A stretch of 64,000 nucleotides of DNA from Brachionus manjavacas. Taxonomy: Eukaryota > Rotifera > Eurotatoria > Ploima > Brachionidae. The notes beneath the pieces are model-generated. The model saw nothing but the letters and a program-made list of their open reading frames with translations. It made no database searches and was not told the DNA's origin. The position numbers were made by a program, and so were the translations under genes. The stretch is taken from positions 4,965,501 through 5,029,500 of the forward strand of contig JAHQIY010000007.1 in assembly GCA_019054805.1 (NCBI GenBank), given 5' to 3'. This document shows, one piece after another, positions 1 through 64,000 of the stretch (the stretch's first letter is position 1; every line of letters starts with the position of its first letter).

Positions 1-234
1 AAATTCAAAAATGAAAAACTCGGACTTTACATTTAACTCGAACCTTCTTAGACCTTTTGTTGGAAAGCTTATTACTCTAATGTTAATAAATACGCTTAAC
101 TCGAACTAAAAAATCTTAAATTTTTGAATAAATTTACACTTTACTCAAACTTTTTGCTTAATAATTAAAGCTTTTAATTGATCATTTGTCTTTTTGAATA
201 ATACAAATAAACTTTAGATACTAATAAAATAATG

Positions 235-1140
235 GACAACGAATACTCTCTGCTTTTCGCAGATGATCTAGTTACATTCTTCATTTATAACAAAAAGGAG
301 AACCTAGAATATAAGATAAATAACTACACCAACGAACTAGAACAATGGCTTACTAAATTGAAAATGAAGGTATCAGTTGAAAAGTCGTGTTCAGTAGTCT
401 TTTCAAGGTAAAAAAAAGAGAGTAATAATCTAAACTTAAAAATTTATGGAAACAGAATACTGAGCCAAAAAGAAATCAAGTTTCTTGGTATTAAATTTGA
501 TTCTAAGTTAAATTTTAATATACTACTAGACGAAATTAAAGAATGTAGCAATAAAGGGCTAAATATTATTAAGATATTGTCAAACAAAAAATAGGGTCTT
601 ACTCAAAACACACTAGGTAATTTATATAAATCTTCAGTCGGATCAATTTTAGACTATTCTTTTCCTTGCTTGAATTCATTTTCAGAAAATAATATAAAAA
701 AACTACAAGAAATTCAGAATACAGCAGCAGACAGATCTATTTTTAAGTTAAAATATTATACTCCCTCCAACATCGTGCATCATGATGCCCTTAATAAACT
801 TAAATTACAAACAGTCTCAAATCGGCTTTTTGAGTTGAGTGAGAGATATGTTGGGACAGGACTGAGTCATTCTATACCATTGGTTGCAAGACTGGTGGAT
901 GAATACAAAGAAGGTTTCAAATCGGGATCCCAACTCCATTGTGTAATTGCTACCTTACTATTTCCTCTTTTTTTTCCTGAAACCTTGAAATATGTAAACA
1001 TGTGCCACATGTAACAATCTATGTCTTCTTAACTTTCATTCTTTTTAATCTCATTTTATTAACTTTAATTTTATCTTTTATTTTGATTTTTTTATAAATT
1101 TATTCTGAAGGAGCCCTAGCTCGGTACAGATAGCAAATAA
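235..1140 (+). mobile_element. Degenerate non-LTR retrotransposon, RT C-terminal part and 3' end
   Basis: Translating across several frames gives a reverse transcriptase core (LLFADDLVTFF near 255-290), a palm/thumb segment with FLGIKFDSKLNF (about 481-515), then the family tail with FELSERYVG (about 829-855) and ARLVDEYKEGF (888-920). In-frame stops (for example near 408 and 592) show it is dead. The 3' end carries GAAGGAGCCCTAGCTCGGTA near 1107-1126, followed by a short (AAATA)n-like tail, as expected for target-primed insertion. The same protein and 3' end recur in antisense at 10.46-13.17 kb. The clade (Jockey/CR1-like) is inferred from motif style only; no intact ORF remains. Confidence 0.8.
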
Positions 1141-1591
1141 ATAAATAAATAATAAAACATTAACAAATGACACATGAAGAAACAATAACACCCTAAGTAA
1201 TCCTTTTAACGATACGAAAACGAGAATATTCTATAAGATCATTAATTCTCGCAAATTTTTCGCTAAGTATCGTTAATTTATTTTATTGTAATAAGCTTTT
1301 TATTTTTTTTATCGAAATAAATGCAGTATAAATCGGATATGCGATCTTTATGTCAAAAATGCGCGACTATTATCAGTCTAAACCTGAAGATAACCAGCAA
1401 TTTCTAAAGTACTTTCAAGAAATGGAAAAATAGTTTAGAAACAAACAAAAAAAATAACTTAAATTAACTAATTTTTTTACAATTTAATTATTTTTATTTT
1501 CGTTTTATTATTTTTACTGAGGTGTTTTTGCAAATTGTGATTTTGTAATTAAGATGTTTTACTTAAAATGCTTAATGTTTTTTAATGGTTC

Positions 1592-1652
1592 TCGGTTAAC
1601 TCGAACTTTTCTCAAAGTCCCGAAGAGTTCGAGTTAAGTGTGAAACACTGTA
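1592..1652 (-). repeat. pogo/Tigger-like terminal inverted repeat
   Basis: Read on the minus strand from 1650, the sequence starts CAGTGTTTCACACTTAAC and contains GTTCGAGTTAA (1627-1637) and its complement TTAACTCGAAC (1596-1606), flanked by a TA dinucleotide at 1651-1652. CAGTG-starting termini with TA flanks and internal TTAACTCGAAC words are typical of pogo/Tigger elements of the Tc1/mariner superfamily. TTAACTCGAAC also occurs near 35 and 103, so the element may extend to or beyond the left window edge. No transposase is seen here. Confidence 0.45.
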
Positions 1653-1694
1653 ACAATTTTTGCATTTTAATAACCTGCGAAAATTTTGCACTAA

Positions 1695-1720
1695 TACAGT
1701 GATGCTCCGGTTAAGTTTTT
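1695..1720 (+). repeat. Second pogo/Tigger-like terminus
   Basis: TA (1695-1696) is followed by CAGTGATGCTCCGGTTAAG, again the CAGTG start of pogo-class terminal repeats, facing away from the terminus at 1650. Only this end is seen; the partner end was not found. Short motif evidence only. Confidence 0.3.
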
Positions 1721-1988
1721 ATAACAATTCACGTAAATTATTGTAAATTTGCCAAATCATACGTAAAACAAAGTAAATTTACAAAAGTAAAAAATCATAA
1801 ATTTACTAAAACTCAAGAGTGGATTTAACGCAAAATTTGTTAAATTTTTACGTAAATTATTGTAAAAAAAAAAATGTCTATAAAATTAAAAAACTTTGTC
1901 ACATTAATTAAAAATATATATAAGTAAAATAATTATTTCAAGAACTGTTAAATTAAGAACTGTTGACCAAAAGAAAATAAATCAAGAC

Positions 1989-2307
1989 TTAAACTAGAAA
2001 GACATTATTAAATTTCCTCAAGTACTTAGACTTTAGACTGTTTAGACATAGTTTAATAGAGTCAGATAAGCCGTCCTTTGAGTTTAGATTCTTTTTTAAT
2101 TCCAATTGAAATTGAAACAAGTTTATTTTTAATAAAATGTATGTCTCTACCAAGGTAAGAAACAAGAAAAGATCTGTCCTGTTCAAAACACTTAATTCTA
2201 ACATTAATGTTTGTTTGATAACCGATACACATACAATTAGAAATATAAGAAGCGAGTCTATTAGCAAATTGAAGTTTCAAATCGAATTTTAAGATCAAAG
2301 CGATCAT
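1989..2307 (-). pseudogene. Frameshifted C-terminal module of an unidentified repeat-family protein
   Basis: Two overlapping minus-strand frames join through a frameshift near 2090. The N-terminal part (from ATG 2307) contains RLASYISNCMCIGYQ, and the downstream frame ends with DGLSDSIKLCLNSLKSKYLR before a stop at 1989. The same closing module, with the pattern G-L/I-S/V-D-S-I/V followed by a Leu/Lys/Tyr-rich helix, is present on the minus strand at 26573-26908 and 63725-64000. Three dispersed decayed copies suggest a transposable-element protein rather than a host gene, but I do not recognise the family. Confidence 0.35.
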
Positions 2308-2309
2308 TT

Positions 2310-3505
2310 TAAAATTTAAAACTTAATCTAATGATTTTGATTAAGAAATAAATACTAAACATTACTTGACATGTTATGTCTAATAATGGTTCATTATCAA
2401 ATTAATATCAAGATAAATGATCTCTAATTTCTTTAACAAAAACAATCAACAGTTTAAATAATTCAGATTAAGTTAATTCAAAAATTCAAATTTATAATCC
2501 ACTCATTCAAACTTAAATAATGATATTTTCCACTTAAATAAATTACAATTTTTAAAACAGTAATTTTTTTGTCTTTAAAAGTAAGTTTTCGTTAAAATCA
2601 ATTAAAATATTTAAACTTATTAAAGTTCGATCAAAAGGGATATTTTTAAATTTTAAAAATGAAAATAAACTTGACATGACAAGTAATTGCTTTAGAAAAA
2701 ATTTATTTCTTTCCTATTATTAAAAAAAAATATTACAATTTATATTTTGATCTTCTGATCTTGATCTCAAACTTCAATTTGCCAGTCCATTATATTTTGG
2801 ATTTTTGATAAACGAGAATTTAGAAAAAACATTAAGTTATTCGAAATTGAAAATTTTCAAGATCTTAGGAATATTTGGCATGTGACAGCTAGTTAAAACA
2901 GTGGATTTAATGTTTGAGTAAATTAAATGATTTTTAATATATTGACTCAATGTTTTATAAAAGTTAATTTTACATGAAAACTCATTTTATTTTTACGTTT
3001 TGAACATATTTTCCACTTTCTTCTCAAGCTCTGCATAGTTTCATGAATTCTTAATAAATTCCTTTGAAGTTTTCTATAAAATTTCATAGTTTGCTTAAGT
3101 TAAATTTTTTAAAAGTTATCTCAGTCAATAGATTGAACACTTTTTGTATCTGATTTTTTCTTGATCAACACAAAAACCTTTTTGGTGGAAAATTAAAATA
3201 AGACTTAATTAAGACAAATTTTTTAAATAAATTTGTTTCCATTTCATAAAAAATCTCATATCTAATTTTGATAAATTGATCCAGCTTTTTTTAAAAAAAA
3301 ATCTACGATTGAATAATAAAAAGGAAATAATATTCACTTAAAATCTAAATAACTATGCGAAAAGAATGAAAGTTGAAAAACCAAAAAATAGAGATAGAAC
3401 AAACAAATTTTTTATCAATAGTTTCAATTTATGATTTACAAATTGAAAAAATAATTAAAGATATTCTTTATTTTGGCTTTTATTCTGAATAATATTCATA
3501 AAAAC
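2310..3505. other. AT-rich stretch, no gene seen
   Basis: Only short AT-driven open frames and homopolymer runs. It could hold intron or 3' sequence of the ankyrin gene at 3608-4258, whose downstream exon I could not find. Confidence 0.5.
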
Positions 3506-3607
3506 CCTGTTTTAAAAAAGAAATTTTGTCACACAAATGAAAAAATAATATTGTTTTATAATAAATGATATTTGGTTATGATTTTTTAGGACAAAATTTA
3601 AACTTAC

Positions 3608-4258
3608 CGATATAATTATGCCAGAAAAATTGACCAATTTCAATGCTATTTCGAAATTGTTCTTCTGAGCCGCATAATGCAACAAGGTATATCCAGCTTC
3701 ATCTTGGTGATTTATGCTCGCTCCACAATCAATAAACAGCTTGAATGTCTCAAATAATTGGTTTCTCTTATTGACATATCCCTCGTCATTCATCAATTGT
3801 TCTGTCCATTTTTGAATAGAATTGTACTTGATCAAAACTTGCAAGGGCGTCAGTCTGCTCTTGGTCAGTATGTCCTTATCTAAACAAAAAATTTACTCTG
3901 AAATTTTTAAGTAATTTTTTCAAGTACCAAAAAAGTATTCTTTGAGCAAAATTTCACAGAATTTTTTTCGGCAAAATTTTGCACCAATGTGCAGCAAGGT
4001 GGAATTGTCGTAGCCAGTCTGAAAGTCCTTGAGCATCGGTTTCCATTCTTCAGGCAAGTCAAGCGCCTTCAAGTTTCCGATCAAGTAATCATCGGACTTG
4101 TTCAAATCTTCGATGTCTTTGGTCAGTTGAAAAAGATCATTTTTGTACTCTTGCATGTAATTAGGGGCCAATAGATACTCATTTTGTTGACTTTCCAAGT
4201 CATCACTTTTATTAAATTTATTCAATATATTATTTTGTAATTGTACACATAAATTCAT
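3608..4258 (-). CDS. Ankyrin-repeat protein, 5' two exons (partial)
   Basis: Exon 1 runs 4258-3928 from a true ATG. A 48-bp intron (3927-3880, GT..TTTAG) interrupts codon phase 1, and exon 2 runs 3879-3608 to a GTAAGT donor at 3607. Splicing joins ...KEYFF to DKDILTKSRL in frame. Exon 1 ends with an ankyrin-like STLLHIGAKFCRKKFCEILL segment. Exon 2 contains CGASINHQDEAGYTLLHYAA followed by NNFEIALKLV, a good ankyrin repeat. The first 75 or so residues are acidic and Asn-rich with no recognised domain. The gene continues beyond the last donor, but no further exon is evident downstream. The ankyrin-family call is firm; the orthologue is unknown. Confidence 0.7.
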
Positions 4259-4261
4259 TCT

Positions 4262-5395
4262 CTAAACCTCCTATAGATTGAACAAAAATAATTCATCAAT
4301 TTTTCATGCTTAGTCTAAAAAAACGATAATATATCAGATAAAAAAAATTCATTTAAGACCCTTAAACCTTGAGTAAAATTAACCTTAATTCATTACCCAG
4401 CTGTAAAGCTTATGCTCTATGTATTCCAAGGTTCAAGTTACGTTTGATTTTTATTTAGCAGATTGTAAATTCAGGTTTACTTTTCTTTTCTGATAAGAAT
4501 CATTTTTGATTGGAAATATTAAGCACAAGAACAGCTACTTCCTTTTAAGCTATATCTTTTTAAATAAGGTATTTGAATTCGTTTTTATTTAACTATTCGG
4601 TTTAATGTTCCATGTAATTAACACTTTAATTTACAAAAGAATCTAATTTTTTAATGTAAACAGCTTTTGAGTTCATTTTTTTCTAATGTGTTTAGTCTCT
4701 GTTGAATTTTCTTTGAAAAAATTTTAAAATCAATCAAATGATTTCAATTTTTTCCTAGTCCCAAGCCAACTAGTAGTCAAATTTTCTATTTCAATTAAAA
4801 TCGATTCGTTTAATAAAAACTAGAGCCCTTTTATTTCTTTACTAAGAGTTCGACTTAAAACTTTTTATTTTTTGTTGTCACCAGACCATTTCACGTTTGG
4901 AACAAATGAATATTTCTGTTTAAAACCTTTTAAAATTTTTTTGACTAGATTAGAAAAAAAATAGAATTGTAAAAAAAATCAATTTCAAAAGTGACTAAAG
5001 CCCTCTGAATTAATAATTCTTATTGTATTTAAAATAAATAAATAAAAATAATTAACAAATTTTCATTTATCTCTGACATATTTTTATTTTAATTTGTTAA
5101 ATTTAAGTATTGTTTAGAAGCGAAAAAATATTTCGATAAATTTTTATCTACAAAAAACTAAAAGCTCTGTTAATTAAAGACTTTTCTTTTTTATAATTTA
5201 ACAAGTTGTATATTTGTTAATAAATATTTGGACAGTTGGCAAATCAAATAAACAAAAAATTAAATGATAAAATTTTGTGAAAATTTGTTAAAAATTTTTC
5301 AAATATTTTGAAATTTAACTGTTCTCTGTTGTAAATTCTGCAAATATTATTTAAAAAGAGTCAATAGAAAAAAAAATAGCTAAACTAAGCCTAAA
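4262..5395. other. AT-rich intergenic DNA, no gene seen
   Basis: Presumed 5' flank of the ankyrin-repeat gene. No open frame with coding character, no RNA gene and no clear repeat recognised. Confidence 0.5.
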
Positions 5396-5400
5396 TTAAA

Positions 5401-5674
5401 GCGGCAGTGAAGTTTGGAGCAAAAAAAATAAAAGCAAAATATTTTTGAAAATTAAAAAAAAATGATAATTTTAAAAATTTTAGGCATTATAATCAAAAAA
5501 GTCAAAAAAGCTTAACATTTAGTCCTGTTACTATCAAATTTCGATCTATTCTCTAAATATAAAAATTTATTTATTTTTTTGCTTTTTTTCACGTTTAACA
5601 AATTTCGTTTAAAAATGTTAAAAATTAATATTTTTATATTTTGTCACAGTTTTTGCTTGAAACTTCACCGCCGC
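5401..5674. mobile_element. MITE-like element with imperfect terminal inverted repeats
   Basis: The left end GCGGCAGTGAAGTTTGGAGC (5401) and the reverse complement of the right end, GCGGCGGTGAAGTTTCAAGC (ending at 5674), match at 17 of 20 positions, and both continue into A-rich sequence. The roughly 234-bp interior is AT-rich and non-coding. It looks like a small non-autonomous DNA transposon; no target duplication was identified. Confidence 0.5.
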
Positions 5675-5679
5675 GCTAA

Positions 5680-8600
5680 ACTAAAATACAATTTAAATTT
5701 TACATTTTTTTGAGATAAATTTCCTTTAAGGCATTTAATCTGATTTATTTTCTGATGAATTGTGGCTTAACTAACTATCTTTTCTTTGTTGTTTGCTTAA
5801 AAGTAAGCCTAAATGAAAACTACAGATAAAATTTTATATATATTTTTTTATTTATAATAGTTTATGTAATTCTTACAAATCAAATAATTCTAATGAAAGC
5901 TAACAAACACAAACTTTTTGTTCTAAGCTGTTTTTTCTCTTAAATTCTAAAGTTAACTAAAATCCCTAAAGTAGTTAATTTTTGCGAAAATATATAATTT
6001 TATAAATCAAATTAATTTGCGTAAAATAAATTTGCTCCTATTCACTATACTTGATTGACTTTAATCAGAAAAATTACAACTTTTTTTTTAAAAAATAAAA
6101 AATAGCTAAACGTATTCAGCTGAAATCCGTGAAGAAATTTCCGATTTGTTCATAACCGCTTTTGGTTAAAAGTTTGATAAGTCTACTGAGTAAGCAAAAT
6201 ATCGGGGGGATACCGAAAAATGCAACGCTTAACGATTGTATGTATTTCTGGAAAATGATAATAGATAATAGAATTTTTATAGATCGGATCCCTCTGAGTC
6301 TATTAATTTTTATCTACACATCTTATACTCATTGTGATGTTAGCTATTATCTTTTTTTCAAAAAATACAATTTTAAATTTGATGGATTATTCCTAGATGA
6401 ATAACCAGGGTTAAAATTTTAGTCCATAAAAATAATTATTTTAGACCTGATTCGAGTTAACCTGATGAAAAACATTCCAAATTATTTTTTTTTTGAAAAA
6501 AAATCCTTTGATCAAAACTGTGGTCTTCTTTACTATCTTTTTTTATTGATCAATTTGATCAGATTCCTAAATTTAAAAAGGCAAAAAAATATTTAAAATT
6601 ATTTTATTAGAAAAATACAAAACTTTTTAACATCACACTTCGGGTCTATTTTGTTTTTAACAAATTGATCAGACACCTCAATTTGAAAATAAATGCTTTA
6701 AATAAAATTATTTTAATAATTATTTAAATTAATTTTTTGTCTAAAAATTGACAGATTACTATATTAATTATTTTGTTAGGTTCTGATCCTGATTTTCAAA
6801 CAAGTGACAATGTAAAAAGGTAAAATTCAAATTTTACTATGCCCTCGTGAATAAAGTTGGATCAATCTAGCAAGGAAATAACAAGAGAATGCAAATTCAA
6901 ATAGAACTATGATAAACTGTTTTTAAGTTGTTTTATTATTTTAGCAAAATATCAGGAAATTGATCTGAACAAAACGCTCGAATTAATACCCTCAAATAAT
7001 TTAGTATACTTTTGTTCATTATTTATAGCAAAAACAAAGACACGAGTTAATTCATTCAAATTTGCTATTTAACTGGGCCCTAGTACGATTGAATTTGAGC
7101 GAAAACCTAATTGCAAATTATCTTAAAACTACAGTTAGATTAATCATTTTAGGCCATTTAAAATCAGCTTACGTAAGAAATTATCTGTTTAAAAACATTG
7201 ATTTAAATTCCAAAGTTAAGTTAATCGAAACGAAAATAGATCTGAATTATCCTGTCATAAATGCATTTGTTTAAATTTAGCTCGTGCAAAAGTTAATTTG
7301 GATACAATTTGCATAAAGTATCATTTTCAAAAAATTTTCAATTCGATTTGCATTATTCAAATAGACATTAAAAAATATATAAACTATTTATCTTATCCTC
7401 TTTATTTAAATGAACTAAAACTGCTAGTTAAACTTATTTAAATATTTTTAAGAGTTGTTGTTTGCTTTTGGTTTGATAATAAACTCATCAATTTGGAAAA
7501 ATTTTCTGAAACTATTGCGTTAAGTCATTAATTTTTGCTAGATGATGATAGAACTGATATTTAAAAACAAAAAATTGGAATAACATGATATTTTTGCTTT
7601 TGAAACTATTTCTCACAAAAATAAAAAAATATAAAATTTGAATCAAATAAGAATAAAAGCACAAATTTTTAAATTCAATAAAAATGTTCTTAATAAATTA
7701 AGAGTTTTTGAAGAATAGAAATTTTAATTGTTAGAGACTAGGCATTGATAATTGATGAAATTGAAAAAAATTAAAAAAACTTACCTTTGATAAAAAATTG
7801 ACATGGTGAAAAATGGTAAATATCCGTGATGGCAGTTGTATTTTTTGTTTGTTTTCTTTTTTGTTGAGAATGAAGTTCGTTTTTTATCAGGTAATGACTT
7901 GAAATACGTTTATCTTTGTTAAATAATTAAAATAAAGTTTTCGTGATAGGAGATAAGTATTACAAGAAGATTATTAATCATATCGAAAGTTTAAATCTCA
8001 AAGCACACGAGAACTGTTTTGAACAACTTAAAATTTTAATAGAGTTTTTTCTGTAATTAATTCTTTTGAAGAAAAGCACTTTTTTAAAATTTATTAAATT
8101 GACTTAAAAATCTCATTGAACTTGCCGTGTACCTGCTGCGTTTTGGTATTAAATTTTAAGTAGCTCATCTCATGAATTGATTTCAATAGATTATTCAAAA
8201 TTGCAAAAAGTTTTACTTCTATTTGTTTTTTACAAAAATAAATTGAAATTTATTTAAGTGTTTTAATTGAATGAAAAATTTTACTAATTCTTTAAAATAT
8301 TCAGTATTTCCTAAAAATCTTGAAAAAAAGACATTTTTTAATTATGGTTTAGAAAATTCATTACGTTCACGCTATCTTACGATTCGATTTTGAACTTCAA
8401 AAATGGTACTCACTTTGGTCAAATATAGAGTCTATTTTTCAGATCATTTAAAGAACATTGAAGAATTTCAAATAATCCCTTGTATTGAGGAAATATTTAA
8501 TTGCATTTACTTTAGAAAATAAATTAATTTTTTTCTTGAAAATGACTTATACTCGTATTAATCACAATTAGCAATCTTAATTTTTTTAATAAAACACCTC

Positions 8601-10460
8601 TCTTTGAACGATTTTGTTAGCGAAATGAAACAAAAAATAAAAGCTACAAATTGTTCAACAATTAGATTCAGAATTTGTTTAGATTATTCGGAGTCAGGTG
8701 GATCCCTTGAGACTAGATACAAAAAACAAAAATTGGAAAAATTTTCGGGCTTTTTTTGAAAAAATCTCATGACTAATTTTGAAGAAAAAAAAAATGTATT
8801 TTTATATAAAAATTTGTGCTATAGAATAGATTTGTGGTTTATTTATCTTTTATATATTCTTTTATATATGTTAGGATAAGATATTCACAATGGACCGAAC
8901 CATACTATTGCTTATTTATGTAATCTTTGAGCCCTAATTGTTGGAATTTTTTATTTTGAATTTTAAGATAAAGTGGGCGTTTTGCATCTCCTGAACCAAA
9001 GTAAATGTCAAAATAGTAGTATTGGTTGTCGAATACTGTTATGCGACATTTTAAAGCTAATTTTTTAGTTAATTTTTACTAACCATTTTGCTTTTTAGAA
9101 GCTTTAAAATCCAGAAATAATGTATTTTCTAAAATATCAGAAATCAGAATTTTTAGAATATTAACATTTTTAACGCTGGATCATAAGCCAACAACTTAAA
9201 AATAGCTTCGGATTTACGAAAATAAAACTTTAAAATTAGGAAACATATTAAATTTGCCAAATTAAAGCTAAAAAATATTTTTTGCAAATAAAAAAGAATA
9301 AATTTTGGGTCCCTCTCATCCCAAAATCGAAAAATTGCTAAAATTTTTCTGAAAAAAAATTTGAAATTTTTTTCATTTGACAAAGTATGGCATTAATTGT
9401 ATCTGTGGCTATTTTCTTTTCTCTTTAATGGATTTCCTGTCTAAAAAAGAATCAGAGTCATTTTTACTTAATATAATGTGTTTACCTCGCTAGCCAATTT
9501 TCAGTTTCAGGGGTCGGTTCTATTTATTTAAAATTTTCCGATTTACTAAGAAAGACTAATGTAAGATTTATCCCTAATAAAATATTATAAAATATTTCTT
9601 TTTGTTATAAGAGTTAGGTTATTAAATTTTTTCAAGTCGATGATATGAGATGTTATTACATCCGTGATGAAGAAATATTGAGAAAAACTTGGGAATTTTT
9701 ACCTCAAGAGTTTTAAATTTATTTAATTATTTCATGGAACAACCAAATTTGGCAGTGATAAAAGCAAATAAGATGCTAGTGATAGAAAGATTTACTAAAA
9801 AACTAATTTTTTGCCAATTAGTGTACAGAGTCCATTACAAAAATTTAGCATAAACATTATAGAAAAGATCCAAGAAGGAGCTTAAAGATGGTATGGAGTA
9901 TCAAAATTGGCTAAAAGAATCATCGTTGAAGGTATAATCTATGAAATAGTTACTAAATGATATAGACGACATCGAGGTGGTACAATTATATTTTTTTTTA
10001 AGTTTATCAATTGAAATTGAAAATGTGGGTTTTTAATCAAAAAATTTAACAGCGTAAACAGAATGGAATTATTTTCTAAACAATTTTTTGTGACCAAGAG
10101 TATTAGGAATGTTTAAGTGCTTAAAGAAAAATGGAAACTAAATTCATTTGTTTGGTATTTCCGGATTCTATGGTTTAAACTGCTACTACTTTTAGCTTAT
10201 TTGAATTTCACTTGAAAGAATGTTTTTGAATTAATCAAAAAAGTATCAAAAAAAGATTTTTTTTTGAAATTTTTGAAATTTAAATTTATTTTAAATTTAG
10301 TCTAAATAAGAAAATTAATATTAGAAATTGAATAATGTTTGGGTTCGATTTCATTAACACTAATTGAAATTTTATTTTTCAGAAATTCTTTTATTTGAAA
10401 TAAAAAAATCTAAAATAATTTACCAAGTCCCCTATCTCTCACAATTATTGCCGCATTATT
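5680..10460. other. Gene-poor AT-rich region
   Basis: Short open frames at 6162-6404 (+), 7062-7274 (+) and 9153-9383 (-) have AT-driven composition and no recognisable domain, and two of them lack a convincing start. No tRNA, rRNA or clear transposon ends were recognised. I consider none of these open frames supported as genes. Confidence 0.45.
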
Positions 10461-10464
10461 TATT

Positions 10465-12045
10465 TTTTTATTTGTAAATCTGTACCGAGCTAATGCTCTT
10501 TCAGAATAAAAAATATAAACTAAAAAAAATAAATAACATAAAAAATAAAGTTAAATAAGATATAATATCAAAAAAAAGGATTAAACAATGAGAAAAAAAA
10601 ATTAAAAACGTTAAATTGAAATAGCTAGAGGTTAGACATGTTTATACATTTGATAGTTCAGGAAAAAAAGAAGAAATCTTTAGGTAGCAATTACACAAAG
10701 AAGTTGGATATTCGATATCTTGATTCGAAACCTTCTCTATTTTCTTCCACTAGTCTAACGATTAATGGAACAAAATTTGAAATGGCTCTGAGTAATAAAA
10801 CTCCTTCTGCCATTAGATAAGTAAAAATTTGAATTTTTAAATCAATAAAGTATACATAGAAAATTTTTGAAAAATAAAGTACAAAAAAGAATGAATTAGT
10901 AAATTACTGGAAAACGATAGCAAGTTTTTTTTTTTTTCGTAATTTTAGTTAATTTTAGTGTAAGATTGAAAATCAGAGAGATAATCCCTTATCATTTAAC
11001 CATTCACTGAATTCATTCCATAAATTACATAGTGGTGTTTTTTTTCTTACAAGATCTTGGGCTATTAACAAAAGCACTGACAAAGTCTTTGATTAATTCA
11101 ATAGTAAGTGTATTTTTGAAAATAACACTATTTTTACGAAAATAACACTATTTTATAAATAGTTTATTTAAACGAACTTCAATGTTATCTAGCTTTAAGT
11201 CATCTAGGAAATTTATCAGGAGATTCGATGGAGTACCTTGAGGAAAATTATAACTGTACTTAATTGAAATATTTTGAAGAACTTGTAGCCTAGAGTGGTT
11301 GGTCTTTGAGACTAGAATAGGAATGAAGAAACAATAATCAATAATAGAGTCAATTAATGATTTATGTTTATTAACCAAAGTATTGTGGTTAAGTTTCCAA
11401 GACTTTTGTGCCAGAATTTTTAAGACGTTAATACGATCAATGCATCTTGAACTAATAAAGCCTACATGCGAGTATAAGCTAAGGTTTTAATCGAAAGTGA
11501 TGCCTAGAAATAAAGGCTTTTTTCAATAGGGTATATTTTTTCCAAATAGTTTTAAAGTAAGAGATTGGTTTTTTCCTAGATTTCCGGAGAAAATGGTATG
11601 ACTTCACTTTTCAGGGGCCATTTTCATTTTCCATTTTACAAGCCAAGCTTCAATTTTTTTCAAATTGCAATTTATTGCAATGACAATTTTACCATACTTT
11701 TTAAATTTAAAATAGGAAACAAGATCATCGGCAAAAAGAAGAGAGTAGCTTTTATTTTTTGAGTTCAATTTTGGAATGTCATTTATAAATATTGTAAAAA
11801 AGAGAGGACTAATTACGGCTCCTTGAGGTACCCCTGACTGAATGTCACCCTGAGTTAAAGATTAGTCACTTACCCACTCCAATATATAGAGTGGTACTTT
11901 TAATTGGGAAATTTTGAAGAGTATTCCATTGTGCCAAGTTTTATCAAAGGCTTGAGAAATGTCAAAAAATAATGAGCACACTTTTTATTTATTAAAAGTT
12001 TCAGATATTAAGGAACAGAATGACTCTATCTTGCCCTGATCTCTC
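10465..12045 (-). mobile_element. Degenerate non-LTR retrotransposon (copy 1, antisense)
   Basis: Read on the minus strand from about 12040, it encodes FFDISQAFDKTWHNGILF, then SGVPQGAVISPLFFTIFIND and YSLLFADDLVSYF (about 11760-11700): reverse transcriptase blocks in the correct order. FLGITFD and the thumb/tail segment (11378-11148) follow. The tail continues to ARLV-like LIVRLVEENREGFESRYR (about 10740-10700). Its 3' end, the reverse complement of CTGTACCGAGCTAATGCTC at 10480-10498, matches the 3' end of the copy at 235-1140. Several stops and frameshifts are present. The 5' part is truncated where it abuts copy 2 near 12045. Confidence 0.8.
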
Positions 12046-13165
12046 GCTCAACTCAAAAAGTCGATTTGAGACTGTTAGTAGTTTAAGTTTATTGAAAGCC
12101 TCTTGGTGCCTAATATTCGAGGGGATATAATATTTAAGGTTCAAAATAGATCGAACTGCTGAATTTTGAATAACTTGTATTTTTTTGATGTTAGTTTCTG
12201 AGAAAGAATATAAACAAGGAAAAGTTTAATCCAAAATTGATCCTATCAAAGATTTGTAAAGATTACCAAACGTTTTTGGTTTTAGACCCCATTTTCTATT
12301 TGAGAGATATTTTATTAAGTAAAGCCTTGAATCACAGCGCTCTTTTAATTCATCTACCATTGGACCAAAGGTAAGTTTTGAGTCCAATGTTGTGTAATGC
12401 CTAAGAATTTAACTATTTAATTATTATTTAAATTTTTACGATTAATTTTAGGGTCAAAATTGATTGTAAGTTTAGTTTTTTTCTCAAAGATCATGTAACA
12501 TGACTTTTCAATATAAATTTTCATTTTCCATTTGAAAAGACATCTTTCAACTTATTTTAGGTACATCTTTTCAAGATTTCCTTTCTTTTTGAAAAAAAAA
12601 AGTAGCCAAATCATCTGCAAAAAGAAGTAAATATTGGCTATTTTTCTTATTTCTTTTTGGTATGTAATTTATACAAATGCTCAAGAGAAGTGGACTAATT
12701 ACTGACCCTTGTGGGACTGCTGCTTTAATAGGGTATTGATCACTTAGATGACCATTTACATTTACTCTAAAAGATCTTAAATGGAGAAACGATCTTATCC
12801 AGTAAATAAGATAAGGAGGTAGATTAATTTTAATTAGCTTGTAAATTAGTCCAAAGCTTTATAAATGTCAAAAAAAAGACAACAGACTTTTTACTTTTTA
12901 TTAAAAGACTAGAACTTTTTGAATAAGAAAATAAAGATTATCTGCAGTGCGTCTATGTTTTCTAAATCCTAATTGCTCTTGATTTATTGTTATCAAGAAA
13001 ATTATTCATCCTAGTGTAAATAATGCGTTCAAGTAACTTGCCAAGGTAACTTGTCAAACTAATTGGACGATAGTTATGAGGGTCTTGAGTCGGAGAAGAT
13101 TTCTTAAGTATCATAGTTATATTTGCTATTTTCCAGGATTTTGGGACTATTACATAGATATATTT
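12046..13165 (-). mobile_element. Degenerate non-LTR retrotransposon (copy 2, antisense)
   Basis: Minus-strand reading from 13150 gives WKIANITMILKKSSPTQDP, NYRPISLTSYLGKLLERII (about 13090-13010), a broken SFFDIYKALD block (about 12880), GSVISPLLLSICINYIP (about 12710-12660), LLLFADDLATFF (about 12640-12605), FLGITLDSKLTFGP (about 12395-12360) and finally NRLFELSER at 12075-12050. This is the canonical reverse transcriptase order, with multiple stops. Copy 1 begins immediately after FELSER, so the copies are joined head to tail or nested. The endonuclease region upstream of 13165 is missing. Confidence 0.8.
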
Positions 13166-13169
13166 TATT

Positions 13170-13980
13170 TTGCTAGATTTTGGTCCATAGTCGATTGGTA
13201 TGCTTAACTTAAGCGACTAATTAACTAAGGAGGGTATCAGATAGACAAGTTCAACATTTAAAATTTGAATTCATAAATTTTTATTTAGTTTGTGAGAATA
13301 AAATTTCTAAAAATTATCAAAAAAAAGATTGATCAATAATTTAAATATTTTAGTATCTTAACATTTTATATATAAATTTATTGTTCTTTCAATTAATTAA
13401 ACGAATCTATAGATAATGCAGAAAAATAATTCATTAAGATTTATATATAATTTAGGATCACAAGATTTTCGATTTTGTTTATTTGCAGCTGCTGATAGAA
13501 ATTCATTACTTTAAAAAATTTTCTTATTTTTAGCTTTTTTTATTGTTATTTTAGATTACTTACATGTATAAAATAAATTTTGTCTTAAACTTCCAATTAA
13601 TTCAATCATTCAAATAAATATACAAATGGATAGATTAGTTGCATAATTTAAAATTATTTTGGTGACTAATCTGTATATTTTTTTATTTTTTAACGATATC
13701 GCAAATTATGCTTCGTCGCAGATTCTTTTCAGAATTCGTAAGGATTTTGAGCTCAATATTCCCTCAAATTTTTTTAGCTATTTTGCACATTAAACTATAA
13801 GGATTCGAAAAATAATTCTTTTTTTTTAAAAAAATATCTGGATCTTGAACAGAATTCCTATTGAAATTTTATGAATAAATAATAAATTGTTTTATTAGTT
13901 TATTTATTAAGCGGTTCAATTAAAAAATGAAACATTTTTTATAAATTGATGCTTGTCAGAAAATTCATCCCTCATTTCTT
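13170..13980. other. AT-rich DNA, nothing recognised
   Basis: No coding, RNA or repeat feature recognised. It may include eroded 5' sequence of the antisense retrotransposon. Confidence 0.4.
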
Positions 13981-13986
13981 TAAGTT

Positions 13987-14083
13987 CTAATGCGCCCTTT
14001 TGGCAGAGGTTTCCTTCATTTTTTCATCCTTTTCGTCACGACTTCCTTCTTGTTCCTCATCAATGACCAAAAAACGTCTTTTT
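13987..14083 (-). CDS. Possible orphan terminal exon (highly charged C-terminus)
   Basis: A minus-strand open frame downstream of an AG acceptor at 14084-14085 reads RFLVIDEEQEGSRDEKDEKM and then KETSAKRAH before TAG (13987-13989). Base composition is less AT-biased than the flanks and the peptide is acidic then basic, like many real protein C-termini. A second frame over the same bases is also open, so the reading is ambiguous. No partner exon was found within several kb; it may be an exon of a gene whose other exons I cannot detect, or chance. Confidence 0.25.
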
Positions 14084-14089
14084 CTATTT

Positions 14090-14930
14090 TATTTTGAATT
14101 TTTTCTGGAATCAAGCAATTTGATCTAGAATACACAACAATATTATCCCTTTTAAAAGAAGTTTGCCTCATTTGAAAAAATGCTTATATTTAATCAACAT
14201 TTTTTTAATCAAAAGAAATAATTTGTAAAAAATTTAATTTATTATTTTTAAGACCTTAAAAATTGAAAAAAAAATCTAAAAATATGAATGCACGTTGTTT
14301 CGCCAAAAATCTTCAAATTAAGAATCAATTTAATAAGGTGTTATTTAACAAAAATCTAGTTAAGGTTATTTAAAATCAAAATATCTAGAAAAAATAAGCA
14401 CAAATATGCAGAAGTGCTATGGTACATGATTTTTACGTAATTCTTCGTTAGAATACGTCAATTGACATTAAATTATTTGAATTTGCCTGTAGCAAAAAAG
14501 GGCCAAAAAGTGGATATATTTTCGTAATTTTTGGTACAAAAATCCAACTTTTAATTTTAGTCTAATTTTATTCTAAAAATTAAATTTTACTTTTTTTACG
14601 TAATTTTTGGTATTTTTTGGCAAAAAAACGTTAAAAAAAGTAAAAAAGGTTTTTTCATTAATTTTAATAATGTCTGGGTGGGTATTTTATTTGAGGAAGT
14701 TAAAGACTTTGCTGTAAATTTTTAATTTTTAATTAAGAATAACTAAAATTAATTTTTTACAAGCTATTTAAAGACAATACGGATTCAGTTTCGTAATTTT
14801 TAATATCTTTCAAAATTTAAAAAAATTTTCGTTTTTAGCTTCTTTATTTAATAACTCATACGATGAAAATATCAAAAGTGTCAATTAACCTATTAGTTCC
14901 TTTAATAAATTAACTAAATTTGCTTTGATT
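14090..14930. other. AT-rich DNA with recurring TACGTAATTTTTGGTA-like words
   Basis: No gene seen. Words such as TTTCGTAATTTTTGGTA (14519) and TTTTACGTAATTTTTGGTA (14597) recur within about 100 bp, suggesting a decayed local repeat. Confidence 0.35.
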
Positions 14931-14934
14931 ATTT

Positions 14935-15330
14935 TTCAGTAGTTCAGACGTGAATTCATTTTCAAGAAATCTCTTGATAAAGACCAGTTAAGTTTTCCGG
15001 ATTTTACAGTCAACAGGTTCTAAGTTGAGTGCATAAAGTAGGTTTGTCATTGAATATCTTTTTCCTAATATCTGTTTCATCATTAGGTCTTCCATCGTTT
15101 GGATATTTTTTTCCCAGTTTAACTGATACTACAATTTTCCATACCATTATACAATATTGGCCTTACATAATTTTGAACAGGTGAGCTTTAAGTTGTGGGT
15201 CTATGTGCTTGATATTAATATCTAAGTTTGTTTTGAGTAAGTAGAATGCTCTCCGTTTGCTTAGTATTCGTTCTTTTAAGTGTTCTTTACTTAAGCATAT
15301 ACCATCTACCTAACCATCCTGATCAATTCA
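14935..15330 (-). mobile_element. LINE fragment, second family, antisense
   Basis: The minus strand encodes EHLKERILSKRRAFYLLKTN, then IDPQLKAHLFKIM and a broken VSVKLGKKYPND segment. This is the same post-RT region as HLSKRKKMSLSALVKLNRI and HLCPLMKGQLFKIYRT at 36.28-36.41 kb, so both belong to one retroelement family. Multiple stops show it is a dead fragment. Confidence 0.55.
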
Positions 15331-15507
15331 ATTTGTCTACCCATTCAATTTTTTACCCACAAGATTAGTCGTTTTTATTTCCTTTAAAAAATTTCCTGGT
15401 TTATTTATAAACATTAAATTATGAATTTGATCTGATTCTGATGCTGCATCATTCCTCAGTTTTTTTAGAATCATGATAAAGGGGTCATTTAGAATTCACT
15501 CTTTGTG

Positions 15508-15775
15508 TTTCTAGTTTCTGGTTTTTCAAACCGGTTTAATTTTTTTTTATTCAATATTTAATCCAAATAAAAATTTTAATTGAGATGAATTTTGTTTTTT
15601 TAAATAAAATTAAATAAAATCTGTAGAAGCTTTTTATTAAATCTAAGATTTTAAAATTGATCCTGTAAGATAATTTAATAAGTATTAACAATTCGGTTTA
15701 ATTTACAAAAACCGGTTTGAAAAAAATCGGTTTCAAAAAATTTGGTTCGGTTTCGAACCGGTCGAGCATCCCTGA
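15508..15775. mobile_element. hAT-like MITE with AACCGGTT-rich ends
   Basis: The right end read on the minus strand starts CAGGGATGCTCGACCGG and continues with GGTTCGAAACCGAA. CAGGG starts are typical of hAT termini. AAACCGGTTT-type words occur in opposite orientation at 15529-15540 and 15709-15760, enclosing an AT-rich interior. The left terminus lacks the clear CAGGG, so the element is probably eroded there. Confidence 0.4.
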
Positions 15776-16450
15776 GAAACACCGCAAGAAATAAGTTCAG
15801 TTTCAAAAAGTATAGAGCAAGTTGCACAAATTTTCATTTAAATTAAAAAGAAACTTAAGTAGTTTCGAGTATTGATAAGCCTTATTTTCACGTTTCTTGC
15901 CTGAAAATAAGTTCAATGATTATTTTAACATATTGACTTTAAAAAAAATTTATATCCCGAACTTTGACTTTAACTAGACCACCAGAATAACAACCTGGAA
16001 CGGTGGTTATTTTCAAAGTCGGAGTCCAGACTTGGAACAAAAAATTTTTCCTCAACTTTTTCGTTTTATCAAGGTTGAATTTATAAATGTCAAAATTTAA
16101 TGGCTTTAATTCATCTTAGGGAAGGCCATTAGAAAATTTTTTTACTGCAAAGTTAGTAAAAAAAACATTAATAAATGTTCTATGATATGATAAAAAATTT
16201 TAAATAAATTACTATAAATTAGTTTTATTTTATTTTTAAAAAATGAGCAAATAAATTAAATTGCAAAAAAATTAAACTATCATTCTATTTAAATAAATTT
16301 ACTTTACATTTTGATTTAAAAAAAAAAAGAAAAATTATAAATAAATTTGAATTTTAAGAAATTAAAGGAGAGAAGAAAAAAAAAATTTAAATAGACCACT
16401 TTGGTCATTTGCTTAATTGCCTTTAACACAACCACAAATTAACAATTTAT

Positions 16451-19400
16451 TCAAAATAAAATATTCGAGTCCATATCCGAGCTCCATTTTTTCAACTCGT
16501 CATCTTTGGATGGCAAAATGTCATTAGTAAGCGATTCACTGCTACTGGTCTCCACCGAATTTCGTCCTCCGTCTGATTTCACATTCAAATGTTCCATGGA
16601 GCCTAGTTCATAATTTCTGTGCCAAGACGGCCTAAAATTGTTAAAACCCGAGCTTAATTTGCTAAAATTAGTCGGGTTGCTGTCAAAAATATTTGTTTTT
16701 AGCAGATCTCTGTCATTGTCTACCTCAATGGCTGGATCGTCATCAAAGCTAAATCTACCGGGCAAAAACTGACTTAAACTTGACGTGGACGACGACTGGC
16801 TCTCGGTCTCAGTTTGGTTATTCGAGTCATCGTCGTCTTCGACAAGCGGATCGAAGCCCATCTCTTTAAGCAAAAACTCAAAAGACGGGTACTCGTATGT
16901 CTCCGGCTCCTCGGTAAAATTGACCTTAAGGGACGCATTTTTTCTACTCCTTAGCTGTACATGCGTGCTCTGATTATTTACAATTAAAATGGACTTGTCC
17001 AATTTGACACCGGCACCAATGAACTCGAATCTAAAGTATTCCAGAGACGCATTGGATGCGGGAGACGACTGGGCCTGCAACACTCGAGTCGGCTGATGCA
17101 CTGGATTGACCTGCAACGGCTTGCCACTTTGACTTGGACTCACAAAGCTCAGATTTAGCGATTTCAAATCTTTGACTTCTTCGCCACCGTAATAAGTTTT
17201 CATTTTGACACTTGATTTTGATTTAAGCTTTTGTTTTTGTTGTTCCAGAATTTTGTCCGCGGTAAAAGCTTCTATTCGGTCCGAGTCATTTTCGCCACAT
17301 GCGGCCACACTGTTATTATTGTTTGAGTTGGCGTTTAGATCATTTGAAATACTGTTAGATTTGGGTTCTTCTTCCAGGGGCGTTGAATAGGAATAGTCGG
17401 TTTTGAAGCGTTTACTGTGACTGGCCTGATGTGATGAATGGTAGTTGTGATTGACCGAATGGGGTGTGGGTTGTTTTTTGGAAAAAAGCTCTTTGCGCTC
17501 TTTGAAAGAGAGAACTGAGCCGGTGTCTTCACTTTTTGTGTCCAGACTTTTGTTTTCCTTGTCCGGGCCGCTGCTGGGCACCTGCGAGTTTGGTACTAGG
17601 TTGATATTGGTGGCGTTTGCTAGATGCTTTTTGGTGTGTGTTCTGGAAGATTTTGATTCCTTCTTTGGTGTGTCGATGGTGTCCAAAGTCGTTTCTAATG
17701 TTTTCTCAATGGTTTTCGGATCTCCTTGCGCAGACTCGATCTCGTAGTTTGTCTCTTTAGAAAATTAAATCTTAGCTAGTGATTAAATATTTTAAATCAA
17801 AAGTCACAAATGCCTTAGAAGTCTTGTAAATAAGGGATTTGTGAATCCTCCTAATTTTATGTAATACTCGTGCTATTGTAAATAACCAAATTACCTAACA
17901 ATTTTGTTTAGTAATTAATAACGGGTGGCTTAAGCACCTTCCAAGAACTTGTTTTTAATTGCTTACTTATTTTTTTGCTTGCAATTTTTTGAAGTTTTAG
18001 TTTTTTTTTGTCACTTTGGCCGCTCTGAATCTATGGTAATACTTAATTGAATTGCGACATATGACACACACTAAACTTGTACTTTAAACTTGATTGTTTT
18101 CAGCTTAATTAACTTTTTTTAAATTTTTATTCTAAAATTTGATTATTTATTTTTTGTGAGAAATCACCAATTTTTTTTGAAAAAATTAATCAAGTTTTCA
18201 CCATTAATATAAAATTATTAACTAAAACAATAAAAAAAAAAGGTTATTGAAAATCTTAATTAATCTTAATTTGAATCACAATTTGAAAGCAGATTGAAGG
18301 CTTTAAACATTCCAAATCTGGTGAAAAGAAGAAAAAGAGGTGATCTAACTCAATTATACAAGTTCATGCATGGAATAGAATTGGTTGAAAAAAGCAATAA
18401 TTTTAATGTCACCAAAATCCAAGGAAGAGGTCACTGCTTCAAATATCACAAAGAAATTTCGAGGCTCCAACATAGAGATAACTTTTTTTTCAACAGAACC
18501 GCTAACATATGGAACTCACTGCCAAATCAATTAGTTGAAGCCCCCAATGTTAACAGCTTTAAAGCAGGCATTGAATGCTGGATGAGCAGCAATCAATCAC
18601 ATCAGCTGTCATAGTGTGCCGTATCAGCACACTCGCTGGCTAGCCAGCTACAGCCAAAACTACTACAAAAAAATTTATCTCTTCATTTAAATATCTCAAC
18701 ATTTTCTATAGTAAGTTTTTTACTAAAGATTTTTTAAAGAATCTTTAAAAAAACTATTAAAACTGAGTATATTTGGAAAAAAAGCATTGAGAATTTTGTA
18801 GAAATTTTAAATAAAAAGTAAAGATTTTTTTAATTACATTAACAGATTTTATTATCTATTAAACATCTTTATTTTTTCTTAAAATTTGTCAAATAAAGAA
18901 ATTTTTAAACGAATCTTTATAAAAACTTACTACAAAAAATCTCTATAATTTTTTTTAAACTGAGATTAATATAAAATTAAAAAAAAAATAATGCAACAAA
19001 TTTTTGGATATCATCTATGTGAAAACTTGTCAATGCAAAATAACTTTTAATAGTTTTAAAAATGAAAGAATAAATTTGTAGGCTTCTAAGATTCCTTGAA
19101 AATTAAAACAATCCAACCTTTTCTGTTCATGTTATCTAGTTAGTTTTTAATTTTTGTTAAATAATTGACTAGATTTTACCGGCTATTCAAATAGTAATGT
19201 GTTAAAGTTAAAAAAATAGTGAATGAATTTAAATATTATAATGTAAAATTGTTTGATATTTTAGTAGAATCGACCTTATTATAAATTCTTTTTCATAAAA
19301 AAAAAGTAGAAAAAGTTTAGATTTAAAAAATTTTGTTTAATAAAAACTTTATTATTAAAATTTCAAAATTGATTTAAGCCTGCTCAATATTCAAATTTAA

Positions 19401-21850
19401 AACATAAATTTTTATTTAAGCAACAAGAGTTTGTGATTTAGCTATTAAACTTTATTTCTATTTTCAATACTATTCTAAAAGTTACATAATTCTATTGAAT
19501 AAGGAATACTCAAAAAACTCAATTTCATAAATGAGAATTAAAGTTTTCGACCCTTACGTAAATTTGATATTTATTGGTAAAAAAGAAAAGAAAATGAAAA
19601 ATAGTCAAATGATTACCCAACCTTTGTTTTTACTATTAAAACATTTTCTGATATTTTGCACATATTTTATTTTGTGTATAATTTGACATTTGATGAACAA
19701 GTTAAATAAAAAAAAAAAATTAACAACTTAAAAAACAATTAAAATTTATCTTTAAATGCATTTCTAACTATATTTCATTATACTTTAAAGTCATGTCTAG
19801 CTTTTTTTTGCTTTGAAACTAATTGCAAAAAAAAGCTAGACATGTATCATTATCTTTTTTTTATGCTACCTTAATAATTTATTCAAATATCGTTAATCTT
19901 TAAATATTTTCGATCTCAAGTTTTTTTCAAAACTGTTTTCATAAAATTTAACTAAAAATAGGATTTTTAAGTAAAAATCTTTTTTTAAAATGTAAAGATT
20001 TTTATTTAAAAGAAATATAGATATATTTAGTAATTCAAAATTCAATTAAAATTTTCAAATCATTATTCTAAAAACCTTTTTAAAATTAGAAACTATTATC
20101 TTCTAACTTTAATTTTAAATTAGATAATCAATTTTTATTTAGTTTTTTTTGTGAGAAAAATATCACTTATTCGAATTAAATTTGTTCTTAAAAAAATTGA
20201 GAGTAGTCAATTTTGTGAGTCATTATTCATTCTTTCACTTGACTTATTTTTAAAGGTTAATTTTATGATCAAAAAAACACCACCTTAATTTCTCGATCAG
20301 CAATTTATTTTAAATTATAAAAGTCAACTTAAATTTGTTAAATTTCTTTTGGTAATTTTTGGAACCAAGAATAATACTACTTGAAAATATCATAGACGTT
20401 TAAAAGACCCAAATTTAAGTCCAAGTCATTAAAAAAATGTGAACAATACGAATTTTTCGCCGTTCCAAGTAGTTATTGTTGCGACTTTGTTAGAGTCAAA
20501 GTCACTAAAATGAGAATGAAAGATGTCATCCTTTAAGCTGACCAGTTTCTTGGTAAAATTTTACAAGATTTTTTTAAAACTAATTCAAAAAAGAAAAGAT
20601 TGAAGTTCTTGTTTTTTTAAGTATTTTAAATTAAAAGATTGATAGAAAATTCTAGCTTAGACATTTTTAAAATATTTTGTTTTTTACTCAAAAACCAATC
20701 TGACCAAATTAGTATTAAAAAATTTTGTCTGTCCATATAATTTACTAATATGTATAAAAAAATAAAATATGATCAATTGGTCGCAAAATTGACCAGTCTC
20801 GTAACTTTTTAAAAAATGCAATCTTTCAAAGTTTCACACTTTCTCAATTGATTTAATATAAGATATGCTTTAATACTTCTTTCGAACCAAAATGACAACA
20901 TGAAATTGATATTTTTTTGTTATTAAAAAAATTTAATCTTTTCGAAATTCAAGCCAATTTCTAAAATTCTAAAGAAAAACTTGTCAATCAAATACTTATT
21001 ATTTTGTTAATTTTTAACTCCACTTAAGACCACATGTGGAAAATTTTTGAATTAAATTTAAAAAAAAAAATTAATTTTTCAACTTACGTTGATTATTAAC
21101 CGAGCTAGAGTCATGTTGGTAAACAACAGCGCCGTTTTGCTTAAGCTTTTCCACTAAACTATCAGCTTGTTGATTTGGGACTATTAATAACTGTTTATTG
21201 GGACTATTTTTTTCCTTCCTGTCATTGGTATTGCTATATTGGGCTAAATGTACCACATTATCGTGTTTAATTTGCTTTTCGAACAAATTCTTAACAGAAG
21301 ACACAAAATTTGGCTTTGGCAGTTCATCTTGGTTGATTTCATTTGAATAAGTGCACTTAATTATTGACTGATTGTCGTCAAGAAGATTGGAATGGGACAA
21401 GTTTTTTACGGGTTTTTGGCACTGAGGTCTGGCATTGCGCAAGTCGTCTTGCGAAGCGAAAAGCTTGTTCTTGGGCTCGTTGGGCACGAATTTGGCACTG
21501 TTGGCGGCAGACGAGATAAAGGGTGATACCGACCTGCGTCTGTGGCCCTCTGAGCTGGCGTTGGTCGGAGCGCGACATTTCTGCCTGTCCTGAAACAATT
21601 CCGCATCGGCACCCAGCGACTTGCGCGTAAACCTCTCCCTAAGCACATTAACATAGCCTTTCATGTATTTTATCTCGCTCATGTCCTGCTCAATTTTGTT
21701 ACCATTATCCAGCAAGCTATTGTTGTTCAACAAGTCATCGATTAGCAGATTCGATTGATTTGGTATGATCACCACTGGATTTGCCACATTGTTCGATGAA
21801 TGCGATAATTTTTTGCTATTCATTAGTATTGATTTATCATTTATAAGCAT
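16451..21850 (-). CDS. Taperin/phostensin-like PP1-binding protein (two exons)
   Basis: Exon 1 is 21850-21088 (ATG at 21850) and ends at a GTAAGT donor. Exon 2 is 17754-16451, after an AG acceptor, ending in TGA. The 3.3-kb intron is phase 1 and the joined frame encodes 688 residues with no stop. The protein is mostly low-complexity (Ser/Asn-rich, poly-Asp). In exon 2 an FEFIGAGVKLDKSILI segment is followed by LKVNF, matching the PP1-docking RVxF pattern, then ETYEYPSFEFLL, an acidic run and SQFLPGRFSF. This order matches what I recall of vertebrate taperin (TPRN; IGGY-LALQKSCL, KISF, FEYPSESSL, FLPRATF) and its relative phostensin. Those proteins bind protein phosphatase 1 and are linked to actin-rich protrusions. 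Exon 1 (RERFTRKSLGADAELFQ, SSVKNLFEKQ) is not recognised on its own. The family call is moderate; function is inferred. Confidence 0.65.
18260..18665 (+). mobile_element. LINE 3' terminal fragment inside the taperin-like gene intron
   Basis: The open frame around 18294-18614 reads KRRKRGDLTQLYKFMHGIEL, then NFFFNRTANIWNSLPNQLVE and SVNSF-like NVNSFKAGIECW. This is the standard C-terminal signature of CR1/Jockey-type LINE polyproteins: R-GDLI-LYK, FF-NR-WNSLP, NSFK. It lies on the strand opposite to the host gene, within its 17755-21087 intron. Only the tail is present, as expected for a 5'-truncated insertion. Confidence 0.75.
19792..19844. repeat. Perfect 20-bp inverted repeat (hairpin)
   Basis: CATGTCTAGCTTTTTTTTGC (19792-19811) and its exact reverse complement (19825-19844) are separated by 13 nt. 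It lies in the intron of the taperin-like gene. Transcribed RNA would form a 20-bp stem. It could be a tiny foldback element or a small-RNA hairpin. Confidence 0.7.
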
Positions 21851-24800
21851 TTTTGTTCAATGTCCAACTATTTACACAAATAAAATATTAAAAGGTGTAT
21901 CTTTCGATCAATGGAGGGGGGGAAGAAAAAATCTCAATATTTATGATTTAGGCTGAACATTTTGAATCTAAAAAAAGAGAAAAATCTGTGTAAATATTTG
22001 GGCTTTATTAAGGAATGGGTGTACATTCTTTTGCTAAAACGCCCAAAAAAAGTCTTTCAAAAATTCATGATTTGAAATTTACTTCAAGAATGAGTGGAAA
22101 AAAAATAAAAAAATAAAAAAAATTGATTTTTTTTGAATTTTTTTGCTAGTTGCTTGCTTGATTGCAAAAAAATATTATAATTTATTTAGATTTTTGTTAT
22201 AGTTACTGTTTGTGTGTTGGGGCCGAGAGATGGATTCGAATTGAAATCTTGGATATTTTGTTGTTGAGCAAAATTTTAATTAAAATGGACAAAAAAATTA
22301 ATTAAATTTCATAGATAATTTTGTACAATTTTATGAGCTCTTGCTGATTTGGTATTTTCTTTTCTCGTTTGTCTTTAGTGGACCAGAAAACCTATTGAGA
22401 AAAGCTAAAAGTTTAATTGTGAAATTAATTTTTTTTACAAAATTGTGTTTAGTGCAAGCCTCATTAAAAGTAACGTGAAACTTATCTGACATTTGATACA
22501 AAATAATTAAATTTTTACATTAATAATTTAATTTATATGGCCAAATTTGATCCATTAAATTTTGATCTTGTTTCACTAGAGCTAGTCTTTTAGTCTTCAA
22601 GTCTATTGACCATCCGGAGAACAAAAGCCCAGAGCTTGATTGAGATTTTTTCTAAATAATTGAAAATTTAAATCTTCGAATTAAACTTTAAATCCTGTCA
22701 AAAAAAACTATGGTGTAAGCAGGCTTTTACAATTTTTTTAGACAACTATCGAGGCTTTATACTCAAAGTTAAAAACAAAAAAATTATGTCTCCTATTTAC
22801 CTAACAATAGAACTTTTGAAAAAGCATTTTTATTCAAGGCTTTGTTAAAAATAATAAATTCGAATCCAATACGAAAAAAAAACAAAAATTGAAAGTCAAT
22901 AGTTATCAAGTTTGAATAGAAATGGCTAACCTTTAGATCAAAAACCACCGAGTGAGACAATGCTAGACAAGATTTTGTCCAAGGGATTATCTATTTGAAA
23001 AAATAAGATTATGGTAAATTACGAGATACCACTGTTGTTTCTAATCCTCGGTTAAAAAGTGATTTACAAAGATTTTTGCATTTATCAATTTTGTAATTTG
23101 TTATGGAAACTGAAAATTAATGAAATTCGTCAAACGAACCTCTTTAAGAAATGAGCAAGAATTACCTTTTAAATTTAATTTTAAAATTTTATTCATCATT
23201 CTTAAATCAGGTTAAATATTTAAATTACCTATATGAATTTTTTTCTGAAAAGCTTTAGCAAAAATTTCAAGTGTTTTTTTTAAAGCAACTTGTCAGTCAT
23301 TTTAAAACTAATTTTTGATAAACTAGCGGGCTATTCATGTGCTTGGGTATTCATCCAAGTACCCAAGCACATGTGTCCTAAATTAGCCTCTGTTTTTTGT
23401 AACTTTTAATTACTGCCTAGCTTACATAATGATTATGTTAGCCACTTCGTTATCGCTTCACTTCATTTAATAGCTTTATAATTCATTTATAAAATTTAAA
23501 TGCTTGAATGGATTTTTTTTTTAGAAAAAAAAAATACTAATTCACTTTCTGCATTTTTTTTTGTATAATAAATTCAAAAAATATTTGCGTATTTTTTCTA
23601 ATCTAAAATTAGAAAATTTAAAGGAAATGGAACAATTTTTCAAAATAACAAAACAACAATTAAAAAATCTCAATTTCTTTAGCTAGTTTTGATTTCGAAA
23701 AAAATTTATTTTTTGTTAAATTTTGGCCAAATCTTACAAAATTGGAATAAAAAATCTAGTATACAAATCTTAAATACGCAATTTTTTGACCTTTATTTTA
23801 GTTTTTTTCCAATTATACCCAAAAAAAAAAGAATAAAAGAAAAATAAATTTTATTAAAAGTAAAAGGTTTGTAAAATTTTACGATGATTTAATATTAGTC
23901 TTCTAAACATTTAATAAAGTCTTTATCTTTAAACTGGTGAAACAGTCACGCAAAACAGTTATTCGAGAATAAAATTTAGACCAAATAATTATTTTGAATT
24001 TTTGTAAAATAACTTCAAGCACTCGAAAAGTTAAGTCCTATGAATCGATTCCACTAGTTGATTATTAAGCCTTGAAAAAATATTTGAAGAAAACCTATTT
24101 TTTTTAAAGTGGATTTAAAAGTGAAGCCGTAAAATTTCGGTTTTCATTTTTTGGCCTAAATATTCTTATACCCAATTTACCTCGGTCAGTTCTTATGATC
24201 AGCCACTAGGCTTTCTGGAATTCGTAGAATATTTTTTTTGCTATGGAACTTAAATTAAATGGAAATTAAATTTTGTGTCACTTTTAATTTTTAAAACATT
24301 CAGTCTCTCTTCTCTAAATAGCGATATCTAAAATTTTGTTTCTTAGTTCTAATTATTGATTTTTTACCTTTATTAAAATAAATATAAAATACCAAAAAAT
24401 GTCTCCACAAACGCACATAAACACATAAATAAGTCCAAATTGGCCGTAATTGCTAATATATGACCTTTGTATTCGATTCTTGTTTTCAAAACTATCGATT
24501 TCAATCTAAATACAACTAGGTAAATGGTTGATCATGTCTATCAAATAAACAACATAATTCACCTAAGCGATCGAGCTTTGTACATATTTTTTTGTTCAAA
24601 TGCTAATCCGTTCAAGTTCAACTGAATCATTAATTTATAATCATTTCTAAGCTGGTCATCGAGGTTTTAAGAAGAAAAAGCAAGCAAATATTTCATGTAA
24701 TTTTGTGCTCTATCTTATTTTGCATATAAAGATCAAAATACCAATTTTTGACCAACTCAAATCTTAAATATTATTAAAATATTTTGAACCAAAATGAAAA

Positions 24801-26415
24801 AAATATTTTAACTCAAAGAATCTTTAATTTGACTTTTAATTTAAATTAAAACTTGATTAATTAGATTTTACTTTAGTTCAAAAAAAATCTTGGTCTTTTA
24901 TTTCACCTTTCTTTTAATCATAGAATACGAAAATGCTTACCAAAGATATTTCTCTTTTATTTCTAAATTTAAGCATAGTTTTGAATATTAAAAAATACAC
25001 AAAAAAATTGATAATAAACTTAAAAAAAATTTTTTTTAAGCTTAAGAGATCAACACTTCCCCCCGACATGATTCTGTTATTTTTCGTTCTTCTTTTCCCT
25101 CTGACTACTTTTTTATTTCATTTCTTTATGTAATTTTTTTTCACGAAAATCGAAGGTTTTTTTAAAGAAAAAATGAAAAAAAATTTTGTAAAATAGTTTA
25201 TTTTTTAAGAATTTTGCTACACCCAGAACCATTATTCTGCAAATAGTTACCAATTTTGGTATTGTGATTATTTATTTGAATTTTTGAACAAAAAAAAAAC
25301 TCAAAGCTAACTAAAATCAATCAATAGATGGTTCATTCAATGTAAAAAATTCTTCAAATACATACACATTTTAATTCTGAAAATTCCATTTTAGAATATT
25401 TGCTTAAGTTAAATTTAGGTGAAACTTCGGATTTATCGACTGATATAATTTAGAGAACCAATTCATGGCTTTAAGAAAAAAGTTAATTGTGTTATAAAAA
25501 GTATTTATTTTCAAAAATTTATTCAGTTTATCTTAGACAGTTGAAATTTAAAAGTACACTCACTTTGTTGCAAAGTCAATTATAAACATCGACCCTGAGG
25601 TTTGCTGAGATACTCAATAGATTTCAGAGTAAGGATATCATTCTAAAATAGAAAAAAGTATTAAACCGATCAATTATGATATCGTAGTTAATAATTTCAA
25701 TTAGTTTATCACATTTTGTATAAAATTTAATGTTCATAATAGCATTTGGTAGAGGAAGAAAAACTTTTCATCTTTAATCTAGAAAATTGATTAATTTGAA
25801 TTAATAAATTTCTTTTTTTTTTCAAAATTTGAATAAAATTCAAAAAGAAAAAAAAAACATTTTTTAAATTATAATAAAAATGATTTTTAAAATAAATTAG
25901 AAATTAGAAATTTTCAAGAAAACTTAAAAGTATTATCAAGCTTATTAAAATATTAAATTAATTATTATTTTTTTTAAATTTATTCTTATTTTCTTTTATA
26001 AATATTTTTAATCTTTATTTTTTTTTCTATATTTAATGCCTATGATTAATTTAATTTATTGATAACAAAAAAAAATAAAAAAACTAGAAACAGCATTTGT
26101 CGTAAATTTTCTCCTGATCAACTAGTGCTTTCTTTCTTTGTAAAATGTTTTTGAACTTATCAATTTTTGGTATAAATAAGCGTTCAAAAAACCACTTAAT
26201 AGGGGGTTTTTCAATTGATACTTTTTAAATAATTTATAAATAAACTTGTGAGCCAAAGCTTTTCGTCACTAAAATAGCTGTCCGACGAGGACAAAACAAA
26301 TTTACTAAAATTTGAGCAAAAAAAAAAGGTAAAAAAGCCATCTATTTTAAACATCAGTGCACCAAAATCAATGCCACTAAAAATGGCAATAGAGAAAAAT
26401 TTTTTATCCCTTTTT
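21851..26415. other. Gene-poor AT-rich region upstream of the taperin-like gene
   Basis: It presumably holds that gene's promoter and 5' leader; a relatively GC-richer patch lies at 22212-22250. A 14-bp perfect hairpin occurs at 23336-23373. No protein-coding frame with family signal and no RNA gene recognised. Confidence 0.45.
23336..23373. repeat. 14-bp perfect hairpin
   Basis: CATGTGCTTGGGTA (23336-23349) pairs with TACCCAAGCACATG (23360-23373) across a 10-nt loop, in otherwise AT-rich DNA. Confidence 0.7.
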
Positions 26416-26416
26416 G

Positions 26417-26490
26417 ATTTTTATTATTTTTTTTTTTTTTTTTTTATTAATTATTTTTTTTTTATTAATTATTATTTATTATTATTATTT
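26417..26490. repeat. Low-complexity poly-T / TTATTAATTATT tract
   Basis: A T homopolymer followed by iterated TTATTAATTATT and ATT units over about 70 bp: simple-sequence DNA. Confidence 0.8.
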
Positions 26491-26572
26491 TAAAAAAAAA
26501 TACATACACCTCATAGGCATTTAGTAAAAAAAGGTTCATTTATATATAAAAAAAAAGTATTTATATAAAAAT

Positions 26573-26908
26573 TTAAGTCACTTTTAATAAAGCATTTAGC
26601 TCATTGTACAAATAAAAATAATTAGTTTTATTCAATATAAATTTTTGTATTAGATAAAAATAGTATTTTACAGAATCAACTAAGCCCATGTTATTACATC
26701 TAAATAGGGAATTAACTAGTTCTACCATCGTATTTGGATCATAATCAAGACAGTTTACATACAGTTTTTCTTCAACACTTTTGATTTGTTTACAAAAGGA
26801 CGTATTGTCCCTGTCATAAACTTCATTTCCTTTTTTAATTTCATTAAAAACTTTCCAGCATAAGCTATTATTTATAATGATCGCTTCACTTCCTTTAAGT
26901 GATTTGAA
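26573..26908 (-). pseudogene. Unrecognised open frame sharing a repeat-family C-terminal module
   Basis: About 111 codons are open from a stop at 26909-26911 to TAA at 26573-26575. Composition is less AT-biased than the flanks. It contains SLCWKVFNEIKKGNEVYDRD and ends with NNMGLVDSVKYYFYLIQKFI followed by NELNALLK. The closing module aligns by eye with DGLSDSIKLCL near 2050 and DGISDSIWLCL near 63800, all on the minus strand. No ATG lies near the 5' end of the frame. Probably a remnant of an unidentified mobile-element protein; it could instead be an exon. Confidence 0.35.
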
Positions 26909-27794
26909 TTACAATTTAAAAAACATTATAAAATTTTTTGCAAAGCTGTTCGAATTTAATGTCTCTAAATAAATGCCAGTAGTAAAATTTAAAGATAGAC
27001 AGTGAAAAAATGAAAAAAGTATTCCAAAGGAACGATTATGATTCAAAACTTATGAAACTTACTAATTTTTATGCATTTTTGATCCTTTTTTAACTTGAGG
27101 ATGCAAATTTTATAAAAAATTAAATTTAGTGGTGAATCATGGTCTTTGAATTAACTTTCTAGAAAAGTTACTTGATTTGAATTTGATTGAGGTGTTATGT
27201 TCTTTCAGTTTGAAGGTATTCACCTACGAAAGTATTTTAATTTTAGCTTAAAATCTTCTAGAATTAATTTCAAGAAATGCAATGTGTTCATGCTTTGTCC
27301 AGATATGGCTTTCGATCTCAAAAATTAAGAATAGCTCCTAATAGAAAACCAAAAAGGTAAATGAAAGTACACGATTAAATAAGTCTAAAGTTGAAAAAGG
27401 AAAATACTTTAATGTAAGAGTCTAAAAAATTAAGAGATTAAATTATCTGTCTGGAAATTTTTTTATTTCCCATTTATGTTTATAGTTTTAAAATTATTGA
27501 GTGAGTGGAATTGAGTTCTACTTAAGTTTTTTATCATTCAAAATGATAAATTTTTTAATCAAAGTCTAAGATTAATTTTATTTAATCAAAAAAAATGGCA
27601 CTACCACGTTTCATCGAAAAATGACAATTTTTTATCTAGAGATAAATCAGAAATTAAGAAAGATGAAGTTATGATTAAATTGTTATCATTATATAACACA
27701 ATTAGACTAAATGTTTTTTATTTTGCGAGAATGCTATCAATTTTAGATAATATTTTTAATTTATCTGTATTTAATTGATTTTTTTTTCAGATTA

Positions 27795-27843
27795 ATAATT
27801 TATTTATATATCTGTGACGGGACAAAGTTCTTTCAGAGTGAAA
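27795..27843 (-). mobile_element. LINE 3'-end remnant
   Basis: The minus strand reads CTCTGAAAGAACTTTGTCCC followed by GTCACAGAT and an A/T-rich tail. It resembles the 3' ends at about 1104-1131 (TCTGAAGGAGCC...CGGTACAGAT) and about 10480-10507. The adjoining plus-strand open frame 28082-28297 is not recognised and is not called a gene. Confidence 0.45.
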
Positions 27844-28384
27844 TAAAAAAAATTTAAATTTAAAAATAAGTAAGGTTAGAATGTAATAAAGAATTAAACC
27901 AAACGATGAAGAAAAAAGACAAAAATAAAAGATTGAAGAATTCAATAATCAATAAATTAATTTAATTTAATTTTCTTTTTTTAATTTTCGATAAAAAGTG
28001 TCAGTCCCAAAAAAAATGGCAGATCGGGATACTAAGAAAGTACATTTTGATCTAAAACAAGTCAGGAAAATAATATAACCATTGGTCACAAAATTTACCA
28101 CCCCTCAAAAGTCTTTAGGGATCAATATCTCCGTAAAAGATATAAAATGTATATTTAGTCAATTAAACAATAGCTACATTACTTGCTCAAGAAAAGATTG
28201 CTGTGAAATAAAAAAACCTGACATCTTATTTACTCAGATTATTTCTTCTTGCACAAAATATAAAATCTTATCTAAATTAAACAGTCTAAATGTTTAATTC
28301 TAATTTATTAATAAAAACAAAAAAAATTATTTAAAAATAAAATTTTAAAATAAAGAATTGTTAGCCCTGTTTGTCAAAAAAAAA

Positions 28385-29137
28385 TTATTGATATTGATAT
28401 CCAGCTCTTATTTGTCTGGACAATAAAATGGACAAAACAATGCTGGTCAAATTAAAGAATGCAAATACCAAAAGTAAAGTTCCAGCCACTTCGATTATAC
28501 TTCTAGATGCTCCGATAATTTTTGAATTGCAAGGATTTGGATGCAACTGATTTATTTGTGTAACATCACAGTCTTTTTCAATGCAACAGCTTTCGACTGC
28601 CGAAATTGTGTTGTTTGGCAATGCATAGTCTCCAACACCATTCCAACCACAACATTTAAAATAGTTTTGATAAAAATCTCTCTCAGCCGGATGAGATGAG
28701 TTAATCTTAATTTCATGGGCAAAAACCTTCTCAACATAACTGTCAAACTTGGAGCTATTTTTGACTCCGAGAGCTACAGCTCCTGTAATAAACTGAATCA
28801 AAAATATCAAGGACATTATCCCTGCATAAAGATTGAGTAGACCTTGGCGGCCTTTGATTGTCGAGAAGGCTCCCAAAACTCCCAAGAGAAAAACAAAAAT
28901 TCCGAATATTATACACAAAACAGAGCCTTAGCAAATAATTTAATTGAGCATTCATTAAATAATTTAATAGGAATTACCAGCTGGCAATGAGTAGCCTCCA
29001 ATAGTTCTGGCCATTTTTTGGTCTGTAATCTTTGACTGAGTCACAGCACCGGCTATTAACATAACCAGCCCGCTGACACAAATTGCAGTGTTTATTACTA
29101 TTAAGGAGTATTTAATACACTTGCCGTAGGAGCTCAT
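28385..29137 (-). CDS. Tetraspanin (two exons)
   Basis: Exon 1 is 29137-28978 (ATG), a 51-bp phase-1 intron is 28977-28927 (GTAATT..TAAG), and exon 2 is 28926-28385 (TAA). The joined CDS is 702 nt, 233 residues, the normal tetraspanin size. TM1 lies in exon 1 (YSLIVINTAICVSGLVMLIA). TM2 (VLCIIFGIFVFLLGVLGAF) and TM3 (LNLYAGIMSLIFLIQFITGA) precede a large extracellular loop carrying the diagnostic KCCGWNGVGDY, then SCC, KDC and NPC, giving six cysteines. TM4 (GTLLLVFAFFNLTSIVLSIL) and a short RQIRAGYQYQ tail follow. Tetraspanins organise membrane microdomains and integrin or protease partners. The specific subfamily is not assigned. An N-glycosylation sequon (NNTI) sits in the loop. Confidence 0.92.
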
Positions 29138-29139
29138 TT

Positions 29140-30815
29140 TTATTATTATTATTAATCTATAAATTGACTACGTGTTAAAATTTAAAACTTAAATTGTCAA
29201 TTTTTTAAATATTAAACTTAAGATAAATAACTAAACGCGTTTAAATTTAAATTTCTAGATTTTAAAGAAACTTTGAAATCTAACAAGTGATAGATGGCTA
29301 TAAAAAGAAAGAAAAATAATTTTAGATTATGAAATTAAACTGAATGAGTAATCGTTGAATACTTGTTTTCTCTCTCTCTCTGTTTTTCCCTGGGTTTCTA
29401 AATAATACTTGGTTAAAAAATTTATTTATTGTTAGCTATTTCTCAAGGATAAAAGTGAATAACTTTGTACATATGTCGCAGTGAGTTTTCTTATCTTTAA
29501 AAAATTAGTCTTTTGAAAATTTGATTGTATTTTTTGCGATTGAATTTTTAATCGAAAGTTTTAGAGGGTCATTTTGCTTGTTCAAAAATACAAAAAAAGC
29601 AATCTCGTTTTTGACTTAAACCTTATTTATTTAAATACATTGAGCCTAGTTTTTAAAATTATTATGCCCGATTTAGCTAACCAATTTTAGATAGGCTAAA
29701 TTTATTAAAGATTGGTAAAATTTTATAAAAATAAGACGATAAAAAGTAGTAAATATTTATTGCCTAATGTAATAATTTAATAAATCAAAACTTAAATTAG
29801 ATAAAAATATTTCGTAATTTGAATTTTTTTTCAGATTATCGAACGATACGACTGGACTCAATCAGATGTTAAAAATAATATTTGATTGCTTAACAATAAT
29901 TAAGGTAATTTAGCTTTAACTTTTGCTTTTTTCAATTTTTTTAAAAATGAACCTTTTGAAAATTTTAGAAAAATAAAGGGAATAATAAATAAAATAAAAA
30001 TTTAATTGCCATTTTTCTAAGCTTTTTAAAAATGATGGTTAAGAACATGAGTAATAAAAAATCAATACAGATTTTTGAAATATCAAGCCACAGATAGATA
30101 AAAAAATTAAGTAATTTACATATTATAAGCGATTTAGAATTTCTAATTAAAAAGGTAAATTAGAGATTTAATTTTTAACAATTTATCTTTTGAAATTTTT
30201 TTTTAACTTTTTCAATTTAATTTGATAAGCCAGCTAGAAAAAATTTGAAATTTAAAAAAAAATGCTAAGAAATTAATTATAGAAAATTAAAAACCCTAAA
30301 AACTGAGACTCTTAAAAATTATCTTAAAAACCGACTAGATTATTCAAATAATATTTGATGCATCTTCTGATAAGTCAACATCGTAATCTAAACACATCTG
30401 AAAAAAAACAAAGAAATTGAATTTATTAAATAAATTCAATTTTTTTACTTTTAGAAAATATTTAAAAAGTGGCAACATTTTTTTCTATTTTTAAATTTTT
30501 GAAAATTTTTATTTCGGGATTTAATTTTAGACAAATACTTAACTATGCTAATTTTTAAAATTTAATTGCATAATTCATTTAAAAAAATTAAAAACGGAAA
30601 TAAATAATTGACAATTAATTTGAATATTCCTTATTTATTTAAATATTAATTAACTATGTGACACCTTGAGTTAAATAAAAGTTCTGACATCTTAGATAGA
30701 AATCTGTTTAAGAGTAATCTTTTATTTAGTTCTCAAAATTTTTTTTAAATGTTTCAAATTCTGTGTCAATTGCACTACCCTTAAATTTATAAGCTTAGAT
30801 TATTTTGGCATATGT
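29140..30815. other. AT-rich 5' flank of the tetraspanin gene; no gene seen
   Basis: Contains a short (TC)n run near 29368-29381. No recognisable coding or RNA feature otherwise. Confidence 0.5.
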
Positions 30816-30821
30816 TTTTGA

Positions 30822-31508
30822 CTTACCTCTAAATTATTAAAAAGTACCTCTAAAATATAACAATTTACCTCTAATTTATTAAAACATAAGCTAAATTGTT
30901 ATTTTTAACAATTTAGCTTATGTTTTTTCGAAAGCTTTGCACTCTTCTTTTGTGATATCATTTTTTTTGGTATTCATAACGTAATAATATTTTGAATTTA
31001 GATGACGAATTGTTTGGTTAAAACTATTCCACTTATATGCCGAAACCATATCCGCGTCAGTAATTGTCGGCGTTGAACTAAATTTTATTTGATTTTTATT
31101 TGGAACGATGCTTGACTCATGAGTAATTTCATCGACTAGATGTAGAGTAGGCGAACGCCACATTGACCATTCTCTTACAATCGTTTGTTGACAAACATCT
31201 AAAAAATCCAGCAATCCAAGACGTTTACCTTTCATTTTTTTCTTAATATGAGCATGTGTGGATTCGAGAGAATTAGTCGAGAATTAATTTTTTAATTAAC
31301 AGAGTTTAATTCATAAAATAGATGTTTTTTTAATTGATTAGCTTTTTTTTTAATAATTAGCTGCATTTTTCATTTATTAGCGGGTTTTTTAATATTTAGA
31401 TCAGTTGTTTTAGATTTAGAAGTCTCTTTAATTTATTAAAGGTGAACTTTTAATATTAGAGGTAAGTTTTTATATTTTAGAGGTATTTTTTAATAATTTA
31501 GAGGTAAG
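30822..31508. mobile_element. 687-bp DNA transposon with subrepeated terminal inverted repeats
   Basis: The left end starts CTTACCTCTAAATTATTAAA and carries three spaced TTACCTCTAA/TACCTCTAAA units over about 63 bp. The right end (31444-31508) is its near-perfect reverse complement with the same three units. Just inside the left repeat, AAACATAAGCTAAATTGTTA (from about 30883) and its complement form an additional strong hairpin ending near 30924. The interior carries one minus-strand open frame (30918-31235). No clear target duplication was found. Superfamily unassigned; the subrepeated ends recall Mutator-like elements. Confidence 0.75.
30918..31235 (-). CDS. Cargo open frame inside the inverted-repeat element
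   Basis: A 105-residue ATG-initiated frame of normal protein composition: it begins MKGKRLGLLDFLDVCQQTIV, continues with WRSPTLHLVDEITHESSIVP and ends YKWNSFNQTIRHLNSKYYYV...ECKAFEKT. The stop lies in the subterminal hairpin, so the last codons are element-derived. I do not recognise a domain. A W-x-SF segment like this could come from a Mutator-like transposase C-terminus, or it could be captured host sequence. No start context or promoter evidence. Confidence 0.35.
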   Translation of the reverse strand: MKGKRLGLLDFLDVCQQTIVREWSMWRSPTLHLVDEITHESSIVPNKNQIKFSSTPTITDADMVSAYKWNSFNQTIRHLNSKYYYVMNTKKNDITKEECKAFEKT

Positions 31509-31739
31509 CAAAGAATTTATGCGGATTATTTTTTAATTTTTAAAAAATTTCACTACACTTACAGAGCTGATAATATAATTCAATTTTTAAATCGTTTTTA
31601 ATTGTTTTTTTAGTACGAGTATCAGTCAGGTAAAATCATTTTTTAATTTAAAAATTTTTTTATTTAATATCTTCGCCTTAATAATCTTTTAGAAACAAAT
31701 TAAAAATATTAAATATTTAAATTACACTTTACATTGTAA

Positions 31740-32935
31740 ATTTCCTTCAAGAGAATAATCTTATAATTGGAAGTCAGCATGGATTTGTTCCAAAGAAAGA
31801 ATGTATCACGAACCTACTTGAAACGCTTGAATTGGCAAAGGGTAAAAGAGTGGATGAAATAATATTAGACTTCCAAAGGCTTTTGATACTGTACCGCATC
31901 AACGAATTCTTCATAAACTATGTGGTTATGGGTTAGGTGAGAAAATGGTAAGGTGGTTCGAAGACTTTTTGAGTATGAGAACTCAACGAATTGTACTTTG
32001 TGATGAAGTTTCTGAGGATGGTCAGAAGTACTAAGTGGAGTTCCCCAAGGGTCTTTACTTAGTACTTCTTTATTTTGTCCCCTTTAAATTGTTCTGTACA
32101 TAAATTACCTCCCTGACTGCGTTTCAAATAGAATGGAATTGCAGGCAGCTGACTCAAAAATACTCGGCAAAGTAAATAGAGTTAATGATAGAGCGATGTT
32201 ACAGAAAGATCTGGATGCATAAATATACACAAAAAAGCAACTTACATGTTATACCAGCGACCACACAGTGTGAGAGGGACCTTGGAGTGATGGTCTCATC
32301 AGATTTAAAGTGGACCCACTAGGTAAAAAGTGCTTGGAATGCTAACGTTTACAAGTAGAAAGGAAAGGCTGGGGTAAGATTCTATATATCCATGGTAAGA
32401 CCCCACCTAGATTATGCAGTGCAGGTTTGGAATCCAAGTATGAAAAGGGATTTGAATGCGTTAGAAAAGATGCAAGAGAGGGCAACAAAAATACCTTTGT
32501 CTCTAAGAAACATGTCGTATGAAATGAGGTTGACGAAATTTGAACTGACATGGCTGAGTGAAAGAAAAGTGAGAGGGTATTTGATTGAAATGTACAAATT
32601 TGTGAATGAAAAAGAAAAGGTAGACCTGGTCAAGAATCTGGTGAAAAGATCAGAAAACAAGGGTCTTGTCGGGGCGTTAAAAGGAAAAGCATCAGAGTCC
32701 AGAGAGAAAGTTTCCCAGCTCAAATTTGAAATGATTTTGCAGCTGAAGTAAGCGCTAGACATGTATTTTTCGCAAACAGAGTAGTTCCGCATTTGAATTA
32801 ATTGCCAGAAAATGTGGTGAAATCCAAGTCAACCGCTAATTTTAAAATGGCTAAAGACAAATTCAATGGAACACTCTACATGTTAGGGGTCGCAGCAAGA
32901 ACTACTACTCTTACTAATTATAGTTTAATTCATCT
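31740..32935 (+). mobile_element. Degenerate CR1-like LINE (RT to C-terminus)
   Basis: Across frames it encodes ENNLIIGSQHGFVPKKECIT (31755-31820), broken RT blocks, then MVRPHLDYAVQVWNPSMKRD (32392-), LEKMQERATKIP, SLRNMSYEMRLTKFEL, RKVRGYLIEMYK and, in another frame, FFANRVVPHLN...LPENVVKSKSTANFKMAK (32768-32860). This is the classic order of the CR1/L2-like LINE C-terminal half. Frameshifts and stops throughout (for example near 32335 and 32750) show it is inactive. Confidence 0.85.
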
Positions 32936-32944
32936 TTTTTCTGA

Positions 32945-34960
32945 TTGATTAAAATACAATTGATTGAAATTAAACTTTTTCACATAGACAAAGTAAAAAC
33001 ATCGACAAAGTCAACCAGAAGAGGTAGTATTACTAAAACTAAGATAAATTATAAAACCCAAAAGGAAAACCAAAAAAAGCTCGAAGCAAGGAAACTAGAG
33101 ATAATGGCAGAGCTAAATAACTTGAACAACACAAACAGTGTTGACATGAGTACCAATCTAGATCCAGAAACTAAACTAACCGATGCCCATGATATAAATC
33201 ATACCTTAGAATATATCAGCGGAATTGAAGAAAATGAAGTATATAACATTCAAGAATCAACTCAAACTCCACATACTCCGAACAGCAATGCATTTGATCC
33301 TTTTATAGAGCAAAAAAGTAATGATGCACCAAAAATCAAACTCAATTGGCTAAGTCTTGAACAACGCTTGGAATACCAGAAAAATGTCCAAAATAGTATT
33401 GCACCACTTTATTCTAGAGTGATTGAACTCTCTAATGAGGATGACAAAAATACAATCAAATGCAAGTTAAGTGAAACTGTCAATAAATTAACAAGAATTT
33501 TAGTCAATGCGGCAATAAAAACTTCTAGCTTAATCAAAAAGACGAAAAAAACGCATAGCAAGAAAAAATCATGGTGGAACTCAATTATTCAGGAGATCCA
33601 CATTGAAATGGTAAGCAAATATATTAAATTTAGAGAATCAGGCTTCGGATACAAAGAAAAGTTGGAATATTTTTCAATCAAAAAGCAATTCAGGAAACAA
33701 AAAGACTCAACCTAAAATTTAAAAAGGTAGGGCTTTTAAAGAAATTAAATACTTTATTTAAAAAAAACAAAATTGACTTATGGAAGGAAATAAATAAGCA
33801 GTATAAAAAGTGTCCTCGAATTGATATTGATAAATCAGCCCTGGAAGATGTATTTAAGTTAACTTTTTCAGAAACAAGTAATGTGTTAATGGCGAGTGCT
33901 AATGAAATTGAGAAAGCTGAAAAAGATGTAAATGATTTCATTAAAAAAGAGAAAATTCAACTAGGATTGCATATAAAATAAACTATGAAAAACTGGATAA
34001 AAAAATAAAAAATTTATCTAACAACAATAGTGTTGGCCTGACATTATTAAGCAATGAGATGCTTAAATATTCATGTAATTTAACTATAACAGAGACGTTT
34101 AAGGTGGTCTTTGAAAAGATGATCGAAACTCAGACAATGCCTTACTTGTTCAATTTAAGTATAGTTCGACCCCTGATTAAATGCTCAAAAAAAATTTTTC
34201 AGACATCAAAAATATTAGGCCAATTGCAGTTTCAGAATCTCTCTCAAATTTATTTGAATCAATATTGCTTGAACAAGTTGAAAACCCATTTAAAGAAAAT
34301 CCTAGACTTTAAAAAGAAATCTTCCTGTGGACATGCAGTGTTTTGCCTTAAACAAGCCATAAAAATAACAAAAACAAATCGGCAGGCTCTTTATATGTGT
34401 GCGCTATTGATGCATCTAAGGCGTTTGATTAAGTTATTAGAGCTATATTATGACAACAACTTATAAAAAATAAAATATCAGTTCAAGTCACTTTGGCATT
34501 AATCAAATATAATGAGTCGTTACTGATGATGGTATCCAATCATGGTTTATACTCTAACATTTTTAAATCCACTGTTGGAGTTTGGCAAGGTGGTGTAGCA
34601 TCACCTAAGCTATTTTCGATATACTCAGAACCAATTCTAAAAAAGCTGGCTGAATGTGATGAAGGTATTAAAGCTGGGGATATCAAGCTTATGTTTTAAT
34701 AAGCAATTTCAAAACTTGAGAGTAAGAGCCCTAAAAAGGCTCAACATAATAAAAATTTTTGCTCACAGCTTTTGGCACCTAAAAAAAACTACCCTCACTA
34801 GTATCTACATAGCCTTAATTGGTTCCATGTTTGATTACTCTTTCTTTACCTTAGCATGTATTTCTAAGACCAACTTAAAACTTGTTCAAACAGTTCAAAA
34901 CAGAGCTATTAGGTGCTATTATGAGCTATTATCTATAAGTTAAGATGGGACAGCCCAACT
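32945..34960 (+). mobile_element. Degenerate non-LTR retrotransposon with linker ORF and RT
   Basis: The frame 32945-33715 (256 codons, degenerate start) is Asn/Lys-rich and ends with KKKSWWNSIIQEIHIEMVSK, resembling the KSWW linker between endonuclease and RT in LINEs. After frameshifts the RT continues: LFNLSIVRPLIK (34146-34183), NIRPIAVSESLSNLFESILL, CAIDASKAFD, VGVWQGGVASPKLFSIYSEP (34580-34640), then a jump missing the FADD block. FAHSFWHLKKTTLTSIYIAL...FDYSFFTLACISKTNLKLVQ follows near 34760-34890. Internal deletion and stops show it is dead. Confidence 0.75.
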
Positions 34961-35102
34961 AGGAGTCTCTTTTCAGTTAGTAACATTTTGTTTATTAAAG
35001 AAAGATTCTTACAAATGGGTGCTAGATATATGCTAAAATGTTTCTCTTTTAAAAACAGATTCATTAAGCTACTTGTTGAGGAATATAGTGGGTCGTGGTC
35101 TG

Positions 35103-35157
35103 AAAACACAGCTAAAGTATCGGTTACCTCTACTCCGGTAGGAAGCTTTTTCTCTAT
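35103..35157 (+). repeat. Short repeat matching 56663-56735 in inverse orientation
   Basis: The words ACAGCTAAAGTATCGGTTAC, CTCTACTCCGGTAGG and CTTTTTCTCTATA occur here in order. In exact or near-exact reverse complement they occur at about 56663-56730. Together with 35739-35990 this marks one dispersed repeat family. Confidence 0.6.
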
Positions 35158-35158
35158 A

Positions 35159-35736
35159 CAGTCGAGTCTGGATAATACGATGTGTTTGGGCGGAAAAAAA
35201 GGACATCGTATAAACGAATATCGTATTAATCAAATTTGCATGTTAAAGGATGGGAAGAAAAATATTGAAAATAAATTTTTTTAAAGGAATTATTGTTTAT
35301 TTAAAAATAACAAATATATTAAAAGGAAAAATATTTATCAATTTTACTTTGAAAAGACTGATCGACGCTACAAAATTGATCCATTTTAGACAACTGATCA
35401 ATGAATAAAGAACAGTCTTCGTTCTTTTGGGCAAAATACAATCGTAGTTTATCTATGCAGTCCGTTGCTTCTTTTTTTGAAATTTTCAATGCGTTTACTA
35501 TTGGCTCAACATTATTATTTTCATATAAGTTTTTTATCTTTTCTTGATTCTCTGCCTTAAGAATAGAAGAAACAGTACTCTGAGGTCTATTATATTTTTT
35601 CACAAGTTCTGTGACAGTGAGATTATTTTTTTTTAAATCATTCAAAATTTCAAGTTTTTCTTCTAATGACAAAGGTTTTCTTTTAATTTGAGTAGCATTT
35701 TTTGTTTACTTGTGTGTTTATAAAGGTAATTTTATA
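35159..35736 (-). mobile_element. pogo/Tigger-type element fragment, one terminal repeat kept
   Basis: TA (35157-35158) followed by CAGTCGAGTCTGGATAATAC and a GATGTG/ACATCGTATAA-type subterminal region resembles a pogo-class end. The interior carries the minus-strand transposase-like frame 35319-35672. The opposite end near 35736 lacks the matching repeat, so the copy is truncated on that side. Confidence 0.5.
35319..35672 (-). pseudogene. pogo/Tigger transposase remnant (CENP-B-like HTH fused to C-terminal tail)
   Basis: The frame contains KRKPLSLEEKLEILNDLKKN followed by TVTELVKKYNRPQSTVSSIL: the N-terminal helix-turn-helix of pogo/CENP-B/Psq proteins. After about 20 residues it passes into ATDCIDKLRLYFAQKNED and FIDQLSKMDQF, which resembles the C-terminal tail of such transposases. 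The DDE catalytic domain that should lie between is absent. There is no in-frame ATG upstream; a stop precedes the frame. I read it as an internally deleted, non-autonomous copy. Confidence 0.6.
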
Positions 35737-35738
35737 TA

Positions 35739-35990
35739 CAGGATTCTCTTATATAGTAAATTAGAATCTATTAATTTTTTGTCTTCTTTCTTTTCTTCTG
35801 TCTTTCTTTTTACTTTTTTAAAAAGAAAAAATTTATTTTTAATGATGCAATTTAAAATATGTTTGTTTTTTTTTTTTATTATTGTTTTATTTTTTTTACT
35901 GGGCAGAAGGAGCTTCACTTCGAATGTGCAGTTTGCGCTCTTTTTGTATGTTAGCTCGAAGCCTTTTTAAATTAATCTTTAAATAAAAAT
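35739..35990 (+). repeat. Dispersed repeat, inverted copy at 56331-56585
   Basis: From CAGGATTCTCTTATATAGTA to AAAGCCTTTTTAAATT-type sequence this block matches the reverse complement of 56331-56585 at high identity. The match includes GGGCAGAAGGAGCTTCACTT, CGAATGTGCAGTTTGCGCTC and GTATGTTAGCTCGAAGCC. It ends in a poly-A run at 36000, suggesting a retrotransposed unit. Confidence 0.75.
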
Positions 35991-36535
35991 AACTATTAAA
36001 AAAAAAAAAAAAAGCTTGATATTCTAGCGTATGCGGACGATATCTTAACAATGAACACTACAAAAATTGGACTTCAAAAACAGCTGAAAATAATTGAAGA
36101 AATTGGCATGAAAATGGATATAGAGTTCAACCCTTCTAAAACTGTATTCATGAAATTCAATAATGACAAGAATGAATCCAATGGAAAAGATCTACATACA
36201 GAACTAAAAATAGATGGAACAAGTATCCTCAAAAGTAGATGAGATGAAATATTTCGGTTTTGACATAGATGAACAAGACAAATGCGTCTAGCATCTTTCA
36301 AAGAGGAAAAAAATGTCTTTATCTGCTCTTGTAAAACTCAACAGAATAGGAATTAACACTGAACATTTGTGTCCGTTAATGAAAGGTCAACTGTTCAAAA
36401 TTTATAGGACCCATACTACTTTATGGAATGGAAAATATTAATATTCAAAAAACAACCATGAACTTATTGAAAAGAACTGATGGCAATATTTTGAAAATGA
36501 CATTTGGACTATCGACTAGGTGTAGATCAAGCTGT

Positions 36536-36576
36536 AGCAAGCTGTAGATCTTAGAACAAAAGATCTACAGCTTGCT
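36536..36576. repeat. 17-bp perfect hairpin inside the LINE fragment
   Basis: AGCAAGCTGTAGATCTT (36536-36552) pairs exactly with 36560-36576 over a 7-nt loop. GTAGATCAAGCTGTAGCAAG just upstream shows a local direct duplication, so this may be a replication-slippage product. Confidence 0.7.
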
Positions 36577-36931
36577 TTAAATATCAATTCAGTTTAAAAC
36601 CAAATAACAAAACAAAAACTTGACTTTTATGAAAGATTATGCAGTAATGAACTCACCCGAAAGATACTACAATACTCATCAAAACAAAAACTAGACAAAG
36701 ACATTTTGGAAGAAGTCGCTATTATAATAGAAGAATATAGCGAATACCCTTTGGTCTCATCACAAGTTAGCACATCTGACAAAATTAAAGCTATAAAATA
36801 TGTTATGGATGTGAATTTAATTTTTAATCAACTTTTTAATAACATACTTTTTGTAAATTTTGTTTTAAAATTAGGTAAACTAAATTTAACAGCATATCTA
36901 GGATATCAATGACCGGCAAGCGGTCTTTCGT

Positions 36932-36963
36932 CAAATAATAATAATAATAATAATAATAATATT
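36932..36963. repeat. (AAT)n microsatellite
   Basis: About ten AAT units directly at the LINE 3' end. Confidence 0.85.
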
Positions 36964-36965
36964 TT

Positions 36966-37115
36966 AATATCAAAATTTAATGTTTCATCATCAGAGCTTC
37001 GAATATGAAATAATGATTTATTGACACTGTGAAGCAGATTTTTTCTTTTCACGGTCATCCCAGTCTCAGTTCTATCTAGGTCGCCCAGGTCAATACTTTC
37101 AAAATATTTTTTCAT
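36966..37115 (-). pseudogene. Exon-like frame interrupted by LINE tail
   Basis: From ATG at 37115 the minus strand reads MKKYFESIDLGDLDRTETGM, TVKRKNLLHSVNKSLFHIRS and SDDETLNFDIK, then runs into the AAT repeat of the LINE. Composition is balanced and the frame has a good start, so it looks like a genuine N-terminal exon cut off by insertion. No domain is recognised and no continuation is found beyond the LINE at 36018. Confidence 0.35.
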
Positions 37116-37119
37116 TGTT

Positions 37120-38275
37120 TTTTAGAAATTAAAAATTATCATTGAAAAAATTTAAATAAAAAATGCAAAATTAATTACAATTAATAATAACACTTATAAC
37201 TATTTGTATAATTAAAAAAAAATTTTCAAACTTAAGAATTCATTAAAAATCATTAAAATTTTTAAAAATAAAACCAAATAGTAAATTGAAGTCTGGGTTA
37301 GTAAATTGATAGCTTTGAATGTGTATTTAATATTTTATGAAAGTTTTTTCAAATTTAAAACACCAAATTTTGATTATGAAAAAAAAAGAAAATTGAAAAT
37401 AGCTAATTTATCCGTAAATCGACCTCCCACCTTAACTTAAAAAATTAAGTCCTCAGTTAAGAAAAGTTGATTATTCATTTTCTAATAGATTATATAATGA
37501 GAATCAAATAAGATGCAGAATGTAATTTTATAATGTAGCAATTCAAGTTCTTTCATCAAAAAAAATTAATAAATAACATATTTTGTGACATTTTTTGATT
37601 TTGTTTCTCGATATCTCTTAAATGCAGCATCAAGCATCATTTTAATATACCCAATTTTGACTATATTTGAAAGAAAAAATTCCAATTTAGATCTAGAGAT
37701 CAAGATGAAAAAAAATACCAAAAAGTTGTCATTAGTCTGTAATCAGTGTAATCAACAAAACATTTGCTGTAAAGCTCATACTTAATTTTAAATGAAAAAA
37801 CAAATATTTTATCAAAATTATTGTCTTAATATTTAGATGGATTTAAAATTTTTAATACATCAATTTTTGCCCAGAAAAATATAAATATAGTAATCTTAAT
37901 TTTTTTCTTACAGTAGCAATAATATTATTTTTTATGACAGATCATTGAATAGACATTAATAGTTTATTTTATTAATGTTAAAAATTTGAGACATAATGAC
38001 TAATTAAAAATTTAATATATGATTAATTGAAACATGAGTTCACATGAGTTCTGATAAGGAACATACTATATGATTGAACCATAATAAATGCTTTATTATT
38101 AAATCAATGAACAATAATTACATAATATTAATGTATAATACACATTCATAGAGAAAAAATTAAAATGCTAGATTATTTTATTTATTTACAAGATAAAATT
38201 AACTCTAGATACAATTGAATAGTTACTCAATATTTTATTTGATTAATTAGTAAATTTTTTAATCTCGATCAAATA
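37120..38275. other. AT-rich DNA, nothing recognised
   Basis: A 66-codon frame at 37585 lacks an ATG and has no domain signal. No repeats identified. Confidence 0.4.
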
Positions 38276-38309
38276 AAGGTTATAAATCCTCTTCAAACTC
38301 TCTTAGCTC

Positions 38310-38665
38310 TCTTAATTACGGCAAATGGCTTGGAAAAACAACCCAGTGAAGCTGTAAGTGATTTTAGCGATTAAGATACGTATGAAGACTATCTAGTAAA
38401 CACTAAAAGCAAACAAATATACAAATAAACAATACAACAGAAATCATTCATGAAAACGAAAAGGAAGAAGAAATAAACCACGTTGAATTTAGAATTCCTG
38501 CTGGTGTAGAAAAAACTCTACCCAAACGTGGTCGTGGTAGACCAAAAAAAAGTGTCAACGTTGTTCAAACCACTTAATCCAAAAAAAAATAGCTGCTTCA
38601 AACAAAATTCAAATTGATGCTGAACATGTCCATGAGTCGCGCATTAAAAGAAGAAAAAATTAAGA
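38310..38665 (+). pseudogene. AT-hook protein fragment
   Basis: Broken frames read LITANGLEKQPSEAVSDFSD, IHENEKEEEINHVEFRIPAG and VEKTLPKRGRGRPKKSVNVV. KRGRGRPKK is a textbook AT-hook DNA-binding motif. Stops separate the pieces and no start or exon structure is evident. Such tails occur in transposon proteins and chromatin proteins; I cannot choose between them. Confidence 0.4.
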
Positions 38666-38669
38666 ACTC

Positions 38670-39675
38670 ATTTATTTTAAGATAGAGTTTTGTCTTCTTG
38701 TCTATTAGTTATTAAAAATATCTAGTTGATTTCATCTTTTTATGATTATTTCGACTATCATTGAGAGATTTTATGAGAGTTATGGACAATTTGATTGAAA
38801 ATTGGTCACGTGACAGGAATCCAAATTTTTTAAAAACAATAAAGTTCAATTCCTGAAATATCAACCCATGAATGAATGCTAATAATAAAAAAATAAATGA
38901 ATGGACGCTTGATTTTAAATGGTGCAAAACAAAGAAATGAATTGTTAAAATAAAAGAAGAAGAAGATTTGGTAATGTATAGTTTAGTTAGAAAAATTTAA
39001 TTTCGAGGCTTCAAAAGAGAGTTGTCGTTCGCATTTGAATAATCATAGTTATGACTTTCTTTAAACTCAACTCAATTAGTTGAAAAAAGAGGCAGTCTTA
39101 GTAAAGCCTTAAATAAAATTGCTACTACAAAAATTATATTTCATATAATAAGTTAAAATTTTTTAATAATCAAAAAATAAAGTTGATATAAAAATCATCA
39201 TAAAAAGGTTATAAAAAAAATTGAAGAAAATAAAAACAATTCAAATTCATCGAAGTTCAATCATTCAAGTTTTTCTTTCAAGAAATGGTTTTTTTACAGA
39301 CATTTAATTTAATTATTAAAATTTTTTATATCAATTTTTCAGAATTTTTAAAATAAAAAAAAATCAATTAATTTAAAAGTCAAAAAAAAATCCATTTTTT
39401 TTTCAGTATTCCGGCAGCGAAGCAACGGCGAAAGCCTTGTTACCTCTAAAACTATAAAGCTTTTTATAATTCTATAAGTTCAGCCGAAAATTTAAGTAGT
39501 ATTTTATTTAAATATTTAATTATATCTAAAAGATTAAAACTAAAATAAAAAAAATTGTATCTCAAAATTTTAAATTTTTGGTCTCTTAAACTGTTGGGCA
39601 ATAATAAAGCTATAGCTTTGGCATCTTACTTTTACCTTTTTGAGCTTAAATTATCTTTATTTAAATTTTTTTCTA
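38670..39675. other. AT-rich 3' flank of ADAL, no gene seen
   Basis: Nothing recognised apart from low-complexity A/T tracts. Minor GC-richer word near 39409-39435 (CCGGCAGCGAAGCAACGGCG). Confidence 0.45.
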
Positions 39676-39681
39676 ATAAAA

Positions 39682-40773
39682 TTATTTTATAAAATTTTTT
39701 GATTCAAAATCTGTAAAAACTTCATTCAAAAAATTGACCGTATCAGTTGACTGATCGAAAATTGAGCTGATTGAATTCTTACTTAAGTAAAACATTTGTT
39801 CGTGTGACAATCTGAACGCTTCTGCTATTAACTGATACTCTTTTGATAGAGTTATATCAAAAATTCCACAATCATCAGTACAAATTGTTAGCGGATAGTT
39901 TTTATTTTTAGAATAAAAGTCAAAAAACGGATGCTCATCAATTTGATGAACGCATTTTGTTACCAAATTCGAAGTTGGACAAATTTCAATGGGAATTGGA
40001 TTTTGGATCAAATATTCAACTTCTTCTTGATCCAAGCAAACCGAGTGTCCTATTCGATCTGGTCGAATTTTTTTCAAAACAAAATCTTTATCTTTGTCAT
40101 TCCAAATTTCAGCAATATGAACAGTGGTCTTAAGTCCATTCCTTTTACACATATTGAATATTTGCTCAAAATCTTGAAACGAACTTACATGCGGATTGCC
40201 TGAAAAGTCTATTCCAACAATATATTTGCTCTTAAGTTCATTTGCTAGAAGAACATTTTCAAGACCATCCTGAACACCTTTGGCTCTGTCTACCGACAAA
40301 AGTAGCCTCACTCTCATCCTATGGTATCTTTCAAAATTTTCTATGACATTGATTATTTTTTTTAAATATTCTCGTTTGGTGACTAAAATTTTGGTATGAT
40401 TTTGGTCGTATATATTTCGCGGTGTGGTTCGAAGTTCCAAATAGACGCAATTATCTGATTCAAAATCTTCCAAAATGTCCTGGGTAACTTTTTCTAAAAT
40501 GTTTAGGTTATTCAATAAGCGGTGCAAAATTGTGAAGACTTGAAAGCATTCGGTCAAGCTTCGACTGTTGGTGCATGAAATAGATGGTTTGTTTTTCAAG
40601 CTGTTTAAAAGGTCGATTTCTGATTTTAATTTCTGTGATTCTGCTGAGTTCTGACTCTTGAGTTCTTCATTCAACAAGTCAATGATTGTTTGGTACCGAA
40701 CAGAGCCTGAAAGATGGGCGTGAAGCTCTATTTTGGGAAGCTTTGTGAATGCGTCTAAGGTAAGCTTTGACAT
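39682..40773 (-). CDS. ADAL: N6-methyl-AMP deaminase (adenosine deaminase-like)
   Basis: A single uninterrupted 363-codon frame from ATG 40773 to TAA. The metal-dependent adenosine/AMP deaminase signature is complete: the KIELHAHLSGS start (zinc ligands His18 and His20), GIDFSGNPHV (187-196), HIAE (His219 zinc ligand, Glu222 catalytic proton donor), IGHSVCL (His243), ICPTSN (264-269) and ICTDD (Asp300 ligand, Asp301). Length and the HLSGS/GHS context fit the ADAL/MAPDA branch rather than ADA1 or ADGF. These enzymes are cytosolic and deaminate N6-methyl-AMP to IMP, clearing modified nucleotides. No introns, in contrast to the neighbouring genes. Expressed toward the AT-rich 3' flank; promoter not resolved. 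Confidence 0.92.
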   Translation of the reverse strand: MSKLTLDAFTKLPKIELHAHLSGSVRYQTIIDLLNEELKSQNSAESQKLKSEIDLLNSLKNKPSISCTNSRSLTECFQVFTILHRLLNNLNILEKVTQDILEDFESDNCVYLELRTTPRNIYDQNHTKILVTKREYLKKIINVIENFERYHRMRVRLLLSVDRAKGVQDGLENVLLANELKSKYIVGIDFSGNPHVSSFQDFEQIFNMCKRNGLKTTVHIAEIWNDKDKDFVLKKIRPDRIGHSVCLDQEEVEYLIQNPIPIEICPTSNLVTKCVHQIDEHPFFDFYSKNKNYPLTICTDDCGIFDITLSKEYQLIAEAFRLSHEQMFYLSKNSISSIFDQSTDTVNFLNEVFTDFESKNFIK

Positions 40774-40779
40774 GTTTTA

Positions 40780-41465
40780 TAAGGACAATCAATTTTTTTT
40801 CTTTTTTAAAGAGATATTTTGTTAAGAATAAATTATTTTAATCGTGTTAATAATTTAAGATTTAGGAATTTTTTATTGAATAAATTATTTAATTGAAAAA
40901 ATTTAATTTTTTAAACATAAATTTTTAAACTTTAAAATCAAATGAAAAAAATTTGATTTTAGTTAAGTTTCTAAAAGAAACTGAAAATCGGAATTAAATT
41001 TTTTTACTCAACTCTGCTTAAGAAATGTGACATGTTTTTTACAAAATTTTACGCAGACTTACATTCTTAAAATTATAAATATCCTATTAATTAATGCATC
41101 AATTTAAGTTTAATGATTCGAATATTAGATTATTACATTGAGATTCAGGTATTTTGTCTCATGATCAATTGGCTTTTTTTGAACGATTTTACTGATACAG
41201 AATCTATGTTTATTACTATGTCTTTGAAAGAATGATCGAGTTGGTTTGATCCTTCAGACAAATTTATTTATACAATAACTTTCTGTAAATCTCGGGCAAC
41301 TAAAATAGATGTAAGAATTTTTGTCAGCCTAGCAATCATGATGGGCAAATAATGAGCGATGAGATCTTGGAATCAGTTATGTTGTTGTTTTAATAAAATT
41401 TTAATCTATTTAAAATTTGACAGATTGTTAAAACCAGGATTTAAGGCCGTCGGAGTTGGTTTAAG
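40780..41465. other. AT-rich 5' flank of ADAL, no gene seen
   Basis: Presumed promoter region. No TATA consensus stands out above background and no other feature was recognised. Confidence 0.45.
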
Positions 41466-41469
41466 GGTC

Positions 41470-42240
41470 TATCTAATAAGCACACTCAAAAAAGTTTAAT
41501 CAACACACTCATTAAAACTTCCATAAACTTTTTAACACCCCATTAAATTTTTTTCTGAAAATTTAGCTAAAAAAAATTAACTTAATCTTACACTTTTTAA
41601 CAAACACACTATAAAATTTTGAAACCAACACACTCTTATAAGCATTAAATTTTTTATCAATTTGAAAAAAAATAATGGAATAGAGAATCATAAGACCTCG
41701 TAAAAAAATAAACTACACGGTTCACAAGAATAAAAAATACGTAAATGACTTTGAATGTGAACCATAGATTAAATATCTTCTTGTAAATCTAATAGTTATA
41801 GTCCTAATAATGCTTCAGATGTCGAACCTGGTAAAATTAATTATCAAGATGCCTCGTAAAAAGATGAAGACTCAGAATTGATTTCTGGGTATCATGTATG
41901 GTCTAATTGTTATAAGCCAAGAAAGTTGATTCCTAGCGAGCACAGAAAAGATTTACATTTTTCAGAGCAGTAAATTTTTCAAAAGATAAATATGAAGCAC
42001 AAGAAAAATATGTAAAACTAAGAGAAAATTTTTCTGAGGTGGCCCTAAAGTTTATATCTTACTTCAAAGATATTTGGCTCAAAGGAAATATTATTAAATG
42101 GAAGATCTAAAGTTCGTCATTAGGGTATTCTACTACAAATTCTCCCTTAGAGTCCTTGCTATCAAATTTGGAATGCAAAAAACAAAATTTCACCTGAAAA
42201 GGTTGAAAAAATCATGCTTTTGTATGATCATTATGATTTA
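41470..42240 (+). mobile_element. Mutator-like transposon remnant (tentative)
   Basis: Starts with iterated AACACACT words (41500-41640), followed by broken coding frames. RPRKKINYTVHKNKKYVNDF lies near 41695. KYVKLRENFSEVALKFISYF and KDIWLKGNIIKW run through 42000-42105, and YSTTNSPLESLLSNLECKK (42127-42180) resembles the Y-x-(R/T)TNN-x-(L/V)EGWH block of MULE transposases. Several stops. The superfamily assignment rests on these short similarities. Confidence 0.4.
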
Positions 42241-42941
42241 GATTAAAAAAAAACATAAAATTTAAACAAATAAAAAAAATTTGAATAAATATTGTTTTAA
42301 TCTTATTACAAATCGTGAAAGTCTAGATTGATGAATTGAAAAAGATAAAATCCCGCATAAAAAATTCAAGAAATTAAATTGACTTTGGTCTTAAATTAGA
42401 ATTTAGAATATAAGTATAAATATTTAGAATAAAAGAAATAAAATAATGTCATTAATTAAAAAACAATATACTAAATTAAGATTAAATGAAAAAAAAACAA
42501 AAAAAATTACAAAATACAACCGAAATTATTTTTTAGGTCTAAAGAAACAAAAAATTTTTTTTTTATCTAGTTTATTTACATATTTAATATTTTTTTGATT
42601 ATTTTTCGGTTTAACAACAGTCTTTTAAAAGTCCCATATCAAAGTCAAAGACGGTAAAATAAAAGTGTAAGTCCTTACTCTAAATTTTTATTGATAATTG
42701 ATATTTGAATATAGTTCCAAACAGTGATGATCGGCCACATTTTATCGTTGAGGTAGCTATGGTGGCGGCATTGTAAAAGCCAATGTCACTAAAATTAAAT
42801 TCAAGGTCCTGACTATAAAAATAAATAAAAGACCTTTTTTGTAAGATATTTATCAATTTATTTTTATTAAATTATTTAAAAAAAAATTTTAATTAATTTC
42901 TTAGCCTGTTGGCCAGGATTAGGACAATTTCTTAAACCGCT

Positions 42942-43070
42942 CGTTTAAATTTAAACGGTTATTAAAGGGCCGAAAAGTAGCCCGCTAAAATAAACGGACC
43001 AAAGTCCGCCTGTAAACAACTGTACAATTAATACAGACACGGTTTTGGTTTACTGTCCGCTTGCACGGAC
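42942..43070. repeat. GC-richer patch with palindrome and two twin hairpins
   Basis: A 16-bp perfect palindrome CGTTTAAATTTAAACG (42942-42957) is followed by CGGAC-CAAA-GTCCG (42995-43008) and GTCCG-CTTGCA-CGGAC (43055-43070), which share the same stem in opposite order. The stretch is clearly more GC-rich than its surroundings. It may be a transposon end or a structured non-coding element. Confidence 0.5.
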
Positions 43071-43079
43071 ACCAACACT

Positions 43080-43912
43080 GAAAATTGCTAAATTCATTTT
43101 AGAAGTTGGCCATTTATTCCATTTGATTCAAGTTTTGTTGTAGTTTGGTACATGATCTGTAAGGGAGAAACCCGTGCTGTTAATTAGAAATTAAATTGCA
43201 TTTAAGTAAATAGTTCACTATTTCATCCCTTCGTATTCTTCCCACTACTCTTCCGACAATTGAAGAAAATGAAACCGGTCAATAATTTTTTATTGTACAT
43301 TTCTGATCCACTTTAATGCATAGGAGATACATTTGCTTTCTTCCTTAATTTTGGTAGTTCATCCTCATTTATTCATTTTTTAAATATTAATGATAGCGCG
43401 AATGAGACTTCTTTATAGCACTTTTTAAATAGCAAAAGATGATTAAATAACAATAAATTATTATTAAAAATATCTGTATCATGAAAATCTTTTCCAGATT
43501 AAGATATTAGTAAAAAATAAATGAATTTGAAATAAAATTAGAAATGCGTATTGAATAGAATAAAATTGAAAAATTGAATAATAAAAAGTAATATGTATAA
43601 TTTTTTTTTAAACAAGTAAATAAATACAAAAGTTATTAAATGAAATTTTTTTAAATGAATTTTTAGTAATTTTTGGCGCATGTAGAGATACAAAATATTA
43701 AATTAGTTTGATTTTTTTAGAAGATAAATATTAAATATTATCTTATTAGTCCAAAAAAAAATTAACTTTAATAAACAGCAATCACAAGTTAAACCAATTG
43801 ATTGAATTTTTTTTATTAATTAATAGTTTTAAATGGTAATTTTTTTTTAAAATAAGAAAAAATGGAATGTATTTTATTATAAATAAATTTTAAACTAAAA
43901 ACTTTCAATATT
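43080..43912. other. AT-rich 3' flank of the receptor gene, no gene seen
   Basis: Nothing recognised. Confidence 0.4.
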
Positions 43913-43915
43913 TAA

Positions 43916-45522
43916 TCAATGACCAGACAGAAATTTTTTAAACCTTTTTTTAAGATATAAAGCAGACAATCTTTCAGCTGGATTACTCGACCAGCATTCT
44001 TGCATGATGTCAATTATTTGTTGAAGACACTAAAATTAAAATAGTTTTAAAAATAAATGCTTTTTTATTTTTTTCAAATCTTTTACCTGGTCCGGTGTGT
44101 TTTCTAAAAATTTTATTTTGGGTCTGATCATTTGAGTGCAAACTAGATGCTTCATTGATCCAATTTCTGGATCCCCGACGATGTATTCATAAAAGGGCGG
44201 TCGATGACTCTCAGGCTCAATGTCTTTTACTCTCAGTCTACTCAAGCATTCCCATATAACTAGACTAAAAGAATACACATCTGATTTTTTCAAGCACTCC
44301 TGTGATTTTAAATTCAAAGTTTCATTAAGGCATTCAGGTGACATGTATCTGACACTGCCCTGTCTCATACAAATATCTTCAAGTCCATATATTCGGCTAG
44401 CTAGACTATCGAATTTTACTGCTAGGCCAAAATCAGCAATGCAGCATTCTAAATTATTTTTGACTAGAATGTTTTTAGTTTTCAAATCACGGTGTATCAC
44501 ACAAGGCTTGTAGTTTGTGCTGAATATTTCCAAGTGCAGGTGATTTAACCCACTTGCAATTGAATACAAAAAATTCAACAAAATTTTTGTGTTCAAAGTG
44601 TTATTCTGTAAATAGTCAAACAATGAGCCAAGGGGGTGGTATTCGGTTAGAATAATCATGTTGACAGTGCATCCTAGGCCCATTATGTCTGAGGTAATAT
44701 ACCGCAGAATGTTTTCATGATGAAATAAACTTGTCTGAAAAATGTCGGTCTCGCGAGACCAAGAAGACTCGTGCATTGAAAAAAACACCTTAACTGCAAT
44801 ATCATCCCCATTCCATTTTGCTCTCCAGACAGTGCCAAACCGACCTTTTCCAATCGGACCATCATCATAGTCTATGTGAATGTCTTTGGATATTGTTCGC
44901 TGAACCAGCTCATCTTGGCCTGCACCTGTGGTTGTTTCTATCTTGGAAACAGAGTCTAAAGTTTCATTTGCTTTGATTTGCATTTGTTTACGAAATTTTT
45001 TGAGTTGGTTTTTAAATTTATGTTCATGTCGTAGTTTTCTGATTTTTTTGCTTAAAAAAATTTGATTATATAGGAACTTGTTTTTTTTAATTTTAACTTA
45101 CATTATAAAAAATAAAGATACAACTATTGAAAAAAGTAAAAAAATGCTCGTCAATGTAATCAAGGCGATGGTGATGTTTTGATATTTAATTTTGTTTTCA
45201 AAAATTTTTAGATTTAAATTACAAAAGTCGTTTTTACAACATTTTATTGAGGCTTTTAAATAATCTTGATCACACTAGAAAAAATTTTTTAAAGAAATTT
45301 ATTGATAAATTAAAATAAAGTTACATTATCAATACATCCATAGGTGATAGACCCATTCCCAGTGTAATGCTTGCGGGCGAAACAATTGAATCTAGTGACG
45401 CAAAAGTTTGAACCATCGCAATTTGAGTTACAGGCACAGCTAATATTTTTCATATTTTTTAATTGATAAAAAATAATTTGATAATTTTTTTTATATTCTG
45501 TCCGTTTTGAGCTAATGATCAT
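43916..45522 (-). CDS. TGF-beta/BMP type I receptor serine/threonine kinase (4 visible exons)
   Basis: Exons 45522-45325, 45274-45102, 45050-44087 and 44029-43916 join in frame through three introns of 50-57 bp (482 residues as read). The ectodomain has the C-x-C...C spacing (ISCACNSNCDGSNFC, RFNCFARKHY, YGCID) and the conserved CCKNDFCN box. A single TM segment (NITIALITLTSIFLLFSIVV) follows. The juxtamembrane GS region TTTGAGQDELVQRT identifies a type I receptor but lacks the usual SGSGSG serines. The kinase has GKGRFGTV, AVKVFF (Lys), HRDLKTKN, DFG and MQECWSSNPAERLSAL. The L45-loop context (ITSDI...) looks closer to ALK1/2 (saxophone) than ALK5, an inference. The 5' end is uncertain: no signal peptide is seen. 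An AG acceptor at 45440-45441 suggests an unfound upstream exon. Confidence 0.88.
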
Positions 45523-45843
45523 TGGAAAATTTCAAGTATTTTAATAAGATTATAGAAAAGTTAATTGGTTAGTTTATCTCTCGTTAGGTGATATCTTATC
45601 TAATATTTTTCAAGGTGTGAAACGTAATTGTTTTGGCTAACGGATTCAAAAGAAATAAAACAAAATTTTTTCTCAAACCCAATCAGACTGACGTAATAAA
45701 AATTAAAGAATCATATGTTGTTTTTTTTTAAATAAAATCTTTGATTTTTTTAATTGAAATTTAAGAAATTTGATGTTTATTACAAATTTTATTTGATTGC
45801 ATCATAAAAGTAATTTTTTCAGTTGATTTTTTTACTTTAAAAC

Positions 45844-46063
45844 AGACTTGTTTTAAAGCCACAAGTTTTTTTTAGTGAAGTTTAGTCGAGTCAACTAATT
45901 TTCTGATTTTAAAACTAAAAAATAAATATTATTATTTATTTTAATCCAAAAAAAGTTTAGTTTTAAAATCAGAAAATTAGTTGACTCGACTAAACTTCAC
46001 TAAAAAAAATGAAAAAAATTTTTGTGACTTAGACTTAAAACTGTGACTTAAAAACAAGTCTGC
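45844..46063. mobile_element. Long foldback element (near-perfect hairpin)
   Basis: The core arms 45867-45919 and 45956-46008 are exact reverse complements over about 53 bp, including GTGAAGTTTAGTCGAGTCAA. The outer segments ACAGACTTGTTTTAAAGCC (left) and CTTAAAAACAAGTCTG (right) extend the stem imperfectly to about 220 bp total, around a 36-nt AT loop. It lies upstream of the receptor gene. Probably a foldback MITE. Confidence 0.75.
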
Positions 46064-46069
46064 TATAAA

Positions 46070-47140
46070 ATTAATCTTTATATTTAAAAAAAAAAATTAC
46101 TTCAGCTTTTATTTTAAATCATAAGGAGCTCGATACAAATATACAAAAATTATAATTATATGAATACTCTTGTACCTAAAATAGTCTAAATCAGCACTCA
46201 TAGTGAAATTAAATGTCAATCTTCAATAAAAACTAATACTTTTACAGCATTTATTACAAATTGGAAATTTTTTATTCCAGTATTTAAAAAATTACATGAT
46301 ATTTCAAAATGCTTTAATCAACAAATTTTCAAGCGAATGTACAACCATTTTGAACTTAAATAAGCTCTCATTGTGAATTTTAGAAAAAATATTAAAAAAC
46401 TCAATAAATTTTTTACTAAGAGTCAAAAATTGATTTTGTTAAAATTATCAGATATTGAATTCAATGTCACCTAATTCCAGCCTTTTCAACAAAAAAAAAG
46501 CACACATATAAAAAATGCGAAAATTATTTTGAAGAGGCTTTTATCAGGTGATAAATTGAATGCAACAGTTGATAAAATTTAAAAATTTTGAATTATAGAA
46601 AACCAGCCAGAAAACAATTTATTTTTTTTTCTGAAATTGACTATACCATATTTTTTAGATAAAAAATAACTTAGAAATTCAAAAATTTATTAATTTTTAA
46701 ATTAAAAGACTTTTTCGTTAGTATTTGATAGCAAGTGGAAAACAATGATTAATTATTTTTTATCTTTCTTATAAATTTTTATTACTTTAAAAAAAAAATT
46801 TACAGAAATGCTTTTTAAGTGAAGTCGTTTTTTAAAACCATTTTAGAACAGAAGAATAAATTTTTTTTAAATACTTCACTTTATTTGCTCATTCATGTGG
46901 AGACAGTTTTAATGAATTGGAGATTGCATAAAAGTGTGTATTCTTCACATAAAATTTGAAATGACGAGGATGTTTCAGATTATGGCAGACTTTGGAAGCA
47001 AACTTCAGAGATCAAAATTGAGCTATCGACAATGGGTGGGTTTTTATAGCTAAATATTCTTTTATGTACTTAAAACAAAAAGATCTTTAGTATCAAAAAT
47101 AAGCTCCATGTCAATACATGTGAAAATTAATAATAATTAA
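46070..47140. other. AT-rich DNA, no gene supported
   Basis: A short GC-richer patch at 46920-47030 is open in two plus-strand frames (for example DYGRLWKQTSEIKIELSTMG) but has no recognised family. Near 46125 AAGGAGCTCGATACAAATAT resembles a LINE 3' end. Confidence 0.4.
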
Positions 47141-47143
47141 AAG

Positions 47144-47645
47144 TTAAAAAAATAATATAATTTGGACTGTTAGAAAGATTACTGTAATCAAATAATCTTC
47201 AATTAAAAAAAAAGTTTTTAGCTTATTACAGGGGTAAAAAAATTTTTGGTGACCGAATTTTTGGAGAATGTTTAGAGTTTTGAGGGTTTTTGTGTCTAGA
47301 GTTAAGTTTTCAAGACCATATGTGAATTCGGAAAGGCAAAATGTTTTGTAAATGAAACTTTTTAGAGAAGGGGAAATATGACTCATCTTGTTTAACAAAA
47401 AAGAAGCTGAGAAGAATGATTTCTGAACTTATTTAAATTTTTCAATTGCAAAAGGATCAAAGTCTAGATTGGAGTCGATAACGAATCCTAAATACTCTAT
47501 ACTTGGAGCTATATTCAACTTTTTACCACTCAAGAAGAAGTCACAGTTAAAGAGGATAGGGCCAAACGTAATTATTTTAGATTTTATTGGGTTAAATTTT
47601 ATTCTCCATTCTGATTATAAATCTAAGATAGATCTTTAAAAATGT
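47144..47645 (-). mobile_element. LINE RT fragment, antisense
   Basis: The minus strand reads EWRIKFNPIKSKIITFGPIL (about 47620-47560), SGKKLNIAPSIEYLGFVIDS (about 47533-47475), NLDFDP, then NKMSHISPSLKSFIYKTFCL and SEFTYGLENLTLDTKTLKTL (47390-47275). The FNP-KSK and YLG-ID order is the post-catalytic RT region of non-LTR elements. Stops and frameshifts are present. Confidence 0.65.
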
Positions 47646-47755
47646 GAACAAAGTCGATTTCCTTTAATTATTTTCTTTACTTAGAAATAAAATGTATCAA
47701 TCATCATATTTCAATTTTATATTTATCGAGACATGGACCTCTATCGATATTGGCT

Positions 47756-48135
47756 AATTTGACTTTTTCGACCACAAATTCTTATTCTGAATATATGTAA
47801 ACCTAGAAAAGCCAATTTTTTAGAAGGGATAAAAATAATTTTTTTTGACTACCCTCAACCAAAGATTAGCACAAAAATTGTTAGTTGTAAAATTTTAGCT
47901 CTAAAAATCCCATGATTTATAATACACTTTTAATTCTTACCAAAAATTCAATTTATCAATTTCCACTATTTTATTAAGAAAAAATAATATCATGTTTTAG
48001 TAGTCATTAAAACACTTGAAATTATTCTTTAAGAGCGGGTAGCCCAAAAATAATTTTTTTTACCCTTGTTAAAAATTGGCTTTTTAAGGTTTACATACAA
48101 ACGGAAAAAGAATTTGTAATCGAAAAAGTCAAATT
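47756..48135. mobile_element. MITE-like element with ~100-bp inverted arms
   Basis: The left arm 47756-47855 and the reverse complement of the right arm 48037-48135 share TTTGACTTTTTCGA, ACAAATTCTT, ATGTAAACCT, AAAAGCCAATTTTT and GACTACCC/GGCTACCC in order, roughly 85% identical by eye. The loop is about 180 bp and non-coding. No transposase. Confidence 0.65.
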
Positions 48136-48139
48136 TAGA

Positions 48140-50585
48140 TAGTGCTGTAGTTTAGACCTGCGCGAGCTTTATAAATTTTGGATTTATTTATTATTCATAT
48201 TTAAATTTGTGAAAAAGTGTAGTTTGTTGACGATTATTTATCAAAATCAAAGATTTTCTAAAAATTGATTAGCTTATCAAAAAAGAAAGCCGAATAGTCT
48301 AAGTAAACATATGGTTTATTTAACCAACGTCTTTTAGCCACGAGTCTAATCGATTACTCCAACAATTAATTTGTTTTAAGCAATTCAATCTTAAATTATT
48401 ATCTAATCTTTTGTTTGAATACCAAGTTAAGTTTTGAAGCATTATTTTAATTTGAATTTGTTAAAAGAAAATTTTTAAATTTTTTACTTGATTGTGGAAA
48501 AATTAAATATTTCAAATCTTAAAATTAGAAAAATATTTTTATAATGTTATTAGAAGAAAAAAATTAAAATGATTAAACAATTATTAATTGCATTTTTGTC
48601 AATCGTTCATTTATTATAATTTAGATTTTAAAATTTCCGTATTTTTAAAGCTCATTTTTCATGCTTTTTTTTAATAATTAAAACCAATAAACATACACTA
48701 ATAATTAATTTTATCTTATTTAAATTAATATTCTTTGAACAAATTTGATTCAATTTTTATTTTATAAATTATTTCATTTAATTAATTATTATTTTTTTTA
48801 GATGTAACAGAAAAATACAAAATATCTAATTTTTCAGAATCTGAACATCGTTTTTATTCTATTTTTACCTCTTTTATCTCTGAAAAAAATTAATTTTGAA
48901 TTTGAGCTCTCGATTTTATAGTTATAAAAACATTAGTTTTTTTAAATTTTAAAGCTTAAAAAATTATAAATAAAGAGATTAATAAATGCTGTCAAATAAA
49001 AACATATTTTTAGTATCATATCACATAATCCGAATGTATTGCTAGAAATAAATGAATTAATCAATTTAAACTTGATATTTTTAAATTTTATTTCAAATAA
49101 AAATGCATATTAAAGTTACTAAAGATTTTTAAGGTTGAATCTAAAAGAGAACGCTTTAATGAAACTTTTTAAAACTCAATTTTTAACAGAGTAAAGAAAT
49201 GACAAGGTAACAATGAAAGTTTGACAAAATGGTCAATTCAATTTTAAAAAATTGTTTTCTTAAATTTTTGAAAAATTTTTATTAGGAAACAATTTTTTTC
49301 TTTTTTAATTGTAAACCAAATTATGTTTAATGGTATGAAACAGGGTTAGTGGTTATATTTAAAAATCTTTCCAGTATACTTGAACAGGATATTTGCATTA
49401 TTAATAAACTTTTTTTTTTTAAAAACATAGATAATCTTATAAAAATAACTGGTTCATACATTTATCAAATTGATGTAGACAAAAAGAAAACAATTCGCAT
49501 TAAAATTTTCCATGGTCGAGTTCTTCAAAAAATTGCAAAAAATAGAATTAACTAAATTTTGAAATAAGCTGTTGAAATTACCGCTAAAAACTTGGTTGTT
49601 AAAAAAAAAGCTCTCAAAGTTATGGTAAAGGAATAATAAAAGTTATCTGTGAAAATTTGGATTTACTTTAGATTGAAAAGCTCAGTTCACTTCAAAAATT
49701 GTTTTTGAATTTGTGAATTTTTAAAAACTTAAATTTCTTTTTCTTAACAAAACAAAATATTTATGATAATCTGCATTTAGTATGTTGAAAAAATTTCAAG
49801 GCAAAGGTTTTATCAATTATTTTGATAATAAATTTTTGTTTTTCTTTTAAATGTAATATCTTATAATTATGATCTATAGCTGTACAAAATGTTTTAAATA
49901 CTGAAAAATTCCATAATACAATTTCATTTAATTAAAATTTTGGACAAGCATTGGTAAACTTTAAGAAAACGCTATGATTAAAAATTCAAAAAATTTGTTC
50001 CTTTTAAGGAAAATATTTTCCTTTGTTGTTGTTTTTAAAAAGTTCAAAACAAAGGTCTTCCTTTTAGTTGTTTATCATTTTTAATCTATTCCCTTTTACC
50101 AATTGTTCAATATTATCCATTATCTATCACATTTAAAGGAGCTCACTGTATTTCTTCTTTCTTCTATTGAAGCAAGATCCGAGGCTCTAAGCTTTTTTTA
50201 TTTGGAAAATTACTGATCTAATACACCAATTCGTTGCTCTTTGCTCCACTCTGTGAATACTATCCAAGTTAGATTTAACAGCGGATTTAGTTTTTTTTCT
50301 TTTCTATTAAATTTTTGATAATTTTTCCCGTTAAAAACAAAAATTATAATTTTTCCGACAATATTTTAATAAAAATTAATTTTTAAACACATTAATCATT
50401 TCAAAAAAAGACAAAAAATACTGCCATTATTATTTATCTATCAAAATTTTGCATTTTAACTCGAACTTATTTCAAAAATCGAGAGAATTTTTTCAATTAG
50501 AATAAAATATTACAATATTAAAAACAGTTATTAAAAAAAAATTCAAATAAGCACACTGAAAAGCCCTAGTTGACTAAAAGGATCC
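48140..50585. other. AT-rich intergenic region upstream of ICA1
   Basis: A 68-codon plus-strand frame at 49349 lacks an ATG and has no domain. No RNA gene or clear repeat. The ICA1 promoter presumably lies at its right end. Confidence 0.45.
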
Positions 50586-50588
50586 AAT

Positions 50589-52169
50589 ATGTCGTAAGGC
50601 CCTGTTTTAAATGACTTTTTGCAGCATTTTTTAGCCAGCTTGTCCAAAGGTTCAAATCAAAATTTCATGTCTACGACAAGTATTCAGAACACCAGGACCA
50701 GACCCCGCTTGGAAAACTTCAGCAGCAGTACTGGACGACCAGGCAGCAAATGATCAAAAAACTTGGTCAGAAAGAAGATGAGTATGTGGTCATGTCAGAT
50801 GCTGAACTCGACTCCAAGCTAGACGTAACCCTGAATAAACCTTAAAAAAAATATCTAAAAAAATAAATAAATCCAGATGTTCGAGGCCATCGAACAGAGC
50901 TCGGTCCAAATGCTGAAAATAATTGAAATGTACCAGGAAAAATTGATTAATCTGTCCATTGAAGAATCAGAAATGAGTCGACTGCTCAAAAGCCAGTCGA
51001 CTTATGACACCAAGACCAAAGCTGGAAAAATGATGGCTGCCGTAAGCAAATCGCAGAATTTCTCCTCTCAGCAAAGAACTGCACTCCGGCTTCCGCTTGT
51101 TCGTTTGTACAACGAGGTCGAAACCTTTCAGAATAAAGCAATAAGAGACACTTTGATCACAATACGCAAAATGGAGAGCTATCGGACAGAGTACCGGGGC
51201 GCTCTGCTTTGGATGAAAAACGTGTCAAACGAACTGGATCCGGACACGACCAAAAAATTGGAAAAATTCCGCAGAGTTCAGGCCCAAGTCAAAAAGACAA
51301 AGACAAAATTTGACAAATTTAAAAATGACGTCATTCAAAAAATAGATCTGCTGTCGGCCAGTAGGTGTAACATGTTCTCACACGCCTTGGTTAGCTACAC
51401 TCAGACACTGATTATGTTCTGGCAAAAAACTGCCAAAACAATGGGCGCAGTGGCCGACGCGTTCAAAGGCTATCAGTACTATGAATTTAATATAATAAAA
51501 GATTTAGTAGAGCCTAGTCGCAAGCTGGCCCTAATGGTAAACAGAACGGAGTCTCAGGAAGAAGCAATGAAGAAAGAAAATGAAGAAAAAAGTGACGAAA
51601 AATTAGTTGAGATTGAACAAAATGAAAAAGAAGATCAAATAAATGAACTGATTGATCTAATAACTGAGTCTGAGTCGAGTGTATTGAATGAACAGCTAAA
51701 AGAACTCGAGCTCCTAGACCAGGAGAAAAAGGAAAAACTGAACAAAATACAGAAAGAACAGGCAAATAAATCACCGTCTAGTTTATTGTTCAACTTTGCC
51801 AAGACTAATGAAGACAATGATTTGATTAATCTAGATTCTTTGAATACAAGTTTAAAATTTACTCATTTTAATGAGCTATTGAACACGTCCACCGCCGAAT
51901 TCGAAAAGGAATGGGAGTCGGCGTTGGTCACCAGCAATAATTTAGAAAGAAGTTTTTCTCCCCAAAATGAAGAAGAATTTGGCATGTTTACATCAGCGAT
52001 AGATGCTGTGAAAAATATGAAAAATTGTGAAAAGCAAGCTGTGTCTGAGAATGAGAAATCGACGAGCAAACAAAGCAACTGGATTGATTTGTTTGCGGAG
52101 CTGGATCCATTGAAAAACCCGGACTCTATTGGAAAAAAAGATGGACAAGAAGAAGAAAGAAATTGTTAA
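50589..52169 (+). CDS. ICA1: Islet cell autoantigen 1 homologue (ICA69, BAR-domain protein)
   Basis: Exon 1 is only ATGTC (50589-50593), exon 2 is 50635-50824 and exon 3 is 50877-52169. The joined CDS is 1488 nt, 495 residues, close to human ICA1 (483). The N-terminal arfaptin-homology/BAR domain is clear: LQQQYWTTRQQMIKKLGQKE, DEYVVMSDAELDSKL, TKAGKMMAAVSKSQNFSSQQ, YRTEYRGALLWMKNVSNELD and FDKFKNDVIQKIDLLSASRC. A Glu-rich linker follows, then the conserved C-terminal WIDLFAELDPLKNPDSIG. ICA69 partners PICK1 and Rab2 on Golgi and immature secretory-granule membranes. The 41-bp first intron (50594-50634, GTAAGG..TTTTAG) is the shortest here and its assignment is the least certain part; a start further upstream cannot be excluded. 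Confidence 0.92.
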
Positions 52170-52350
52170 TTTATTTTAAAAAATTTTAGGCGTTTGCATC
52201 CATTTATTTTAAAGTGTTCAAATTTAAATAAAATTAATTAAAAAATTGAAATTTTTAAAAGCTTGACAAAATGATGAAACTAAAAATTGAACAAGAGAAA
52301 TAAGTAGAAACCACGCATTAAAGAAAAGTGGAGGAAATATTTATCGATAA

Positions 52351-52386
52351 AAAATATGGAAGATTCTCAAATAAAAATAGTATAAA
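52351..52386 (+). promoter_or_regulatory. mmr-b (5-repeat) promoter: shared motif and TATA box
   Basis: AAAATATG (52351-52358), 4 nt, ATTCTCAAA (52363-52371), then TATAAA (52381-52386), with the start codon 55 nt after the TATA box. The same bipartite motif with identical internal spacing precedes the other mmr-b gene at 61561-61581. The surrounding upstream sequence is otherwise dissimilar, so conservation suggests function. Confidence 0.5.
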
Positions 52387-52440
52387 TTGAAAAAAATGAA
52401 AAATTGAATAGAAATCAAATTGATTAGAAATTGATTGAAA

Positions 52441-53814
52441 ATGAAATCAGCAATAGTATTTCTAGCTTGTTTGGCAATTGCCTATTCAGTACCAGTAAAG
52501 CAAATAGCTGAACCAAAAGATTTGGTCGACTTTGCTTTGAACTCTTTGGGTTTAAGTCAAGTCATCGACACTATCCAAGCTTTGGGCACTGACTACTGGA
52601 ACCAAATCAAACAAATTGCCACTCAATTGTTGTTCGCTGGTCAACAAATCTGGCAACAAGCTACAGTCATCTTTCAACAATTGGTCGCTGATTTGCAAAA
52701 CCACGCCACTGATGCTTTGCCATTAGTTGTTCAAGCCATTGGTCAATTGACTTCTTTGGTCGGTCAATCAGGCAAAAGAGATTTGGTCGACTTTGCTTTG
52801 AACTCTTTGGGTTTAAGTCAAGTCATCGACACTATCCAAGCTTTGGGCACTGACTACTGGAACCAAATCAAACAAATTGCCACTCAATTGTTGTTCGCTG
52901 GTCAACAAATCTGGCAACAAGCTACAGTCATCTTTCAACAATTGGTCGCTGATTTGCAAAACCACGCCACTGATGCTTTGCCATTAGTTGTTCAAGCCAT
53001 TGGTCAATTGACTTCTTTGGTCGGTCAATCAGGCAAAAGAGATTTGGTCGACTTTGCTTTGAACTCTTTGGGTTTAAGTCAAGTCATCGACACTATCCAA
53101 GCTTTGGGCACTGACTACTGGAACCAAATCAAACAAATTGCCACTCAATTGTTGTTTGCTGGTCAACAAATCTGGCAACAAGCTACAGTCATCTTTCAAC
53201 AATTGGTCGCTGATTTGCAAAACCACGCAACTGATGCTTTGCCATTAGTTGTTCAAGCCATTGGTCAATTGACTTCTTTGGTCGGTCAATCAGGCAAAAG
53301 AGATTTGGTCGACTTTGCTTTGAACTCTTTGGGTTTAAGTCAAGTCATCGACACTATCCAAGCTTTGGGCACTGACTACTGGAACCAAATCAAACAAATT
53401 GCCACTCAATTGTTGTTCGCTGGTCAACAAATCTGGCAACAAGCTACAGTCGTTTTCCAACAATTGGTCGCTGATTTGCAAAACCACGCCACTGATGCTT
53501 TGCCATTAGTTGTTCAAGCCATTGGTCAATTGACTTCTTTGGTCGGTCAATCAGGCAAAAGAGATTTGGTCGACTTTGCTTTGAACTCCTTGGGATTAGG
53601 TCAAGTCATCGACACCATCCAAGCTTTGGGCACTGACTACTGGAACCAAATCAAACAAATTGCCACTCAATTGTTGTTCGCTGGTCAACAAATCTGGCAA
53701 CAAGCTACAGTCATCTTTCAACAATTGGTCGCTGATTTGCAAAACCACGCAACTGATGCTTTGCCATTAGTTGTCCAAGCCATTGGTCAATTGACTTCTT
53801 TGGTACAAGGATAA
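52441..53814 (+). CDS. mmr-b: Mate recognition pheromone-type secreted repeat protein, five repeats
   Basis: Start chosen at the first ATG (52441), which aligns with the paralogue; 457 residues. A signal peptide (MKSAIVFLACLAIAYS) and a short VPVKQIAEPK spacer precede five head-to-tail units: 52519-52779, 52780-53040, 53041-53301, 53302-53562 and 53563-53814. Each unit is 87 residues with no spacer; the last is cut short (SLVQG, stop). The unit is Gln-rich, amphipathic, Cys-free and has three Asn. Units 1 and 2 are identical in DNA; unit 4 has Val51, unit 5 has Gly13. The signal peptide, 87-codon repeats, five copies and truncated last motif match the Brachionus Type B MMR genes as I recall them. 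That family includes a female surface glycoprotein recognised by males. Each internal junction reads SGKR-DLVD, a possible convertase/amidation site. AATAAA at 53841. The gene lies 271 bp downstream of ICA1. Confidence 0.88.
   Translation: MKSAIVFLACLAIAYSVPVKQIAEPKDLVDFALNSLGLSQVIDTIQALGTDYWNQIKQIATQLLFAGQQIWQQATVIFQQLVADLQNHATDALPLVVQAIGQLTSLVGQSGKRDLVDFALNSLGLSQVIDTIQALGTDYWNQIKQIATQLLFAGQQIWQQATVIFQQLVADLQNHATDALPLVVQAIGQLTSLVGQSGKRDLVDFALNSLGLSQVIDTIQALGTDYWNQIKQIATQLLFAGQQIWQQATVIFQQLVADLQNHATDALPLVVQAIGQLTSLVGQSGKRDLVDFALNSLGLSQVIDTIQALGTDYWNQIKQIATQLLFAGQQIWQQATVVFQQLVADLQNHATDALPLVVQAIGQLTSLVGQSGKRDLVDFALNSLGLGQVIDTIQALGTDYWNQIKQIATQLLFAGQQIWQQATVIFQQLVADLQNHATDALPLVVQAIGQLTSLVQG
52519..53814 (+). 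repeat. Coding minisatellite: 261-bp unit, 4 full + 1 truncated copies
   Basis: The unit begins GATTTGGTCGACTTTGCTTT. Copies differ at only a handful of positions, including synonymous ones. Copies 1 and 2 are identical; copy 3 has TTT for Phe39 and GCA for Ala63; copy 5 carries the CTCCTTGGGATTAGGT variant. This pattern implies recent homogenisation. Confidence 0.95.
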
Positions 53815-54055
53815 ATTAATTATTTTTTATTTGTTTTTTAAATAAACATTGTTAGTTTATTATATTTTTTTATTTGTTTAAAAAAAAACTAATTTGATAT
53901 GTGATCATAAAGTTCCACCTATCTTCATTTTGAAGGTTTCGCGGTCAAATTTTCAAGTTCAAGCATAAATTGAAATTTTGTTTCGTTTTGTAATTTTGTT
54001 CCGTGAAAAAGTTCCATTCAAATCGAAATGAATTTTTTTAGTACCTCAAATTTAA
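53815..54055. other. 3' flank of five-repeat mmr-b
   Basis: Holds the poly(A) signal AATAAA (53841-53846); otherwise AT-rich with no feature recognised. Confidence 0.6.
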
Positions 54056-54058
54056 TTG

Positions 54059-54592
54059 TTTTTTTTTCTTAATTTCAATATTATTTTTAAAGGAAAAACT
54101 ATAATCTACTTTTAAAGAGACCTGACCCCCTACTGACCCCCCATTTTTCTTGAAGAGAATTTAACGAGCTTTCTAAAAATGTGTCTAGTTTTTCTCCAGG
54201 AAGTATAGTTGGTAAAAAATTATTAGTAAAAGTAAAAAATTTCGCCTAATTTAAGTATATCAATTTTAACGTAATTATAAATTTAATACAATTTTAATTT
54301 AATAAAATTGGGAGTCAGTGGGGTGTCAGGTTTCTTTAAAAGTAGATTATAGTTTTTCCTTTAAAAATAATATTGAAATTAAGAAAAAAAACATGACAGT
54401 CAAAAAGCTTTAAAATTCTTGATCGAGTAGTATATCGTTTTAAAACTTTAAAACCCGATTTCAAAATAACTAGGGTCTTTTATTATAATCAAAATATCTC
54501 GAAAACTATACTTCCTGGAGAAAATCTAGACACATTTTTAAAAAGCTCGTTAAATTCTCTTCAAGAAATATGGGGGGTCAGTTGGGGGTCAG
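54059..54592. mobile_element. Interlaced inverted repeats with GGGGGTCAG modules
   Basis: Segment A (54059-54141) is inverted at 54310-54392, and segment B (54122-54210) is inverted at 54504-54592, in the order A-B-A'-B', each pair about 90% or more identical. A and B overlap in a CTGACCCCC-TACTGACCCCCC stretch. Further GGGGGTCAGG copies lie at about 54604 and 54754. There is no coding capacity. Probably a compound foldback transposon; class unknown. Confidence 0.65.
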
Positions 54593-54959
54593 TCGTATAA
54601 AATTGGGGGTCAGGTTTTTAAAAATATAAAAATATTCAATTTTCACAAAAATAATTTTGGAGAAAAAATAATTTTATTCTCAAAAAATAGAGAAAAATTC
54701 AAACTAAATGATATATTAAAACTTTTGAAAATATTTTTGCTTTGCAAAAAAAATGGGGGTCAGGAAATTAAAAAAAACTGTTGGTCAGTGTTTTAGTAGG
54801 ACCCAATTTAATATAAGACTTTTTTTTTTAAAGTAGTAAATTATAATAAAAGTATTCAAATTGAAAAATTACATCAATTAATAAAAAAAAAAAAATTCAT
54901 AATTTAACCGTAAAAAGTTAATACTCACCTCTAAAAATAAAAAAAATCTACAATTATCA

Positions 54960-55350
54960 CAATAAACAATGTACGGCGGCAGCAACCAATGTAAATAGGG
55001 TTCTTGGACAAATCAAGAACTCATTTGCATGCCTAGATCTTGCTACACTGAAAATTTAATACACTAGACTCGTAAGAACACATCTTGAATACGCAGTGAG
55101 TATCTGCAGTTGTGCTTCAGAGTCCGACATATTAATTTTAGAAGAGGTGCAAAGAAGGGCAACAAAATTAGTCAAATCGTTGATGAACGTTTCATATGAG
55201 AATAGACTAAATATCTTGGGACTTAAAAGTCTCGAAGAACGGAGAACTAGAGGATACTTCATTCAAATGTACAAAATAATCAATGGCTTTTTGAAAATTA
55301 ATCTAGTGAATGGTATCAATTCTGCTAAAAGTTTGGCACTATATTTAAGA
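54960..55350 (+). mobile_element. CR1-like LINE C-terminal fragment
   Basis: Frames read AATNVNRVLGQIKNSFACLD, VRTHLEYAVSICSCAS, ILEEVQRRATKLVKSL, MNVSYENRLNILGLKSLEER and RTRGYFIQMYKIINGF: the post-RT C-terminal signature shared with 32392-32750. A stop after LATLKI and loss of the WNSLP block show truncation. Confidence 0.8.
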
Positions 55351-55399
55351 AGGGAGATAAATATGAGGCCTTCCCTCCCTTACCCCTTAAAATTGATTT

Positions 55400-55808
55400 T
55401 TAAGCTTATTCGCAAAATATTTACTTTTCTAAATCTATTTTCTATCTTATTTACTTCAATTAGTAAATATTTTATCTCTGAGTTTTTAACAAACATAATT
55501 TTTCATGGCTTTAATACTTTCATATAAATTTTTAATGCGTGGACAAGTAATATCTAATAATTATCTTCATTACGTTAACTCTTTGTTATTTATAAATAAA
55601 TCTTAAATTTAAAAATTAAGAATTTTATATAATTTTTTAAAAATTATTAACAGCCGTAATAATTTAAAAAAAATTGAAATTAAACAAAATTTAAAAATTT
55701 TCCAAATAAATTTGAAGATTGAATGTATTTTAACTCATGACAAAGATTTCCGGGTCTTTGTTCGTATTTTTCTGAAAGTTGATCATGAGTACAATTATCT
55801 TTAATAGC
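55400..55808. other. AT-rich DNA, nothing recognised
   Basis: No gene or repeat identified. Confidence 0.4.
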
Positions 55809-55811
55809 AAA

Positions 55812-56159
55812 TCAAATTTTTGAATATATGTAAATATCAAATTTAAAAATTGAACTTAAAGCGATTAAATGATTTTGGTTGCGGCATCTTCCACTCATTC
55901 CTGCATTGTGAATAATTTTCCCAAATTTTATCTTGGATAAATCTATAAATCTATTATCGGTTAACTTTGGATGTTGAGATAAAATTTCTTCTTTTTTTTT
56001 TAAATATTCTTTATTATAAATAAAATAAACAATTAAAAATCTTATAAATGTTGAATATTTTATATGGCCAAAAACCAAATGGTTAAGGCAATTCCCGTCT
56101 CCAAGAGTTTTTATGGGTAAATATTCATTTTTCTTCTTTTCAATAAAACTGATTCGGCC
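55812..56159 (-). pseudogene. OTU-family cysteine protease domain fragment
   Basis: The minus-strand frame, open from a TAA near 56160, reads KNEYLPIKTLGDGNCLNHLV: the OTU signature D-G-N-C containing the catalytic Asp/Cys pair. It continues through an Ile/Phe-rich helix and AGMSGRCRNQNHLIALSSIF followed by KFDIYIYSKI. This matches the OTU pattern in which a 'xxALSxxxxxxIxVYS' strand follows. The frame stops before the catalytic His that normally closes the domain, and no ATG begins it. OTU domains occur in deubiquitinases and in several transposon proteins. Given the surrounding debris, a mobile-element origin is likely. Confidence 0.5.
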
Positions 56160-56330
56160 TTAGGTATGCCTCCACCTATATCCTCACTTCAAATTGATGA
56201 ATCAGTGACCAACAAAGGTAGAAGACGAAAAAGCAGTGACTCTAGAGTTTAAAGGACAAGAACAAATCAGGAGGAAAAAAGTGACACTGATGAGGATGTA
56301 ACACATCTCCAAAACATTTTTTTTTTTTTA
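56160..56330 (+). pseudogene. Short basic/acidic coding-like remnant
   Basis: The plus strand reads MPPPISSLQIDESVTNKGRR, KSSDSRV, stop, then RTRTNQEEKSDTDEDVTHLQ before the poly-T start of the next repeat. The composition is protein-like, but the frame is broken and unrecognised. Confidence 0.25.
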
Positions 56331-56745
56331 ATAGTTATTTTTATTTAAAAATTAATTTAAAAAGGCTTCGAGCTAACATACGAAAAGAGCGCAAACTGCA
56401 CATTCGAAGTGAAGCTCCTTCTGCCCAGTAAAAAAAATAAAACAATAATAAAAAAAACAAACATATTTTAAATTACATCATTAAAAATAAATTTTTTCTT
56501 TTTTAAAAAAGAAAAAAGAAAGAACGAAGAAAAGAAAGAAGACAAAAAATTGATAGATTCTAAATTACTATATAAGAGAATCCTGTTCTCATATCAGATC
56601 TTAAAAAAGCTAAGAAACAAATATAAACTAATTAGGACAGTACACGCATACGCAATTCGAATTATAGAGAAAAAGGCACCTACCGGAGTAGAGGTAACCG
56701 ATACTTTAGCTGTGTTTTCAACAAATCACGGAATTATTAAAATAG
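56331..56745 (-). repeat. Inverted copy of the 35.1/35.7-kb repeat family
   Basis: 56331-56585 matches the reverse complement of 35739-35990, and 56663-56735 matches that of 35103-35157. In the 35-kb copy the two blocks are separated by the pogo-like fragment; here they are separated by about 75 bp of other sequence. The comparison suggests that the pogo-like DNA inserted into the 35-kb copy. Confidence 0.7.
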
Positions 56746-56778
56746 AATAAAAAGTTAATCGCAGCCAACAGTAAACTA

Positions 56779-57640
56779 ATGAAAAAGGTTGACAGATTTT
56801 CCAACATGGTTGAATCCTTGAAAGCGCTAATTGAGAAAATTACGGAAAGCATTACTTTGTCGGAATCAAAATTTTCCGCTCGTATAGCTGATCTTGAAAG
56901 CATATTAGCTGCCTTAACAACTAGATTAGAAATTATCGAAAGTAACAACATAGAAATAGATCAAACTAATAAAGACAATAAATAATCAAGAATAGGTTTA
57001 CTTGAAAAAAGAGCAGAAAAAAATTTCTACTTAGAGATCTATTTAACAACAATAGAGCAAGTATAAATACCAATCATTAAATTATAATAATTGAAAAAAT
57101 ATCAAGAGTGACAAAGGCTAAAGAAAATAAAGCTAACAATCTTGTAATCAGTGGTTTTTCGGAATCGAGCAACAAAAACCAACAGGATGCCGACGAAGAT
57201 GAAAGACTCTCGGTCATCAGTCTGTTCAAGTAGATGGGTATTGCCCCATCAAGATTCAACATCAAAGAACAAAATGAATAAGACGGACAAACAAGAATAA
57301 TAAATCTGAGTACCTAATTATTGAATTTGGAACAAAAGAAGAGGCAGATATTGTTAAAAGAAATTCCATAGAATTAAAAAACATCGATCAATACAAGAAT
57401 GTCCTTATTAATCGAGATATAACACCAAATGAAATGGAAGTAGTCAGAGCGAGTAGAAAAGAATGCTCCGAGAGGAATGACAAACTACCCTAAAGTGATG
57501 GGAGGCATAAATACGGAATGTTCCAATGCAACTTTGACCCAAAAAAACATTTTGAATTCGTTTGGGGTCTCAGATTTTGTAAAATCCAGAAAATTGACCG
57601 ATTAATGAGAAGAATCATTTTTTAAAAGTAAACAACATAC
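56779..57640 (+). mobile_element. LINE ORF1-like remnant (coiled coil + RNA-binding region)
   Basis: The frame from ATG 56779 reads MKKVDRFSNMVESLKALIEK and SARIADLESILAALTTRLEI, an amphipathic coiled coil. After stops and shifts come KANNLVISGFSESSNKNQQD (57130-57190), IIEFGTKEEADIVKRNSIEL (57312-57370) and NVLINRDITPNEMEVVRASR (57399-57455). This is the usual order coiled coil, RRM-like strand and 'INRDLTP' tail of LINE ORF1 proteins. Inactive. Confidence 0.6.
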
Positions 57641-57829
57641 AAAGCGGCCCAATAAACAATTAAAAATCACAGAAAAATACAACTTCATTTGAGAATGGAA
57701 AATCGTTCTTTACATGCATTTATACTAACTCAACTTCATTAGTGAACAAATGGGATTCTTTAATTCTTTAATACAAGTTAAAAACTTAAAAGATTTCTCA
57801 AATTTTAACAAAGATCGCGAACAGATTGT

Positions 57830-58295
57830 CGGTAGTGGCGTAGCCATCTATTTCCCGATGTGAGTACATTTAATCAGTTGTACGTTTCGTTTGTCAGACC
57901 ACTTCTAGAGTATGCAGTAGTAGCTTGGATTCCCTATACCAAAAGAGACTCAAAAATTCTCGAACAAATTCAAAGAAGAGATACAAAATTGGCAATTAGC
58001 TTAAAAATCTAGATTATGAATTAAGGCTTACAAGATTGGGACTAACCATAATAAAGGCTTCATGACAAATCGAGTGGTAAAGAGTGGAACAAATCAACGG
58101 AACAAACAGTCGAAGTTGCCAATGCAAAATCCAAGAAAGAATTTAAAAACAAACTCGGTAAAAATTTGAAACTGAAATAATTAATTTTTTCTATTAACAT
58201 AATTTTAATCATTATAAGGATTTCTGTTAAAATCAGACAGCTACCATAGCGAGGCCACATCTTGCTCCGCAGTTAAGCTGCTGTAGGTCATTATT
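57830..58295 (+). mobile_element. LINE RT C-terminal fragment
   Basis: SVVRFVCQTT and, in the next frame, FVRPLLEYAVVAWIPYTKRD (57889-57945), ILEQIQRRDTKLAISL, DYELRLTRLGLTIIKA and, after a deletion, NRVVKEWNKSTEQTVEVANA with KSKKEFKNKLGKNLKLK (about 58065-58180). This is the standard LINE tail, probably from the same insertion as 56779-57640 with a large internal deletion. Confidence 0.75.
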
Positions 58296-58299
58296 ATTT

Positions 58300-59240
58300 T
58301 TATAACTCGCTTTCAACTTCTTTATTTTTAGAAATCAATACTAGATTCTTACGATACATTTCTAATATTCTATCTTAATATCCGGGAACTTTGTCTAGTT
58401 AATTGAGTCTAAAATTTAGCTAAGCAATTATTTAGTTTTTTACCTAATAGCTTCTCTTTATTGAGATCAATATCAGAATAAACTCGATTTTTTTTTGTTA
58501 AATATAATAGTTTAATTTTGGAATCAAATGTTAAGATCTTTGTTTGTATATTATTTTATTGTTTTTCTTCCTTTTTTTGCTTGCTTTTATTGTAAATTTT
58601 TTTTGTTATTAATAATATTGAAATATTTCTTTATCTTTCTAATTTGTCATTTTAATTAATAAAATTTACCAAACAAAAACATTTAAAACATAGAAGAATT
58701 TCCAAGATTGAACCGAATCAAGGCCTTAATTTATTTTTTTTAAAAAATAATTTAAGTATTTAAATAATAATTATTTGTTGGATAAAAAATTTAAAATCAA
58801 ACAATCAAGACTCAACTTAAATTTTCTTTTTAGGGATAAATGTTCATTAGTTGTTATCTATTAGGACACTATACATTAACTTAACATTATATTCCCTATG
58901 AAACAAATATTCAAATAAAATGAACGAGATATTTTAGTATTTTATAAAACTAACAGTTTTCTAATATTGCTCTTAGATTATTAAAATTTCTTCCATTTAA
59001 TTATTTTGCTGGATTATTTGTTTGGTTTTATCGTGTTCTCATAACTTCTTTTCTTTCTGAAACATTCTAGATTTTTTAAATTTCACTTTATTAGAAAATT
59101 ATGAAATTTTTATTATATTTAAATAAAATATATTTTTGAATAAAATTTTTCTATAAATATTAATTTGTGCCTGACAGTAAAAGAAAACAAATATTGATAA
59201 AGATTTAATTTTAAAAAAAATTTCTGGACTTTAAACTTTA
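58300..59240. other. AT-rich DNA, nothing recognised
   Basis: No coding or repeat signal beyond low-complexity A/T. Confidence 0.45.
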
Positions 59241-59242
59241 TT

Positions 59243-59392
59243 ATGGACAAAAAAGCTTTTAAACAGCAAGCAAGTGTAGAAATTAAAAAAGAAAATCATT
59301 GGAACAAAAAATTGATGCCTAACAGAATTAAAAAAAAGGCCGGCAAGTACAAACGTAGCCAATACGGTAAAAATCAGAAACCAGAAACATGA
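59243..59392 (+). CDS. Small basic protein, unrecognised (49 residues)
   Basis: ATG-to-TGA frame beginning MDKKAFKQQASVEIKKENHW and continuing NKKLMPNRIKKKAGKYKRSQ YGKNQKPET. It is Lys/Arg-rich with clusters (RIKKKAGKYKR) typical of nuclear or nucleic-acid-binding peptides. Composition is clearly less AT-biased than its flanks, and AATAAA signals follow near 59449. It could be a standalone small protein or the last exon of a gene whose upstream exons are unseen. No family recognised. Confidence 0.4.
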   Translation: MDKKAFKQQASVEIKKENHWNKKLMPNRIKKKAGKYKRSQYGKNQKPET

Positions 59393-59654
59393 TTTGTATT
59401 TGTAATTTTTCATTTTTAAAACTAATGAAATGTAATTAAAGTAAAAATAAAATTTATTTAATTATCTCACAAAGAGAAAATGCGTTGCAAATTTTAAATA
59501 AAAGAAAAACAATAAATTTTTTAATTGAAATTAATTTTTAATTTTGTTTTGAATTTACTTTCTTAAAAGATGTCTAACATTTCAATCTTGATAATCATGC
59601 AAATTTAATAAAATTAAATTAAAATTAAAAATAAAAATTTTTTTTTTAAAGAAG

Positions 59655-59875
59655 ATATTATTTATAAATAAATAATAAAAACTAAATTCTCCCCTTTAAC
59701 CTCCCTTAAATTCTCACCAAAAGATTTTCTGGAAGAGTTGCTGTTCGTAGCGACTAGGCTGCTGACCATAGCGGCATTAGGTGTCTCCCCAGGAAATCCT
59801 CCGAAAATCTTAATTGCATCCCACATCAAACTCTGGACCAGTTTGAACCCTTGAAGGTCGAACATTACATTACAT
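59655..59875 (-). mobile_element. LINE 3'-end-like fragment (tentative)
   Basis: The minus strand reads MFDLQGFKLVQSLMWDAIKI, FGGFPGETPNAAMVSSLVAT and NSNSSRKSFGENLREVKGE. The short NAA-rich, GC-richer tail resembles the region after the WNSLP block of LINE polyproteins here (for example 58180-58290 and 62700). No RT motif is present, so the assignment is weak; it could be an exon. Confidence 0.3.
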
Positions 59876-59879
59876 TCTT

Positions 59880-60119
59880 TTTTTATTTATTCTTAAAAAC
59901 AAAATTTCGTTAACTAAAATTGAAATTTTTCATTTAGAATTTTAGGAATATGATTTTAAGTAAATTTTTGATTTGAAGACATAAAAAAATGCCTATCAAA
60001 AATATAATCATTTAACGTCATATAAATGCTACGTGTTTCAATTTTGAATTACTTTAAAAAAATTTGAAATTTTGGTCTTAATCTATTCTCACAAATTATT
60101 ATTTTTAACTGATTTAATA
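59880..60119. other. SEC13 5' flank
   Basis: AT-rich promoter and leader region; no consensus element stands out. Confidence 0.4.
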
Positions 60120-61293
60120 ATGGTAAGTTACTCCAATAATAAAAATAATAAAAATCTTTAAAAAAATTAATAAAGACTTCAATTTTAAATACAGTGGACA
60201 CAAGTCATGAAGATTTGATCGTAAATCAAATGCAACAACTTAATTGAACTCAAAAAATAATTTTTTTTCAATTTTAGCATGATGCTGCTTTGGATTACTA
60301 TGGATTAAAGCTAGCTACCTGTTCATCGGATCGTTCAGTGAAAATTTTTGATGCCCAAAAAAATCAAAAAACTCTTATTGAAGATCTCCGAAAGTTATAA
60401 AAGTTTTTTAATTTCATTTACCAAATAAACACTTTAAAAATCATTTTGAAAATTTTAATTTTTTTCCAGACATGAAGGCCCTGTTTGGCAAGTTTCATGG
60501 GCCCATCCAATGTTCGGAAATTATTTGGCATCATGCTCCTATGATAAAAAAGTGATTGTTTGGAAAGAAATGAGCAGCAACAAGTGGACACCATTTTATA
60601 TTTATCAAGGCCATGAATCGTCAGGTAAATAGAATAATTATAAGAAAAAAAAGAAAAAAAGTTAATTATTTATTCAAATTAGTTAATACAGTAAGTTGGG
60701 CCCCTTGTGAATTTGGCCTTGTATTTGCTTGTGGCAGCTCGGATGGTTGCATAAGCATAGTTTCTTTAAGTGGTGATGGAAATTGGGTAGCAAGAAAAAT
60801 AGACAATGCTCATCCAACTGGCTGTACTTCGCTAAATTGGGCGCCAGCGTTTCCATCCGATGATCAGAACGAGTCTGTGTTTAGCGCAAAAAGGATAGTC
60901 TCCGGAGGATGTGATAACACAGTTAAAATATGGAGAGAAGATCAAAGTGGTCAGTGGGTTTTGGATCAAAATCTACAAGGACACACAGATTGGGTACGAG
61001 ATGTTGCTTGGTCACAGAACATAATTCACAATAAAACTAACATAGCCAGCTGCTCTCAGTCAGGGAAAGTGATCATTTGGTCCTGTGATCTGAGCGATAC
61101 AACAAATGGCGCATTGTCTATTTGGAAATCAAAAGTTCTTCATGAATTCAATACAGTGGCATGGCATGTAAGCTGGTCATTAACAAGTAATATGCTTGCT
61201 GTATCGACCGGAGATAATAAAGTAACAATATGGAAAGAAGACCATTTGGGAAAATATGAATGCATTAATGATGATAAACTTGGAAATTTATAA
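60120..61293 (+). CDS. SEC13: SEC13 (COPII / nuclear pore WD40 protein), five exons
   Basis: Coding exons: 60120-60122 (the ATG alone), 60176-60220, 60278-60393, 60470-60624 and 60683-61293. Introns are 53, 57, 76 and 58 bp. The joined CDS is 930 nt, 309 residues (human 322). It begins [19 protein letters not shown], matching the SEC13 N-terminal DTSHED blade-insertion strand. Six WD40 blades follow: [94 protein letters not shown] and [17 protein letters not shown]13 pairs with SEC31 in the COPII coat, with NUP145C/NUP96 in the nuclear pore Y-complex, and in GATOR2. Exon phases were checked at every junction; the ATG-only first coding exon is unusual but gives the best match to the family N-terminus. 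Confidence 0.93.
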
Positions 61294-61560
61294 TAACATA
61301 AAATGTATTTATTGCTGTTTTTTGTCTAAAACTTGAAAAAAAAATTTTAATTTAGAATCAAGTTATTGATTAACAAATCGAATTTTTTAAAAACCAAATT
61401 TAAAATAAAAATAAAAAGAATTTAAATAAAAAGTCAATTGTTGAGAATCAGAAAATTTATTAATGACCATCGAAAAAATCGAACACCCTCGAGAAAAATT
61501 AAAAAATATTGAAAAATATGAGAATTAGACAAAAAATGATAACACGAATAGGGCGTAGAA

Positions 61561-61604
61561 AAAATATGACATATTCTCAAAGCAAAAATTTGAAATTATA
61601 TAAA
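61561..61604 (+). promoter_or_regulatory. mmr-b (3-repeat) promoter: shared motif and TATA box
   Basis: AAAATATG (61561-61568), 4 nt, ATTCTCAAA (61573-61581), then TATATAAA (61597-61604), 38 nt before the start codon. The bipartite word and its spacing match 52351-52371 exactly. Confidence 0.5.
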
Positions 61605-61642
61605 AGAAAGAACAAAAAAAAAATGAGTTAGAAGAAGAAAAT

Positions 61643-62494
61643 ATGAAATCATTAATAATATTAGTAGCTTGTTTGGCAATAGCCTATTCAGTACCAGTTA
61701 AGCAAATAGCTGAACCAAAAGATTTGGTCGACTTTGCTTTGAACTCCTTGGGATTAGGTCAAGTCATCGACACCATCCAAGCTTTGGGCACTGACTACTG
61801 GAACCAAATCAAACAAATTGCCACTCAATTGTTGTTCGCTGGTCAACAAATCTGGCAACAAGCTACAGTCGTTTTCCAACAATTGGTCGCTGATTTGCAA
61901 AACCACGCCACTGATGCTTTGCCATTAGTTGTCCAAGCCATTGGTCAATTGACTTCTTTGGTCGGTCAATCAGGCAAAAGAGATTTGGTCGACTTTGCTT
62001 TGAACTCTTTGGGTTTAAGTCAAGTCATCGACACCATCCAAGCTTTGGGCACTGACTACTGGAACCAAATCAAACAAATTGCCACTCAATTGTTGTTCGC
62101 TGGTCAACAAATCTGGCAACAAGCTACAGTCGTTTTCCAACAATTGGTCGCTGATTTGCAAAACCACGCCACAGATGCTTTGCCATTAGTTGTCCAAGCC
62201 ATTGGTCAATTGACTTCGTTGGTCGGTCAATCAGGCAAAAGAGATTTGGTCGACTTTGCTTTGAACTCTTTGGGTTTAAGTCAAGTCATCGACACTATCC
62301 AAGCTTTGGGCACTGACTACTGGAACCAAATCAAACAAATTGCCACTCAATTGTTGTTTGCTGGTCAACAAATCTGGCAACAAGCTACAGTCATCTTTCA
62401 ACAATTGGTCGCTGATTTGCAAAACCACGCCACTGATGCTTTGCCATTAGTTGTCCAAGCCATTGGTCAATTGACTTCTTTGGTTCAAGGTTAA
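61643..62494 (+). CDS. mmr-b: Mate recognition pheromone-type secreted repeat protein, three repeats
   Basis: 283 residues: signal peptide MKSLIILVACLAIAYS, spacer VPVKQIAEPK, then units at 61721-61981, 61982-62242 and 62243-62494 (last truncated, SLVQG). After signal removal about 267 residues remain, roughly 29 kDa by residue count. That agrees with the 29-kDa protein reported to trigger male circling in Brachionus and attributed to the three-repeat Type B gene. Each unit has Asn in LNSL, WNQI and QNHA contexts. Unit 1 carries Gly13/Val51, unit 2 Ser13/Val51, unit 3 Ser13/Ile51. Internal junctions are SGKR-DLVD. AATAAA at 62519-62524. It starts 349 bp after SEC13 ends, on the same strand, with its own TATA box. 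Function is inferred from recalled literature on the family. Confidence 0.9.
   Translation: MKSLIILVACLAIAYSVPVKQIAEPKDLVDFALNSLGLGQVIDTIQALGTDYWNQIKQIATQLLFAGQQIWQQATVVFQQLVADLQNHATDALPLVVQAIGQLTSLVGQSGKRDLVDFALNSLGLSQVIDTIQALGTDYWNQIKQIATQLLFAGQQIWQQATVVFQQLVADLQNHATDALPLVVQAIGQLTSLVGQSGKRDLVDFALNSLGLSQVIDTIQALGTDYWNQIKQIATQLLFAGQQIWQQATVIFQQLVADLQNHATDALPLVVQAIGQLTSLVQG
61721..62494 (+). repeat. Coding minisatellite: 261-bp unit, 2 full + 1 truncated copies
   Basis: Same unit as 52519-53814. Copies differ by a few substitutions. Copy 1 shares the CTCCTTGGGATTAGGT block with copy 5 of the other gene. Confidence 0.95.
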
Positions 62495-62639
62495 ATCTAA
62501 AATATTCTTATTTATTTTAATAAAATTTTAAAAAAAATTTTATTTTTCCCTGTTAATTTTTAATGACATGTTGTTAAATTTTGTTTAAAGGAAAAGTTTC
62601 TTTATTTTTAAATTAAATTAAAAATTAATAATCATATAT

Positions 62640-63090
62640 TAATAATAATTATATGTTAACCTCCATTAATAACCATGTTACCATGGCCAGTTCAAGTGTG
62701 CTTGGGTGCACTATCGCGGCTGCTGAATTACCCTTTCTACTCGTTCATTTTTTTTTTTTTGTGTTTGATCATTTGGGATTTCTCGTTTTCACGTGGTTAT
62801 CATAGTTCGGTTTGAAAGTGTCCTTTGATGTAGAGTTGACTACAAAATGCGGGAGTTTGTTCCAAACCGGAATAATTGAATTTACGAGGAAGTTTTCTCG
62901 CTGGCCATAGTTCCTTGTGAATTGTCTTGCTACTCTGTGTTGGTTTCCTCGAATACTACAAGCCGGCCCGTCTGACTTCAACGCTTGTTCTACACTATTT
63001 GATAGGAACCAGTTAACCGAGGTTTTTCCATTAGCAATTTTATAGAATGTGACGGCAGATCCTCGGATTCTTCTCTCTTCAAGATTACAA
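62640..63090 (-). mobile_element. LINE C-terminal fragment and 3' end, antisense
   Basis: The minus strand reads ERRIRGSAVTFYKIANGKTS (about 63080-63020), NWFLSNSVEQALKSDGP, RGNQHRVARQFTRNYGQREN, FLVNSIIPVWNKLPHFVVNS and TSKDTFKPNYDNHV. RR-RG...YKI, F-NS-WN-LP and S---FK are the LINE tail signature. A GC-richer 3' UTR with GCAGCCGCGATAGTGCACCC (62710-62729 complement) and an A/T tail follow. Truncated. Confidence 0.75.
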
Positions 63091-63094
63091 ATTG

Positions 63095-63720
63095 GTAAAA
63101 TCTAGTCTGGAAGCATTTATCTCATTTTTGAAACTTTTTCAAATGAAACTAATATTCATGTTAGAATCTTTTATCTAATTATATTGCAAAAAAAAATCAA
63201 TTTTTATTTTTTTAAAAGAGAAAATCAAAATTTTAATCATTTATAAAGAATTCATTGATCAATTATGAATTTAAGTTATCAAATAATTTTTGATTTAATC
63301 ATTGAAGTTTCTATTAGAAGGAACATGATTCTCATTTAAATTATTGGAATTTTTTTTATTTTTTTCTTATTCAAAAAGTTGTAGATTCTATTAATAGAAA
63401 AGTCTTTTGTCTATATTTTGCCATTTCTAAAGCTTATCTTGCAATCTAATTAAAATTAATCTACCTCCTTATCTTATTTACTGATACCTTGAATTCACCA
63501 TATTTTACGTAAATTATTTATTTATTGAATTGAATTAACCTCTTTTAAGGAGAAGTAAAAAAATAAAAAAATTTTTTTTTGTGATTTTGTGTTTTTTTTA
63601 AAAATGAAAAATTATTACCTAAAATAAAATTACAAAAAAAAAAAAAAAAAAGTAAACAAGGAACATTAGTTCGAAAATAGAAAAAGGCATGAAAGTTAGA
63701 AAGCAAGATAATTTGGACCA
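63095..63720. other. AT-rich DNA, nothing recognised
   Basis: Contains homopolymer runs (poly-T at 63571, poly-A at 63636); no gene recognised. Confidence 0.45.
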
Positions 63721-63724
63721 TAAT

Positions 63725-64000
63725 TCATGAATTTAATTTATTTTGAATTAGCTCGTTTAGGAGAGTTCTGTAATGTTTTAATTTTAAATTGCATAGACAT
63801 AACCAAATTGAATCAGATATACCATCATTAGAAATCAGATTAATCTAAAGATTTTCTTTAAGTTGGTTTGTATTTACTGTAATTTTTGAGGTTTCAATTT
63901 TAAAGTACTTGGAAATAAGAACCAAGTCAGAGGAAAAAGATTTATTAGATTTATTAAGCATATATTTTAAAAATTGTGATGATAGATAATTATATTTAAT
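63725..64000 (-). pseudogene. Third copy of the unidentified C-terminal module (runs off window)
   Basis: The minus strand reads SFSSDLVLISKYFKIETSKI, TVNTNQLKENL, an in-frame TAG, then NDGISDSIWLCLCNLKLKHY and RTLLNELIQNKLNS before TGA (63725-63727). It aligns by eye with the ends of 1989-2307 and 26573-26908. Decayed, family unknown. Confidence 0.35.

What the first reader, a model, noticed from the sequence alone, without database searches (positions are those of the whole stretch)
52441..62494. Two mate-recognition-pheromone (mmr-b type) genes in one 10-kb block
Five- and three-copy versions of an 87-codon coding repeat, each behind a signal peptide with a truncated last copy, lie in the same orientation 7.8 kb apart. 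Seen: unit boundaries, copy numbers and near-identity. Known (recalled, Brachionus manjavacas work): Type B genes with three and five repeats, the three-repeat product being 29 kDa and affecting male circling on RNAi. Inference: these are those two loci or direct orthologues, and they are physically linked. The linkage places a reproductive-isolation signal in one small region.
Basis: partly seen in the sequence, partly recalled or inferred. Interest (0 to 1): 0.92.

Follow-up and report, generated by a model that had tools for sequence, protein, structure and literature searches.

The report
Linked rotifer mate-recognition gene copies
Two known genes for the female surface protein by which male rotifers recognise mates lie side by side here, with a further copy nearby, so the signal can be studied as one small genomic region.

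Summary
In detail: window 52441-53814 and 61643-62494 encode a signal peptide plus five and three near-identical 87-codon repeats, the last copy truncated, 7.8 kb apart. They are mmr-b genes of Brachionus manjavacas: two published B. manjavacas sequences match this genome exactly; the three-repeat gene has the published MMR-B3 coding length and all six published pI/charge values, and both amplicon sizes agree to 1 bp. It is not letter-identical: the published pattern of repeat differences is not matched.

A third, eight-repeat mmr-b gene lies 94 kb downstream, inverted, with mismatches at the published primer sites. An mmr-a array lies 1.30 Mb away on the same contig; one three-repeat member has the predicted mature mass of MMR-B3 (27.9 kDa). 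A distant paralogue lies elsewhere. The three mmr-b flanks no longer align although repeats are 95-100% identical, which points to homogenisation between loci. The 2012 paper left open whether mmr-b copies share a chromosome; I found no later answer in the papers searchable here.

The parts
52441..53814 (+). mmr-b five-repeat gene (B5), 457 aa, one open frame
   Evidence: published amplicon 1338 bp, in-silico 1337
52441..52518 (+). B5 signal peptide (16 codons) and 10-codon spacer ending in Lys
   Evidence: the 16+10 split follows PMC2746195, no signal-peptide program was run
52519..53562 (+). B5 full repeats 1-4 (261 bp each), each ending SGKR
53563..53814 (+). B5 terminal repeat, 81 codons then Gln-Gly-stop
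61643..62494 (+). mmr-b three-repeat gene (B3), 283 aa, the published MMR-B3 locus or an allele/orthologue of it
61643..61720 (+). B3 signal peptide and spacer ending in Lys
61721..62242 (+). B3 full repeats 1-2, each ending SGKR
62243..62494 (+). B3 terminal repeat, 81 codons then Gln-Gly-stop
52349..52368 (+). promoter-like box of B5, shared with B3 and the third gene at -92/-84/-80 (weak)
   Evidence: 1 of 150 shuffles reaches the score; an earlier test with other settings found a different best match and was not significant (48 of 200)
61559..61578 (+). the same promoter-like box of B3 (weak)

Best explanation
This is the mmr-b (mate recognition protein) locus of Brachionus manjavacas. Three genes of three, five and eight 87-aa repeats, each one open frame, lie within 106 kb, with the third inverted; the first two are in the window. 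Each encodes a secreted, acidic protein of amphipathic-helix repeats (helix: inferred; surface display: published for the family). The published N-terminus of the mature protein is the first residue of repeat 1, which here follows a Lys, so the spacer is cut off after a basic residue. The protein sits on the female surface, where males sense it by contact (published). The loci are old duplicates whose repeat-coding DNA is kept alike by exchange between loci, probably gene conversion or unequal crossing-over (inferred from diverged flanks, shared multi-site haplotypes and identical repeats at different loci). A change in one repeat can therefore spread through all the genes that display the signal. 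Shown here: gene structure, species match, linkage as assembled, third copy, flank/repeat contrast. Inferred: mechanism of exchange and the consequence for mate choice.
For: Structure and repeats. Species. Match to published MMR-B3: coding length, pI/charge 6 of 6, amplicon sizes to 1 bp. Third gene C7:5121980-5124136 minus; 16 of the 42 genome matches listed are type B and all 16 lie in these three genes (the search scores only the best candidates). Flanks: among the three mmr-b genes, 1.5 kb up- and downstream gives only matches of 80 bp or less, while the 16 repeats differ by 0-4.6% over 240 nt. B5 repeat 3 equals four B8 repeats over 240 nt, and a linked three-site haplotype recurs in 5 of 16 repeats across all three loci. 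Codon bias alone is a poor fit: same-codon use at shared residues is 34 of 47 between types A and B but 93-97% between mmr-b loci.
Against: Repeats are still more alike within than between loci (2.93 against 4.86 differences per 240 nt; 56 of 5000 label shuffles reach this), so homogenisation is incomplete. The published internal pattern of MMR-B3 and its masses are not matched exactly. Published RNAi effect is small (17%, P = 0.043), and A+B combined gave none. No reads, expression or protein data could be examined here. There is no N-X-S/T sequon in any of the three B or four intact A genes, although the historic signal was sensitive to N-glycanase.
Confidence: 0.82

Rival explanations
1. 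The MMR products are pro-proteins: cleavage after the basic residue at every repeat junction releases several ~9-kDa helical units, as in nematode polyprotein allergens. The repeated gene is then a way to make many copies of a small (perhaps amidated or lipid-binding) protein.
For: The published Edman N-terminus is the first Asp of repeat 1, which in these genes follows Lys (mmr-b) or Arg (mmr-a). Every internal junction of the intact genes offers the same kind of context: 13 of 13 mmr-b junctions read SGKR|D and 15 of 15 mmr-a junctions read VQR|D. The distant paralogue ends in SGR and has SGR just before its MMR domain. Intact A and B genes end in Gly, 7 of 7. Cu2_monooxygen (PAM-type) and convertase P-domain matches exist in the genome (12 and 7 listed). 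Nematode polyprotein allergens are cleaved tandem polyproteins (abstract of PMC3079579).
Against: The active band was 29 kD, the size of the uncut three-repeat protein. The joints and Gly ends can be shared by descent, and the enzyme families are general animal genes. No match to the nematode family appeared in Pfam, NCBIfam or PDB sequence searches.
Confidence: 0.2
2. The genes serve mainly a constitutive surface or matrix role, and mate recognition is a secondary use of an abundant female coat protein.
For: Sequences matching MRP are among the most expressed genes in both obligately parthenogenetic and cyclic B. calyciflorus, and those authors propose a separate constitutive function (PMC3701536, passages). 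The 2012 authors also think origin as matrix proteins more likely.
Against: [quoted passage not shown] The two roles are not exclusive.
Confidence: 0.35
3. The near-identity of repeats across loci reflects codon bias plus purifying selection, not exchange between loci.
For: Codon use is biased (for example 15 of 15 Gln codons of the first B5 repeat are CAA), and the 2012 paper reports strong purifying selection and codon bias.
Against: Types A and B share codons at only 34 of 47 shared residues, against 93-97% between mmr-b loci. Variants occur as linked haplotypes shared between loci, and similarity falls off beyond the stop codon.
Confidence: 0.1
4. The linkage or the copy numbers are assembly artefacts.
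For: Near-identical arrays are hard to assemble, and no reads were available.
Against: Very different flanks surround each gene. The three- and five-repeat counts agree with independent PCR cloning from B. manjavacas. A WD40 gene separates the window genes.
Confidence: 0.04

Closest known systems
mmr-b genes MMR-B3 (GQ374518) and MMR-B5 of Brachionus manjavacas (PMC2746195, PMC3495898)
   Same: Signal peptide, spacer, 261-bp full repeats, truncated terminal repeat, single open frame, 3 and 5 repeats; for B3 the 849-nt coding region and identical pI and charge values; both amplicons to 1 bp
   Different: Repeat-to-repeat differences do not follow the published single-synonymous pattern. The MMRBR primer site has 1 (B3) and 6 (B5) mismatches and the MMRBF site 0 and 1. 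A third gene is present here, and linkage is resolved as assembled.
mmr-a genes MMR-A4 and MMR-A7 (same papers)
   Same: Same architecture, about 57% identical repeats, no asparagine in the mature part, tandem array (published for two copies on one fosmid)
   Different: 92-aa repeats, junction VQR|D. Here four intact genes (3, 8, 4, 4 repeats), one disrupted five-repeat copy and one single-repeat fragment, 1.30 Mb from mmr-b
Nematode polyprotein allergens (ABA-1; PMC3079579, abstract and one section read)
   Same: Helical protein encoded as near-identical tandem units: a works-like comparison only
   Different: No sequence relationship detected. Cleavage of MMR at internal joints is not shown.

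Membership tests
mmr-b (mate recognition protein, Type B) | Signal peptide, then full repeats of 87 codons (261 bp) with no codons between | tested here: met
   signal peptide judged by eye, no program run
mmr-b (mate recognition protein, Type B) | Terminal repeat cut at codon 81 and continued by two other codons | tested here: met
   Gln-Gly-stop in both genes
mmr-b (mate recognition protein, Type B) | Three asparagines per repeat, none in an N-X-S/T sequon; QSGK motif at residues 83-86 | tested here: met
   9 Asn in 3 repeats, 15 in 5; no sequon; QSGK in 6 of 6 full repeats of the window
mmr-b (mate recognition protein, Type B) | MMR-B3 coding length 849 nt, pI 4.26/4.16/4.02, charge -9.4/-10.1/-11.1 | tested here: met
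   with EMBOSS-style pK values (recalled); Biopython's own values differ
mmr-b (mate recognition protein, Type B) | MMR-B3 masses 30.9/29.2/28.1 kDa | tested here: inconclusive
   30.73/29.04/27.95 kDa, 0.15-0.17 below
mmr-b (mate recognition protein, Type B) | MMR-B3 repeats differ by single synonymous changes | tested here: not met
   repeats 1 and 2 differ at 5 sites of the first 243 (one nonsynonymous), 2 and 3 at 8. This speaks against identity with the published clone, not against membership of mmr-b, whose repeats vary between isolates
mmr-b (mate recognition protein, Type B) | Letter-by-letter alignment to GQ374518 / ADU18105 | not testable with these tools
   I know of no collection on hand that holds these records
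mmr-b (mate recognition protein, Type B) | On the female surface; silencing lowers male circling | not testable with these tools
   published for MMR-B3
Nematode polyprotein allergen family | Sequence match to the family | tested here: not met
   Searches (Pfam; NCBIfam; PDB sequences): no such match listed

The most novel reading that the evidence does not exclude
The 29-kD 'mate recognition pheromone' band was not one protein. It mixed products of MMR-B3 and of a three-repeat mmr-a gene, both predicted at 27.9 kDa, as the mixed Edman calls suggest. MMR precursors are cut at the basic joint of every repeat into small helical units, so gene length sets dose rather than identity. The distant paralogue (28.2 kDa without an assumed 19-aa signal peptide, two N-glycosylation sequons, one MMR domain) may be the N-glycanase-sensitive 29-kD surface glycoprotein described before the gene was cloned. 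The three mmr-b genes act as one conversion-linked locus for the signal.
Probability: 0.1. Interest if true: 0.8.

Novelty: new member of a known kind. Interest (0 to 1): 0.52.

Why it matters
The 2012 paper that proposed mmr-b as a speciation gene stated that genome projects would have to show whether its copies lie on one chromosome or are scattered. In this assembly the three mmr-b genes found sit within 106 kb of one contig, and the mmr-a array is on the same contig. That makes the proposed rapid spread of a change through all copies physically plausible and directly testable, and allows the genes to be removed or followed together. The inventory also reopens two points. RNAi against MMR-B3 is unlikely to separate it from its near-identical linked copies (inference). 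And a three-repeat mmr-a gene, whose absence was one argument for assigning the 29-kD band to MMR-B3, exists in this genome.

Tried and rejected
Pfam: the whole three-repeat protein scores DUF1048 at E = 1.7e-8, above its cut-off, with several weaker matches to unrelated families. A single repeat scores only E = 0.024, below the cut-off, so I take the strong value to come from counting one weak match three times; rejected. PDB sequence searches gave nothing better than E = 0.59. NCBIfam gave none for a single repeat and none over a cut-off for the whole protein. Relatives in bacteria or archaea: 46 stretches matched a pattern in genome contigs, none encoded a relative (one scan). The N-terminal part of the C11 paralogue was tested for degenerate MMR repeats; none found (best E about 0.1). 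A first promoter test was not significant (48 of 200 shuffles); a second with other word length, region, weights and position limits gave 1 of 150; I treat the box as weak for that reason. That no mmr-b linkage was found in print rests on searches of open-licence PMC papers (search listings, of which 20 showed 20 of 23 and 70 showed 20 of 32 papers; passages of a few). Subscription papers, including the family paper that the 2012 paper cites as ref. 27, were not seen.
Full report
OBSERVATION. The two arrays exist as described. Tandem Repeats Finder finds one 261-bp family twice, with 4.9 and 2.9 copies, far above any other array in the window (scores 2497 and 1460 against 86). The ORFs are 457 and 283 aa. 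Each starts with a hydrophobic signal peptide (by eye) and a short spacer ending in Lys. Full repeats end SGKR, and the last repeat stops after 81 codons with Gln-Gly-stop. The intergenic distance is 7,828 bp.

SPECIES AND IDENTITY. The genome (114.2 Mb, 61 contigs; window = C7:4965501-5029500) matches a 40-nt B. manjavacas mlh3 sequence and a 20-nt vasa guide from PMC10395877 exactly, once each. That paper used the Russian strain, the strain name of the original MRP work. I had no other Brachionus genome as a negative control, so the species call rests on these exact matches plus the gene-level match. The window's three-repeat gene has a coding length of 849 nt. With EMBOSS-style pK values (recalled) it gives pI 4.26/4.16/4.02 and charge -9.4/-10.1/-11.1 for the full, signal-less and repeat-only protein, equal to the six values printed for MMR-B3. 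In-silico PCR gives 815 and 1337 bp against printed 816 and 1338 for BmanRUS. Against identity with the published clone: printed repeats differ by single synonymous changes, while here repeats 1 and 2 differ at 5 sites including Gly/Ser at codon 13, and repeats 2 and 3 at 8 sites. Masses are 30.73/29.04/27.95 kDa against printed 30.9/29.2/28.1. I conclude same locus or orthologue, with a different allele or isolate, or errors in one record.

THE REST OF THE FAMILY. A genome-wide search lists 42 matches (only best candidates are scored, so a lower bound): 16 type-B repeats in three genes, 25 type-A repeats in one array, and 1 distant match. The third mmr-b gene (B8, eight repeats, 718 aa) is at C7:5121980-5124136 on the minus strand, 94 kb beyond B3. 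The published forward primer mismatches it at its 3'-terminal base; the reverse primer has 7 mismatches, all away from its 3' end. This may explain why PCR from B. manjavacas yielded only two products. B5 has 1 forward and 6 reverse mismatches yet a five-repeat product was amplified, so the explanation rests on the forward primer, and absence of B8 in the published isolate is not excluded. The mmr-a array (C7:3669216-3718155, minus) holds intact genes of 3, 8, 4 and 4 repeats, a five-repeat copy with an internal stop and no start in frame, and a single-repeat fragment. On C11 a 266-aa protein with a signal-peptide-like start carries one MMR domain (40-46% identity) from residue 181, after a stretch without detectable repeats. 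It has two N-X-S/T sequons; the seven intact A and B genes have none.

HOW THE COPIES EVOLVE. Flanks of the three mmr-b genes show only matches of 80 bp or less over 1.5 kb either side, while repeats differ by 0-4.6%. The first 48 coding nt differ at 4-9 sites, more than the repeats do. Fourteen of the first 243 repeat sites vary among the 16 copies. Three linked variants travel together in 5 of 16 repeats spread over all three loci, four variants are shared by B5 repeat 5 and B3 repeat 1, and B5 repeat 3 is identical over 240 nt to four B8 repeats. Same-codon use at shared residues is 34 of 47 between types A and B and 93-97% between mmr-b loci. Together this points to old loci homogenised by exchange of repeat-coding DNA, including with an inverted gene. 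Homogenisation is incomplete: within-locus repeats are still closer on average (2.93 against 4.86 differences; 56 of 5000 shuffles). The mmr-a array differs: A8 and A4a share about 99% identical flanks on both sides and A4b shares the downstream flank only, so part of it has grown by recent segmental duplication, while A3 has diverged flanks.

MECHANISM. Best supported is the published model: a secreted female surface protein sensed by males (PMC2746195, parts 1-4 of 6 read; PMC3495898, parts 1-5 of 7 read). A hydrophobic-moment scan agrees with amphipathic helices over much of the repeat, clearest in 18-residue windows starting at residues 13-17 and 61-65; the first two windows are not above shuffles (329 and 168 of 500). 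The fold could not be predicted. Two points bear on the published assignment. First, the calls of the first Edman run fit type B at 12 of 15 positions, type A at 12-13 of 15, and the two together at 15 of 15, leaving Tyr-4 and Glu-5 unexplained. That comparison uses this genome's sequences, not the authors' clones. Second, the authors had found no mmr-a gene that could make a 29-kD protein, but here A3 predicts 27.9 kDa, the same as B3. A mixed band is therefore possible, but A-type RNAi had no effect on circling. RNAi with MMR-B3 should also hit B5 and B8, given 97-99% mean identity between loci (inference).

PROCESSING. The published Edman N-terminus is Asp-1 of repeat 1, which here follows Lys or Arg. 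All 13 internal mmr-b joints and all 15 internal joints of the four intact mmr-a genes have a basic residue before the same Asp-Leu. Whether they are cut is unknown; the 29-kD size argues that at least some product stays whole.

NOVELTY. The genes in the window are known. The linkage, the third B. manjavacas mmr-b gene, the larger mmr-a array with a three-repeat member, and the distant paralogue were not found in print (searches; open-licence papers only, listings and passages). The 2012 paper named the linkage question as open and suggested, from two mmr-a copies on one fosmid, that other family members might be arrayed. The result therefore confirms a stated expectation rather than overturning one.

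Noticed in passing
window 54060-54592: Foldback structure between the two genes: inverted arms 54122-54236/54478-54592 (115 nt, 86%) and 54060-54176/54275-54391 (117 nt, 84%), perhaps a non-autonomous mobile element.
   Followed up: partly
window 50877-52169 (+): Open frame with Arfaptin and ICA69 domains directly upstream of the five-repeat gene (Pfam E 8.5e-59 and 1.7e-10).
   Followed up: partly
window 60101-61293 (+): WD40-repeat gene between the two mmr-b genes (Pfam WD40 on the frame 60574-61290); SEC13-like by recall only, first exons inferred by eye.
   Followed up: partly
G000:C11:1942277-1943074 (-), L049: 266-aa protein with a signal-peptide-like start, one MMR domain, two N-glycosylation sequons and a C-terminal SGR: a third, distant branch of the family.
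   Followed up: partly
G000:C7:3669216-3718155 (-), L012-L017: mmr-a array with four intact genes, one disrupted copy and one fragment; A4b shares its 3' flank (about 99%) but not its 5' flank with A8 and A4a, suggesting a breakpoint within the gene.
   Followed up: partly
window 52349-52368 and 61559-61578: AT-rich box with ATTCTC/ATTCCC core 80-92 bp before the start codon of the three mmr-b genes, whose upstream DNA otherwise hardly aligns.
   Followed up: partly
window 55060-55527 (+): 155-codon open frame resembling a retroelement remnant by eye; no Pfam match at E 0.001.
   Followed up: partly
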